Assembly: GCF_022763305.1 (NCBI RefSeq) | Contig: NZ_JALEGT010000021.1 | Coordinates: 1 to 47,240, forward strand | Origin: Marivita sp. | Lineage (GTDB): Bacteria > Pseudomonadota > Alphaproteobacteria > Rhodobacterales > Rhodobacteraceae | DNA: 47,240 bases | Reading direction: 5' to 3' | Part shown: one piece after another, positions 1 to 47,240 of the stretch | How the letters are laid out: each line of letters begins with the position of its first letter | Numbering within the stretch: position 1 is the stretch's first letter | Notes under the pieces: generated by a model | Told to the model about the DNA's origin: nothing | Databases searched by the model: none | The model's input: the letters and a program-made list of their open reading frames with translations, nothing else | Made by a program: the position numbers and the translations under genes

Positions 1-81
1 ATAGATGAAAAAAGGCTTTGGGCAAAGCGTTGAATATGGCGAAATTACGTTTTTTTCCCCTTTTCGTCCGAGTGTTGCGGG

Positions 82-102
82 AAAAGCCCGCCGCAAAGGC
101 GG
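82..102 (-). terminator. Rho-independent terminator of the Gfo/Idh oxidoreductase gene
   Basis: On the minus strand the stop codon is followed directly by CCGCC-TTTGC-GGCGG and then a short T-run (GCTTTTCCC). The stem touches the stop codon. Read from base pairing; not folded by computer. Confidence 0.6.
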
Positions 103-1194
103 TCAGAATGCATCGATAACGCTATGAGTTTGCGCAGAATTCTGCGCAGCAAGCCCTATCCGCACGGCCCAGGCACCATCCTGTATTGACACCTCGGGAA
201 CCCCTCCATTTCGCACCAGATCCAGGAAGCGTGCATGCTGATAGAAGGTCGATCCATTGTGATCGCCCGCTTCGAGGATCGTCGGATCGACCGGAATATC
301 GACCGCTTGCGGCCCTTTTGGATGGCGCGGGCTGATGATCACCTGCGCCACGGGCGGTGCGCCCAGATGGGTTGGCCAGAACCGGCCCGGACCGGGCACG
401 AAGGCCTCGATCTTGCCATTGGGACCGACCGCGCTGATCTCTTCCTGGTATTTCGAGCCTTCCGCATACATGCACAGCTCCAGCATCGCCCGTGCGCCAT
501 TGGCGAAATCGACGATCACATAGGCGGTGTCCCAGATGTCGGGCACCTCTCCATTATAGGCCTCATCCAGATGGTTCACCTCCTGCCCAGCGCTCGCGGT
601 CACGCGCACCGGGTCGGAGCCAAGGATCAGGCGCATGAGGTCGAAGAAGTGACAGCACTTTTCGACCAGCGTGCCTCCGGTGTTGCGGTTGAAGCGGTTC
701 CAGTCGCCCACCTTGTGCAGAAAGGGAAAGCGGTGTTCGCGGATGGTAAGCATCTTCACCCCCCCCGTGGCGCGCTGCACCTCCTCGGCAAAGGTCTGGA
801 TGGGGGGCATGTAGCGGTATTCCATCGCCACCCAGATCGGTGCGGGGTAGCTCGCCGCAATCGCTTCGATGCGCGCGATGTCGGCGGGGTCGGTATAAAG
901 CGGCTTTTCCATCAAGAGCGGCAGCGGGTTGAGTTCCGCGATCTGCTCCAGCGCGTCGATGTGGCAATGGTTGGGGCTCGCCACAAGCAGACAGTCAAGA
1001 TCATCGCGCGCCAACAGATCTTCGATCGACGCCTCGAGCGTCGCGTTCCCCGCAATCGCCTTGGCTGCGGCCGCCATGATCTCGTCCGGCTCATAGATCG
1101 CCGCCACCCGCGCGCTGTCGAGCAAGGCGATATTGCGCAGGTGCTCCTGCCCCATCATGCCGCATCCGATGATGCCGTAATTGATGACTTTCAT
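103..1194 (-). CDS. Gfo/Idh/MocA family NAD(P)-dependent oxidoreductase
   Basis: A 363-residue cytoplasmic dehydrogenase-fold protein. The N-terminal Rossmann motif GIIGCGMMG lies at residues 7-15, the family EKP motif at 96-98 and the GGTLVEKCCHFFDL segment at about 173-186, with His182 in the position of the family's catalytic histidine. Full family length; ATG start. It is transcribed with the GntR gene (9 bp apart) and away from the sulfonate monooxygenase operon, so it probably serves the same substrate. Members of this family include sugar and inositol dehydrogenases and the NAD+-dependent sulfoquinovosidases, which hydrolyse glycosides through transient oxidation. Given the neighbours, the last is an attractive inference, but the substrate cannot be read from the sequence. 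Confidence 0.88.
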   Translation of the reverse strand: MKVINYGIIGCGMMGQEHLRNIALLDSARVAAIYEPDEIMAAAAKAIAGNATLEASIEDLLARDDLDCLLVASPNHCHIDALEQIAELNPLPLLMEKPLYTDPADIARIEAIAASYPAPIWVAMEYRYMPPIQTFAEEVQRATGGVKMLTIREHRFPFLHKVGDWNRFNRNTGGTLVEKCCHFFDLMRLILGSDPVRVTASAGQEVNHLDEAYNGEVPDIWDTAYVIVDFANGARAMLELCMYAEGSKYQEEISAVGPNGKIEAFVPGPGRFWPTHLGAPPVAQVIISPRHPKGPQAVDIPVDPTILEAGDHNGSTFYQHARFLDLVRNGGVPEVSIQDGAWAVRIGLAAQNSAQTHSVIDAF

Positions 1195-1203
1195 GTCTGT
1201 CCT

Positions 1204-1905
1204 TCAGGTGATGCGCGCGACATAGCGCGCGACGTCTGTGTTGATCCAGTTCCACGAGGCCTCGGCCGCCTCGCCTTCGGGGCCATAGCTGACCCGTGTC
1301 GCCCGCATGCAGGGCTTCCCGGCAGACAGGCCAAAGCTGGCCGGGGCCCAGTCCGGCACGGCGTCCAGATCCAGCCGGTCCACCGCCTTGGTGATCCAGA
1401 GACCCAGAGATTCACGGTAGTAGAGATACAAAGACTCCCGCAGCGCCACCGCGTCGATCCGGTCGACATAGCTGCCGTCAAGCCAGATTTCCTCAAGCAC
1501 GGCGGGCACGCCGTTCAACCGCCGCAACCGGCGAATCCGGTGCCCTTGGTCCGATGCGCCAAAGCGCGGCAAGCCGTCAGGCTTGACAAGCCGCGTCACC
1601 GACAAAAGTTCGGCGGTGGGCAACCCGCCCCCCTCGATCAGCTCGACCCGGAAGAACGCGTAGACAGACTGCGTGTCTTCCTGGGCGCAGATATAGTTGC
1701 CCGACCCCTGCACACGCTCCAGCAGGCCCAGCGCCGTCAGTTCATTCAGTGACTTGCGCAGGGTGCCCACCGAAATGCCGAGTTTCGATGCCATCTCGCG
1801 TTCCGGAGGCAGGCGTTCGCCATCGACGAGGCGACCAGCCTGAATGTCGCGGATCAGCAATTCGCTGATCTGCACATATTTCGGCAGGGCATGCGTGTCG
1901 GACAT
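1204..1905 (-). CDS. GntR-family regulator with UTRA ligand-binding domain
   Basis: A 233-residue regulator: an N-terminal winged helix (about residues 8-72, with PPEREMASKLGISVGTLRKS recognisable as the GntR helix-turn-helix) followed by a UTRA small-molecule sensor domain (about 85-230). The ATG at 1905 is preferred over a GTG 24 bases upstream because GCGAGAA sits just before it and the candidate operator lies further upstream. It is divergent from the monooxygenase operon and co-directional with the Gfo/Idh gene, so it probably controls both arms in response to the imported substrate or a breakdown product. The effector is unknown. Confidence 0.88.
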   Translation of the reverse strand: MSDTHALPKYVQISELLIRDIQAGRLVDGERLPPEREMASKLGISVGTLRKSLNELTALGLLERVQGSGNYICAQEDTQSVYAFFRVELIEGGGLPTAELLSVTRLVKPDGLPRFGASDQGHRIRRLRRLNGVPAVLEEIWLDGSYVDRIDAVALRESLYLYYRESLGLWITKAVDRLDLDAVPDWAPASFGLSAGKPCMRATRVSYGPEGEAAEASWNWINTDVARYVARIT

Positions 1906-1913
1906 TTCTCGCA

Positions 1914-1948
1914 CCAAAAATTGATACACTATTGATCTACATTTTTGG
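1914..1948. promoter_or_regulatory. Candidate operator dyad in the divergent promoter
   Basis: Perfect 8-bp inverted repeat CCAAAAAT-N19-ATTTTTGG in the AT-rich gap between the GntR gene and the monooxygenase operon. It is the only strong dyad in this short intergenic region, and its place suits control of both directions by the adjacent GntR protein. Binding is inferred. Confidence 0.45.
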
Positions 1949-1990
1949 CGATGCTACGCAAGGGGAAATCATGCGCCCCGGAGACACCTT

Positions 1991-3145
1991 ATGACCATCG
2001 TGCCGATCACCTCACCTGACCTCGACGCGGTGGAGGTTTCGTGGTTCGCGGCGCTGTGTTCCGACGACTATGAATTCCTCGGCGTGCCTGACGGAAACCT
2101 GCGTTCCAGCTTTGCGCATTGCTCGTCCATCGTGAAAGAGGCCGAGGCGCAGGGGTTCCGCAACATCCTGTGCCCGTCGTCTTATCAGGTTGGACAGGAC
2201 ACGCTCAGCTTCGTCGCCGGCTGCGCGCCGATCACCGACAAGATCAATATGCTGGCCGCTGTGCGTTGCGGGGAAATGCAGCCAATCATGCTGGCCCGCA
2301 CGATTGCAACACTCGACCACATGCTCGAAGGGCGGCTGACGGTGAACATCATCTCCTCGGATTTCCCGGGCGAAAAGGAAGACAGCAAACTGCGCTACCA
2401 GCGCTCCCGCGAGGTGGTGGAGATCCTCAAGCAAGCGTGGACACAGGGCGAGATCACCTACAAGGGCGAGGTCTACACTTTCGAAGGGCTGACCACCGAT
2501 CCGGCGGTGCCGTATCAGACAGGTGGCCCGCTACTCTATTTCGGCGGCTATTCCCCCGACGCGCTGGAACTCTGTGGGCAGCATTGCGATGTCTACCTCA
2601 TGTGGCCCGAGCCGAAAGAGGCGCTGGCGCAGCGGATGAAAGACGTGAACGCGGTGGCAGAACGCTATGGCCGTACACTTGATTACGGCCTGCGTGTTCA
2701 TGTCATCGTCCGCGACACCGAGGCCGAGGCCCGCGAATACGCGCAGCACATCGTCAGCAAGCTGGACGACGAACAGGGCAGGACGATCCGCGAACGGGCA
2801 CTGGACGCGACCTCGCTTGGTGTATCGCATCAGGCCAAGAACCGCGAACTGGCGGATATGGAAGGCTTTGTGGAGCCGCATCTCTGGACCGGTGTGGGCC
2901 GGGCGCGCTCGGGCTGTGGCGCGGCGCTGGTGGGATCCACCGATCAGGTGCTGAGCGAGCTGGAGCAGTACCAAAAGATGGGCATCCGCGCGTTCATCCT
3001 GTCGGGCTATCCGCATCTGGACGAATGCCGCCATTTCGGCAGCCGGGTCTTGCCGCAGCTCAAGACCGTGCAACTGAACCATGCCTATGGCCGAGTGCCC
3101 GCGGGCACGCCGATGACGCCATTGGGCGCCGGGGAGCGTCGCTGA
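1991..3145 (+). CDS. SsuD-type FMNH2-dependent sulfonate monooxygenase (LLM class)
   Basis: A 384-residue bacterial-luciferase-like monooxygenase, expected to use FMNH2 and O2 to cleave a C-S bond and release sulfite. It follows E. coli SsuD closely in the C-terminal half. The sulfonate and flavin pocket residues known in SsuD (Arg226, His228, Arg297, Tyr331, His333) have counterparts at Arg235/His237 (GLRVHVIVR), Arg306 (GVGRARSG) and Tyr340/His342 (LSGYPHL). No SsuABC transporter is nearby. Instead it is followed by an aldo/keto reductase and a flavin reductase, the gene set of sulfoquinovose monooxygenase (SmoC) pathways. A purine-rich GGAGACA precedes the ATG. The desulfonation chemistry is well supported; the substrate is inferred. 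Confidence 0.88.
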   Translation: MTIVPITSPDLDAVEVSWFAALCSDDYEFLGVPDGNLRSSFAHCSSIVKEAEAQGFRNILCPSSYQVGQDTLSFVAGCAPITDKINMLAAVRCGEMQPIMLARTIATLDHMLEGRLTVNIISSDFPGEKEDSKLRYQRSREVVEILKQAWTQGEITYKGEVYTFEGLTTDPAVPYQTGGPLLYFGGYSPDALELCGQHCDVYLMWPEPKEALAQRMKDVNAVAERYGRTLDYGLRVHVIVRDTEAEAREYAQHIVSKLDDEQGRTIRERALDATSLGVSHQAKNRELADMEGFVEPHLWTGVGRARSGCGAALVGSTDQVLSELEQYQKMGIRAFILSGYPHLDECRHFGSRVLPQLKTVQLNHAYGRVPAGTPMTPLGAGERR

Positions 3146-3184
3146 TGCCCCTGAACGGTTTACCAGAATTTTATGGAGCGCGCT

Positions 3185-3207
3185 TAGATTCTTCTACGAA
3201 GAATCTA
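3185..3207. repeat. Intergenic palindrome (AGATTCTTC type)
   Basis: Inverted repeat with 10-bp arms TAGATTCTTC / GAAGAATCTA around a TAC loop, in the 160-bp gap between the monooxygenase and aldo/keto reductase genes. It resembles the palindrome at 17773-17794. It could slow transcription or shape the mRNA inside the operon. There is no T-run, so it is not a typical terminator. Confidence 0.6.
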
Positions 3208-3305
3208 GTCACACGCCGCAAACCAAACCGCAGAGCACATGCTTCCCAAGCAATGGCGCGCGGCATGTCTCGGCTCCACAAACCGAAATCTACGAACGCA
3301 CAAGG

Positions 3306-4199
3306 ATGACCATGGACCGCGTAAGACTGAACGACGCCCTCGAAATGAGCCGCCTTGTCTATGGCATGTGGCGGCTGGGTGACGATGCCGACACCAGCGT
3401 GGACCACATCCGCAACAAGATCAGCGCCTGCCTCGATCAGGGCATCACGACGATGGATCAGGCCGACATCTATGGCGGCTACGAGGCCGAGGAAATCCTT
3501 GGCACCGCACTCACACCCGAGCTGCGCAACCGGATCGAGATCGTCACCAAATGCGATATCGTGGCCCCTGTGGGGCGCTATGCCAACGCGCGTGTCAAAT
3601 ACTACGACACGTCGCGCGCGCATATCCTGTCTTCGGTCGACCATTCCCTGCGGCTGATGAAGATCGACCATATTGACCTTCTGCTAATCCACCGCCCCGA
3701 CCCGCTGATGGATGCCTGCGAAACCGGAGCGGCGCTGGACGAGGTTGTGGCAAGCGGCAAGGTCCGCGCGGTTGGTGTTTCGAACTTCCGTCCCTGGGAT
3801 TGGGAGCTGCTGCAGGCGTCGATGAACACGCCGCTGGTCACCAATCAGATCGAGATCAGCCTGCTGCACCACGCCCCCTTCACCAATGGCGATATCGCGT
3901 TCCACCAGAAGAACGGCCAGCCTCTCATGGCCTGGTCGCCGCTGGGGGGCGGTGCGCTCTTCGAACAGCACAACGCAGCGCTGCGCACCGCGCTCAAGAC
4001 AATCGGCGATGATCACGGCGTCGATGAAGCGGCAGTCGCAGTCGCCTGGCTCTTGGCGCATCCGGCGCGCATTCTACCTGTCCTCGGCACCAACAATCTG
4101 GACCGCATTGCCCGCATCGGCGATGCTGCAAAGATACAGATCGACCGGGAGACATGGTTTGACCTTTACACCCACGCCCTTGGACACGAAGTGGCCTGA
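3306..4199 (+). CDS. Aldo/keto reductase, YdhF/SmoB-like
   Basis: A 297-residue NAD(P)H-dependent TIM-barrel reductase. The AKR catalytic tetrad is visible: Asp51 and Tyr56 in DQADIYGGY, Lys82 in VTKCDI and His129 in LLLIHRPDP. The sequence resembles E. coli YdhF along its length (MAWSPLGGG and the final WF segment are conserved). It lies between the sulfonate monooxygenase and flavin reductase genes. In the sulfo-SMO pathway the equivalent enzyme reduces 6-oxo-glucose, the product of sulfoquinovose desulfonation, to glucose. That role is inferred from the neighbourhood. The start could be the ATG at 3306 or the one two codons later. Confidence 0.88.
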   Translation: MTMDRVRLNDALEMSRLVYGMWRLGDDADTSVDHIRNKISACLDQGITTMDQADIYGGYEAEEILGTALTPELRNRIEIVTKCDIVAPVGRYANARVKYYDTSRAHILSSVDHSLRLMKIDHIDLLLIHRPDPLMDACETGAALDEVVASGKVRAVGVSNFRPWDWELLQASMNTPLVTNQIEISLLHHAPFTNGDIAFHQKNGQPLMAWSPLGGGALFEQHNAALRTALKTIGDDHGVDEAAVAVAWLLAHPARILPVLGTNNLDRIARIGDAAKIQIDRETWFDLYTHALGHEVA

Positions 4200-4207
4200 G
4201 ACACGCG

Positions 4208-4714
4208 ATGAACGCCTTGACGCATAGTTTCGATCCCGCACAGGACAATGCCCGCGAGTTTCGCGATGCCCTTGGCCGTTTCGGAACCGGGGTCACCATC
4301 ATCACCTGCGATGCAGGTGACGGCCCACTGGGCATCACCGCCAACAGCTTTGCCAGCGTATCGCTCGACCCGCCGCTGGTGCTCTGGTCGCCGGCCAAGT
4401 CGTCAAGCCGCTATCCCTTTTTCATGGCGGCCGATCATTTCGCCATTCATGTTGTCGGCGCGGACCAGGCTGCGCTCTGCACGGCCTTTGCCCGCAATGG
4501 CAACCCGTTCGACCAATTCGATTGGGAAACCGGCGATGAAGGCGTGCCATTGCTCAACGGATGTCTGAGCCGGTTCGAATGTACCAAGGTGGCCGAGCAT
4601 GACGGCGGGGATCATTCGATCGTGGTCGCGCGCGTGCGTCGGGTCACCACTCGCGCTGGGGACCCGCTTCTGTTTTTCAGCGGACGCTACGGAGGATTTA
4701 CCGAGGCGACATAA
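4208..4714 (+). CDS. Flavin reductase, partner of the monooxygenase
   Basis: A 168-residue flavin reductase of the DIM6/HpaC-like flavin-binding family. FGTGVTIITC near the N-terminus, then GITANSFASVSLDPPLVLWSP-like flavin-binding segments and the terminal LLFFSGRYGGF are typical. It would reduce FMN with NAD(P)H and supply FMNH2 to the SsuD-type monooxygenase two genes upstream, making a two-component monooxygenase. It begins 8 bp after the aldo/keto reductase stop, so the two are co-transcribed. In sulfo-SMO clusters the matching gene is SmoA. Confidence 0.88.
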   Translation: MNALTHSFDPAQDNAREFRDALGRFGTGVTIITCDAGDGPLGITANSFASVSLDPPLVLWSPAKSSSRYPFFMAADHFAIHVVGADQAALCTAFARNGNPFDQFDWETGDEGVPLLNGCLSRFECTKVAEHDGGDHSIVVARVRRVTTRAGDPLLFFSGRYGGFTEAT

Positions 4715-4783
4715 ACCGCCCCGACAGACAAGAAAAAGCGGGGCCGCCGGCGGGAGACCGGTGAGGGATTGGGAGGAGGCCGC

Positions 4784-5362
4784 ATGGCCATATTGCTCTG
4801 GCTCTTGAAGCCATTGGAAGCTGTGCTCGACATAGTGCTGCGGCTCGGACGCTGGATCGCGATCGTGGCCATTGGCCTGATGGTCTGTGCAATCCTGCTT
4901 CAGGTCTTTTGCCGCTACGTCCTTGGCAATGCCCTGCCCTGGCCGGAAGAAGCCGCCATTTTCCTCATGCTCTGGATGACCGCCGTCATCGCGCCCTCGG
5001 CCTATCGGCGCGGGGGCTTTGTGGCGCTGGAAATTCTGTCCTCAGCCCTGCCCAAGCGAGGCGCGGCGGTTCTCGCGCTGGTGCTTCTGCTGATTTCGGG
5101 CCTCGTGCTCTATATCGGCGCCCAGATGGGCTTGGGGGAAATGACCAGCCTTGCGGGCAAGTTCAAAAGCGCGTCGCTCAAGTACCCCACCCCGGACGGG
5201 TGGGAAAAGATGCCCAATTCCTGGCAGATCGCGTCTCTTGTGACGGGTCTCTGGCTGCTTTTCGTGGTCAATATCGAGTTGATCCTGCGCAACCTCATCA
5301 CCCTGGCCGGAGGAGAGGACCGCTTGCGGCCCGCCTTTGATGCCGAACTGACGGCGGAGTAA
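4784..5362 (+). CDS. TRAP transporter small permease (DctQ type)
   Basis: A 192-residue integral membrane protein with four hydrophobic segments (about residues 20-42, 50-70, 85-110 and 140-165), matching DctQ subunits. VLQVFCRYVLGNALPW-like text and the WTAVIAPSAYRRG segment are family hallmarks. The ATG at 4784 is chosen because GGGAGGAG lies 7 bases before it; an upstream TTG would put that ribosome site inside the gene. It follows the flavin reductase and precedes the large permease by 4 bp, placing import in the same operon as the enzymes. Confidence 0.85.
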   Translation: MAILLWLLKPLEAVLDIVLRLGRWIAIVAIGLMVCAILLQVFCRYVLGNALPWPEEAAIFLMLWMTAVIAPSAYRRGGFVALEILSSALPKRGAAVLALVLLLISGLVLYIGAQMGLGEMTSLAGKFKSASLKYPTPDGWEKMPNSWQIASLVTGLWLLFVVNIELILRNLITLAGGEDRLRPAFDAELTAE

Positions 5363-5366
5363 CGCG

Positions 5367-6656
5367 ATGCTGGTCTGGTTCCTGCCCCTCTTTCTGCTGT
5401 TCCTGATGATCGGCTTGCCGGTGTTCTTCGGCATGCTCGCGGCCCCCGGCATTCTGCTCTGGCTCAATGGTCAGGACCGCGATCTGATCCTGCTCTATCG
5501 CAACGTCTATAACGGCATGGCGTCCTTTCCGCTGATGGCGATCCCCTTCTTCATGCTTGCGGGCGAGTTGATGAACCGCGGCGGCATCACCATGCGGCTG
5601 GTCGAGTTCAGCCAGGCCATGATGGGCCATTTCCGCGGCGGTCTGGCGCATGTGAACGTGCTCAGTTCCATGCTGTTCGCGGGCCTGTCCGGTTCTGCCG
5701 TAGCGGACACCTCGGCGCTTGGATCGATGCTGATCCCGGCGATGGAGAAAGAGGGCTATACCCGCAAATTCGCCGCTGCGATCACCGCCGCGAGTTCCGT
5801 CATCGGCCCGATCATCCCGCCATCGGGCATCATGATCATCTACGCCTACGTGATGGGCGAATCCGTCGCGGCCCTGTTCCTTGCGGGCATCATCCCCGGC
5901 ATCCTCGTCGGTGTCGGCCTGATGATCATGGTCAAGTTCATGGCCGACAAATACGACTTCCCGGCTTCGCGCCAGAAGGCAAGCTGGGGCGAGAGGGGCA
6001 ATGCCTCGCTCAAGGCGTTCTTCCCGCTGATGACCCCGGTGATCATCCTCGGCGGCATCCTGGGCGGTGTCTTCACCCCGACCGAGGCCGCCGCCGTGGC
6101 TGTGGGCTATGCGATCATCGTCGGCATGTTCATCCTGCGCACCCTGTCGGTCCGCGATCTGCCGGATGTGTTCATGCGCGCTGCCATGACATCGGCCACC
6201 GTGCTGCTGCTCGTGGGGGCCGCGATGGCGTTCAAAACGGTGGTGTCGCTGTCACACACCCCCGAGATCTTGGCCGAATTCGTGCTGGGCCTGAGCCAGA
6301 ACCCGTTAATCCTGCTCTTCCTGATCAACCTGCTTCTGTTCGTCGTCGGCATGTTCCTCGATGCAGGTCCGGCGATCATCATCCTCGGGCCGATCCTCGG
6401 GCCGATTTTCGTCGATCTGGGTGTCGATCCGATCCATTTCGCGATCATCATGTCCGTCAACCTGACCGTGGGGCTGGCCACACCGCCGATGGGACTCGTT
6501 CTCTTCGTCGCCTCAAGCGTGTCCGGCGAACGGGTCGAGACCATTTCCAAGGCGATCCTGCCGTTCCTTTTCATCGAAATCGTGGTGATCTTCCTGATCA
6601 CCTTCATCCCGGAAATCTCCATGACCATTCCGCGCCTCACCGGGTTTGCGGACTGA
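5367..6656 (+). CDS. TRAP transporter large permease (DctM type)
   Basis: A 429-residue inner-membrane protein with about twelve hydrophobic helices, the sodium-coupled transport subunit of a TRAP system. Segments typical of DctM include PFFMLAGELMNRGGI near residues 56-70, AGLSGSAVADTSALGSMLIP near 106-125, and the twin PPSG / TPPMG loops of the transport site. It is complete, and its ATG is 4 bp after the small permease stop. Confidence 0.92.
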   Translation: MLVWFLPLFLLFLMIGLPVFFGMLAAPGILLWLNGQDRDLILLYRNVYNGMASFPLMAIPFFMLAGELMNRGGITMRLVEFSQAMMGHFRGGLAHVNVLSSMLFAGLSGSAVADTSALGSMLIPAMEKEGYTRKFAAAITAASSVIGPIIPPSGIMIIYAYVMGESVAALFLAGIIPGILVGVGLMIMVKFMADKYDFPASRQKASWGERGNASLKAFFPLMTPVIILGGILGGVFTPTEAAAVAVGYAIIVGMFILRTLSVRDLPDVFMRAAMTSATVLLLVGAAMAFKTVVSLSHTPEILAEFVLGLSQNPLILLFLINLLLFVVGMFLDAGPAIIILGPILGPIFVDLGVDPIHFAIIMSVNLTVGLATPPMGLVLFVASSVSGERVETISKAILPFLFIEIVVIFLITFIPEISMTIPRLTGFAD

Positions 6657-6714
6657 CATCTGCGGGTCACACGGCCCGTGTAACCGACCACGAGAAAGCA
6701 ACAGGGAGTACACC

Positions 6715-7773
6715 ATGCTCAAAGGTCTTACAAAAGTGGCACTGACGGCGGCCTTGCTCGCCGGAAGCGCGATGACAGCGGCGGCACAGGATTTCACCAT
6801 CCGCGCCACGGCCAACTCGAACGAGAACGACGAAGACTATGACGGTCTCGTGGTGTTCAAGAACCATGTCGAGAACGCCTCGAACGGCCGCATCGCGGTG
6901 GAGCTCTTCATCGGCACGCAGCTGTGCTCGGGCGGTGCGGAATGTCTGCAGGGTGTGTCCGACGGCTCCATCGACGTGTTCGTGACAACCTCGGGCGGCG
7001 CGGCTGGCATCTTCCCCTATGTGCAGGTGCTCGACCTGCCCTATCTGATGTCCGACGACCGCGTAGCCGAACACGTGCTGTCGGGCGATTTCACCCGCAC
7101 CATGCGCACCATGGCGCTTGAGGATTCCGGCGACACGATCCGCATCATGACCATCGGCAACACCGGCGGCTGGCGCAATTTCGCCAACACGCAGCGCCGC
7201 GTGACCAAGCCGGAAGATCTCGCCGGTCTCAAGATCCGCACCGTCGTCGCCGACCTGCCGCAGGAACTGGTCAAGGTGCTTGGTGCTGCCCCGACCCCGA
7301 TCAGCTGGCCGGAACTCTTCACCTCGATCCAGACCGGTGTGGTGGACGGCTCCAAGAACGGCATCACCGACATCATGGGCATGAAATTCCCGGATGCGGG
7401 TCTGCAATACCTGACGCTCGACGGCCACGCCTACATGGGGGCGATCTGGGTCATGAACAACGAAAAATTCATGTCCATGCCCGAAGACCTGCGCCGCGTC
7501 GTCGTCGACGGCTTTGCAGCACTCCAGCAGGCGACCTTCGCCTCGCCCAAGCGCAAATCGATCCAGGCCTACGAGGAATTCGTCGCGGGTGGCGGTGATC
7601 TCTACGTGCCGACGCCGGAAGAAAAGGAAGCCTTCCGCGAAGCGGCAGCCCCGGTCTTTGACTGGTTCCAGGAGAACGTCGATGGCGGTCCGGAAATCTT
7701 CGAAGCACTGACCAAGGCCGTGGCCGAAGCCGAGGCCGATCTGGCGGCGGAGTACGAAGCCGACCTGAACTGA
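6715..7773 (+). CDS. TRAP transporter periplasmic binding protein (DctP type)
   Basis: A 352-residue periplasmic ligand-binding protein that delivers substrate to the DctQM permease. The ATG at 6715 gives a clean signal peptide (cleavage after about residue 24, SAMTAAA before QDFTIR) and has AGGGAG just upstream. The family hinge segment LAGLKIRT lies near residue 175; an arginine there usually grips an anionic group, which would suit a carboxylate or sulfonate ligand. Two cysteines close together (LCSGGAEC) may form a disulfide. It is the last gene of the operon, before a strong terminator. Confidence 0.9.
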   Translation: MLKGLTKVALTAALLAGSAMTAAAQDFTIRATANSNENDEDYDGLVVFKNHVENASNGRIAVELFIGTQLCSGGAECLQGVSDGSIDVFVTTSGGAAGIFPYVQVLDLPYLMSDDRVAEHVLSGDFTRTMRTMALEDSGDTIRIMTIGNTGGWRNFANTQRRVTKPEDLAGLKIRTVVADLPQELVKVLGAAPTPISWPELFTSIQTGVVDGSKNGITDIMGMKFPDAGLQYLTLDGHAYMGAIWVMNNEKFMSMPEDLRRVVVDGFAALQQATFASPKRKSIQAYEEFVAGGGDLYVPTPEEKEAFREAAAPVFDWFQENVDGGPEIFEALTKAVAEAEADLAAEYEADLN

Positions 7774-7812
7774 TCAGGTTCGGATAGCGCGATGGACGCT
7801 TTCAGACAATCG

Positions 7813-7843
7813 AAAAGGCCGCCTTTCGGGGCGGCCTTTTTGT
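7813..7843 (+). terminator. Rho-independent terminator ending the sulfonate/TRAP operon
   Basis: An 11-bp stem AAAAGGCCGCC / GGCGGCCTTTT with a TTTCGG loop, running into TTTTTG, about 40 bp after the binding-protein stop. A strong canonical terminator, and the A-rich left arm could also serve the opposing desaturase gene. Confidence 0.85.
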
Positions 7844-7897
7844 TTGGGATGTTTCCGGATGGGCCGCGCGGATGCCCGGCCGGCGCAAGTGGCGGGA

Positions 7898-8926
7898 TCA
7901 GAGAGACCGGGCGTCGCGGAACGAGAGCAGGCGGCGCGAGCCTTCGTCCCAGAGATGCAGCCGCGCATTGGCAAAGCTTTCGCGGATGGTCATGCGGTTG
8001 TGATCGGCAAGGCTGGCGTGATCACGGACCACTTCGGGCAGCCGGTAGAAGGGGATGCGGCTGTAAAGATGGTGGACGTGGTGGATGCCGATATTCCCGC
8101 TGAGCCATTGCAGCAGCTTGGGCAGCACGTAATACGAACTGCCATGCAGGGCCGCATCGTGCAATTGCCAGCCCTCGCCCTGATCCCAGAACGTGGTTTC
8201 GAACTGGTGCTGGACGTAGAAGAGCCAGACCCCCGCCGTTGCTGCAAGCAACGTCGATGGCAGGAAGATCAGCAGGATCGGCATCAGGCCCCCGAAATAA
8301 AGCATCACGAGCAGGCCTGACAGGATCGCGGCATTCGTTCCCATCGCGCTGGCCCAGTAGCGGACGCTGGACATCAGCCCCAGCGGGATGCGATTCTGCA
8401 GCAGGAAGAGATATCCCGGCCCCAAGCCGAACAGGATGATCGGATGCCGGTAAAGCCGGTACATCAGCTTGCTCCAGCCCGACAGCGCCTTGTATTCGGC
8501 CACGGTCATGGTGTGCACGTCGCCGATGCCGCGACGGTCGAGATTGCCATGGGTGCTATGGTGGATCGAATGGGTCCGTCGCCAGACATCATAGGGCGTG
8601 AGCGTCAGCACACCCAGCACACGGCCCAGCCAGTCGCTGAGCGTGCGGTTGTTGTAGAACGCGCCATGCCCGCAATCATGCTGGATGATGAAGAGCCGCA
8701 AGAGGAAAGCCGCATTCACGCAGGAGAGCGCAAAGGTCAACCGGTAGCTGACGCCCATGGCCCACCATGCGGCGGCCCATAGCGCCACGAACGGCCCCAG
8801 CGTGACGGCCAGCTCGAACGAGCTGCGCATCGCGTCAGGTTCGCGATATTTGGCGAGAATTTGAACCCAGTCTTTGGCGGAGGTCGGCACGGGCGTCTGC
8901 CCGGTAATCGTGAACTGCTCGGACAT
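7898..8926 (-). CDS. Membrane fatty acid desaturase
   Basis: A 342-residue integral membrane di-iron desaturase. The three histidine boxes are present: HDCGH at 83-87, HSIHH at 119-123 and HHVHH at 282-286, spaced by hydrophobic hairpins as in FADS-like (DesA/omega-6 type) enzymes. It would introduce a double bond into membrane acyl chains or a related lipid such as a carotenoid. The ATG at 8926 gives a short soluble N-terminus. It is a single gene, convergent with the TRAP operon. Its acyl substrate cannot be read from the sequence. Confidence 0.88.
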   Translation of the reverse strand: MSEQFTITGQTPVPTSAKDWVQILAKYREPDAMRSSFELAVTLGPFVALWAAAWWAMGVSYRLTFALSCVNAAFLLRLFIIQHDCGHGAFYNNRTLSDWLGRVLGVLTLTPYDVWRRTHSIHHSTHGNLDRRGIGDVHTMTVAEYKALSGWSKLMYRLYRHPIILFGLGPGYLFLLQNRIPLGLMSSVRYWASAMGTNAAILSGLLVMLYFGGLMPILLIFLPSTLLAATAGVWLFYVQHQFETTFWDQGEGWQLHDAALHGSSYYVLPKLLQWLSGNIGIHHVHHLYSRIPFYRLPEVVRDHASLADHNRMTIRESFANARLHLWDEGSRRLLSFRDARSL

Positions 8927-9028
8927 AAGCCTGCTTTTGTTGTATCGGTTGCAGCGTTCTATCCGATGAGAGGCAATCCGCCTACGCTTCTTCGCAGTCC
9001 ACGGGCCATCCGAGGCATTTTGCCACTG

Positions 9029-9325
9029 TCAGTCGTGATCGGCCGAATTGTCCGGGGCCTGTGGCGTGCAGGAACAGCGTTCCGGCTTGATGTCGAGCAG
9101 CGGCGTTTCGTCGATGCAGTCGGGCCCTTCAAGCGCGGGTTCCCAGTGGGGCAGCAGTTCCAGCCGGCACTCCGGCCCTTCCAACCGCCCCTGACGCGGG
9201 CAGAGGTCGCGCGTGACGAAGGGTGTGCGGATCGTCCCGATGAACTGCAGCCGCGCATTGTCAGGGGGCGGCGCGTCGGTTGCGATTTCGCCCTCGCGGA
9301 GGTCGGTTGGTAATGTCGATGTCAT
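9029..9325 (-). pseudogene. TrmO-like (TsaA domain) gene with an in-frame central deletion
   Basis: A 98-residue frame. The N-terminal part carries FIGTIRTPFVTRDLCPR and LEGPECRLELLPHWEPALEG, the start of the TrmO/TsaA domain (SAM-dependent tRNA m6t6A37 methyltransferase). It then jumps straight to CIDETPLLDIKPERC, which is the family's C-terminal motif. The intervening core, including the LYWLH and RPNPIG segments of family members, is missing: roughly 60-70 residues lost without breaking the frame. The ATG at 9325 has a good GGGAGAAG ribosome site. The short product probably cannot bind SAM, so this is called a decayed gene, though it could still be translated. Confidence 0.7.
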
Positions 9326-9461
9326 GCTCTTCTCCCACACAGGCCCCGGACACCACCTAGCCAAGATCGGCGCGACGGGCCAATGGACACGTGGCGCGAC
9401 GATGCTCTGCAGTGATGTGCATCTTGCCGCGCGTCGGTCTCTGGGACATAGTCGGCCCGCT

Positions 9462-10355
9462 ATGACGAACGCTGACACATCCACTGCAGAACGCTACCTC
9501 ACCGTGCCGGAGCTTGCGGCGCTGCTGCGCATCAAGGAGCGCAAGGTCTACGATCTTGCCGCCACCGGTGCCGTTCCCTGTTCGAAGGTCACCGGAAAGC
9601 TGCTGTTTCCCGAACAGGCCGTGCGGCGCTGGCTGGAGCGCGGCCAGACCGGAACGGCGCAGGTCGACTCCGCACGTCCGGTGGTGTTCCTGGGCAGCCA
9701 TGATCCCCTGCTCGACTGGGCGTTGCGCCAATCCGAATGCGGCATTGCGACGTTCTTTGACGGGTCCCAGGACGGATTGGACCGGTTTGTCGCCCGCGAT
9801 GGTCTTGGGGCCGGGCTGCACATGTTCGACGCAGCCTCCGGAACATGGAACATCGAGGCGGTGGATGCGCTGCTTCGCGGCACGCCGAGCGTGCTTCTTG
9901 GGTTTGCCAAACGTCGGCGTGGGCTGGTGGTCCGACCCGAACTGGTCAATGAGATCACCGGACTTGGCGATCTGGTTGGACGCACGATCACCCCCCGGCA
10001 GGTGGGCGCAGGATCGCGGAGCCTGTTCGACCATCTTTTGCGCGAAGCGGCCATTCCGCCTGAGACCATTCGCATGCGTCCGGTGGCCCGCAGCGAAGCG
10101 GATGCGGTTCTGGACGTTGCGACCGGCGCGTCTGATGCGACTTTCGGCCTCGAGGCGCTCGCCGAACAGCACCATCTCGGTTTTGTTGCTCAGATCGAGG
10201 AAAGCTTTGATATCGTGGTCGACCGCCGCGCCTATTTCGATCCTCCGATGCAGCGCTTTCTGGCCTTCCTGCGCAGCCCGGCTTTTGCGGATCACGCGGC
10301 GGGGCTCAAAGGATACGATATCTCGGATGCTGGAACCGTCCGCTGGAACGGTTAG
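9462..10355 (+). CDS. HTH regulator with periplasmic-binding-like sensor domain
   Basis: A 297-residue protein. Residues 9-55 form an excisionase/MerR-like helix-turn-helix (YLTVPELAALLRIKERKVYD). The rest resembles the COG1910 / PBP-like domain, a cytoplasmic relative of molybdate-type binding proteins (GLVVRPELVNEI, PRQVGAGSRSLFDHLL). It is probably a transcription factor that senses a small anion or metabolite. The ATG at 9462 fits the domain start; the open frame extends further upstream without domain support. It is divergent from the TrmO remnant and has no molybdate transport genes nearby, so its target is unknown. Confidence 0.75.
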   Translation: MTNADTSTAERYLTVPELAALLRIKERKVYDLAATGAVPCSKVTGKLLFPEQAVRRWLERGQTGTAQVDSARPVVFLGSHDPLLDWALRQSECGIATFFDGSQDGLDRFVARDGLGAGLHMFDAASGTWNIEAVDALLRGTPSVLLGFAKRRRGLVVRPELVNEITGLGDLVGRTITPRQVGAGSRSLFDHLLREAAIPPETIRMRPVARSEADAVLDVATGASDATFGLEALAEQHHLGFVAQIEESFDIVVDRRAYFDPPMQRFLAFLRSPAFADHAAGLKGYDISDAGTVRWNG

Positions 10356-10431
10356 CGCGAAATTCACGCGACATATGGTGGACGCTGCGGTGCGCCCGGC
10401 TTAGGTTCGGCGATGAACCAAGGATACCGGA

Positions 10432-12180
10432 ATGACTGACGCAACCCCCTATCAGGTGCTTGCCCGCAAGTATCGCCCCGAAACCTTTGCCCACCTCGTC
10501 GGGCAAGAGGCCATGGTGCGCACGCTGAAGAATGCCTTTGCCGCGGACCGGATCGCGCAGGCTTTCGTCATGACCGGGATTCGCGGGATCGGCAAAACCA
10601 CCACCGCGCGGATCATCGCGAAAGGGCTGAACTGTATCGGACCGGATGGCACCGGCGGACCGACAACCGAACCCTGCGGCCAGTGCGAACATTGCGTGGC
10701 GATCATGGAAGGCCGCCATGTCGACGTGATGGAGATGGACGCCGCCTCGCGGACGGGTGTGGGCGACATCCGCGAGATCATCGATTCCGTGCATTACCGG
10801 GCGGCATCAGCCCGTTACAAGATCTACATCATCGACGAAGTCCACATGCTGTCGACCAGTGCGTTCAACGCGCTCTTGAAGACGCTGGAAGAACCACCCG
10901 CGCATGTGAAGTTCATCTTTGCCACCACCGAGATCCGCAAGGTTCCCGTCACGGTGCTGTCGCGCTGCCAGCGGTTCGATCTGCGGCGGATCGAGCCGGA
11001 GATGATGATCACGCTTCTGCGCAAGATCGCGACGCGCGAAAATGCCGAGATCACGGATGATGCGCTGGCTTTGATCACACGCGCCGCCGAGGGCTCTGCC
11101 CGGGATGCGACCTCACTTCTGGATCAGGCGATCAGCCATGGTGCGGGGGAAACCACCGCCGAGCAGGTGCGCGCGATGTTGGGTCTGGCTGACCGGGGCC
11201 GCGTGCTCGACCTCTTCGATCTGGTGATGAAAGGCGACGCGGCGGGCGCGCTGACGGAGTTGAGCGCGCAATACGCCGATGGGGCCGACCCGATGGCAGT
11301 GCTGCGCGATCTCGCGGAAATCACGCATTGGATTTCCGTGGTCAAGATTACCCCCGAAGCCGCCGAAGACCCCACGATCAGCCCGGACGAACGCCAGCGC
11401 GGGCAGGACTTCGCGAACGCGCTTGGCATGCGCCCGCTGACGCGGCTGTGGCAGATGCTGCTCAAGGCGCTGGACGAGGTGGCGCAGGCGCCGAACGCGA
11501 TGATGGCCGCCGAAATGGCGATCATCCGCATGACTCATGTGTCGGAATTGCCCAGCCCTGAGGACCTTGTGAAAAGGTTGCAGGATACGCCGCCCCCACC
11601 ACCGCCATCTGGAAATGGAATGTCGGTTGGGGGGGCCACGCGGACGCAGGCGATGGGCGGCCATGCCCCAACCCATACGTCGTCTAACGGCCCACATGCC
11701 TCATACGGTGGTGCGGCGGTTGCGCTTGCGGCGGATCAGGCGCTGGCGCGGTATCCGACCTTCGAGCATGTGATCGAACTGATCCGCGCCAATCGCGATG
11801 TCAAACTGCTGGTCGAAGTCGAAGGCTGCGTGCGCCTCGCCGCCTATCAGCCCGGGCGGATCGAATTCACGCCGACCGACAATGCCCCCGCCGATCTGGC
11901 GCAGCGCCTTGGTGGTGCCTTGCAGCGCTGGACAGGTAATCGCTGGGCGGTGACTTTGGTCAACGGATCAGAGGCACCCACCATTGTCGAGACGCGCGAC
12001 GCCGCCGAAATCGCAATCAAGGAGGAAGCCGCGGCTCACCCTCTGGTCAAGGCCGTGCTCGACGCCTTTCCCGGCGCTGTGATCGAAGAGGTGCGCACAC
12101 CGGATCAACTGGCCGCCGTGGCCGAAGCGGAAGCCTTGCCCGAAGTGGAAGACGAATGGGACCCATTCGAGGAGGAGTGA
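10432..12180 (+). CDS. dnaX: DNA polymerase III subunit gamma/tau
   Basis: A 582-residue clamp-loader ATPase. Walker A GIRGIGKTT is at 49-57, a zinc knuckle uses Cys68, Cys82, Cys85 and Cys88, Walker B is IIDEVHML near 133-140, and the SRC sensor is in LSRCQRFDLR near 178. A proline-rich linker (about residue 385) leads to the tau C-terminal region, which ends in an acidic EEDEWDPFEEE-like tail typical of alphaproteobacteria. No obvious A-rich slippery site for programmed frameshifting was noticed. It heads the conserved dnaX-ybaB-recR unit, with one extra small gene between. Confidence 0.96.
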   Translation: MTDATPYQVLARKYRPETFAHLVGQEAMVRTLKNAFAADRIAQAFVMTGIRGIGKTTTARIIAKGLNCIGPDGTGGPTTEPCGQCEHCVAIMEGRHVDVMEMDAASRTGVGDIREIIDSVHYRAASARYKIYIIDEVHMLSTSAFNALLKTLEEPPAHVKFIFATTEIRKVPVTVLSRCQRFDLRRIEPEMMITLLRKIATRENAEITDDALALITRAAEGSARDATSLLDQAISHGAGETTAEQVRAMLGLADRGRVLDLFDLVMKGDAAGALTELSAQYADGADPMAVLRDLAEITHWISVVKITPEAAEDPTISPDERQRGQDFANALGMRPLTRLWQMLLKALDEVAQAPNAMMAAEMAIIRMTHVSELPSPEDLVKRLQDTPPPPPPSGNGMSVGGATRTQAMGGHAPTHTSSNGPHASYGGAAVALAADQALARYPTFEHVIELIRANRDVKLLVEVEGCVRLAAYQPGRIEFTPTDNAPADLAQRLGGALQRWTGNRWAVTLVNGSEAPTIVETRDAAEIAIKEEAAAHPLVKAVLDAFPGAVIEEVRTPDQLAAVAEAEALPEVEDEWDPFEEE

Positions 12181-12539
12181 TCCTGTCGCTCCTGCCCGGG
12201 GCTGCCATGGCGCAGGACTGCGCGGTGCAACGCCCCGGCTGGGATGGCGCACCGGTGAGTGCCGTGCAGGAAGCGGTGTTTCTGGCGTCGTCGCCTGCGG
12301 CTTTGGTTCTGCTCTTGGGCACCGCAATCGCAATCCGGTTCAAGAGCCAGTGGGGGTCCCTTGCGGTGGTTCTGGGCTGGACAGCCTTTGTCACCTTCCT
12401 GACCATGTTGGCCCCCGCGTCGCGTAAAGCCGCGATGGCGGAAGGCTGCGTGGGGTCGCCTGCCTTGTTCATTGGCGTGATCGCTGCAATATGTGTCGGG
12501 ATGATCTTTTACACCGCGCCTCCGCTGAAGGGGCGCTGA
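12156..12539 (+). CDS. Small membrane protein with signal sequence, unknown function
   Basis: A 127-residue protein that I do not recognise. It has a signal peptide-like start (cleavage plausible after PGAAMA, before QDCAV) and three hydrophobic segments (about residues 39-62, 66-85 and 101-121). Single cysteines follow the signal (QDC) and precede the last helix (EGC). Its ATG overlaps the end of dnaX by 25 bp; a GTG at 12177 is an alternative start. It sits between dnaX and ybaB and must share their transcript, but nothing in the sequence links it to DNA replication. Confidence 0.65.
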   Translation: MGPIRGGVILSLLPGAAMAQDCAVQRPGWDGAPVSAVQEAVFLASSPAALVLLLGTAIAIRFKSQWGSLAVVLGWTAFVTFLTMLAPASRKAAMAEGCVGSPALFIGVIAAICVGMIFYTAPPLKGR

Positions 12540-12554
12540 CCTACGGAGAGAAAC

Positions 12555-12899
12555 ATGTTCAAGGGTTTGGGCCAGATGGGCGACATGGCCAAGATGATGA
12601 AGGCCGCGCAGGAAATGCAGGGCAAGATGGCCCAGATGCAGGAAGATCTGGCCACCATGACCGTGACCGGCGAAAGCGGCGCGGGTCTGGTCAAGGCCAC
12701 GGCCACCGCCAAGGGTGAGCTGACCGGGCTCGACATCGACCCGTCGATCTTCAACGGGGATGACAAGGAAGTTGTCGAAGACCTGATCCTGGCCGCGATC
12801 AAGGATGCGCAGCAGAAGGCGCAGGACAAGGCGCAGGAAGAGATGGGCAAGCTGACCGAAGGTCTGGGCCTGCCGCCGGGGATGAAGCTTCCGTTCTGA
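12555..12899 (+). CDS. ybaB: YbaB/EbfC nucleoid-associated protein
   Basis: A 114-residue small DNA-binding protein. The methionine-rich N-terminal helix (MGDMAKMMKAAQEMQGKMAQMQ) and the following TGESGAGLVKATATAKGEL beta region match YbaB/EbfC, which forms tweezer-shaped dimers on DNA. GGAGAG precedes the ATG. Its place between dnaX and recR is widely conserved in bacteria and supports the assignment. Confidence 0.95.
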   Translation: MFKGLGQMGDMAKMMKAAQEMQGKMAQMQEDLATMTVTGESGAGLVKATATAKGELTGLDIDPSIFNGDDKEVVEDLILAAIKDAQQKAQDKAQEEMGKLTEGLGLPPGMKLPF

Positions 12900-12947
12900 G
12901 GGTCCCGGACGCGCAGCGTACTCAAATCGATCGGTTGGGTCTGACAC

Positions 12948-13541
12948 ATGCGGGACGGCGGCGACATCGAGGCGCTCATCGCGATGATGGCGCGGCTGCC
13001 GGGGCTGGGCCCCCGGTCGGCCCGCCGTGCCGTGTTGCACATGATCCGCAAGCGCGGGTTGTTGCTGGGGCCACTGGCCGAGTTGATGACCCGCGTGGCC
13101 CGGGATGCGCGCGAATGTCTGAACTGCGGCAATATCGGCACGCAGGACATCTGCGACATCTGTCAGGACAATCAGCGCAACAACGGGTTGCTCTGTGTGG
13201 TTGAAGACGTGTCCGATCTTTGGGCGATGGAGCGGTCGGGCGTCTTCAAAGGGCGCTATCATGTCTTGGGCGGCACACTGTCGGCGCTGGATCAGGTAGG
13301 TCCGGACGAGCTGCGCATTCCCAAGCTTTCGGCCCGCGTGGACAGCGAAGAGATCACCGAGGTGATCCTCGCGCTCAATGCCACGATCGACGGGCAGACC
13401 ACGGCCCACTACATCGCGGATCAACTAGAGGGACGCGTGGCGCTCACGTCGCTTGCGCAGGGCGTGCCCATCGGCGGTGAGCTGGATTACCTTGACGAGG
13501 GGACGATCACCGCAGCCATGAACGCGCGCAAACCTCTCTGA
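12948..13541 (+). CDS. recR: Recombination mediator protein RecR
   Basis: A 197-residue repair protein acting with RecF and RecO to load RecA on gapped DNA. It has the N-terminal helix-hairpin-helix ([18 protein letters not shown]), a C4 zinc finger at Cys57, Cys60, Cys69 and Cys72, and a Toprim domain ([26 protein letters not shown]). Length is normal. It ends the dnaX operon. Confidence 0.96.
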
Positions 13542-13612
13542 ACAACATATATAAAAATTGGAACATGTTTTGACACCTGTCTGTTGATCTCCCAAAGGAG
13601 AGAAGGAGCGTC

Positions 13613-14512
13613 ATGACAGTTTCAGGAACAAGCAAATCGAACGGCCACGCCTCCCCGGAGGTAACGGGCTTCTATGATGCCGACACCGGCAGTATCCAAT
13701 ATCTTGCCGTCGACCCGGAGACGCGGAAGGCCGCGCTGATCGACACGGTGCTGACCTTCGATCCACAAAGCGCCTCGACGCATACGGGCAGTGTCGACGC
13801 GATCCTGCGATTTGCCGAGGCAGAGGGCGTCGAGATCGTGTGGATCCTCGACACGCATCCACATGCTGATCACCTCATGGCATCATCCTATCTGAAAGAC
13901 AGGTTGGGCCAGCCAAACGCGATTGGCGAGAAGGTGAAGGAGATCGCCGATCTGTGGCGCGACATCTATCATCTGCCAGACGCGTTCGATCCGGCCCGGG
14001 ATTTCGACCATCTGTTTGCCGATGGCGATACGTTTCAGATCGGGGACCTGCCGGTCCGTGTGATGCTGTCGCCCGGCCACACGCTGGGGTCGATCACATA
14101 TTTGGTCGGTGATGATGCGGCGTTTGTGCACGACACGTTCATGCAGCCAGATGCCGGCACGTCCCGCGCGGATTTCCCGGGCGGCACGGCGGCCGATCTG
14201 TGGGAGTCGTTGCAGGCCATTCTCGCCCTGCCCGACCATACACGGTTGTTTGTCGGACATGATTACGGGACAAGATACCGGACCGACCCTGCCTGGGTTT
14301 CTACCGTCGCCCAGCAGCGTCGGCACAACGTCCATATTGGCGGCGGTGTCTCGCGGGACGATTACATCGCGCGACGCGACGCGCGTGACAAAACGCTGTC
14401 CCTGCCCGACCGCATGCTGCACGTTCTGCAGATGAATCTCCGGGCCGGGCGCGCTCCGGAGCCCGAACGCGACGGGCACAGCTATTTGAAACTTCCGATG
14501 AACAAGTTTTAG
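13613..14512 (+). CDS. MBL-fold persulfide dioxygenase-like hydrolase (Blh/ETHE1 type)
   Basis: A 299-residue metallo-beta-lactamase-fold protein. THPHADH at 81-87, SPGHTLGS, HDTFMQPDAGTSRADFPGG and FVGHDYG give the metal-binding and family signatures of ETHE1/Blh persulfide dioxygenases, which oxidise glutathione persulfide to sulfite. It is followed 8 bp later by a rhodanese, so the pair is a likely sulfide detoxification module. The upstream gap is AT-rich and holds the 8-bp palindrome AACATGTT, a possible regulator site. The activity is inferred from family motifs. Confidence 0.85.
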   Translation: MTVSGTSKSNGHASPEVTGFYDADTGSIQYLAVDPETRKAALIDTVLTFDPQSASTHTGSVDAILRFAEAEGVEIVWILDTHPHADHLMASSYLKDRLGQPNAIGEKVKEIADLWRDIYHLPDAFDPARDFDHLFADGDTFQIGDLPVRVMLSPGHTLGSITYLVGDDAAFVHDTFMQPDAGTSRADFPGGTAADLWESLQAILALPDHTRLFVGHDYGTRYRTDPAWVSTVAQQRRHNVHIGGGVSRDDYIARRDARDKTLSLPDRMLHVLQMNLRAGRAPEPERDGHSYLKLPMNKF

Positions 14513-14520
14513 GAGACGTC

Positions 14521-14904
14521 ATGGATATCGAAACCACCGAGACCGGCACGCTTGAACACTGGACGCCAGACGAGGTCGCGGCCGCGTTTGCCGAGGACAG
14601 GATCGTCCTGATCGACGTCCGCACGCCGCAGGAATTCGCGCTCGAAAGGATCAACGGCGCGCTTCTTGCCCCGATGCAGGCATTCCAGCCCAACCACATG
14701 CCGGACCAATCAAAGAAACAGATCGTCTTTCACTGCGGATCGGGTGTCCGGTCGGCGCGAGTGGCAAAGCTCTGCCTTGCGGCGGGAGAAAAGCGCATTA
14801 CCCATATGGCCGGTGGTTTTGCGGCGTGGAAAGAGGCCGGACTGGCCTATATGGGCACAGACATGGCGACAGGTGCGCCCAAGGAAATGCAGAAAACGGC
14901 GTAA
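14521..14904 (+). CDS. Rhodanese-domain sulfurtransferase
   Basis: A 127-residue single-domain rhodanese. DVRTPQEFALERINGALLAP and the active-site loop HCGSGVRS (Cys72 carries the persulfide) are clear. AGGAGACGTC precedes the ATG. In sulfide-oxidising operons such a protein moves sulfane sulfur between glutathione persulfide and thiosulfate. The co-transcribed persulfide dioxygenase-like gene upstream supports that role. Followed by a terminator. Confidence 0.9.
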   Translation: MDIETTETGTLEHWTPDEVAAAFAEDRIVLIDVRTPQEFALERINGALLAPMQAFQPNHMPDQSKKQIVFHCGSGVRSARVAKLCLAAGEKRITHMAGGFAAWKEAGLAYMGTDMATGAPKEMQKTA

Positions 14905-14915
14905 GCGCATGAAAA

Positions 14916-14948
14916 AACCCGGCACCGCTGGTGGGGCCGGGTTCTTTT
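14916..14948 (+). terminator. Rho-independent terminator after the rhodanese gene
   Basis: Stem AACCCGGC / GCCGGGTT (14916-14923 and 14936-14943) followed by CTTTT. The A-rich left flank means it may also work for the convergent trcR gene. Confidence 0.75.
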
Positions 14949-14969
14949 CGGTCAGGATGACGCGCGTGA

Positions 14970-15740
14970 TCAGCGACGGTAATCGTCGTCGTCCTCGTCG
15001 TCATCGTCATCGTGGGTGCCGTCCGGCAGGTTGAAGAAACTGTCCGCATCCGCGTAATCGTCGTCACGGCGCTCGGTTTCGCTGTCCTGCGACGATCCGG
15101 ACAGGCTGAAGGTTTCGAGCCCTTCGATAGCCGTCGGCAAGCGCGGTTCCGTGTCCATCTCAAGGCTCTGCTCGGTCGAGACAAGCTTGCGACGCTCGTC
15201 ATCGGTCATCACCGCTTCCTGCTTCTTCGCGGCTTTGGCGACGGCCGCGTCCAGTTCGGACTGCTTGCAGAGGCCCAGTGCCACCGGGTCGATCGGCTGG
15301 ATGTTGTTGATGTTCCAGTGCGTGCGCTCGCGGATCGCCTGAATCGTCGGCTTGGTGGTGCCCACCAGCTTGGAAATCTGGCCATCGCTCAGCTCGGGAT
15401 GGAATTTGACCAGCCAGAGGATCGACGCTGGACGGTCCTGACGCTTGGAGAGCGGCGTGTAACGCGGGCCACGGCGCTTTTCCTCGCCCTGAGCCGCGGC
15501 ATAGACCTTGAGCTTGAGCTTGTGCATCGGGTTCGCTTCGCCCTTCTTGATCTCTTCGGGCTCGAGCTGGTTGTTGGCGATGGGATCAAACCCTTTGACC
15601 CCGGCCGCCACGTCGCCATCGGCGATGCCCTGAACCTCGAGTTCGTGCATGCCGGTGAAATCGGCGATCTGCTTGAAGGTCAGTGTCGTGTTGTCCACCA
15701 GCCAGACGGCGGTGGCCTTTGCCATGATCGGTTTGCCCAT
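14970..15740 (-). CDS. trcR: Cell-cycle transcriptional regulator TrcR (DUF1013)
   Basis: A 256-residue protein matching the alphaproteobacterial DUF1013/TrcR family. TAVWLVDNTTLTFKQIADF at the N-terminus and ILWLVKFHPELSDGQISKLV near the middle are its two helix-turn-helix-like segments. The C-terminus is a long run of Asp and Glu residues. The ATG at 15740 is chosen because AAGGAGACGCGAG stands before it; a second ATG five codons later is less well placed. The family is largely restricted to Alphaproteobacteria and is linked to cell-cycle gene control in Rhodobacter-type bacteria. Confidence 0.88.
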   Translation of the reverse strand: MGKPIMAKATAVWLVDNTTLTFKQIADFTGMHELEVQGIADGDVAAGVKGFDPIANNQLEPEEIKKGEANPMHKLKLKVYAAAQGEEKRRGPRYTPLSKRQDRPASILWLVKFHPELSDGQISKLVGTTKPTIQAIRERTHWNINNIQPIDPVALGLCKQSELDAAVAKAAKKQEAVMTDDERRKLVSTEQSLEMDTEPRLPTAIEGLETFSLSGSSQDSETERRDDDYADADSFFNLPDGTHDDDDDEDDDDYRR

Positions 15741-15874
15741 CTCGCGTCTCCTTACGCAAAGCTTCTTCCCTCTCCCGGAGGGTTCCGGGAGGTCCCGGAT
15801 CGGCCGGGACGGGTTTCCATTGTCAGGGAACTTGGCGGCCTTATAGTCGCGCAAGGGCAAAGAGGAAAGAGCAA

Positions 15875-16513
15875 ATGCGGGTTTTGGGTTGGGCGTTGGC
15901 CTGCGTGATGGCCGCACCCGTTGCATGGGCCGAGGGCGAACGCGCGGGTGAGTTCGATTATTACGTGATGGCGCTCAGCTGGTCGCCGACATGGTGCGCG
16001 CTGGAAGGGGATGCGCGGCAATCACCGCAATGCGCTGCGGATGCGGATTTCGGCTGGGTGCTGCATGGTCTCTGGCCGCAGTACCATCGCGGCTGGCCAT
16101 CGTTCTGCCCGACGTCGGAACGTAACCCGTCCCGATCCATGACGGCCGAAATGGCAGACATCATGGGCACGTCGGGTCTGGCCTGGTATCAGTGGAACAA
16201 ACATGGCGTCTGCTCGGGCTTGTCGGCCTCGGAATACTATGCCCTTGCGCGCGACGCTTACGGCACAATCGTTGGCCCGGATGTCTTTCGACGCCTGGAC
16301 ACGGTGGTGCGCCTGCCCGCTTCGGTCGTGGAAGAGGCGTTCCTGAAGGACAACCCGCAGCTTGAACCGGACATGATCACCATCACCTGCAGACAGGGTC
16401 GCATTCAGGAAGCCCGAATCTGCCTGTCGAAATCGCTGGAGCCGGTGCCTTGCGGACAGGATGTGGTCCGGGATTGCACCGCAACAGATGCGTTGTTCGA
16501 TCCAATCCGTTAG
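15875..16513 (+). CDS. Secreted RNase T2-family ribonuclease
   Basis: A 212-residue protein with a signal peptide (cleavage near residue 19, APVAWA before EGERA). The RNase T2 motifs are HGLWPQ (His64) and WNKHGVCSG (His110), with several cysteines for disulfides. The usual acidic residue of the second motif (EWxKHG) is glutamine here (Gln106, YQWNKHG), which may lower activity. It should cut RNA in the periplasm or outside the cell. It is divergent from trcR and ends one base before the COQ9 gene, which reads the other way. Confidence 0.88.
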   Translation: MRVLGWALACVMAAPVAWAEGERAGEFDYYVMALSWSPTWCALEGDARQSPQCAADADFGWVLHGLWPQYHRGWPSFCPTSERNPSRSMTAEMADIMGTSGLAWYQWNKHGVCSGLSASEYYALARDAYGTIVGPDVFRRLDTVVRLPASVVEEAFLKDNPQLEPDMITITCRQGRIQEARICLSKSLEPVPCGQDVVRDCTATDALFDPIR

Positions 16514-16514
16514 T

Positions 16515-17207
16515 TCAGCGCGGCACAGTCCAGCCACCGGGCAGATCGGTGCGGCGCGGGCGGGCCGGTTTGACCCGGGACAAAACCGATTCCGCACCTT
16601 TGACCAATCGGCCAAAGCCCGGCGCCTTGCGCATCTGCGCCTTGACCTTCTCGATCTGCATGACGTCGTCGATGCGACGGTCGAGAAAGGCCCAGGTGGC
16701 CTGATTGTCCAGCGAATCATCGCCGAGCCAGTACAGCACGGCCGACGAATAGACCCCCGACAGTGTCGCGCGCTTTGTGTACCAGTTGATGTCGGCCGAC
16801 GTGTCGCCCAGCGCCGTCCAGATCCGGTCCGCCGTGCCCCAGATCAGCCTCGCGCCTTCCGCGGCGTGCATGGGCAGGGCAAAAAGCGTGGCCCCGCGGC
16901 GCACCGCCTCCTTGTCCTCGACCAGTTCGAGCCGAAGGCGCACGGCCAGCGCCACACGGTCGCGAAAGCGCATGTCCGACAGGTCTCTGGCCTCAAGGGC
17001 TGCCACCATCGCATCGTCTCCGCGCCGGTGATACGCAGCAGCAAGATCGAGCGCGCCGCGCGGGAACAGGCCGCGCGCCACGGCCGGGGCGACATCCACA
17101 TCCGAGATCGCGGCGCGGAAGGCGGTGTCGGACCATCCGTCAAAGGGCACGTGCATCAATGCAGCGTCGAGCAGTTCCGTTGCAATGTCGCGATCTGTGT
17201 CGGTCAT
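16515..17207 (-). CDS. COQ9 family protein (ubiquinone biosynthesis)
   Basis: A 230-residue COQ9 homologue. LLDAALMHVPFDGWSDTAF at the N-terminus and the DINWYTKRATLSGVYSSAVLYW segment, the strongest family signature, are intact. COQ9 binds lipid and aids the COQ7 hydroxylation step in ubiquinone synthesis. The ATG at 17207 follows GGAGG; an upstream in-frame start would add 25 residues unlike the family. Confidence 0.92.
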   Translation of the reverse strand: MTDTDRDIATELLDAALMHVPFDGWSDTAFRAAISDVDVAPAVARGLFPRGALDLAAAYHRRGDDAMVAALEARDLSDMRFRDRVALAVRLRLELVEDKEAVRRGATLFALPMHAAEGARLIWGTADRIWTALGDTSADINWYTKRATLSGVYSSAVLYWLGDDSLDNQATWAFLDRRIDDVMQIEKVKAQMRKAPGFGRLVKGAESVLSRVKPARPRRTDLPGGWTVPR

Positions 17208-17362
17208 GGTCTGGCCTCCGGTGCGGGTGCTGAGTGCACGAAGAAACCTAGGCCGAATGGCGCGGATCGGCCAGTGCGACACGAGACCCCGGGAGGGCGG
17301 GACCTTTTTTTAGCATGCCCCGCTTCGATATCCGGTGCCGCCTCGAACCGCGCTCTGAAGAC

Positions 17363-17391
17363 TGGACAAAGGACGAGAGCCTTGCTATACG
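17363..17391 (+). promoter_or_regulatory. Candidate sigma-70-type promoter of rpsU
   Basis: TGGACA, a 17-bp spacer, then TATACG, giving a leader of about 45 bases before the rpsU ATG. Good match in spacing and position; not tested. Confidence 0.5.
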
Positions 17392-17444
17392 GCGCGCTCC
17401 TGCAATTCCTTGCAAATCCAACTTAGAAAGGTGGTGAAAACCAC

Positions 17445-17651
17445 ATGCAGGTTAGTGTTCGTGACAACAACGTCGATCAGGCGCTCCGCGCTCTGAAGAA
17501 AAAGCTGCAGCGTGAAGGCGTTTTTCGTGAAATGAAGCTCAAGCAACATTTCGAAAAGCCGTCCGAGAAAAAGGCACGCGAGAAAGCCGAAGCGATCCGC
17601 CGTGCGCGCAAACTGGCGCGCAAGAAGGCGCAGCGCGAAGGTATGCTCTAA
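17445..17651 (+). CDS. rpsU: 30S ribosomal protein S21
   Basis: A 68-residue basic protein. [20 protein letters not shown] and the lysine/arginine-rich tail are those of S21, a small-subunit protein involved in translation initiation. AAAGGTGGTG provides a strong ribosome site. A single-gene unit with its own promoter and terminator. Confidence 0.97.
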
Positions 17652-17681
17652 GCAGCTCTTTCGGGCACGCTTAACTTTCCG

Positions 17682-17718
17682 AACCCCCGAGGCGATCCGC
17701 TTTCGGGGGTTTGTTTTT
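17682..17718 (+). terminator. Rho-independent terminator of rpsU
   Basis: Nine-bp stem AACCCCCGA / TCGGGGGTT (17682-17690 and 17703-17711) followed by TGTTTTTG, about 30 bp after the rpsU stop. Confidence 0.85.
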
Positions 17719-18162
17719 GTCGGGTGATCGATTTTTCCTGCCCCATAAAGACTTTCTCAACCTTCGCACGAGAGAATCTTCGTACGAAGATTCTTTGCCC
17801 TGCCCATAAATTTCCGGATCGTCTTGGCGCTGCAGCAGGCGCTTTCGGCACCGCACTGAACCAGTGCCTGCGCCCCCATCCACAGTTTTGCGATTCTCTA
17901 ACCTTGCTTTATTGATCGCAAGACCTCGATCGATGCGTCCGATTTTGGCCCGCCCGCCACATATCACGCACCTTTTTTGCCCAAGGACTGGTCCACCACC
18001 AATACGCCCGGGGCTGCGCATCTCGACGAGGCAGCCAAGGGCGACACACACGGCGGCGAGCGCCTCCGGGAGGTCCGAGACAAATCTACACCCGAAACAG
18101 CGCTTTCCTCCCCAGCTCCGATCTGACACCTTGCACGCGTCAAGCAAGGGGAGGTCGCGATC
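17719..18162. other. Intergenic region with no supported gene
   Basis: About 440 bp between the rpsU terminator and the dehalogenase gene. It contains one perfect 22-bp palindrome (listed separately). A 74-codon open frame at 17902-18126 (+) lacks a usable start and recognisable similarity. No RNA gene was recognised. Confidence 0.5.
17773..17794. repeat. Perfect 22-bp intergenic palindrome
   Basis: Arms AGAATCTTCGT / ACGAAGATTCT with no loop, downstream of the rpsU terminator. Related in sequence to the palindrome at 3185-3207. Confidence 0.7.
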
Positions 18163-18840
18163 ATGGCACAGGTCTGCGTGTTTGATGCCTATGGCACGCT
18201 GTTCGATGTCGCCTCTGCAGCGCGCGTGGCCGCAGAGGAGCCGGGACGCGACGCGCTCAAGGCGGTCTGGCCGCAACTGGCCGAGCATTGGCGCCTGAAA
18301 CAGTTGCAATATACGTGGTTGCGCACGATCACAGGGAATTACACGCCGTTCTGGAACGTGACCAAAGACGGGCTCGACTGGGCCATGGAAAAGGTTGGGC
18401 TGACCGACGATCCGGAGCTTCGAGAACGTCTTCTGGCGCTGTACTGGGAGCTCGCGGCCTATCGAGAAGTGCCGCTGATGCTCGCGCAACTCAAGGCGGC
18501 GGGCAAGACCTGTGCGATCCTGTCCAATGGCAGCAAGGACATGCTGGACGGCGCAGTGGACAGCGCGGGGATCGGGCCGTTTCTTGATGCGGTTCTGTCG
18601 GTCGAGGACGTGGCGATCTTCAAACCGTCCTCGACCGTGTATGACATGGTGGGCGCGCGGTTCGGGTACGACACATCAGACGTGCTTTTCGTGTCGTCGA
18701 ACGGCTGGGACATTGCCGGCGCATCCGGGTACGGATTTGAAACAGTCTGGGTCAATCGCGCCGGGGATCCGATCGACAGGCTGCCCCACGGCCCTGCCCA
18801 TACCCTGACCGATCTGACCACAATCCCGGAGTTGGCCTGA
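18163..18840 (+). CDS. Haloacid dehalogenase type II (HAD superfamily)
   Basis: A 225-residue HAD hydrolase. The nucleophile is Asp8 in VFDAYGTLFD; later motifs are ILSNGS (serine of motif II), KPSSTVYDMV (lysine of motif III) and FVSSNGWDIAGASGYGF (acidic motif IV). This pattern is that of L-2-haloacid dehalogenases, which replace a halogen on a 2-haloacid with hydroxyl, inverting the stereocentre. Its stop codon overlaps the ATG of the next gene, so it opens an operon of small-molecule enzymes. Confidence 0.9.
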   Translation: MAQVCVFDAYGTLFDVASAARVAAEEPGRDALKAVWPQLAEHWRLKQLQYTWLRTITGNYTPFWNVTKDGLDWAMEKVGLTDDPELRERLLALYWELAAYREVPLMLAQLKAAGKTCAILSNGSKDMLDGAVDSAGIGPFLDAVLSVEDVAIFKPSSTVYDMVGARFGYDTSDVLFVSSNGWDIAGASGYGFETVWVNRAGDPIDRLPHGPAHTLTDLTTIPELA

Positions 18841-19661
18841 TGCCCCGTTTTACCACATCCGACGGTCTGGCCCTGCACTATTCGGACGAGGGCGACGGGC
18901 TGCCGCTTCTCTGCCTTGCCGGGCTCACCCGCGACGGGCGGGATTTCGACTTTGTCGCGCCGCACTTGGACGGCGTGCGCCTGATCCGGCTGGATTATCG
19001 CGGGCGCGGTCAGTCCGATTGGGGCGATCCGGCCACCTATCAGATCCCGGTCGAGGGTCGCGATGCCATCGAACTGCTCGACCATCTGGGCATCGCCAAG
19101 TCTGCCGTTCTGGGCACGTCGCGCGGCGGGCTGATCGCGATGGTTCTGGCCGCGACGGTCAAGGATCGGCTCAGGGGTGTGGCGCTCAATGACATCGGAC
19201 CTGAAATCGCACCCGAGGGGCTTGAGGTGATCAAAGGCTATCTTGGCCGCAAACCCACCTTGAAGACCCATGAAGAGGTCGCGGCGGCGCGCGCCAAAAT
19301 GCTGACGGGCTTTGCCAATGTGCCCCCCGAGCGGTGGCTGCGCGAAGCGCAGATCCTCTTCAACGAAACCGAAGACGGGCTGGACCTGACCTATGATCCC
19401 CGCCTGCGTGACGCTGTGCTGGACGGGGGCGCCCAGCCGATGCCTGATCTCTGGCCGCTCTTCGACGCCTTGTCCGGCCTGCCCCTTGCCTGCCTGCGGG
19501 GTGCCAATTCCGACCTGCTGTCGCCCGAGACCTTTGCCGAGATGAAGCGCCGTCGCCCTGACATGATCGCGGTCGAGGTGGCGGATCGCGGACACATTCC
19601 CTTTCTTGACGAACCCGAAAGCCTGAGCGCATTGAAGCGCTGGCTGGATATGCTGAGGTAA
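18840..19661 (+). CDS. Alpha/beta hydrolase
   Basis: A 273-residue alpha/beta-hydrolase fold enzyme. The nucleophile elbow is GTSRGG with Ser94; LDYRGRGQSD is the oxyanion-side motif and DRGHIPFLDEP near residue 250 supplies the catalytic histidine. The start overlaps the dehalogenase stop (TGATG arrangement). It would hydrolyse an ester, lactone or C-C bond; the substrate is not evident. Confidence 0.88.
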   Translation: MPRFTTSDGLALHYSDEGDGLPLLCLAGLTRDGRDFDFVAPHLDGVRLIRLDYRGRGQSDWGDPATYQIPVEGRDAIELLDHLGIAKSAVLGTSRGGLIAMVLAATVKDRLRGVALNDIGPEIAPEGLEVIKGYLGRKPTLKTHEEVAAARAKMLTGFANVPPERWLREAQILFNETEDGLDLTYDPRLRDAVLDGGAQPMPDLWPLFDALSGLPLACLRGANSDLLSPETFAEMKRRRPDMIAVEVADRGHIPFLDEPESLSALKRWLDMLR

Positions 19662-19664
19662 TTC

Positions 19665-20642
19665 ATGGACATTCACCGCATCGAGGCGGCGGCCGGCCGC
19701 CTGAAAGGTCACGCGCGGGTGACGCCGCTTTTGTCTTCGCCGTTCCTGGACGAGATTGCGGGACGGCGCGTCTTGGTCAAGGCGGAATGCCTGCAACATA
19801 CCGGCAGCTTCAAATATCGCGGCGCGCGGTCGGCGGTGTCCGCCCTCTCGGACGCGCAGCGCAAGAACGGCGTGATCGCCTATTCCTCGGGCAACCATGC
19901 GCAGGGCGTGGCCTTGGCGGCCAAGCAATTCGGGGCAAGCGCCGTGATCATCATGCCGTTGGACGCGCCAAAGATGAAGATCGACAACACCCGCGCCCTT
20001 GGTGCCGAGGTCGTGCTCTATGACCGTGCGACCGAGGACCGGGACGCCATTGGCACCAAACTGTCCGAAGAGCGCGGCCTGACTTTGGTGCGCCCCTTTG
20101 ACGAACCCGAGGTGATCGCCGGTCAGGGAACCTGCGGTCTTGAAATCGCGGCGCAAGCGGCGGACCTGGGTGTGACCGAAGCGGACGTGATCGTGTGTTG
20201 TGGTGGCGGCGGTCTGACTTCCGGGATCGCGCTGGCGCTTGAAGCCCATGCTCCGGGCATGCGGGTCCGCCCTGCGGAACCCAAGGAGTTTGACGATGTG
20301 ACACGGTCTCTCGCCTCGGGTCAGATCGAACGGAACAGCGGCAGCGCCAGCGGGCTGTGCGATGCGATCGTGACACCCCAACCGGGGAACCTCACCTTCC
20401 CGATCATGCACCGGCTTTGTGGCCCCGGCATCGTTGTCTCGGATGACGAGGCACAAATGGCCATGGCGCAAGCCTTTGCACGGCTCAAACTGGTTGCCGA
20501 ACCCGGCGGTGCGGTTGCTCTGGCGGCAGCGCTCTATCACGGAGACCAGATCGAAGGCGACACCGTGGTCTGCACGATCTCCGGCGGCAATGTGGACCGC
20601 GCCGTGTTCCTGCGCGCGCTTGAACGGTTCGGCGAAGGGTAA
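19665..20642 (+). CDS. Serine/threonine dehydratase-like PLP enzyme
   Basis: A 325-residue fold-type II pyridoxal-phosphate enzyme. The Schiff-base lysine is Lys50 in GSFKYRGA, SSGNHAQG follows at 74-81, and the phosphate-binding glycine loop is CCGGGGLTSG near residue 180. It lacks a C-terminal ACT regulatory domain, so it is not the feedback-controlled IlvA; catabolic threonine/serine dehydratase, serine racemase or a hydroxyaspartate dehydratase are the likely options. Three bases after the upstream hydrolase gene. Confidence 0.88.
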   Translation: MDIHRIEAAAGRLKGHARVTPLLSSPFLDEIAGRRVLVKAECLQHTGSFKYRGARSAVSALSDAQRKNGVIAYSSGNHAQGVALAAKQFGASAVIIMPLDAPKMKIDNTRALGAEVVLYDRATEDRDAIGTKLSEERGLTLVRPFDEPEVIAGQGTCGLEIAAQAADLGVTEADVIVCCGGGGLTSGIALALEAHAPGMRVRPAEPKEFDDVTRSLASGQIERNSGSASGLCDAIVTPQPGNLTFPIMHRLCGPGIVVSDDEAQMAMAQAFARLKLVAEPGGAVALAAALYHGDQIEGDTVVCTISGGNVDRAVFLRALERFGEG

Positions 20643-20652
20643 GGCCGCAACC

Positions 20653-21441
20653 ATGCTGACCGCTGATCTGGACGACATCCGACTGCATTACCGCATCGAC
20701 GGGGATCCCGACGGTGCGCCCGTGGTATTCTGCAACTCGCTCGGCACCGATCTGCGCCTTTGGGACAAGGTGATCGCGCGGATGCCGAAGACCGGGTTGA
20801 AATACATCCGCTACGACACACGCGGGCATGGGCTTTCGGACGGGACACCGCCGCCTTATGGCATGGGCACGCTTGTGCGCGATGCCGAACGGCTGATGGA
20901 TCATCTCGGTGTCAGGGATGCGGTGTTCGTCGGCCTCTCCATCGGGGGCATGACGGCGCAGGGACTGGCCGCCAAGCGGCTTGATCTGGTGCGCGCACTG
21001 GTCCTGTCGAACACCGCCGCCCGGATCGCCACGCGCGAGATCTGGGCCCAGCGCATCGCTGATGTCGAAACGGGTGGGGTCGAGGCCTTGGCGGATGCCA
21101 CCATGATCCGCTGGTTCACCCCTGCCTTCCGCGCCACGGACGAGTTCCGCATCTGGCGCAACATGATGGTCCGGACATCGGTCGACGGCTATGTCGGATG
21201 CTCACACGCTATCGCCGGGACGGACTTTTACACCACTACCGCTGCGCTGCGCTTGCCGACGCTGGGCATCGCCGGCAGCGAGGACGGATCGACCCCACCC
21301 GACCTGGTTCGGGAAACCACCGACCTTGTGCCGGGATCGCAATTTCACCTGATCCGCAAGGCAGGCCACCTGCCCTGTGTCGAAGCGCCGGACGAATACG
21401 CCCGGGTGCTATCGGAGTTTATTGCCGCACAGGCGCATTGA
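20653..21441 (+). CDS. pcaD: 3-oxoadipate enol-lactonase-like alpha/beta hydrolase
   Basis: A 262-residue hydrolase close to PcaD. CNSLGTDLRLWD, YDTRGHGLSDG, the nucleophile elbow GLSIGG (Ser96), LVLSNTAARIATREIW and RWFTPAFRA are all characteristic. PcaD hydrolyses 3-oxoadipate enol-lactone in the beta-ketoadipate pathway. No other pca genes are in the window, so a different lactone is possible. It begins 10 bp after the dehydratase gene. Confidence 0.78.
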   Translation: MLTADLDDIRLHYRIDGDPDGAPVVFCNSLGTDLRLWDKVIARMPKTGLKYIRYDTRGHGLSDGTPPPYGMGTLVRDAERLMDHLGVRDAVFVGLSIGGMTAQGLAAKRLDLVRALVLSNTAARIATREIWAQRIADVETGGVEALADATMIRWFTPAFRATDEFRIWRNMMVRTSVDGYVGCSHAIAGTDFYTTTAALRLPTLGIAGSEDGSTPPDLVRETTDLVPGSQFHLIRKAGHLPCVEAPDEYARVLSEFIAAQAH

Positions 21442-21506
21442 CTGCCGAACTGTCAAGTGTAGTTTACAGGTAGAGGCGCATCTGCCTGTCTCCGAAAGCA
21501 CTGCTC

Positions 21507-22712
21507 ATGCGCCTGCCCGTTGTCTTTATCCTGATCACCGTGATGATCGACGCCATGGGCGTCGGGCTGATCATCCCGGTGATGCCCGATCTGATCCGCG
21601 AGGTCACAGGCGGCGATCTGGCGAATGCCGCGCTCTGGGGCGGGGTTCTGACCACGGTCTTCGCGATCATGCAATTCCTCTTCGGTCCAGTCATCGGCAA
21701 CCTCTCGGACCGGTTCGGCAGGCGGCCTGTTCTGCTGATCTCGCTGGTGGTCATGGCGGCCGACTACGTGGTGATGGCCGTTGCGGGCAGCATCTGGCTG
21801 CTTCTGCTGGGCCGCATCATCGGTGGCATCACCTCGGCCACGCAGGCAACCGCGTCCGCCTATATGGCCGACATCTCGGACCCCGGGAAAAAAGCGCAGA
21901 ATTTCGGATTGGTCGGGGCGGCCTTCGGGTTGGGCTTTGTGATCGGACCGTTGATGGGCGGCCTGCTGGGCGAATGGGGCACGCGCGCCCCGTTCCTTGC
22001 CGCCGCAGCTCTGGCGGGTGCAAACGCCGTGCTGGGCTATGTCGTGCTGCGGGAAACCGTGACCGACGCGATCCGTCGCCCCTTCGAATGGCGCCGCGCC
22101 AATCCGTTTGGGGCTTTCAAAGCGCTAGGAGAGTTGCCGGGGCTGGGACGGCTCTTTGCGGTGTTCTTCCTCTATCAGGTGGCGTTCTTCGTCTACCCGG
22201 CGGTCTGGGCGTATTTCGGTCAGGCCCGGTTCGGCTGGAACGCGGGCATGATCGGGCTGTCTCTGGGCCTGTTCGGCATCATGATGGCGGTCGTTCAGGG
22301 CGGGTTGATCCGCCTCATCCTTGTGCGGCTGGGCAAGCGCGGCACGGTGATCTATGGCCTTGTCTTCGATGTGTTTGCCTTCGCCGCATTGGCCTTTGTC
22401 ACTTCGGGCACCATCGCTCTGATCCTCACACCCCTTGCCGCCTTGGGGGCTGTCATCACACCAGCCCTGCAAGGCATCATGTCGGAAACGGTCGGCGACA
22501 AACGGCAGGGCGAATTGCAGGGCGCGCTGACCTCGGTCGGGGCGATTGCGATGATCATCGCCCCTTTGGTGATGACCGGAGTCTTCGCGCACTACACACG
22601 GGTGGACACGGGCGTCTATTTCCCCGGCGCACCCTTCCTTCTGTCGCTGGCGCTGATCGTCGTGGCCCTCGTGGTCTTTCTGGCCCCACGCCGCAGCCCT
22701 GTCGCAGCCTGA
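21507..22712 (+). CDS. MFS transporter, TCR/Tet-like drug exporter
   Basis: A 401-residue major facilitator with twelve hydrophobic segments. Motif A is GNLSDRFGRRPVLL after helix 2, with GLGFVIGPLMGGLLGEWG resembling motif C of drug/proton antiporters. The sequence starts MRLPVVFILITVMIDAMGVGLIIPVMP-like, as in TetA-type pumps. It probably exports a small hydrophobic compound using the proton gradient. Real drug resistance cannot be inferred. Confidence 0.85.
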   Translation: MRLPVVFILITVMIDAMGVGLIIPVMPDLIREVTGGDLANAALWGGVLTTVFAIMQFLFGPVIGNLSDRFGRRPVLLISLVVMAADYVVMAVAGSIWLLLLGRIIGGITSATQATASAYMADISDPGKKAQNFGLVGAAFGLGFVIGPLMGGLLGEWGTRAPFLAAAALAGANAVLGYVVLRETVTDAIRRPFEWRRANPFGAFKALGELPGLGRLFAVFFLYQVAFFVYPAVWAYFGQARFGWNAGMIGLSLGLFGIMMAVVQGGLIRLILVRLGKRGTVIYGLVFDVFAFAALAFVTSGTIALILTPLAALGAVITPALQGIMSETVGDKRQGELQGALTSVGAIAMIIAPLVMTGVFAHYTRVDTGVYFPGAPFLLSLALIVVALVVFLAPRRSPVAA

Positions 22713-22785
22713 CCGGCGCAGGTCGACTTCCCGCTTGCGCTTGGATCGCGCGGCCCTCAGGTTGTGCCCAAACAAGGGAGACCGC

Positions 22786-23865
22786 ATGACCCGCATCACT
22801 GCCGCCGTCTGTACCGAATTCGGCAAACCACTCCAGTTGGAAGAGGTGGAGTTGCGCGCTCCGGAGGCCGGAGAGATCGAGGTCACGCTCGAAGCCGTAG
22901 CTATCTGCCATTCCGACATTCACTATGCCGAGGGCGCGTGGGGCGGCGATCTGCCTGCGGTCTACGGGCACGAGGCCGCCGGTCGGATTTCAGCCGTGGG
23001 CGCATCGGTCAGTGACCTGACAGTCGGGCAGCGCGTCGTGGTCACGCTGATCCGCTCCTGTGGCGCCTGCGCGAATTGCGCCAGCGGGAAGCCAACAATC
23101 TGCGAGGCTCCCGATACCGGCGCGTCCCCGATCACCCGCCCAGATGGAACCCCCGTCAAGAAAGCGATGGACTGCGGGGCCTTTGCCGAACGGGTCGTTG
23201 TACATCACAGTCAGGTCGTCCCCTTGCCCGATGATATGCCCCCAGAAGCGGTGGCGCTCATGGCCTGCGGGGTGATCACCGGGGTCGGGGCCATCGTGAA
23301 CGCCGGTAAGCTGCGCACTGGTGAAGACGTGGTGGTGATCGGCGCGGGCGGCGTAGGGCTCAACGCCATTCAGGGCGCACGGATCGCCGGGGCTCGGCGC
23401 ATCGTGGCCGTGGACATGACCGAAGAGAAACTGGAGACCGCCAAAGCCTTTGGTGCCACGGACGGCGTTCTGGCGACACAGAAAGCACCATGGAAAGCGG
23501 TTCACAAAATTCTTGGCCGCGGCGCGAATCTCGTCGCCGTCACAGTGGGCGCGATCCCGGCCTATGACGACGCGCCGCGTTACATGGGGTGGGGTGGACG
23601 CATGGTGATGATCGGAATGCCGCATTCGGGCGCGATGGCCGAGTACGAACCCGTCGTGATGGCCTTCATGGGTCAGGGCATGATCGGATCCAAGATGGGC
23701 GACGTGGTGATCCGCCGCGACATCCCGTGGCTGGCCGACCTTTACCGTCAGGGCCGTCTGAAGCTGGACGAGCTGGTGTCCGGCCGCTGGTCTTTGGACC
23801 AGATCAACGAGGCCATCGCCGACACCAAGGCCGGCGGGGCCAAGCGCAACGTGATCCTTTTTTGA
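22786..23865 (+). CDS. Zinc-dependent alcohol dehydrogenase
   Basis: A 359-residue medium-chain dehydrogenase. Catalytic zinc ligands are Cys41 (ICHSD) and His62/Glu63 (YGHEAAG); structural zinc ligands are Cys92, Cys95, Cys98 and Cys106. The NAD-binding motif is VVVIGAGGVGLNAI. The ATG at 22786, after AAGGGAG, is preferred to an in-frame start 17 codons upstream. Class III-like family: the substrate may be a primary alcohol or a glutathione adduct. It precedes the enolase-superfamily gene, with two palindromes in between. Confidence 0.88.
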   Translation: MTRITAAVCTEFGKPLQLEEVELRAPEAGEIEVTLEAVAICHSDIHYAEGAWGGDLPAVYGHEAAGRISAVGASVSDLTVGQRVVVTLIRSCGACANCASGKPTICEAPDTGASPITRPDGTPVKKAMDCGAFAERVVVHHSQVVPLPDDMPPEAVALMACGVITGVGAIVNAGKLRTGEDVVVIGAGGVGLNAIQGARIAGARRIVAVDMTEEKLETAKAFGATDGVLATQKAPWKAVHKILGRGANLVAVTVGAIPAYDDAPRYMGWGGRMVMIGMPHSGAMAEYEPVVMAFMGQGMIGSKMGDVVIRRDIPWLADLYRQGRLKLDELVSGRWSLDQINEAIADTKAGGAKRNVILF

Positions 23866-23882
23866 CGACCCTCCGCAACCAG

Positions 23883-23927
23883 CGCGTTTCCGTCGACGGA
23901 AACGCGAGGATGCGTCGACGCATCCTC
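23883..23927. repeat. Tandem pair of perfect palindromes
   Basis: A 24-bp palindrome (23883-23906, arms CGCGTTTCCGTC / GACGGAAACGCG) directly followed, sharing one base, by a 22-bp palindrome (23906-23927, arms GAGGATGCGTC / GACGCATCCTC). The same pair, with slightly different centres, occurs at 34147-34189. Confidence 0.85.
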
Positions 23928-23950
23928 TGCCCACAGGAAAGGGACAGCCG

Positions 23951-25195
23951 ATGAAACTGCACGCGCTCGATGTCATCACCACTGCGCCGCCCACTCCGGG
24001 GTGGGGTGGGCGCTACTGGACGCTGGTCAAGGTGACCACCGACAGCGGCATCACCGGTTGGGGCGAATGCTATGCCTCCAGCGTTGGACCTGACGCGATG
24101 AAAGCGGTGATCGAAGACGTGTTCGACCGCCACATGCGCGGCGAGTCCCCCGAGAACATCGAACTGATGTTCCGTCGCGCCTATTCCTCGGGCTTCACCC
24201 AGCGCCCTGACCTGACCGTCATGGGCGCGTTCTCGGGTCTTGAGATCGCCAGCTGGGACATCCTTGGAAAGGCGCGGGGCCGCCCTGTCTGGGCACTGCT
24301 GGGCGGGCAGATGACGCCCAAGGTCCGCGCCTACACCTATCTTTATCCCCTGCCCCATCATGACATCGACGGCTTCTGGACCAACCCGGACGCACAGGCC
24401 GAGGCTGCGGCGCATTACCTGAAACGGGGCTTTACCGCGCTGAAATTCGATCCCGCCGGCCCCTACACGATCCGGGGCGGTCACCAGCCCGCGCTGACGG
24501 ACATTTCGCTGTCTGTCGAGATGTGCAAGGCGATCCGTTCTGCGGTGGGCGACAAGGCGGACCTTCTGTTCGGCACCCATGGCCAGTTCACCACCTCCGG
24601 CGCGATCCGGCTGGGTCAGGCGATCGAACCCTATCTACCGCTCTGGTACGAAGAGCCGATCCCGCCCGACAACCTGCTCGAATTCGCCGAGGTCGCCCGC
24701 GCCGTGCGCATCCCCATCGCCACGGGTGAACGGCTGACCACGAAGGCCGAGTTCGCCACACTGCTGCGCACCGGCGGGGCCAAGATCCTTCAACCGGCCT
24801 TGGGGCGCGCTGGGGGCATCTGGGAAATGAAGAAGCTGTCGGGCATGGCCGAAGCGTTCAACGCCGAAATGGCACCGCATCTTTATGCGGGCCCCATCGA
24901 ATGGGCGGCGAATGTGCATCTGTGCACCTCGATCCCGAACGTGCTCTTGGCCGAAACCATCGAGACACCGTTCCACGCAGCCCTTATCCGGAACAGCATC
25001 ACTGTCGAGGACGGGTTCATCACGGCTCCTGACACGCCCGGCCTTGGTATCGATGTGGACGAGGATCTGGCCCGTGCCCATCCGTTTACCGGAACCGGTC
25101 TGCACCTGCAGATGCAGGAAGCGCCCTGTGACTACAAGAACGGCAATGCCTTCACCGGCGGCGCACCGTCGGCCCCTCCGTCCGCCGACGCGTGA
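23951..25195 (+). CDS. Mandelate racemase/muconate lactonizing family enzyme (sugar-acid dehydratase-like)
   Basis: A 414-residue enolase-superfamily enzyme. The barrel lysine is Lys165 (ALKFDPAG), metal ligands Glu234 (WYEEPIPP) and Glu260 (TGERL) are clear, and His310 (MAPHLY) is at the usual acid/base position. The first metal ligand, normally Asp or Asn, is not obvious: the strand reads LLFGTHGQF around 206-213. Members dehydrate aldonic acids such as galactonate, gluconate or arabinonate to 2-keto-3-deoxy acids. The upstream alcohol dehydrogenase may belong to the same route, but the substrate is unknown. Confidence 0.85.
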   Translation: MKLHALDVITTAPPTPGWGGRYWTLVKVTTDSGITGWGECYASSVGPDAMKAVIEDVFDRHMRGESPENIELMFRRAYSSGFTQRPDLTVMGAFSGLEIASWDILGKARGRPVWALLGGQMTPKVRAYTYLYPLPHHDIDGFWTNPDAQAEAAAHYLKRGFTALKFDPAGPYTIRGGHQPALTDISLSVEMCKAIRSAVGDKADLLFGTHGQFTTSGAIRLGQAIEPYLPLWYEEPIPPDNLLEFAEVARAVRIPIATGERLTTKAEFATLLRTGGAKILQPALGRAGGIWEMKKLSGMAEAFNAEMAPHLYAGPIEWAANVHLCTSIPNVLLAETIETPFHAALIRNSITVEDGFITAPDTPGLGIDVDEDLARAHPFTGTGLHLQMQEAPCDYKNGNAFTGGAPSAPPSADA

Positions 25196-25202
25196 TAAAA
25201 CT

Positions 25203-25232
25203 TTGAAACCGCCGATGTATCGGTGTTAATAC
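25203..25232 (+). promoter_or_regulatory. Promoter with overlapping dyad upstream of the ArsR-type gene
   Basis: TTGAAA, 17-bp spacer, TTAATA: close to a sigma-70 consensus. An inverted repeat GTAT-N8-ATAC (25217-25232) covers the -10 box, as expected for an autoregulating repressor. Binding is inferred. Confidence 0.55.
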
Positions 25233-25257
25233 CACGGGAGTTACCGGGGGTTCTCCA

Positions 25258-25578
25258 ATGACCGATACGAGTTTTGCGCCGGATGCTGCGCAGGACATGG
25301 CCCAAAGTGCCGAGAAGGCTGCCGCCTATCTCAAGACGCTGGCGCATGAGGGTCGACTGATGATCCTGTGTCACCTCGGCGTGGGTGAAAAATCCGTGGG
25401 CGAGCTGGAGGCCCTTCTGAACATCCGTCAGGCTGCGGTCAGCCAGATGCTGGCCCGTCTGCGGGACGAGCAGCTGGTCAAGACGCGGCGGGATGGCAAG
25501 ACCATCTATTACAGCCTTAACGACGACAATACCGCGCGGCTGATCGCGCATCTTCATGGGATGTTCTGCGGATCGTGA
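25258..25578 (+). CDS. ArsR-family regulator of the SqrR/BigR persulfide-sensing type
   Basis: A 106-residue winged-helix repressor (recognition helix in IRQAAVSQMLARLRDEQLV). It has only two cysteines, Cys38 in LMILCHL and Cys104 in MFCGS, 66 residues apart. In Rhodobacter capsulatus SqrR the sensing cysteines, Cys41 and Cys107, have the same spacing and setting and form a polysulfide bridge. Metal-binding CxC motifs of classic ArsR/SmtB sensors are absent. It overlaps the amidase start (GTGA), so the two are co-transcribed. Likely target genes include sulfide-oxidation operons such as the one at 13613. Sulfide sensing is inferred from the cysteine pattern. Confidence 0.82.
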   Translation: MTDTSFAPDAAQDMAQSAEKAAAYLKTLAHEGRLMILCHLGVGEKSVGELEALLNIRQAAVSQMLARLRDEQLVKTRRDGKTIYYSLNDDNTARLIAHLHGMFCGS

Positions 25579-26993
25579 CGCGCCCTGACACTGCCTTTTC
25601 CGGCCCCGAACTTTGCGCGAAAACCGCGCGAGAGGTGATCTCCCTTCTCCGCGATGGAGAGGTGACGACTGCTGATCTGATCGACGCCAGCCTTCAGCGC
25701 ATGGATCAGGTCGAACCGCACGTGAATGCCGTGGTCACCCGCTGCCCGGACCGGGCCCGCGCGATGCCTGCGGCGCATGACAACCTGCTTGCCGGTCTGC
25801 CCATCGGGATCAAGGACCTGACCGCCGTGGAAGGTGTGCGCACAACGCTGGGCACCCGGGGCATGGCCGATCATGTTCCGTCGGTTTCGGACCCGCTGGT
25901 CGCACGCCTGGAAGAGCGCGGCGGCGTGGTGCTGGGCAAAACCAATACACCCGAACTGGGGGCTGGGGCCAACACGTTCAACGCAGTCTTCGGTGCCACG
26001 CGCAATCCCTGGGACATACGGATGAACGCTGCGGGTTCTTCCGGCGGCGCTGCGGTGTCGCTGGCCACTGGAGAGCTTTGGCTCAGCCACGGGTCTGATT
26101 TCGGCGGCAGCCTGCGCAGCCCGGCAAATTACTGCGGCATTGTGGGCCTGCGCCCTTCTCCGGGTATTGCCGGAGGCAGCTCAGCCCATCTTGGCTTCAC
26201 CACCGGTGGTGTCGAAGGCCCGATGGCGCGCGATGTTCTTGACTGCGCGCTCTTTCTCGATGCGATGGCGGGCTTCGATCCGATCTGGCCGATTTCGTTT
26301 CCCGCGCCAGACACCCCGTATCTCGAGACCGCCAAGCGCGATGCCGGTTCGATCCGCATTGCCTATACCCCTGATTTCAACGGGTTTGCCGCTGTCACCA
26401 CCGAGATCGACGATGTCCTGCGCGGCGCGCTCGAACGCTTGCGTCTGCCCTCGGTCACGGTCGAGGAACACTGCCCGCACCTGCCACGGCTGGACGAAAC
26501 CTTCCGCGCCTTGCGCTGCCTGTCCTTCTTGGGCAGCTATCAGGTCACGCCGGACAGCATCAGCATGCACTACAAGGACACGATCAAGGGCAACCTCGCG
26601 GATGCCCACGCGATGAGCTTTGACGATTATGTTCAGGCCGAGCGCGACCGTGCGACGATCTACAACTCCATGGCCATGTTCTTCAAAACGCATGACGTGC
26701 TGGCCTGCCCGGTCAATGGCCTTGCCCCATTGCCGGTCGAGATCGAATTTCCGACCGAGGTCGCGGGCCGACCGATGCGCGACTATATCGACTGGCTGCA
26801 ATTTGCCTTTCTGGCCACGGTCGCGGGGCTTCCTGCCCTGTCGCTGCCCGTCGGCTTTACGCGCTCGGGGATGCCCGTCGGTCTGCAGCTCATCGGCCCC
26901 CCACGGGGGGAAGCCCGTCTGCTGCAGGTCGCCCATACGCTGGAACAGGCGTTGAACCTACCGGTGACGCTGATCGACCCGATCGTGCGCTAA
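25575..26993 (+). CDS. Amidase (amidase signature family)
   Basis: A 472-residue amidohydrolase. The Ser-cisSer-Lys triad is visible: Lys80 in GLPIGIKD, Ser155/156 in NAAGSSGGAA and the nucleophile Ser179 in GSDFGGSLRSPA. The C-terminal part (LPALSLPVGFTRSGMPVGLQ) is typical. It starts with GTG inside the regulator stop. Substrate specificity cannot be predicted; GatA is unlikely because GatB and GatC are absent. Confidence 0.9.
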   Translation: MTRPDTAFSGPELCAKTAREVISLLRDGEVTTADLIDASLQRMDQVEPHVNAVVTRCPDRARAMPAAHDNLLAGLPIGIKDLTAVEGVRTTLGTRGMADHVPSVSDPLVARLEERGGVVLGKTNTPELGAGANTFNAVFGATRNPWDIRMNAAGSSGGAAVSLATGELWLSHGSDFGGSLRSPANYCGIVGLRPSPGIAGGSSAHLGFTTGGVEGPMARDVLDCALFLDAMAGFDPIWPISFPAPDTPYLETAKRDAGSIRIAYTPDFNGFAAVTTEIDDVLRGALERLRLPSVTVEEHCPHLPRLDETFRALRCLSFLGSYQVTPDSISMHYKDTIKGNLADAHAMSFDDYVQAERDRATIYNSMAMFFKTHDVLACPVNGLAPLPVEIEFPTEVAGRPMRDYIDWLQFAFLATVAGLPALSLPVGFTRSGMPVGLQLIGPPRGEARLLQVAHTLEQALNLPVTLIDPIVR

Positions 26994-27388
26994 CGATTCA
27001 GTCGATAGGTCAAAGCGGCATGGATCACCTGCCGCAAGGCATCCTCCGGGATCGGCGCATCGACGCGAAGGACAATCGCGCGGTTGCCCTCGAATTGCAG
27101 GTCCTCGGCAAAAAGGCTTCGCGCTTCGGGGATGACACGGCTCTGGCAATGGGCAAACACCGCCGGATTGCCATCAGCGGTAAGCCCGAGGCGCAGCGGC
27201 GTGCCCCTGGCAGATGCATAGGATGGCTGGCCCCATTTCAGCGTTTCCGTCACCGGACCCGCTTCTGGTGCGCCTGCAGCCACATCGAAGATCAGGGCGC
27301 GCAGTTGCTCCAAAAGCGATTTCCGAGGCGCATCGAACCTGTCGAGCGCCTCCTGCACCTGCGCGGGAATGGGCGGGGGATTGACCAT
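26990..27388 (-). CDS. DUF1801 domain protein
   Basis: A 132-residue small protein of the YdhG-like DUF1801 family, with AQVQEALDRF near the start and LKWGQPSYASARG in the middle. Function is not established for the family. The ATG at 27388 gives the domain length; a longer upstream frame has no domain support. It overlaps the amidase end by four bases on the opposite strand. Confidence 0.78.
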   Translation of the reverse strand: MVNPPPIPAQVQEALDRFDAPRKSLLEQLRALIFDVAAGAPEAGPVTETLKWGQPSYASARGTPLRLGLTADGNPAVFAHCQSRVIPEARSLFAEDLQFEGNRAIVLRVDAPIPEDALRQVIHAALTYRLNR

Positions 27389-27532
27389 GTTCCCAGAAGA
27401 CAGGGCCGGTCCTGACCCGTCAAGGGCGCGCCACGTGAACCGGGCAGACACATACCCCGCTTTTTCTCCGGAAGGCGCACAATCGCACACGGGTTGGGGT
27501 CGGTACAACCTTCCCCTGACCGGACATCATCG

Positions 27533-29413
27533 TCAGGCTGCTTCTTCCCAGCGATTGGCAAAATTACCCAGAACGTGGCCCACATCCGCGTGCGAGGCGC
27601 CATTCAGCGTCACCTGCGCCACCAGACCAAGGGTTTTGTCATCGACAACCGAAACCACCCGCGCCGGTGATCCGGCCTTGTCGAGCGCGGCATTGAACAC
27701 GCGGGTGATCGCGTGTTTGCGCAGATCTGGCTTGAACACCTTGCCCACCGCCGTCTTGGGCAATTCGTCGAGAATGGTCATGTGTTTGGGCACAGCCGCG
27801 CGTTCGTGCACATGCACGGCGCAATGATCCAGAAGATCCTGCTCGGTCACAATGGCTCCCTCGACCAGTTCCACGAAGGCACAGGGCAGCTCGCCGGCAT
27901 GGGCATCGGGTTGACCAATCGCCCCGGCAAAGGCCACCGCGGGATGCGCCAGAAGCGCCTCTTCGATCTCGGCTGGGTCGATATTGTGCCCGCCTCGAAT
28001 GATCAGGTCCTTCGCCCGTCCCGTGATCCAGAGATAGCCATCCGCATCGATGCGACCCAGGTCTCCTGTGCGCAGATGGGTGCCGAAATGGAACAGGTCC
28101 GCGTTCTTGGCCGCCTCGGTATAGGTGTGCCCGGCATAGACGCCCGGGTTCGAAATGCAGATCTCGCCGATTTCGTCCACGCCGCAGGTCACGACCTCGC
28201 CGTTTTTCTGGCTGAGGATCTTCACATCCGTATGCGGGAAAGGAATGCCGACCGATCCGACCTTCTTCAGCCCGTCGGGCGGGTTGCAGGACACAAGGCA
28301 TGTCGCCTCGGTCAGACCATAGCCTTCGACCACGCGGACACCACAGGCCTTCTCAAACCGGTTGAACAGTTCGAGCGGCAGGGGCGAAGAGCCGGAAAAC
28401 GCCGTTTTGATCGTCGAAAGATCCGCATCCACCGGGCGCTGCATCAGCGCAGACATGGCGGTTGGAACGGTGATGACAAAGGTGGTTTTCCAACGCTCGC
28501 AGAGCTTCCAGAAATTGTCGAAGACACCCTCCCCTCGGTAGCCCTGTGGCGTCGGGAAAACCGTGTGCGCGCCAGACACGACCGAGGCCATGAGGATCAC
28601 GTGGCAGGCAAAGACATGGAACAGGGGCAGCGGACACATGATGCTGTCCTGTTCGGTGAAGAGAAGTTTGTGCCCAAGCCAACCGTTGTAGATCATCCCG
28701 GAATACCGGTGCTGGGCAACCTTGGGCATGCCGGTCGTGCCGCCGGTGTGGAAGTAGGCTGCGACCCGGTCGCCTGCACTGTCGGCAAAGTCGAGTGTTG
28801 TGTTCTGCTTCTTCAACTCGGTCGTGAAGTTCAGCACATCGGCATGGTGCCCGCCGGGGTTCTTGGGCCGGATGAGCGGTACGATCCACGATTTCGGCGG
28901 TGTGAGATAGCGGTTCAGGTCCACTTCCAGGACCGTGTGCACATTGGGCGCGTGGCGGCAGGCCTCGGCGACCTTCTGTGGCACATCGGTTTTCGGGAAG
29001 GCTCTGAGCGTGACCACCACCTTTGCGCCGGTCTCGCGCAGGATCGCCGCGATCTGTTCCGGTTCGAGCAGCGGATTGATCGGGTTCGCAATGCCTGCAA
29101 TCGCACCACCCAAAAGCGTCAGGATGGTTTCGCTGCTGTTTGGCAGCACATAGGCGACCACGTCGTTTTCGCCGATCCCCAGTTTGCGGAAAAGGTTTGC
29201 GGCCTGAACGGTGCGTTCGAGCAGCTGCGACCAGCTCAGCGTTTCGGCCTTGTCCTGAGGGCCCGAAAGCAGTTGGAAACTGGTCGCCGGTCGGTCGGGA
29301 AAGGCGGCCGCGGTCTTGCTCAACTGTGCGAACAGCGTCGCTGGCAGATCCCGTTCGGCCCACGGCATTTCATTCTCGATCGCGTTGCGGTCCTCGAAAC
29401 TCGCAAACGTCAT
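27533..29413 (-). CDS. Acyl-CoA synthetase (AMP-forming)
   Basis: A 626-residue ANL-superfamily ligase. The AMP-binding P-loop is YFHTGGTTGMPK near residue 222, followed by GYGLTEAT, RTGDLG and GRAKDLIIRGGHNIDP, with the C-terminal catalytic lysine in PKTAVGKVFK. It activates a carboxylic acid to its CoA thioester by way of an acyl-adenylate. The longer than usual N-terminus and LYVLPNSSETI-like segments suit a fatty or aromatic acid ligase, but substrate is unclear. AGGGAGGGG precedes the ATG. Divergent from the ABC operon. Confidence 0.9.
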   Translation of the reverse strand: MTFASFEDRNAIENEMPWAERDLPATLFAQLSKTAAAFPDRPATSFQLLSGPQDKAETLSWSQLLERTVQAANLFRKLGIGENDVVAYVLPNSSETILTLLGGAIAGIANPINPLLEPEQIAAILRETGAKVVVTLRAFPKTDVPQKVAEACRHAPNVHTVLEVDLNRYLTPPKSWIVPLIRPKNPGGHHADVLNFTTELKKQNTTLDFADSAGDRVAAYFHTGGTTGMPKVAQHRYSGMIYNGWLGHKLLFTEQDSIMCPLPLFHVFACHVILMASVVSGAHTVFPTPQGYRGEGVFDNFWKLCERWKTTFVITVPTAMSALMQRPVDADLSTIKTAFSGSSPLPLELFNRFEKACGVRVVEGYGLTEATCLVSCNPPDGLKKVGSVGIPFPHTDVKILSQKNGEVVTCGVDEIGEICISNPGVYAGHTYTEAAKNADLFHFGTHLRTGDLGRIDADGYLWITGRAKDLIIRGGHNIDPAEIEEALLAHPAVAFAGAIGQPDAHAGELPCAFVELVEGAIVTEQDLLDHCAVHVHERAAVPKHMTILDELPKTAVGKVFKPDLRKHAITRVFNAALDKAGSPARVVSVVDDKTLGLVAQVTLNGASHADVGHVLGNFANRWEEAA

Positions 29414-29437
29414 GGCGTCCCCTCCCTTGTGTCACGC

Positions 29438-29459
29438 GCCAGCAAGCACGCTCGCTGGC
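29438..29459. promoter_or_regulatory. Inverted repeat upstream of the acyl-CoA synthetase gene
   Basis: Arms GCCAGCAAGC / GCTCGCTGGC with a 2-base centre and one mismatch, 25 bp before the synthetase ATG. Its position in the leader suits an operator or an mRNA hairpin. Confidence 0.35.
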
Positions 29460-29616
29460 AAGCCCGTTTAGCGGATATTTTGCCCGGACAAGACAGCCCG
29501 ACGCTACGACAGATTGCACATGACGCTGCGTTCAAAGCTGATCCATACATGATCCACCGTGCCGTCGAACAGAAAACGCGATGGCATTTGGCCGGGTTTC
29601 TGATCGGTTTTGATTT

Positions 29617-29634
29617 TTTGCACACGTTTGCAAA
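29617..29634. promoter_or_regulatory. LacI-family-type operator upstream of the sugar ABC operon
   Basis: The 18-bp near-palindrome TTTGCACACGTTTGCAAA has the central CG and TTTGCA(A/C)AC half-sites typical of LacI-family operators, with one mismatch between halves. It lies 78 bp before the ATPase ATG. No LacI gene is in the window. Confidence 0.55.
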
Positions 29635-29711
29635 GAAGTCTTGCCAAACCGCCGACCCTATGGCTTGGTGGGGTGGTCGACCGCAGATTTCAGTGTTGCG
29701 CAGGGGGAAGC

Positions 29712-30764
29712 ATGGCGGAAATCCAGCTCAGGAACGTCAACAAACGCTGGGGCAGCTTCGTCGGCGTCGACAATTTCAACCTGACGATCGCCGACAAGGA
29801 ATTCCTCGTCCTGCTCGGCCCCTCGGGCTGCGGCAAGACGACGACGATGCGGATGATTGCAGGTCTTGAGGACATCACCGAAGGTGAGATCGCCATCGAC
29901 GGGCGCGTGGTGAACAAGCTTGACCCCAAGGATCGCGACGTGGCGATGGTGTTTCAGTCCTACGCGCTCTATCCGAACATGAACGTCTACGAGAACATCC
30001 GCTTTCCGCTCCGCGTAAGGGGAGTTGATGCGTCGACCCATGATGCGCGGGTGCGCCGCGCCAGCGCGATGGTGGAATTGGACGATTTCCTGCACCGCAA
30101 ACCGGCGGAACTGTCCGGCGGTCAGCGTCAGCGCGTCGCTCTCGCGCGGGCCATCGTTCGCGAACCCAACGTGTTCCTGATGGATGAACCGCTGTCGAAC
30201 CTCGACGCCAAACTGCGCGTCTCGACCCGCGCGCAGATCAAGAACCTGAGCCATGAACTCGCCGTCACCACAATCTACGTCACCCACGACCAGATCGAGG
30301 CGATGACCCTCGCCGACCGCGTGGTGGTCATGGAGAAGGGAGTGGTCCAGCAGGTCGGCAGTCCGACGGAAATCTATGACCGCCCCGCCAATGTCTTTGT
30401 CGCGAGCTTCATCGGCAATCCGGCCATGAACCTGATTGATGGCGATGTCGCGGACGGCACCTTTACCGCGCGCGACACGCACATCACCGGGCTGACCGCC
30501 GGGTCCGGGAAGGTGACGCTCGGCTTTCGGGCAGAAGATGCGGCACTCGCGCCGGAAGGCGACGGTCAGATTACTGCCTCGATCTACACGCTCGAACTTC
30601 TGGGCGACGCAACGATGATTTCGGTGCGTATCGGCCCCTCGCTTGTCGCGGTCAAAGCCGACAAATCCTTCCGGGCCGAAATCGGCGATCCGGTTTCGAT
30701 CCACGTTCCGCCCGAGATCTGCCACCTCTTTTCAACGGAGACCGGCCAAAGGATCGACGGCTGA
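29712..30764 (+). CDS. Sugar ABC transporter ATP-binding protein (MalK/UgpC type)
   Basis: A 350-residue ATPase. Walker A is GPSGCGKTT at 36-44, signature LSGGQRQR at 134-141, Walker B VFLMDEP near 154-160, then a C-terminal OB-type (TOBE) regulatory domain from about residue 235. The family energises CUT1 sugar importers. The ATG at 29712 is preceded by AGGGGGAAG. First gene of a four-gene import operon. Confidence 0.93.
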   Translation: MAEIQLRNVNKRWGSFVGVDNFNLTIADKEFLVLLGPSGCGKTTTMRMIAGLEDITEGEIAIDGRVVNKLDPKDRDVAMVFQSYALYPNMNVYENIRFPLRVRGVDASTHDARVRRASAMVELDDFLHRKPAELSGGQRQRVALARAIVREPNVFLMDEPLSNLDAKLRVSTRAQIKNLSHELAVTTIYVTHDQIEAMTLADRVVVMEKGVVQQVGSPTEIYDRPANVFVASFIGNPAMNLIDGDVADGTFTARDTHITGLTAGSGKVTLGFRAEDAALAPEGDGQITASIYTLELLGDATMISVRIGPSLVAVKADKSFRAEIGDPVSIHVPPEICHLFSTETGQRIDG

Positions 30765-30776
30765 CCAACCAGAGAG

Positions 30777-30818
30777 TCCCGGCTCAACCGGGAAATCGCG
30801 ATGCGACAATCGCGCATC
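30777..30818 (+). promoter_or_regulatory. Two small hairpins before the binding-protein gene
   Basis: TCCCGG-CTCAA-CCGGGA (30777-30793) and GATGCG-N7-CGCATC (30800-30818) fill the gap between the ATPase and binding-protein genes. They may protect or separate the binding-protein part of the transcript. Confidence 0.35.
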
Positions 30819-30839
30819 CGGACACACAGGGAGACCAGA

Positions 30840-32081
30840 ATGAACCTTAGACATATACTGATGACAGGCTCGTTCCTTGTCATGGCCAGCACAACCGCAG
30901 GCCTTGCCGCCGATTGCGGCATCACCGAGGGTCGGCTGAGCATCATCGGCAATGAATTCCCGGCGATCCAGACGGTCGCGCGCAACGCCCAGGCATGTGA
31001 TGGCCTGACCGAAGCCAAGGCAAACCTGACCGCCGATCACCAGAAGATCAACCTCGCCGGCATGCAGGGGAACCCGGCGGAATACACCTCTGCCATCGTG
31101 GCGAACTCGTCGATCGTGGCGCTCATCAACGAAGACGTGATCCGCCCGCTGGATGATCTTGTTGCAGCTTTTGGACAGGACATTCCCAAAAACCAGCTCA
31201 TCACGGTGAATGGACAGGTGATGGCGGTGGCTTTCATGGCCAACGCGCAGCACCTTGTCTATCGCAAGGACATCCTAGACCAGATCGGGGTCGAGCCGCC
31301 CAAGACCTACGAAGACATGCTGGCCGCCGCCGAGAAAATCCGCGCCGAGGGCATTCTCGAATACCCGCTGGGCGGCGCGTACATGGCGGGCTGGAACCTC
31401 GCGCAGGAATTCGTGAACATGTATATCGGCCATGGCGGCGAGTTCTATGAACCGGGCTCGGCGCAGGTGTCGATCAACAACGAAGCCGGTGTCGCCACGC
31501 TCGAGATGCTCAAATCGCTGAGCGCCTACATGAACCCCGACTACCTCACCCATGATTCCAACGCCACAAGCGCGGAATGGGAAGCGGGCAATGTCGCCAT
31601 GATGAACATGTGGGGCTCCCGCACAGGTGTGCTGATGGATGCCGAAGGCTCCACCCCCGAGGTCTATGAGAACACCATGGTCGGCGCCCCGATGACCGTG
31701 GCGGGTGGCGACCGCCCCGCATCGACGCTCTGGTGGGACGGCTGGACTGTCGCCAAGAACATCAGCGATGCAGACGCCGAAGCCACCTTCAAGGCGCTGA
31801 AGCACGGAATCAGCCCGGCGATCCTGAATGACGAGACCATGGGTCAGGCGGTCTGGATGATCGAAGGCTACCAGCCAGCACCGGTCAATGAAGGCGTGTT
31901 CTCGGCCATCGCGATGCAGACAACCCCTTACCCGATGCTGCCGCATCACGGGCTGCTGCACACCGCATTGGGCGACAACATCGCCGATTTCCTTCAGGGC
32001 AAGGAAAGCGCAGAGCAGGCGCTTGCGGATATCGAAGCGGCCTACATGACCGCCGCGCGCGAAAAAGGTTTCGTCAACTGA
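30840..32081 (+). CDS. Sugar ABC transporter substrate-binding protein
   Basis: A 413-residue periplasmic binding protein of the CUT1 (SBP_bac_1) type. The signal peptide runs to about residue 24 (TTAGLAA before DCGITEG). MWGSRTGVLMD, WWDGWTVAKN and the PYPMLPHHGLLHTALGDNI-like C-terminus suit a sugar or polyol ligand. Two cysteines in the first 40 mature residues may form a disulfide. The ATG at 30840 follows GGGAGACCAG. The sugar cannot be named. Confidence 0.88.
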   Translation: MNLRHILMTGSFLVMASTTAGLAADCGITEGRLSIIGNEFPAIQTVARNAQACDGLTEAKANLTADHQKINLAGMQGNPAEYTSAIVANSSIVALINEDVIRPLDDLVAAFGQDIPKNQLITVNGQVMAVAFMANAQHLVYRKDILDQIGVEPPKTYEDMLAAAEKIRAEGILEYPLGGAYMAGWNLAQEFVNMYIGHGGEFYEPGSAQVSINNEAGVATLEMLKSLSAYMNPDYLTHDSNATSAEWEAGNVAMMNMWGSRTGVLMDAEGSTPEVYENTMVGAPMTVAGGDRPASTLWWDGWTVAKNISDADAEATFKALKHGISPAILNDETMGQAVWMIEGYQPAPVNEGVFSAIAMQTTPYPMLPHHGLLHTALGDNIADFLQGKESAEQALADIEAAYMTAAREKGFVN

Positions 32082-32095
32082 CGCAAGCCCCCTTC

Positions 32096-32120
32096 AGGGG
32101 AGCGGGTTCGCCGCTCCCCT
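32096..32120 (+). promoter_or_regulatory. Strong intra-operon stem-loop after the binding-protein gene
   Basis: Ten-bp stem AGGGGAGCGG / CCGCTCCCCT with a GTTCG loop and no T-run, 15 bp after the stop codon. Such hairpins often stabilise the upstream mRNA so that binding protein outnumbers the permeases. Confidence 0.65.
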
Positions 32121-32157
32121 GTCCTTCTGATCGGTCCAAGTGTGCGGGAACGCTCTG

Positions 32158-33183
32158 ATGAAACACAGCGCCTTTTTCTGGTTCGTTCTGCCTTCGGCGG
32201 TCGCCATGCTGCTGTTCATCTTCTTTCCCATCATCTCCGTGGTGGTCCAGTCGCTGCACACCGCGCATGAACAGGTGATCATCGAAGTCGAAAACTGTGG
32301 CCCCTTCGGCTGCACCACTGCCACTGCCATCGATCAGGAGGCCACGGCCGCCCTGCGCGCGGAGCAACCGCTGGGACGGTTCGCCGGGCTGGAGATCTAC
32401 AAGGACCGCAACCATCTTGCCGTGACCGAAGTCGGACATCTCTGGGCGCAAAGCACCGGGATCGGCGATTTCATCGGCAAGCTGATGAACCTGCCCTTCT
32501 ACAAGGCCATCGGATTTACCCTGACCTTCACCTTCGTCGTCACGCCACTCACGATCATCTTCGGCTTTATCATTGCCGTCGCCGTCAACAGCGCGGCCCG
32601 CGCGATCCGGGGCCCTCTGATCTTTTTCTCCTTGCTGCCGATGATGGTGACGCCGCTGATCGGCTCACTCATCCTGTTCTGGATGGTGGACGCACGCGGC
32701 ATCCTCGGCACCGCACTCCGCTGGCTGGCCGACGATCCGGGCCTGTCGGTCAAGGCAGACACCGGGCTGATGTGGGCCATGCTGATGGTCTATGGCGTCT
32801 GGCATTCTGCACCGTTCGCCTTCATCGTCTATTATGCGGGCCTGCAGACCGTGAACACCGACACGCTGGAAGCCGCCCGCATCGACGGGGCGAGCCGCTG
32901 GCAACAGATCCGCCATGTGGTGATCCCGCATCTTCTGCCGCTGACCACCTTCATCGCACTCATGCAGTTGATGGACAATTTCCGGGTGTTCGAGCCCATC
33001 GTGAGCTTCAACGCCAGCGCCCATGCCACATCGCTCAGCTGGGCGATCTACAATGATCTGGGCGGTGAAACGCAGCAGCTCAGTTCCGCCGCCGCGACCT
33101 CGGTGCTGACCATCATCGGTGTGGCGATCCTGCTGTCACCGGTGCTGGTGCGCACGTGGCGCGACTACGGCAAGACGGCCTGA
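32158..33183 (+). CDS. Sugar ABC transporter permease (MalF type)
   Basis: A 341-residue inner-membrane permease. Helix 1 (about 6-28) is followed by a long periplasmic loop of about 85 residues, then five further helices. The EAA loop contacting the ATPase is LEAARIDGASRWQQIRHVVIP near residue 240. The ATG at 32158 removes a short non-family extension. It works with the next permease as a heterodimer. Confidence 0.9.
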   Translation: MKHSAFFWFVLPSAVAMLLFIFFPIISVVVQSLHTAHEQVIIEVENCGPFGCTTATAIDQEATAALRAEQPLGRFAGLEIYKDRNHLAVTEVGHLWAQSTGIGDFIGKLMNLPFYKAIGFTLTFTFVVTPLTIIFGFIIAVAVNSAARAIRGPLIFFSLLPMMVTPLIGSLILFWMVDARGILGTALRWLADDPGLSVKADTGLMWAMLMVYGVWHSAPFAFIVYYAGLQTVNTDTLEAARIDGASRWQQIRHVVIPHLLPLTTFIALMQLMDNFRVFEPIVSFNASAHATSLSWAIYNDLGGETQQLSSAAATSVLTIIGVAILLSPVLVRTWRDYGKTA

Positions 33184-33196
33184 GAGGACGACGCGC

Positions 33197-34078
33197 ATGG
33201 CAAACCCGGTTCAAAAACGCCCCATTGTGCTGCAGGTTGTTCTTGTTGGCATCCTCATCACCTGGATGATCGCCGCCGCCTTCCCGTTCTTCTGGACACT
33301 CTGGGGCTCGTTCAAGGTCGAAGGCGATTTCTTCTCGCTGGCCGACTGGACCAATGTCCTGACCGGAGAGATGACCACCCGCGAAACCGGAGATGCCTTC
33401 ACCACCCAAGGCTATTCCGGCGCGTGGATACAGGAAGAGTTCTGGCGCGCTGCATGGAATTCCACGCTGGTCTGTCTCTTCGTCGTGACGATCTCTCTGA
33501 CCCTCGGAACACTGGGCGGATACGCACTGGCCCGCTCGACCTATCGCTATGCGTTCTGGTTCCTGCTGATCGCGCTCATCTTCCGCGCGATGCCGCCGAT
33601 CACGCTGGTCTCGGGGTATCTGCCAGTCTTCTTTCAGTGGAACATCTGGGGCTATCTGCCCACCGCCATCATCGTGCTGGTGGCGATCAACCAGCCCTTC
33701 ACGCTCTGGATGCTGCATTCCTTCTTCAAGAACATCCCGCAGGATCTCGACGAATCCGCCATGGTGGACGGCTGCACCCGCTTTCAGGCCTTCCGCCACG
33801 TGATCATCCCGGTCATGTGGCCCGGCGTGATCACCACCGGCCTGTTCAGCTTCCTGCTCGCTTACAACGACTTCGCCGTGACCGCGATGATCCTCGACAA
33901 GCAGAACCAGACCATGGTCCCCAAGATCGCGTCTTTCCTCGGCACCACTCAGACCAAGGGCAACGTGATGTTTGCCGTCGCCGCCGTGGTGTCGACCACT
34001 GCGCCGCTGTTCCTGCTGATCATGTTCTTTCAGCGCCAGATCGTCTCCGGCCTCACGGCCGGAGCGGTAAAGGGCTGA
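33197..34078 (+). CDS. Sugar ABC transporter permease (MalG type)
   Basis: A 293-residue permease with six hydrophobic segments. The EAA loop reads LDESAMVDGCTRFQAFRHVI near residue 190. RAMPPITLVSGYLPVFFQW is typical of MalG-type subunits. It starts 13 bp after the first permease and ends the operon, just before an intergenic repeat block. Confidence 0.9.
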   Translation: MANPVQKRPIVLQVVLVGILITWMIAAAFPFFWTLWGSFKVEGDFFSLADWTNVLTGEMTTRETGDAFTTQGYSGAWIQEEFWRAAWNSTLVCLFVVTISLTLGTLGGYALARSTYRYAFWFLLIALIFRAMPPITLVSGYLPVFFQWNIWGYLPTAIIVLVAINQPFTLWMLHSFFKNIPQDLDESAMVDGCTRFQAFRHVIIPVMWPGVITTGLFSFLLAYNDFAVTAMILDKQNQTMVPKIASFLGTTQTKGNVMFAVAAVVSTTAPLFLLIMFFQRQIVSGLTAGAVKG

Positions 34079-34085
34079 CCTCCCG

Positions 34086-34146
34086 TCTTCTCTGGTTCGG
34101 AAATACTTCGGGGGAGTCGCCCAAAAGGCGACGGGGACAGAGCCCC
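34086..34146. repeat. Intergenic repeat module (TCTTCTCTGGTTC type)
   Basis: Begins TCTTCTCTGGTTCGGAAATA-CTTCGGGG and continues into a GTCGCC-CAAAA-GGCGAC hairpin (34116-34132) and GACAGAGCCCC. The first 28 bases recur, with two changes, at 39481-39508. It sits at the 3' end of the ABC operon, between convergent genes. Confidence 0.7.
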
Positions 34147-34189
34147 CGCTTTCCGTCAACGGAAAGCGAGGATGCGTCAACGCATCCTC
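34147..34189. repeat. Tandem palindrome pair, second copy
   Basis: CGCTTTCCGT-CA-ACGGAAAGCG (34147-34168) and GAGGATGCGT-CA-ACGCATCCTC (34168-34189), sharing one base. Same arrangement as 23883-23927, but with a CA centre instead of CG, so each is a hairpin with a 2-base loop. Confidence 0.85.
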
Positions 34190-34196
34190 CCCGCCC

Positions 34197-35582
34197 TCAG
34201 TTCAGCGTCACCAGCTTGCCGGGGTTCATGATATTGCCCGGATCAATCGCCTTTTTCAGCGTCGCCATCAGCGCATAGGCCGCGCCGTGTTCCTCGGCGA
34301 GGTATTTGCGCTTGCCCAGCCCCACACCGTGCTCCCCGCTGACCGTACCGCCGAACTCCAGCGCCAGTTTGTTGACCTGATTGGCCAAGACTTTCGCACG
34401 CTCCATTTCGTCAGGCACCTTGGGATCGACAAGGATCAGCAGATGGAAATTACCGTCCCCGACATGGCCCACCAGAGGCGCCACCAGACCTGACTGAGCA
34501 ATGACGTCCTTGGTCCGTGCGATACAATCCGCCAGTGCCGAAATCGGCACGCAGCAATCGGTCACCAAGCCGTCGCATCCCGGTCGCAGCGCCTTGCCCG
34601 CGTAATAGGCGTTGTGCCGTGCCTGCCAGAGGCGGTTCCGATCTTCCGTCCGGGTCGCCCATTTGAAATCCGACCCGCCATGATCTTCGACCAGCGCGGC
34701 AAAGCTCTCGACCTGCTCGGCCACACCGGCTTCCGATCCGTGGAATTCGAGGAACAGATGCGGCACTTCCGGCAGTCCCATATCGGGATTGTAGATGTTC
34801 ATACCTTTCATCTGCACCTCGTCCAGCAGCTCGATCCGGGCCATCGGCAACCCCATCTGGATTGCAAGGATCACCGTGTCGACGGCGCTGGCGATGTCGG
34901 GAAAGGCGCAGGTCGCCGCTGCCACATGCTCGGGCTGGCCACGCAGTTTGACAGTCAGCTTGGTGATGATCCCCAGCGTCCCCTCCGATCCGACAAAGAG
35001 ATGCGTCAGGTCATACCCGGTCGAGGATTTCCGCGCCCGGCTTCCGGTTTCGATGATCTGCCCATCCGGCAGCACCACTTCCAGCGCCAGCACATTGTCC
35101 GCCATCGTCCCGTAGCGCACGGTATTCGTGCCCGAGGCCCGCGTCGCAGCCATTCCACCAAGCGTGGCGTCTGCCCCCGGATCGACGGTGAACATCAACC
35201 CGGTTGCCCGCAACTCTTCATTCAGTTGCACCCGCGTCACACCCGGTTCGACCACCGCGTCGAGGTCACTTTCGTTGATCTGCAACACCTTGTTCATGCG
35301 GCTCGTATCGACGGTGATGCCCCCCTGCACCGGCACGATATGCCCCTCCAGGGACGACCCGACACCATAGGGCACCACCGGGCAGCCATGCTGCGAACAG
35401 ACCTTCAGGATCTGCGACACCTCTTGCGTCGTTTCGGGAAAAGCCACCGCATCGGGCAGAACCGGCGTCGTGTAGGCTTCGTCATGGCTGTGCTGATCCA
35501 GGATCGACGGCCCGGTGGACAGCCGGTCGCCAAGGATCTCGCGCAGCGCGACGATCGTCGCTTCGATATGGGTATTGGACAT
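34197..35582 (-). CDS. FAD-linked D-2-hydroxyacid (D-lactate) dehydrogenase, LDHD type
   Basis: A 461-residue flavoprotein. The FAD-binding PCMH domain covers about residues 35-215 (VVPYGVGSSLEGHIVPVQGG, DPGADATLGGMAATRASGTN, YDLTHLFVGSEGTLGI); the C-terminal FAD-oxidase domain has VGHVGDGNFH and GTVSGEHGVGLGKR. The order and wording follow the mitochondrial LDHD/Dld proteins more than GlcD. It would oxidise D-lactate or a similar D-2-hydroxyacid to the keto acid. The ATG at 35582 gives family length. Convergent with the ABC operon, with no link other than position. Confidence 0.88.
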   Translation of the reverse strand: MSNTHIEATIVALREILGDRLSTGPSILDQHSHDEAYTTPVLPDAVAFPETTQEVSQILKVCSQHGCPVVPYGVGSSLEGHIVPVQGGITVDTSRMNKVLQINESDLDAVVEPGVTRVQLNEELRATGLMFTVDPGADATLGGMAATRASGTNTVRYGTMADNVLALEVVLPDGQIIETGSRARKSSTGYDLTHLFVGSEGTLGIITKLTVKLRGQPEHVAAATCAFPDIASAVDTVILAIQMGLPMARIELLDEVQMKGMNIYNPDMGLPEVPHLFLEFHGSEAGVAEQVESFAALVEDHGGSDFKWATRTEDRNRLWQARHNAYYAGKALRPGCDGLVTDCCVPISALADCIARTKDVIAQSGLVAPLVGHVGDGNFHLLILVDPKVPDEMERAKVLANQVNKLALEFGGTVSGEHGVGLGKRKYLAEEHGAAYALMATLKKAIDPGNIMNPGKLVTLN

Positions 35583-35639
35583 GCGGGCCTCCCTTTTCGG
35601 CGCCACGCTACTGCCAAGCGCGGGCAGGGAAAACCCCGA

Positions 35640-36305
35640 TCAGGCGTCAATCGGTTCGATCAATTCCGGCCCCGAGGCGCGGTTCGAATTGACACGCCGG
35701 TCGACCCGGTGAAAATCCATGGCGTCCTCGGGCGCGGCCTGCATCAGGGTCGCCGCCCCGTGCCCGGCCTCCCCGAGCCAGAGCGCCCAATCCTTGGCGT
35801 GCAGCGTCACTGGCTGGCGGTGGTGAATGGCCGACATCCGATCATTGGCCGCCGTTGTGACAATGGCGCAGGTCCGATGCGCAACCCCGTCCCGCTCCCA
35901 ATCCTGCCAGACCCCGGCAAAAACCAGCAGCTCTGCATCTGCCGGATGGATGTACCATGGCAGGCGGTTGCCCTCTTCGTCCTTGGTCCATTCAAAAAAC
36001 CCCGTCGCCGGGATCAGGCAGCGCCGCTCCCGGCAGGCTGCCTTGAAGGCGGGTTTTTCGGCAATCGTCTCGGCCCGCGCGTTGATCAGCAGCGGTCCGC
36101 CGTTTTCAGCCTTGTACCAATGCGGCAGAAATCCCCAACGCATTGCCACCAGCCGTCGTTGCCCCTCCACCGTATGCACTGCATGCACGAGGTTGGTCGG
36201 ACAGATGTTGTAATTCGGAAGATCAGGCAAGGCATTTGCCGGCACCGCATCGAAGAGCTGTGCCATCGCATCATGCGGCAGGGTCAGGGCGAAACGTCCA
36301 CACAT
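35640..36305 (-). CDS. YedK/HMCES-type abasic-site processing protein
   Basis: A 221-residue SRAP-domain protein. The catalytic Cys2 (after Met removal) and Asn75 (INARAET) and Glu105 (GFFEW) fall at the same positions as in E. coli YedK; His161/162 in the MSAIHHRQPV segment is the equivalent of His160. The protein forms a thiazolidine link to abasic sites in single-stranded DNA and shields them. It follows the 5'-nucleotidase gene on the same strand. Confidence 0.92.
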   Translation of the reverse strand: MCGRFALTLPHDAMAQLFDAVPANALPDLPNYNICPTNLVHAVHTVEGQRRLVAMRWGFLPHWYKAENGGPLLINARAETIAEKPAFKAACRERRCLIPATGFFEWTKDEEGNRLPWYIHPADAELLVFAGVWQDWERDGVAHRTCAIVTTAANDRMSAIHHRQPVTLHAKDWALWLGEAGHGAATLMQAAPEDAMDFHRVDRRVNSNRASGPELIEPIDA

Positions 36306-36314
36306 GGTCGGTGT

Positions 36315-36338
36315 GGGCCGGACACAAAGGCCCGGCCC
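36315..36338 (-). terminator. GC-rich hairpin after the 5'-nucleotidase gene
   Basis: Stem GGGCCGG / CCGGCCC with a 10-base loop, in the 42-bp gap between the nucleotidase stop and the yedK-like start. No clear T-run, so termination is uncertain. Confidence 0.35.
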
Positions 36339-36347
36339 CTCCCAGTC

Positions 36348-37931
36348 TTACTTGTTCACGGTGATCCGACCATCCGTGTAGGGCTGATACGGCCCCACCT
36401 TGGCAAGGTATTCTGCCGTGACATCGGCCAGATCGGGACCGTAGTCATAGGCATTCATCGCGTCCCGGAACATCCGGTACCCGTCGCCGCCATTGCGGAC
36501 ATAGTTGTTGGACACCGCGCCATAGGTCGCGTCCGGATCAAGCGGCGCGTCGCCGACCATCACGTTGGACACCCGGCTGCCCGGCGCCTGCGTCAGATCG
36601 ACGGTAAAGCTCATGCCCGCCACCTGCGGGAACCGGCCAGCGCCCTCTTCGACCTGGCTCACGCCGTTTTCGAGCGCGGCAAGGATCTGCGCGCCCGTGA
36701 CCTCAAAGGTCGACAGCGTGTTCTGGAACGGCAGCACCGTGAGAACCTCCCCCATCGTGACTTCGCCCGCGTCGATCGACGCACGCAGACCACCGCCGTT
36801 CTGGATGGCGATCTGAACGCCCTGATCTTTAACGCGGTCGAGCATCGCATCGGCCACAAGGTTGCCCATCGGGCATTCCATCGCGCGGCAGACATCGCGG
36901 CTGCCTTCAATGGCCTCGGCAGTTTCGGCGACGACGCGGGTCTTCATTTCTTCGATGGGGCCAGCCAGTTCGGCCACGCGGGCAACGATGTCCGGGTCCT
37001 CTTCGACCGATGCATCCAGAAGGATCGTGTCACCTTCGGCATAGGTCAGGTTGCCCGCGTCATCGAAGTTGAGAACCAGATGGCCCACATATTTCGAATA
37101 GGCATAGGCCTGCACCACCGGCACGAGCGTGCCGTCTTCCTGGCTGGCAAATGTCGGGTAAGCGCCCTGACGATCCGGATCGGTTGCCGAAAGGTAGGTG
37201 TGGCTGTGACCGCCGACCACGGCATCAAGTCCGGACACAGCCGCCGCGATCTCGAGATCCCGTGGAAGCCCCACATGGGTCAGCGCGATGATCTTGGTGA
37301 CCCCCTCTTCCGTCAATGCGGCGACATCGGCCGCGATGCTGTCGATCTCATCCTGAAAGATCACTGCCTCCGAGGGCGACGAGGTTTCCACGGTGTCGGT
37401 GGCCAGTGCCGACACGATGCCGATCCGTTCACCACCCACCTCAAGCACGACATGGTTCTGTACCTTCTCGGCAAGAATGTTCGACTGGCTGACATCGAGG
37501 TTGCCAGAAATCACCGGGAAGGACACATTGTCGATCAGCTTCAGCAGACCTTCATCTCCATCGTCGAACTCGTGGTTGCCCACGGCCATGACGTCGAATC
37601 CGATCTTCTCCATCATCTCGGCTTCGACATCGCCCTTGTAGGTCGTGTACATGAGCGACCCCTGATACTGGTCACCCGCATCGACGACGATCACGTTCTG
37701 ACCGTCCAGTTCGGCGCGCAGCTGGTCGATCATGGTCTTGACCCGCGCAACGCCGCCAAAACACTTGCCCTCGGCATTGTCTTCGGCGGAACAGGTCGAA
37801 TCGAAGCGGTTGATCGGTTCAATACGGCTGTGCAAATCGTTGATGTGAATCACGTGCAATGTGTACTCGGCCTGCGCCATGCCGGCGGTCAGCGCCAAGG
37901 CTGCGGCACTTGAAAGAAGTCGGTAAGACAT
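36348..37931 (-). CDS. Secreted 5'-nucleotidase / 2',3'-cyclic phosphodiesterase (UshA-like)
   Basis: A 527-residue periplasmic enzyme with a signal peptide (cleavage near residue 20, AGMAQA before EYTLHV). The metallophosphoesterase motifs are HINDLHSR, DAGDQYQGS, VGNHEFDDG and GGHSHTY; the C-terminal substrate domain has NGGGLRA and a YGAVSNNYVRNGGDGY-like segment. It would release nucleosides and phosphate from extracellular nucleotides. The ATG at 37931 gives the clean signal peptide. A possible source of phosphate; no Pho box was recognised. Confidence 0.9.
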   Translation of the reverse strand: MSYRLLSSAAALALTAGMAQAEYTLHVIHINDLHSRIEPINRFDSTCSAEDNAEGKCFGGVARVKTMIDQLRAELDGQNVIVVDAGDQYQGSLMYTTYKGDVEAEMMEKIGFDVMAVGNHEFDDGDEGLLKLIDNVSFPVISGNLDVSQSNILAEKVQNHVVLEVGGERIGIVSALATDTVETSSPSEAVIFQDEIDSIAADVAALTEEGVTKIIALTHVGLPRDLEIAAAVSGLDAVVGGHSHTYLSATDPDRQGAYPTFASQEDGTLVPVVQAYAYSKYVGHLVLNFDDAGNLTYAEGDTILLDASVEEDPDIVARVAELAGPIEEMKTRVVAETAEAIEGSRDVCRAMECPMGNLVADAMLDRVKDQGVQIAIQNGGGLRASIDAGEVTMGEVLTVLPFQNTLSTFEVTGAQILAALENGVSQVEEGAGRFPQVAGMSFTVDLTQAPGSRVSNVMVGDAPLDPDATYGAVSNNYVRNGGDGYRMFRDAMNAYDYGPDLADVTAEYLAKVGPYQPYTDGRITVNK

Positions 37932-38094
37932 GTGAGTCCTCTCTGTCGGATTATTATGCGGCAATCGTGCCTTGCTGCGCGGGGGGAGTCAAAACTTACG
38001 CAAGGGACGTTTGCCTATTTGGCCATAGGACGCAAAACCAACAGGCAGATGACAGCGCTTGACGCGACGCCCGGCACGCGGCACATCCCTTCGC

Positions 38095-38430
38095 ATGATC
38101 TACAAAATCCTCCGCTCCGACGAATGGGCCGCGCTCCAGACCGATGGCGAAACCGCTGGTGCGCCGATTGATGTCGCCGATGGCTATGTGCATTTCTCGA
38201 CCGCCGAGCAGGTGCGCGAAACAGCGGCCAAGCATTTTGCCGGCGCGGACGGTCTGATGCTTCTGGCCTATGACGAAACCGCAATGGCGGGCGACCTGCG
38301 CTGGGAACCGTCCCGTGGCGGCGCACTCTTTCCGCATCTCTACAGCCCGTTGCGGCTGGCCGATGTGGTCTGGGCCAAGCCCCTGCCCTGCAATGGCGAG
38401 TGGCACGAATTCCCGGACGATCTTGCATGA
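38095..38430 (+). CDS. DUF952 domain protein
   Basis: A 111-residue protein of the DUF952 family. [13 protein letters not shown] at the start, [19 protein letters not shown] and [13 protein letters not shown] are conserved. Function is unknown for the family. No strong ribosome site is visible. Its stop overlaps the pyrD start (ATGA), so the two genes are translationally coupled, as in many alphaproteobacteria. Confidence 0.85.
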
Positions 38431-39473
38431 GCCTGCTGGAACAGGCCGGGCTGCGCCTTCTGCATCGGTTCGACCCCGAAATCGCCCATGGCATGGCGCT
38501 CACCGCGCTGCGGTTCGGCCTTGCACCAACCATTGGAACGGTCACCAGCACCCGGCTGCGCACGACGCTGGCCGGGATGACGCTGGCCAACCCGGTCGGC
38601 CTCGCTGCCGGCTTCGACAAGAACGCCACCGCCCTGCGCCCGCTCTCCCGTGCCGGGTTCGGCTTCATCGAGGTGGGCGCCGCCACCCCGCGCCCGCAAC
38701 CCGGCAACCCGAAACCGCGCCTCTTCCGCCTGACCGAGGACCGCGCAGTCATCAACCGCTTTGGCTTCAACAATGACGGCATGACGGCGATCGCGGCCCG
38801 GCTTGCCGAGCGTCCCCGGGATGCGGTGATCGGCTTGAACCTCGGCGCAAACAAGGACAGCGACAACCGCGCGGGCGATTTCGCGACCGTTCTGGCCACA
38901 TGCGCCGCGCATCTTGATTTCGCCACGGTGAATGTCAGTTCCCCGAACACCGAGAAACTGCGCGATCTTCAAGGAAAAGAGGCCCTTTCTGCCCTGCTGG
39001 CGGGTGTCATGGAGACGCGAAACGCCCTCGACCGTCCCATTCCGATCTTCCTCAAGATCGCGCCCGACCTGACCGACACCGAAATCGCAGACGTGGCCGA
39101 GGTCGCGCTGAGTTCCGGCATCGACGGGCTGATCGCCACCAACACCACGCTTGACCGCGACGGGCTGAGCTCAGCCCATCGTGATGAAAAAGGCGGGCTG
39201 TCGGGCCGCCCGCTTTTCGAGAAATCAACCCGCGTACTCGCGCAGCTCTACCGCGCCACCGAAGGAAAGCTGCCGATCATTGGGGTGGGCGGCATCGCCT
39301 CTGCCGAAGACGCCTATGCCAAGATCAAGGCCGGCGCGTCGGCCGTACAGCTGTACTCTGCCCTCACCTACGAAGGGCTGAACCTCGTGCCAAGGATCGC
39401 CCAGGGCCTTGACGATCTGCTCAAAAGCAATGGCTTCAAGTCCGTCTCCGAAGCGGTCGGGACCGCAGCCTGA
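38427..39473 (+). CDS. pyrD: Dihydroorotate dehydrogenase (quinone), class 2
   Basis: A 348-residue FMN enzyme that oxidises dihydroorotate to orotate in pyrimidine synthesis and passes electrons to ubiquinone. [23 protein letters not shown] and the catalytic-serine motif NVSSPNT mark class 2; the N-terminal helices (about residues 1-35) attach it to the membrane. [19 protein letters not shown] is the phosphate-binding end. Overlaps the DUF952 gene by four bases. Confidence 0.96.
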
Positions 39474-39480
39474 CCTCTTG

Positions 39481-39548
39481 TCTTCTCTGGTTCAAAAATA
39501 CTTCGGGGTCTGGGGCAGAGCCCCAGATTTTCCGTTGTTCGGAAAATC
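39481..39548. repeat. Intergenic repeat module with two hairpins
   Basis: Begins TCTTCTCTGGTTCAAAAATA and CTTCGGGG like 34086-34113, then CTGGGG-CAGAG-CCCCAG (39510-39526) and GATTTTCCG-TTGTT-CGGAAAATC (39526-39548). It lies between convergent pyrD and trpF and could terminate both. Confidence 0.7.
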
Positions 39549-39563
39549 CCTGCTTCCGGCCTG

Positions 39564-40220
39564 CTAAAGCCTCACAGGGACGCGGGTTGCCGTAATGAAC
39601 TCCCGGATCAACCCCGCATCCTTGACGCCGGGCGCGGATTCGACACCCGAGGACACATCCACCTGTTTCGCTCCGGTCAGGGCAATCGCCTCTGCCACGT
39701 TGTCGGGCGTCAGCCCTCCAGCCAGCAGCCATGGTTTTGGCCACCGCCGCGCCGAAATCAGCCGCCAGTCGAAGGACACGCCGTTGCCCCCCGGCAGCAC
39801 CGCGTTTTTCGGCGGCTTTGCATCGACGAGAATCTGATCGGCCACCTCGGAATAGAGATCGAGCGCCGCAACATCCTCCTGATCGGCCACACCGACCGCC
39901 TTGATCACCGGCAGTCCGCAGCGCGCGCGCACGTCGCTTACCCGTTCCGGGGTTTCGCTGCCATGCAACTGGATGAAATCGAGGGGCACCTGCGCCATCA
40001 GGTCGTCCAGAAAGGCGTCATCGGCGTTCACCACCAACCCGACCTTGGCCAGACCGATCGGGGCTTCGACCGCCAGGTCGCGTGCCACGTCAAAGGACAC
40101 GAAACGCGGGCTTTTGGGAAAGAAGTTCAGGCCGATATAGGCCGCACCCGCTTCGGCGCAGGCATGCACGTCCTCGGGCCGGGTCAGCCCGCAAATCTTT
40201 GTCCGAATGCCAGGAGTCAT
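39564..40220 (-). CDS. trpF: Phosphoribosylanthranilate isomerase
   Basis: A 218-residue TIM-barrel enzyme of tryptophan synthesis. [11 protein letters not shown] with the catalytic cysteine (Cys10), [24 protein letters not shown] and [10 protein letters not shown] with the catalytic aspartate are intact. It lies 8 bp downstream of the LapA-domain gene and is probably co-transcribed with ihfB. TrpB, often the next gene, does not follow here. Confidence 0.95.
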
Positions 40221-40228
40221 GGAGCGGC

Positions 40229-40579
40229 TCAGCTCGCCTCGTCAAGAAGTGCCAGAACCTCGTCCTTGTCCTTGTCACGCTCTGCCTTGGTGCGGCGCAG
40301 CTCACGCTCCAGACGCTTGACCTCGGCCTGACGCTGGGCAGCCGCCGCCCGATGTTTGTGCTCGCGCAGCCATTCCCAGACAAAACCGATCAGCAAACCG
40401 GCGACGATACCGCCGAAGATCACAATGAAGAGCGGCAGTTCGATCGACCGGTTCATCCCGGCAAGGTCGGACAGGCCAGAGGGCAAAAGCTGCAGCATCA
40501 CCGTGCCGCGATTTGCCAGAGCCACGGAGACCAGCACAATGGCCAGCGCCGCAAGAAATGCATAGCGGATATATCGCAT
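40229..40579 (-). CDS. LapA-domain (DUF1049) membrane protein
   Basis: A 116-residue membrane protein with two hydrophobic helices (about 5-22 and 48-70) and a basic coiled-coil tail (residues 75-110). This layout is that of LapA/YciS-like proteins linked to lipopolysaccharide assembly in E. coli. Its ATG overlaps the last base of ihfB, so the two are coupled. Confidence 0.87.
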
Positions 40580-40866
40580 CAGTTCGTTTTCCCGTTCAAC
40601 CTGTCCCGAAGCAGTTTGCCGGTCTTGAAAAACGGCACATGCTTTTCCTCAACCTCGACCGCTTCGCCGGTGCGCGGATTGCGTCCGGTGCGGGCATCGC
40701 GCTTCTTGACCGAAAACGCTCCGAAGCCGCGCAACTCCACCCGGTCGCCGCGCGCCATGGCATCGATGATCTCTTCGAAGATCGTGTTCACGATCCGCTC
40801 GACATCGCGCTGGTACAGATGCGGATTGTCATCGGCAATCTTCTGGATCAACTCAGACCGTATCAT
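40579..40866 (-). CDS. ihfB: Integration host factor subunit beta
   Basis: A 95-residue DNA-bending protein of the HU/IHF family. The beta-arm [11 protein letters not shown] with the intercalating proline and the [17 protein letters not shown] signature are clear; [19 protein letters not shown] is typical of the IHF beta chain. It heads the ihfB-lapA-trpF unit. GAGAGGGATG precedes the ATG. Confidence 0.94.
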
Positions 40867-41179
40867 CGTCTAACATCCCTCTCGCCGCACGCCCGTTTCG
40901 TGCTGTTATTTCAGGTGAGTATACGCAGGACATTCCAGAACGGAAACCGCGGCGTGTGCGGGTTTGGCAGAAAGTTCAGCCAAATTAAGCGGTTCAAAGC
41001 CACCCGGACTGCCAATTTCCGCAAATTGCGACATCGTCCGCGCGTCTTGGCCGTGTTGAAGTTACATTACGATTCGCATGTCAAACCCCGTGCCCTGACC
41101 ACGTTCCCGACGCTTGGCTCTGGACATCCCGTGCCTCTACTGGCTCATTGCTGCCAAACGGACACGGGGAGGAAAACCG
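40867..41179. other. Divergent intergenic region of ihfB and the FAH-family gene
   Basis: About 310 bp. It holds the candidate ihfB promoter (listed separately). No open frame with family similarity, RNA gene or repeat was seen in the rest. Confidence 0.5.
40918..40946 (-). promoter_or_regulatory. Candidate promoter of ihfB
   Basis: On the minus strand: TTTCCG, 17-bp spacer, TATACT, about 50 bp before the ihfB ATG. The -10 box is good, the -35 box moderate. Confidence 0.45.
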
Positions 41180-42028
41180 ATGAAATTGCTGCGCTTCGGA
41201 GAGATGGGGGCCGAGAAACCGGGACTGCTCGATGGCGAAGGGCGGATCCGCGACCTGTCCGCCCATGTGAACGACATCGACGGAGCCGCGCTGTCGAAGC
41301 ACGCGTTGGACCAATTGCGTGCCGTTGATCCGACCAGCCTCCCGGTGGTGGATGGCACTCCGCGCATCGGCGCCTGCGTCGGCAATGTCGGCAAGCTGAT
41401 CGCCATCGGGCTCAACTACGCCGATCATGCCGCCGAGGCGAACATGGCGCTGCCTCAGGAACCCATCGTCTTCTTCAAGGCGACCTCCTCGATCTCGGGG
41501 CCGAATGACCCTGTTGAAATCCCCCGCGGGTCCACCAAGACCGATTGGGAGGTCGAACTGGGTGTGGTGATCGGCAGCCGCGCGAAATACGTCTCCGAAG
41601 CCGAGGCGCTCTCGCATGTGGCAGGCTACTGCATCGTCAACGATGTCAGCGAGCGCGACTTCCAGCTTCACCGCTCGGGTCAGTGGGTCAAGGGGAAGTC
41701 CCATGACACGTTCGCGCCCATCGGCCCTTGGCTTGTCACGGCAGATGACGTTCCCGATCCGCAGAACCTTGCCATGTCGCTGTCTGTCAACGGCAGGACG
41801 ATGCAGAACGGCAGCACGCGCACGATGCATTTCTCAGTAGCGACCGTGATTTCCCACCTGTCGCAGTTCATGACGCTGGAACCCGGCGACGTGATCGCAA
41901 CCGGCACCCCGCCGGGCGTCGGCATGGGGCAGTCACCCCAGGTCTATCTGTCGGCGGGCGATACGATGGTCGTCACGGTCGAAGGTCTTGGCGAACAGCA
42001 CCAGACCTGTATCGCGGCCCGGGACTGA
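41180..42028 (+). CDS. Fumarylacetoacetate hydrolase family enzyme
   Basis: A 282-residue FAH-fold enzyme. GLNYADHAAE, the metal-ligand segment WEVELGVVIG, GYCIVNDVSERDFQ and DVIATGTPPGVGMG are family hallmarks. Members hydrolyse or hydrate 2-oxo acids, for example acylpyruvases, 2-keto-3-deoxy acid dehydratases and homoprotocatechuate enzymes. The start at 41180 follows GGGGAGGA; an upstream in-frame ATG would add residues unlike the family. It stands alone, so the pathway is unknown. Confidence 0.88.
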   Translation: MKLLRFGEMGAEKPGLLDGEGRIRDLSAHVNDIDGAALSKHALDQLRAVDPTSLPVVDGTPRIGACVGNVGKLIAIGLNYADHAAEANMALPQEPIVFFKATSSISGPNDPVEIPRGSTKTDWEVELGVVIGSRAKYVSEAEALSHVAGYCIVNDVSERDFQLHRSGQWVKGKSHDTFAPIGPWLVTADDVPDPQNLAMSLSVNGRTMQNGSTRTMHFSVATVISHLSQFMTLEPGDVIATGTPPGVGMGQSPQVYLSAGDTMVVTVEGLGEQHQTCIAARD

Positions 42029-42086
42029 GGCAGATCAGGACCGGGCACTGGCTGGCGGACTGATTGTTTTCAAATCGAAGGCGATG

Positions 42087-42911
42087 TCACGGCTTATCCA
42101 CCCGAGGAGTCGAAAGGCGTTGCACCATCGCCTTGACCTGTTCGACCGCGCGTAATGCGGATGGCGTGCCGCAAACCCAGTCAGAGGTGCTGTGCAGAAC
42201 AGGAAACCCGGCAAGCACGGGATGCGTCGTTATGGCTTCGGCCTGGGACGACCCCGCGTAGCTGGGTGAACTGATCAGGAAATCGGGCTTGCGCAAAACG
42301 ATCTCTTCCAGCGAAATCCGCCCGTTTCCGACAAAGCCCAAATCGTCAGACAGGTTGCGGGCTCCGCCTGCCGTCAGGATGCTGTGGCTCAGAGTGCCTT
42401 CCCCCAAGGCAAATCCGTTGGGGTAAAAGAACGCCGCCGAAGGAGCGTCCTCATCGAGTGTCGTGAACTGCGCAAGCCGGTCCTCGACCTCCATGGCAAG
42501 GTTTTCCGCGACATCTCCGCGATTGAGAACACGGCCCATCTGCCGAATGTGATCGGGGATTTCATCGAGCGACGTCGTCAGCGGAAACTGGACGACGTCA
42601 ATCCCAATGGTGCGCAGCATGCCGATCAGCGACGGATCCGTGAAGGTTCCAGCGACGACAATGTCAGGCGTGGCGACCGCGATTTCCTCGGCTTGGGCAC
42701 TGTTCTTGGCAAAGTTTGCAGCATCCGCCGCCATCGCGGATGAGCGCGGGTCATCGGACAGCTCGCTTAAAGACACAATCTGCGCCGGGTCCGCCACGAG
42801 CATCACAAGCTGGTCGGTGCACAGATTGACAGAGACCACGCGCGGCAGATCATCAGCGCCGGCCCGCATCGGGGCCAGCGCCACGAGCAAAAGCGTCAGA
42901 AGACGCTTCAT
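42087..42911 (-). CDS. btuF: Periplasmic cobalamin-binding protein (BtuF-like)
   Basis: A 274-residue class III binding protein with a signal peptide (cleavage near residue 19, MRAGA before DDLPR). RVVSVNLCTDQLVML opens the domain, as in BtuF/FhuD-type proteins. It follows the BtuB-like receptor gene by three bases and shares its cobalamin riboswitch, which makes vitamin B12 or cobinamide the likely ligand. The permease BtuC and ATPase BtuD are not next to it. Confidence 0.78.
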   Translation of the reverse strand: MKRLLTLLLVALAPMRAGADDLPRVVSVNLCTDQLVMLVADPAQIVSLSELSDDPRSSAMAADAANFAKNSAQAEEIAVATPDIVVAGTFTDPSLIGMLRTIGIDVVQFPLTTSLDEIPDHIRQMGRVLNRGDVAENLAMEVEDRLAQFTTLDEDAPSAAFFYPNGFALGEGTLSHSILTAGGARNLSDDLGFVGNGRISLEEIVLRKPDFLISSPSYAGSSQAEAITTHPVLAGFPVLHSTSDWVCGTPSALRAVEQVKAMVQRLSTPRVDKP

Positions 42912-42914
42912 CGT

Positions 42915-44747
42915 TCAAAACGAGGTTTCGATGCCGAAACGAATTGTACGCTCCGGAGCATTGAAGCCTGTGACTGTTTCATAGTCGACATCGGCCACGT
43001 TATCGATGGCAGCATAGGCCGCGGTCGAATTCGTGATGTCGTAGCGCGCCGACAGGTCAACGACAGTGTAATCGTCAAGCCGTGTCGGCGTGCCAAAGCC
43101 ATCAAGAATATCCGCAACGCGCGAGACATTCATGCCAAGCTGAAGCCGATCCGTGACATCCGCTTCAAGCGCAAGCGACAGGTCATGACGCGGCACACGC
43201 ACCAGACGCTCGCCATCTGTCTCTGCTTCGGTCAGCGTATAGCTGCCAGACAGGCGCAGCCAGTCCAAGACCGCGTAGGAACCGCTCAACTCCAGACCTT
43301 TGGTCGTCGTTTTTCCGTCCAGCTGTGTATAACATCCGAAAGACTGCGACGGCAGGCAGTTCGACGAGGTCCCGAAGCCGATGAGGTCTTCGATCTCGGT
43401 ATAGAACAGAGTGGCGCGAACCGATCCACGGTCGCCGTAAGCGTGTTCCAGCCCGAGGTCTATGCTGCGGCTGGTTTCCGGATTCAGCGTCGTGCCGCCA
43501 GCATAGGGGCCAAAGCGCTCGTAGAGGGACGGTGCGCGATAACCGGTTGCGATGGACGTGCGCAGCGTCGTGGCATCGCTGAGCGCATAGGAGAGCGCCG
43601 CGCGGCCAGACAACTGGCCATCGAAATCAGAGTAATCGTCATAGCGCAGGGTCAGCGACAGTTCGATGTCACTGCTGGGCCGCAGCTTGACCTCGCCAAA
43701 GACCGCCGAGTTCGCCGCTTCGTAGTCCACGCCATCCAGCGAAGAGCGCTCTTCGGTCCAGTCGGCTCCGAATGCCACGTCAAGCGTCGGAGAGATTTCG
43801 CCGGTTGCAAGATACGAGACTGCGTCCCGCTCTCCGATGAACTCTCGTGTGAAACCACCGGCATCAAAGCGGTCCGTTTCGAACCGGCTGAACGACAGTT
43901 CGTGCGACCAGCCGCCCACCAGATATTCGCCAAAAACGCGCGCGCCCCGCCGCACCACGTCGAGCTCTCCGGACGCGTCCGTGGTGGAGCGGTCAAATTC
44001 CGACGTGCTTTCGGCCCAAAGCGCGTTGACGCCCACGCGGATCGCATCGCTGACCTCATACGCTGCAAAGACGTTCGCCGTACTCTGTGCGAATCCGTCG
44101 TTTTCCGTGTCGGTCGGGCGGGCCGAGAACCCTTCCGACGTGACGCGACCAAAACTGAACGCAAGTTCGGCACGGTCATCACGGTAGCCAAGACTCAAAG
44201 ACCCGGCATAGGTTTCGAAACTGCCTGCCTCGACGGTTGCACGGCCCGAAACGCCATCGACGTCCGGCCGCCAGCTTTCGATCTCGACGACACCGGCGAT
44301 GGCATCAGAGCCGTAAATCGCGGATTGCGTACCTTTGACAACGGCCACGCGATTGATCGTCCCGGTGGTCAGCGTGCCGAAATTGAAGCGGGTTTGGGTG
44401 ATGGACGGATCGGTTACGTCGATCCCGTCGATGCGAACACCGACATAGGCATCCCCAAGACCGCGAATCCGCAGCGCCGCTTGCGTGCCCAAGCCACCAT
44501 TCGAGGTGACGGACACGCCCGGCAAAGCTGACAGTGCGGCGGCCGTGTTCAGCCCTTTGACCGTCAGGTCCTCCGAGTCGGCGATGTCGATCGTGGCCCC
44601 TGTCGTGTCGAGGTTCGTTGGCAGCAGCCCGCCGAAGACGACGATTTCGCCAAGGTCGATGATGTCGCTGCCTGCGTCTTGAGCCGCAACGACGGACGGC
44701 GCGACAAGCGTCGTGCAAAGAAGTAGTTTGGTGGTGAGGCGCTTCAT
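42915..44747 (-). CDS. btuB: TonB-dependent cobalamin receptor (BtuB-like)
   Basis: A 610-residue outer-membrane receptor with a signal peptide (cleavage near residue 22). The TonB box region is IIDLGEIVVFGG, the plug domain reads AALSALPGVSVTSNGGLGTQAALRIRG-like text with VDGIDVTDPS, and the beta-barrel ends in the C-terminal aromatic residue (RFGIETSF). The cobalamin riboswitch upstream identifies the cargo. The ATG at 44747 is used; open sequence further upstream is the riboswitch leader, not protein. Confidence 0.9.
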   Translation of the reverse strand: MKRLTTKLLLCTTLVAPSVVAAQDAGSDIIDLGEIVVFGGLLPTNLDTTGATIDIADSEDLTVKGLNTAAALSALPGVSVTSNGGLGTQAALRIRGLGDAYVGVRIDGIDVTDPSITQTRFNFGTLTTGTINRVAVVKGTQSAIYGSDAIAGVVEIESWRPDVDGVSGRATVEAGSFETYAGSLSLGYRDDRAELAFSFGRVTSEGFSARPTDTENDGFAQSTANVFAAYEVSDAIRVGVNALWAESTSEFDRSTTDASGELDVVRRGARVFGEYLVGGWSHELSFSRFETDRFDAGGFTREFIGERDAVSYLATGEISPTLDVAFGADWTEERSSLDGVDYEAANSAVFGEVKLRPSSDIELSLTLRYDDYSDFDGQLSGRAALSYALSDATTLRTSIATGYRAPSLYERFGPYAGGTTLNPETSRSIDLGLEHAYGDRGSVRATLFYTEIEDLIGFGTSSNCLPSQSFGCYTQLDGKTTTKGLELSGSYAVLDWLRLSGSYTLTEAETDGERLVRVPRHDLSLALEADVTDRLQLGMNVSRVADILDGFGTPTRLDDYTVVDLSARYDITNSTAAYAAIDNVADVDYETVTGFNAPERTIRFGIETSF

Positions 44748-44889
44748 AGCTCTGGTCCCAGCCATTATCCGATGCAAAGGCATCGCGTGTTTCAAAAATC
44801 TGGGACATGTCACATGCCCGCAGACGGTGATGGACACCACTGCGGACGTGCCGCCGCCCTGACGCACCCCGCGTCCGGACTGGGTGTTG

Positions 44890-45045
44890 GCTCGCGGCAG
44901 GTCTCCTGACTTGCGGGTCGTCGCTTTGCTGGCCTTCCCAACGCCTGCGGCGTCAGTGGCATCTGCAGCATCGCTCACCGCTTACAGTTGCGGGGGCAGT
45001 CACGGAATTTCCGACCAAAGGCCGAAGCACCGCGTTCCCTTTTCA
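44890..45045 (-). ncRNA. Cobalamin riboswitch (AdoCbl-type leader)
   Basis: On the minus strand the conserved blocks appear in order: GGGAAcGCGGTG, then the B12 box core GACTGCCCCCGCAACTGTAA, then ATGCCACTG, GGGAAGGCC, and finally the 3' block AAGTCAGGAGACCTGCC ending near 44896. About 150 bases separate it from the btuB ATG. It should turn off btuB-btuF expression when cobalamin is plentiful. Confidence 0.93.
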
Positions 45046-45277
45046 CCCAGCACAACCGCACCGGGACCGAAAGCAAACCCATATGCGCTCAGGTCTTCTT
45101 TCCGGTCAAGAGGCGCAATCTGCGGGCCGTTGAATTCTCGCGCAGATGCGGCAATCCGCCGTCCGACGGATCTGGAGTACGCTTTCGACGGGGTCCCGGA
45201 GGTGCCAACGATTTTACAGTTCTGATCGGCTTTGATGATGTGAACGCCCCCGGACGCATCAATTGCACACTCTAGGG

Positions 45278-45385
45278 TTAGGTGTTCAGTCCCGGCATTT
45301 GGTGGATCGGGTCTGAATTGAATCTGTCCGACTCTGATGTCCAAATCTTGCAGATGTATTCGCAAGGAGTGAGTCCGTTGAGGGA
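45278..45385 (-). mobile_element. C-terminal remnant of an IS481-type transposase
   Basis: The minus strand encodes LNGLTPCEYICKIWTSE followed by SDRFNSDPIHQMPGLNT and a stop (TAA at 45278-45280). This is the C-terminus of a DDE transposase of the IS481 group, recognised from the LTPYEYICKIWT and HQMPGLNT wording. Everything upstream is missing; the frame breaks near 45385. Confidence 0.7.
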
Positions 45386-45449
45386 CATGATCCTCCAGCG
45401 CGAACTCATGGAACAGAGCCGGTTGCGACTCCTGCCGCCGTCCCATCAT
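45381..45449 (-). mobile_element. N-terminal remnant of an IS1182-type transposase
   Basis: The minus strand has GGGAGGATTGGCG and then MMGRRQESQPALFHEFALED followed by HVP, the N-terminus of an IS1182-family transposase. It stops after about 23 codons, where the IS481-type fragment begins. The leader of the element probably extends to about 45500. Confidence 0.65.
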
Positions 45450-45574
45450 CGCCAATCCTCCCATACCTTGCAGGAGTTGAATCAGTCGATAGCCCTTCGA
45501 TCAAGCACGAGTTTTTCAACGAAACACGCCCAAACAATCCAGCCAGAACTCCATGACCAAGGCCTGCAGCTTGC

Positions 45575-47005
45575 TCACCCAGAATCCGCGACGCGCTCCC
45601 AGAACGACGCTTTGCGGGCGTGATTTGCCTTCAGTCCGTCGAGATATTCCTCGTGCGACGGGTGCCCCGCATAGTCCGGTATCGCCATGTCCGCTGACGC
45701 GCAGGACGCGAGGTGGCGGGCGGCGTGGCCGTAGCGGCCTGAGCGGGACTTGGTCAGGGCGAAGTCGATCATTGAGCGCCACAGCAGGACGGCGGCCAGG
45801 GGGTGCGTGGGCGTCAGCGCATCGGCAAGCGGGGTCAGGATGTCATAGGCATCGCCATCGATCTCGGTGTGGCGGGACAGGACCAACTGGGACGCGAGGG
45901 ACATGTCCTGAACTTGCAGGCAGTAGGCCAAGGCCGCGTCGATGACCGGAAAGGCGAGCACATGCTGGCGGGCGGCGTCTTCGGCTTCGATGTCCTCGAA
46001 ATCCGGCAAGAGCTTGAGGTGCCGGCGCAGCGCATCTGGACACAGGCGCTTTTCGAACCGCGCCCACAGGGCATTGCGGAGGTCATCCTTACGGCCCAGC
46101 GCCTCGAGGCAGGCGAAATGCGCCTCATCAAGGTCGGCGGTGTCAAACCAGTGGTCGGTCGGCAGGGCACGGTCGACAAGCTGCAGCGCCTCTTCGGCGC
46201 GGCCAGCGGCCAGCAGGCGTGTCGCGGCCTCGGGGGCGATGGTGTGGAAGGTCAGTTGTTCGGCTGTGTACCGGGCCAGCCAAGCGTCGACGTCCCCTTG
46301 CAGATCGGCGACATCCTGCAGGATCATCTCGACAGTCCGGTCGCGGGCGACACGCGCGCGGTCTTCGCGCTGTGCGGGGTCTGTGATGAATTCGTAGAGA
46401 ACCAGATCGGCCTCGGTCAGCGGCGCAGATCGCGCAGCCTCTGACAGTACCTTGAGATGCGCCAGACCGGTGTCACCCAAAGCCTCTGCCAAGGCATGGA
46501 CGGCATGATCGAACGCGCCGTAGCCATCGACTGAAACCGCCTCGAAAACGTCTTCCGCGAGAGCCTTGGGGTCTTTGGTCAGGGATGGCGCAACACGCGA
46601 GATCGCGTCCATCGCGTCGCGCATCACGTCGCCGATCGTGCCCCAGCTGTCGTCCGTGCGCTCATGAATACCGGCCGCCAGATGTAGCTGCGCCCAAAGC
46701 AAGTCGAACGCCAGGTCCGGCGCGTCAGGCGCGATGCCTGTTTCGATCAGCTGCGTGAGGTCGGACAGTTCCTTGGCCAGCGTCTTCTGCGCCTTGCGGG
46801 AGATGAAGCTGCGGCCCCGCCGAACCTGCGCAAACCGCTTGCGCACATCGGTGGCGATGGTCTCGGTGCCCTGTTCCGCCGCAAGCGCCATGCGCACGCG
46901 CCGCTGGCGGGCCGCGTCGCCTTTGACGCTTTCCAAGAGCAGGTCGGCCAAAACATCTGCGCCCAGGGTCAGCAAGTTCGCCTTGTTCAGAGCTTTTCCC
47001 GCCAT
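45575..47005 (-). CDS. DUF6880 family protein
   Basis: A 476-residue soluble, helix-rich protein that matches the DUF6880 family, with DPKALAEDVFEAVSVDGYGAFD and an alpha-solenoid-like leucine pattern. PTHPLAAVLLWRSMIDFAL and GLKANHARKASFWERV close the protein. No catalytic motif is visible and no function is established. The ATG at 47005 follows AGGAGGACGGC. The 3' end lies just before the insertion-sequence scar but appears intact. Confidence 0.78.
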   Translation of the reverse strand: MAGKALNKANLLTLGADVLADLLLESVKGDAARQRRVRMALAAEQGTETIATDVRKRFAQVRRGRSFISRKAQKTLAKELSDLTQLIETGIAPDAPDLAFDLLWAQLHLAAGIHERTDDSWGTIGDVMRDAMDAISRVAPSLTKDPKALAEDVFEAVSVDGYGAFDHAVHALAEALGDTGLAHLKVLSEAARSAPLTEADLVLYEFITDPAQREDRARVARDRTVEMILQDVADLQGDVDAWLARYTAEQLTFHTIAPEAATRLLAAGRAEEALQLVDRALPTDHWFDTADLDEAHFACLEALGRKDDLRNALWARFEKRLCPDALRRHLKLLPDFEDIEAEDAARQHVLAFPVIDAALAYCLQVQDMSLASQLVLSRHTEIDGDAYDILTPLADALTPTHPLAAVLLWRSMIDFALTKSRSGRYGHAARHLASCASADMAIPDYAGHPSHEEYLDGLKANHARKASFWERVADSG

Positions 47006-47240
47006 TGCCGTCCTCCTGTGCCGCAACTCCAGACCGGAATCTAAATATAGAAAAGGCGCCCCTTGGGCGCCCCATATCTAGCTCGAACCGTCGTCTTCGC
47101 GAAATCTTTGCCCGATTCCGTGCTAACTTTGCCCCGATTTACAAAAATCAGTGCGTCCAAGCGCCCTTGCGATCAACTGCGAAGTTTTCCGCATATCCGC
47201 GTCGCCGGATATTGGGTTTGCGCTTGTTTGGGGTGAGCTG
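47006..47240. other. Right-edge intergenic region
   Basis: About 235 bp with no supported gene. It holds one terminator-like hairpin (listed separately). Confidence 0.5.
47051..47071 (-). terminator. Rho-independent terminator reading leftward
   Basis: On the minus strand GGCGCCC-AAG-GGGCGCC is followed by TTTTC. It would end a transcript coming from beyond the right edge of the window, upstream of the DUF6880 gene. Confidence 0.65.

Follow-up and report, generated by a model that had tools for sequence, protein, structure and literature searches.

A candidate oxidative sulfoquinovose cluster with a TRAP importer and a GH188-type sulfoquinovosidase in Marivita sp.

Organization of the locus

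The window, a 47,240-nucleotide stretch of DNA from Marivita sp., carries smoC, smoB and smoA between positions 103 and 7773, together with the genes for a complete TRAP importer, all transcribed divergently from gntR and sqgA (Table 1). The gene set and divergent arrangement given by the first-pass annotation were confirmed by the open frames and their Pfam domains, all eight frames being present in the order and on the strands described; likewise, the complete TRAP transporter that it placed in the operon is borne out, as DctQ, DctM and DctP occur together (Pfam), the combination that identifies such a transporter. The smoB and smoC genes lie within 10 ORFs of each other, the spacing by which sulfo-SMO clusters are recognized in the accessible text of PMC13372026, and the flavin reductase that also marks these clusters is encoded in the operon (Pfam; PDB match). 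Homologs recur together across 80 related loci (smoC in 80, smoB in 80, gntR in 79, sqgA in 78, smoA in 72 and the full TRAP trio in 54), so the layout is not due to chance. Because the window starts at base 1 of its contig, whatever follows sqgA falls outside the sequence; in M. cryptomonadis, the three genes tested on that side of sqgA encode an Ig-like repeat protein, an outer-membrane efflux component and an ABC export component, and, judging from these flanking genes, sqgA is probably the last gene of the cluster. An Rfam scan of positions 1–9000 gave no family at the gathering score and four sub-threshold matches.

Table 1. Coordinates, strands and supporting evidence for the features of the cluster
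Feature	Assignment	Position	Strand	Evidence
sqgA	GH188-type NAD-dependent sulfoquinovosidase, Gfo/Idh fold (predicted)	103..1194	-	phmmer vs PDB; sulfonate triad
gntR	GntR/UTRA regulator	1204..1905 (ORF listed to 1929)	-	Pfam GntR + UTRA
candidate operator/promoter	AATTGATACACyATTGATCTACatcaa...TGCTACGCAAG in relatives; last arm (ATCAA) degenerate in the window	1919..1962	.	
smoC	FMNH2-dependent sulfoquinovose monooxygenase, SsuD-type Bac_luciferase (predicted)	1991..3145	+	phmmer 7oh2/7olf; tree
smoB	YdhF-type aldo/keto reductase, 6-dehydroglucose to glucose (predicted)	3306..4199	+	phmmer 7bbz/7bby
smoA	flavin reductase	4208..4714	+	Pfam Flavin_Reduct; SmoA name given by position
dctQ	TRAP small permease	4769..5362	+	Pfam DctQ
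dctM	TRAP large permease	5367..6656	+	Pfam DctM; NCBIfam TIGR00786 over cut-off
dctP	TRAP solute-binding protein, proposed sulfoquinovose/sulfoquinovosyl glycerol binder	6715..7773	+	Pfam DctP; linkage to smoC + sqgA

The gntR gene probably starts at the ATG at 1905, because the initial codons of the ORF that begins at 1929 overlap with a conserved divergent element; depending on the start, the gntR–smoC gap spans 61–85 bp. An exact TTGAT-N4-ATCAA motif, originally chosen from the very gaps in which it was counted, is present in 39 of 80 such gaps (the window and 79 loci), as against 0.02 in mononucleotide shuffles. The window's own gap contains no match to it at up to 1 mismatch. Additionally, TTGATNTAC lies 30–130 nt upstream of smoC in 68 of 81 cases.

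Assignment of the enzymes

The monooxygenase most closely resembles 7oh2 and 7olf (phmmer E 3e-206 and 1e-203; 77.5% and 76.5% identity), which we take to be SmoC structures, and the next PDB match is far weaker (1e-55). The PDB itself names these entries alkanesulfonate monooxygenase and methanesulfonate sulfonatase. Whether the protein would group with SmoC or with the alkanesulfonate SsuD enzymes had been named beforehand as a test, and the outcome favours SmoC: in a tree of 19 rows, which leaves out three paralogs from the same genome (a tree of 23 rows that included them had very long branches), it is split from SsuD/MsuD with 100/100 support. The alternative, an alkanesulfonate SsuD in a cluster for general sulfur scavenging, could draw on the top NCBIfam model, alk_sulf_monoox, although its score of 240 bits is below the cut-off of 518, and on the pocket: W205, R235, H237, Y340 and H342, presumably the sulfonate-pocket residues, are kept in 80 of 80 SmoC sequences (column-based check), but the two SsuD proteins tested, one of them from E. 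coli, have them as well. Thus, the first-pass annotation was right that the pocket residues are present, as all five tested are found, but they cannot by themselves tell SmoC from SsuD. Given the tree split, an identity of only 33% to E. coli SsuD, and the presence of a sulfoquinovosidase and a SmoB-type reductase in the same cluster, we reject alkanesulfonate scavenging as extremely improbable.

SmoB matches 7bbz (E 2e-123) and 7bby (E 3e-123), which we assume to be SmoB, well ahead of YdhF (E 8e-60); the PDB's own name for both entries is aryl-alcohol dehydrogenase. D51, Y56, K82 and H129 are kept in 80 of 80 relatives (column-based check). SmoA is a Flavin_Reduct protein (Pfam, E 5e-40) whose best PDB match is 4xhy and whose best NCBIfam model, FerA, scores 220 bits, below the cut-off of 260.

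The gene that had been described simply as a Gfo/Idh oxidoreductase is, by sequence, a GH188 sulfoquinovosidase, and it supplies the glycosidase that the earlier description lacked. Its closest PDB matches are 8zn9 (E 8e-162), 8qc3 (E 6e-108) and 8qc2 (E 9e-107), the latter two being SqgA structures named in the accessible part of PMC10755693, whereas the next best is at 3e-19. R155, L159 and K161 correspond to the sulfonate triad R166/L170/K172 in the portion of PMC11465081 available, and the triad (Arg, Leu via its backbone, and Lys) is kept in all 78 relatives that have sqgA. An ordinary sugar or inositol dehydrogenase with no tie to sulfoquinovose would fit the Pfam result, which gives GFO_IDH_MocA domains only, and the best NCBIfam model, inositol 2-dehydrogenase (104 bits; cut-off 355); nevertheless, the phmmer gap between the GH188 structures and the next PDB match rules out an accessory dehydrogenase for practical purposes and, together with the triad, makes this reading highly improbable, if marginally less so than the SsuD alternative. 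A GH31 sulfoquinovosidase elsewhere is ruled out by a search of the whole genome with PF01055 (E ≤ 0.001), which found no match and was positive in 6 of 14 control genomes; SqgA is, therefore, the only sulfoquinovosidase candidate found.

The TRAP importer and its genomic linkage

Co-occurrence was surveyed in an even draw of 295 genomes of the family. SmoC is encoded in 124 (E ≤ 1e-100; one copy is broken by a stop), the DctP ortholog in 102 (E ≤ 1e-100) and SqgA in 145 (E ≤ 1e-80). The smoC and dctP genes co-occur in 76 genomes, where they are at most 12 kb apart in 72 and on different contigs in 4; smoC and sqgA co-occur in 121 genomes, 115 of which have them no more than 12 kb apart. For DctP and SqgA, the odds ratio is 58.6 (Fisher p 2e-34 across the 295 genomes, not corrected for phylogeny). 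This linkage to smoC and sqgA supports the earlier proposal of import by TRAP. The importer is common in sulfo-SMO clusters but not required: 48 of the 124 smoC genomes lack a DctP ortholog at the cut-off, and, of the 73 related loci that could be assessed, 53 carry all three TRAP genes, the other 20 having ABC-type binding-protein homologs (6), an MFS permease (1) or neither of these nor TRAP (13; in three of these, L079, L081 and L085, homologs of other ABC permeases and ATPases are encoded nearby). Nor is the arrangement purely marine, as had been suggested: the identical gene order, TRAP included, occurs in Rhizobium sp. SL42, which comes from root nodules. Ruegeria sp. TM1040 also carries this cluster.

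Twenty-six genomes have DctP without a smoC match. SqgA is present in 23 of them, within 12 kb in 20, and lacking in three. An SftI-like sulfoquinovose isomerase, for which even the best match, at 283 bits, falls short of the curated family threshold of 700 bits, occurs in 23 of the 26, at most 12 kb from dctP in 18, and in none of 10 sulfo-SMO controls. Among ten loci inspected, the isomerase adjoins sqgA in five (L125, L126, L127, L130 and L131), which we regard as sulfo-EMP2-like, the pathway name being deduced from gene content: isomerase, kinase and aldolase replace SmoC/B/A, and DeoR replaces GntR, as typed in L125 (PfkB kinase, DeoC/LacD aldolase), whereas an aldehyde dehydrogenase and an aldose epimerase are the typed neighbours in L127. 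What these five share with the window is DctP (70–81% identical in L125–L127 and L131, 47% in L130) and SqgA (45–55% identical). Another locus, L134, has TRAP only (DctP 50%). It thus seems that two pathways, sulfo-SMO and that of the SftI-type isomerase clusters, draw on a common entry module.

It is conceivable, though unlikely, that the enzymes act on sulfoquinovose while the TRAP system has a different cargo, be it a sugar acid, some other acid or a short sulfonate, and sulfoquinovose is taken up by a separate system. The nearest solved matches of DctP are diverse TRAP receptors, namely, 4p47, 4p9k, the isethionate DctP 8t9t and SiaP, and none of those listed is named for sulfoquinovose; the predicted DctP structure has a mean pLDDT of 71.5 with several segments under 50, and with confidence low at several loops the ligand cannot be read from it. 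Some SMO clusters lack TRAP, and two loci (L132 and L133) retain it with just one SMO gene next to it and with SqgA missing. Against a different cargo, the DctP ortholog accompanies SqgA into the smoC-less clusters with a sulfoquinovose isomerase, and in two further loci (L128 and L129) SqgA, GntR and TRAP are all kept after loss of the monooxygenase. All four of these loci (L128, L129, L132 and L133) resemble SMO clusters in decay more than they do a second pathway. We lean slightly towards the view that a TRAP importer dedicated to intact sulfoquinovosyl glycerol and a cytoplasmic NAD-dependent GH188 enzyme form a portable entry module, which is plugged into either a sulfo-SMO or an SftI/sulfo-EMP2-type pathway and which, in a few genomes, outlasts loss of the SMO monooxygenase.

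Proposed pathway and comparison with known systems

Overall, we conclude, with a probability of roughly 0.88, that the cluster encodes oxidative (sulfo-SMO) catabolism of sulfoquinovose, with TRAP uptake, GH188 cleavage and GntR control. The sulfo-SMO assignment of the first-pass annotation is upheld by the SmoC/SsuD tree and by the solved structures that SmoC, SmoB and SqgA match, in each case with scores far better than those of the next family. Beyond the observed gene identities, conserved residues, synteny and co-occurrence, we infer which substrates are used, in which direction they are transported, where SqgA is located and how the genes are regulated, as follows. DctPQM would bring in free sulfoquinovose, sulfoquinovosyl glycerol or both, the imported sugar-sulfonate probably deriving from algal sulfolipid; in the cytoplasm, SqgA, with NAD as catalytic cofactor, would release sulfoquinovose from the glycoside. 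SmoA would reduce FMN, enabling SmoC, with reduced FMN and O2, to cut the C–S bond and yield sulfite and 6-dehydroglucose, which SmoB would convert to glucose. The GntR/UTRA protein may control the divergent gntR–sqgA and smoCBA–dctQMP units from their shared gap.

The window holds the same SmoA, SmoB and SmoC set as the sulfo-SMO systems of Agrobacterium tumefaciens and Novosphingobium aromaticivorans, whereas the glycosidase differs, being GH188 in Marivita and presumably GH31 in Agrobacterium. As far as the available text of PMC9594981 and PMC12890257 goes, SmoA/B/C of this pathway, also called sulfo-ASMO, give sulfite and glucose in both organisms; Agrobacterium employs an ABC importer for SQGro (PMC9594981, in part), in contrast to the TRAP importer here. 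According to excerpts of PMC10755693, sulfoquinovose production amounts to ~10 billion tons a year and GH188 is near-universal in Roseobacter sulfo-SMO clusters, which are thus already published, so both pathway and cluster are known; Roseobacters are, moreover, reported among the marine users of sulfoquinovose (PMC13372026, likewise in part). The less usual part of the cluster is the type of importer, and a literature search, made mostly by title and not covering key Roseobacter papers, found no TRAP importer for sulfoquinovose. TRAP importers are driven by ion gradients rather than ATP; TRAP uptake, if true, would alter the expected energetics and affinity at low seawater concentrations, and the linked DctP family offers a concrete test protein and a better marker for finding sulfoquinovose clusters. 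Compared with the solved GH188 sulfoquinovosidases (SqgA; 8QC2, 8QC3, 8QC5, 8QC6 and 8QC8), the window's copy is a close sequence match with the same sulfonate triad and, at the sites compared in the alignment, appears not to differ. The isethionate DctP (8t9t; E 9e-29 to the window's DctP) and the DHPS TRAP protein (24gc; E 1e-17) belong to the same DctP family, but their ligands are short-chain sulfonates and not sulfosugars.

Identity of the cluster genes

The monooxygenase of the cluster is most probably SmoC rather than SsuD, in line with the sulfo-SMO cluster proposed in the first-pass annotation. Its nearest PDB structures, 7oh2 and 7olf (E 1e-203 or better; next best 1e-55), carry the labels alkanesulfonate monooxygenase and methanesulfonate sulfonatase, and we take them to be SmoC structures from Agrobacterium and a Rhizobium. 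Pairwise identities to these are 77.5% and 76.5%, respectively; the value for E. coli SsuD is 33%, and that for 7jv3 (presumably MsuD), over the part that aligns, is 34%. In a 19-row tree, the split between the SmoC side and the SsuD/MsuD side has 100/100 support; the SmoC side includes a Novosphingobium homolog, which is 53% identical and sits on a long branch. The pocket residues that had been put forward for this enzyme carry less weight: W205, R235, H237, Y340 and H342, whose roles we presume to be in sulfonate binding, occur in 80/80 relatives (the best 80 of the 555 SmoC relatives found), but both SsuD proteins examined also have all five, so they are not decisive alone.

SmoB is closest to 7bbz (E 2e-123) and 7bby (E 3e-123), labelled aryl-alcohol dehydrogenase and taken here to be SmoB structures, with YdhF next at about 8e-60; D51, Y56, K82 and H129, presumably the aldo/keto reductase tetrad, are conserved throughout the same 80 relatives. 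The remaining catalytic gene encodes a Flavin_Reduct protein and is named smoA by its position in the cluster.

Genes of the cluster and its flank (window coordinates; contig C52, bases 1-47240)
Gene	Position	Strand
sqgA	103-1194	-
gntR	1204-1905 or 1204-1929	-
smoC	1991-3145	+
smoB	3306-4199	+
smoA	4208-4714	+
dctQ	4769-5362	+
dctM	5367-6656	+
dctP	6715-7773	+
fatty-acid desaturase, next after dctP	7898-8926	-

The desaturase has no counterpart in the best 80 loci. SmoC shares 97% identity with its Marivita cryptomonadis counterpart, which marks the genome as a Marivita-like member of the Rhodobacterales. A 160-bp insert (3146-3305) separates smoC from smoB, unlike in 77/80 of these relatives, where the two genes overlap or almost abut. 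Within it, an element at about 3165-3206 (CAGAATTTTATGG-N8-AGATTCTTC-nn-CGAAGAATCT) is a variant of a dispersed palindrome and may be a dispersed operator or REP-like element; nothing in it scores above any Rfam gathering threshold. A stringent form of the pattern, too narrow to catch the copy in the window, has seven matches in the window's genome and is present in 10/13 same-genus genomes (own included) and 0/8 outside the genus, with no matches to a reversed-pattern control.

The divergent gntR-smoC gap contains a conserved element, AATTGATACACyATTGATCTACatcaa, followed by TGCTACGCAAG; TTGATNTAC is found in 68/81. Of 80 gaps (that of the window and those of 79 loci), 39 hold an exact copy of the inverted repeat TTGAT-N4-ATCAA, whereas mononucleotide shuffles give an expectation of 0.02, a contrast that overstates independence because the motif was chosen from the same gaps and the loci share ancestry; elsewhere, just two exact matches occur in 1.58 Mb. 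In the window copy, the right arm is degenerate (TTGATCTACATTTT; three mismatches), and a scan of the window allowing up to one mismatch finds no match there; the direct repeat ATTGAT, with its 11 bp spacing, is intact. We infer that this element would be bound by GntR.

SqgA and the entry of the substrate

The divergent Gfo/Idh gene, initially read as an oxidoreductase in a pathway that usually comes with a GH31 sulfoquinovosidase, is instead of the SqgA type. Its nearest PDB entry, 8zn9 (E 8e-162), is labelled only 'oxidoreductase, putative'; 8qc3 and 8qc2 match at 6e-108 and 9e-107, and the next match lies at 3e-19. According to PMC10755693, which deposits 8QC2, 8QC3, 8QC5, 8QC6 and 8QC8 as SqgA, these NAD-dependent sulfoquinovosidases founded family GH188, and GH188 is near-universal in sulfo-SMO clusters of marine Roseobacters. 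Residues R155, L159 and K161, the counterparts of the sulfonate triad given in PMC11465081, are kept in 78/78 relatives (among the best 80 of the 555 SmoC loci). SqgA should act in the cytoplasm, because its N-terminus opens straight into the NAD-binding fold (MKVINYGIIGCG), no export signal is visible by eye in the N-terminal sequence and the family requires NAD; this would require the importer to bring in the intact glycoside, which SqgA would then cleave in the cytoplasm.

Distribution and linkage of the TRAP importer

Seventy-three of the best 80 loci, each with at least 4.8 kb downstream of smoC, could be assessed for importer type, ABC and MFS detection being by homology to proteins of L024, L037 and L082 only. 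A full three-gene TRAP set is present in 53, ABC binding-protein homologs replace it in six, one (L082) has an MFS permease and 13 have none of these; further ABC permease and ATPase homologs lie close by in three of the 13 (L079, L081 and L085). Of the other seven, L088 has all three TRAP parts and is cut within dctP, L030 and L068 are cut within the TRAP, and four stop short of it. In the six ABC loci (L024, L028, L032, L033, L037 and L044), the sulfo-SMO cluster is followed by a sugar ABC importer in place of the TRAP, and five of them also have a GH13 alpha-amylase-family gene; the L033 sequence stops before that point. L082 is the sole assessable locus without sqgA (n=1), as if its cluster were restricted to free sulfoquinovose; L034 also lacks the gene, owing to a contig end. 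In this Cognatishimia activa locus (L082), the MFS permease (7655-9157) adjoins gntR, and neither sqgA nor TRAP occurs in 21 kb.

The same gene order, TRAP included, is found in Ruegeria sp. TM1040 and Rhizobium sp. SL42, so the TRAP-type cluster is not only marine, and the earlier description of a marine variant was too narrow. Downstream of both clusters lies a 'putative sulfate exporter family' gene (15079-15152 in the Ruegeria locus, L120; 14926-15885 in the Rhizobium locus, L121), a possible outlet for the sulfite or sulfate formed. The AlphaFold model of DctP has mean pLDDT 71.5 and pTM 0.73, with several segments under 50.

In an even draw of 295 genomes of the family, SmoC occurs in 124 (E <= 1e-100; one broken by a stop), the DctP ortholog in 102 (E <= 1e-100) and SqgA in 145 (E <= 1e-80). 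SmoC and DctP occur together in 76 (<=12 kb apart in 72, on separate contigs in four), and SmoC and SqgA in 121 (<=12 kb apart in 115). DctP and SqgA are both present in 97 genomes, DctP alone in five, SqgA alone in 48 and neither in 145 (odds ratio 58.6, Fisher p 2e-34, shared ancestry not corrected). On the whole, the link of the importer to the sulfoquinovosidase is at least as tight as its link to the monooxygenase, as would be expected if it carried sulfoquinovose or its glycoside; the exceptions are L132 and L133, where the TRAP is present without SqgA.

Twenty-six genomes, an informative set for this linkage, have DctP without a SmoC match; SqgA is present in 23 (<=12 kb away in 20). 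An SftI-like sulfoquinovose isomerase (NF048012) occurs in 23/26, versus 0/10 sulfo-SMO controls, and within 12 kb of dctP in 18/26, with all scores under the curated cut-off (best 283 bits versus 700) and a sub-cut-off match also in 2/14 named control genomes. Among ten of these loci inspected closely, the isomerase adjoins sqgA in L125, L126, L127, L130 and L131; in L125, sqgA is separated from the TRAP by a PfkB kinase and a DeoC/LacD aldolase, and the genes typed in L127 include an aldehyde dehydrogenase and an aldose epimerase, gene content that suggests a sulfo-EMP2-like pathway. Four others look like decayed SMO clusters: L128 (3689-8910) retains sqgA, gntR and TRAP without smoC, smoB or smoA; L129 (4226-10830) lacks smoC alone; and L132 and L133 keep the TRAP with smoA and smoB, respectively, the missing genes giving no tblastn match at 1e-3. 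The L128 and L129 genomes have an SftI-like match in two pieces on another contig. L134 has a distant TRAP only (DctP 50%) and, like L132 and L133, no SqgA.

Comparison with known systems

The sulfo-SMO pathway, its occurrence in Roseobacters and GH188 in such clusters are already in print (PMC10755693, PMC13372026 and the reviews PMC9594981 and PMC12890257); the window cluster is therefore of a published pathway type. The sulfosugar importers named in the accessible parts of PMC9594981 and PMC12421959 are ABC systems, and, judged by titles and text passages, no paper in the literature covered describes a TRAP importer for sulfoquinovose; further Roseobacter studies may do so. On a bolder reading, TRAP and GH188 enzyme would together form an entry module. 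The sulfoquinovosidase of Agrobacterium is a GH31 enzyme, whereas the window cluster, in a genome where a domain search of the whole 4.4 Mb assembly (99.7% complete) finds no GH31 domain, has a GH188-type SqgA.
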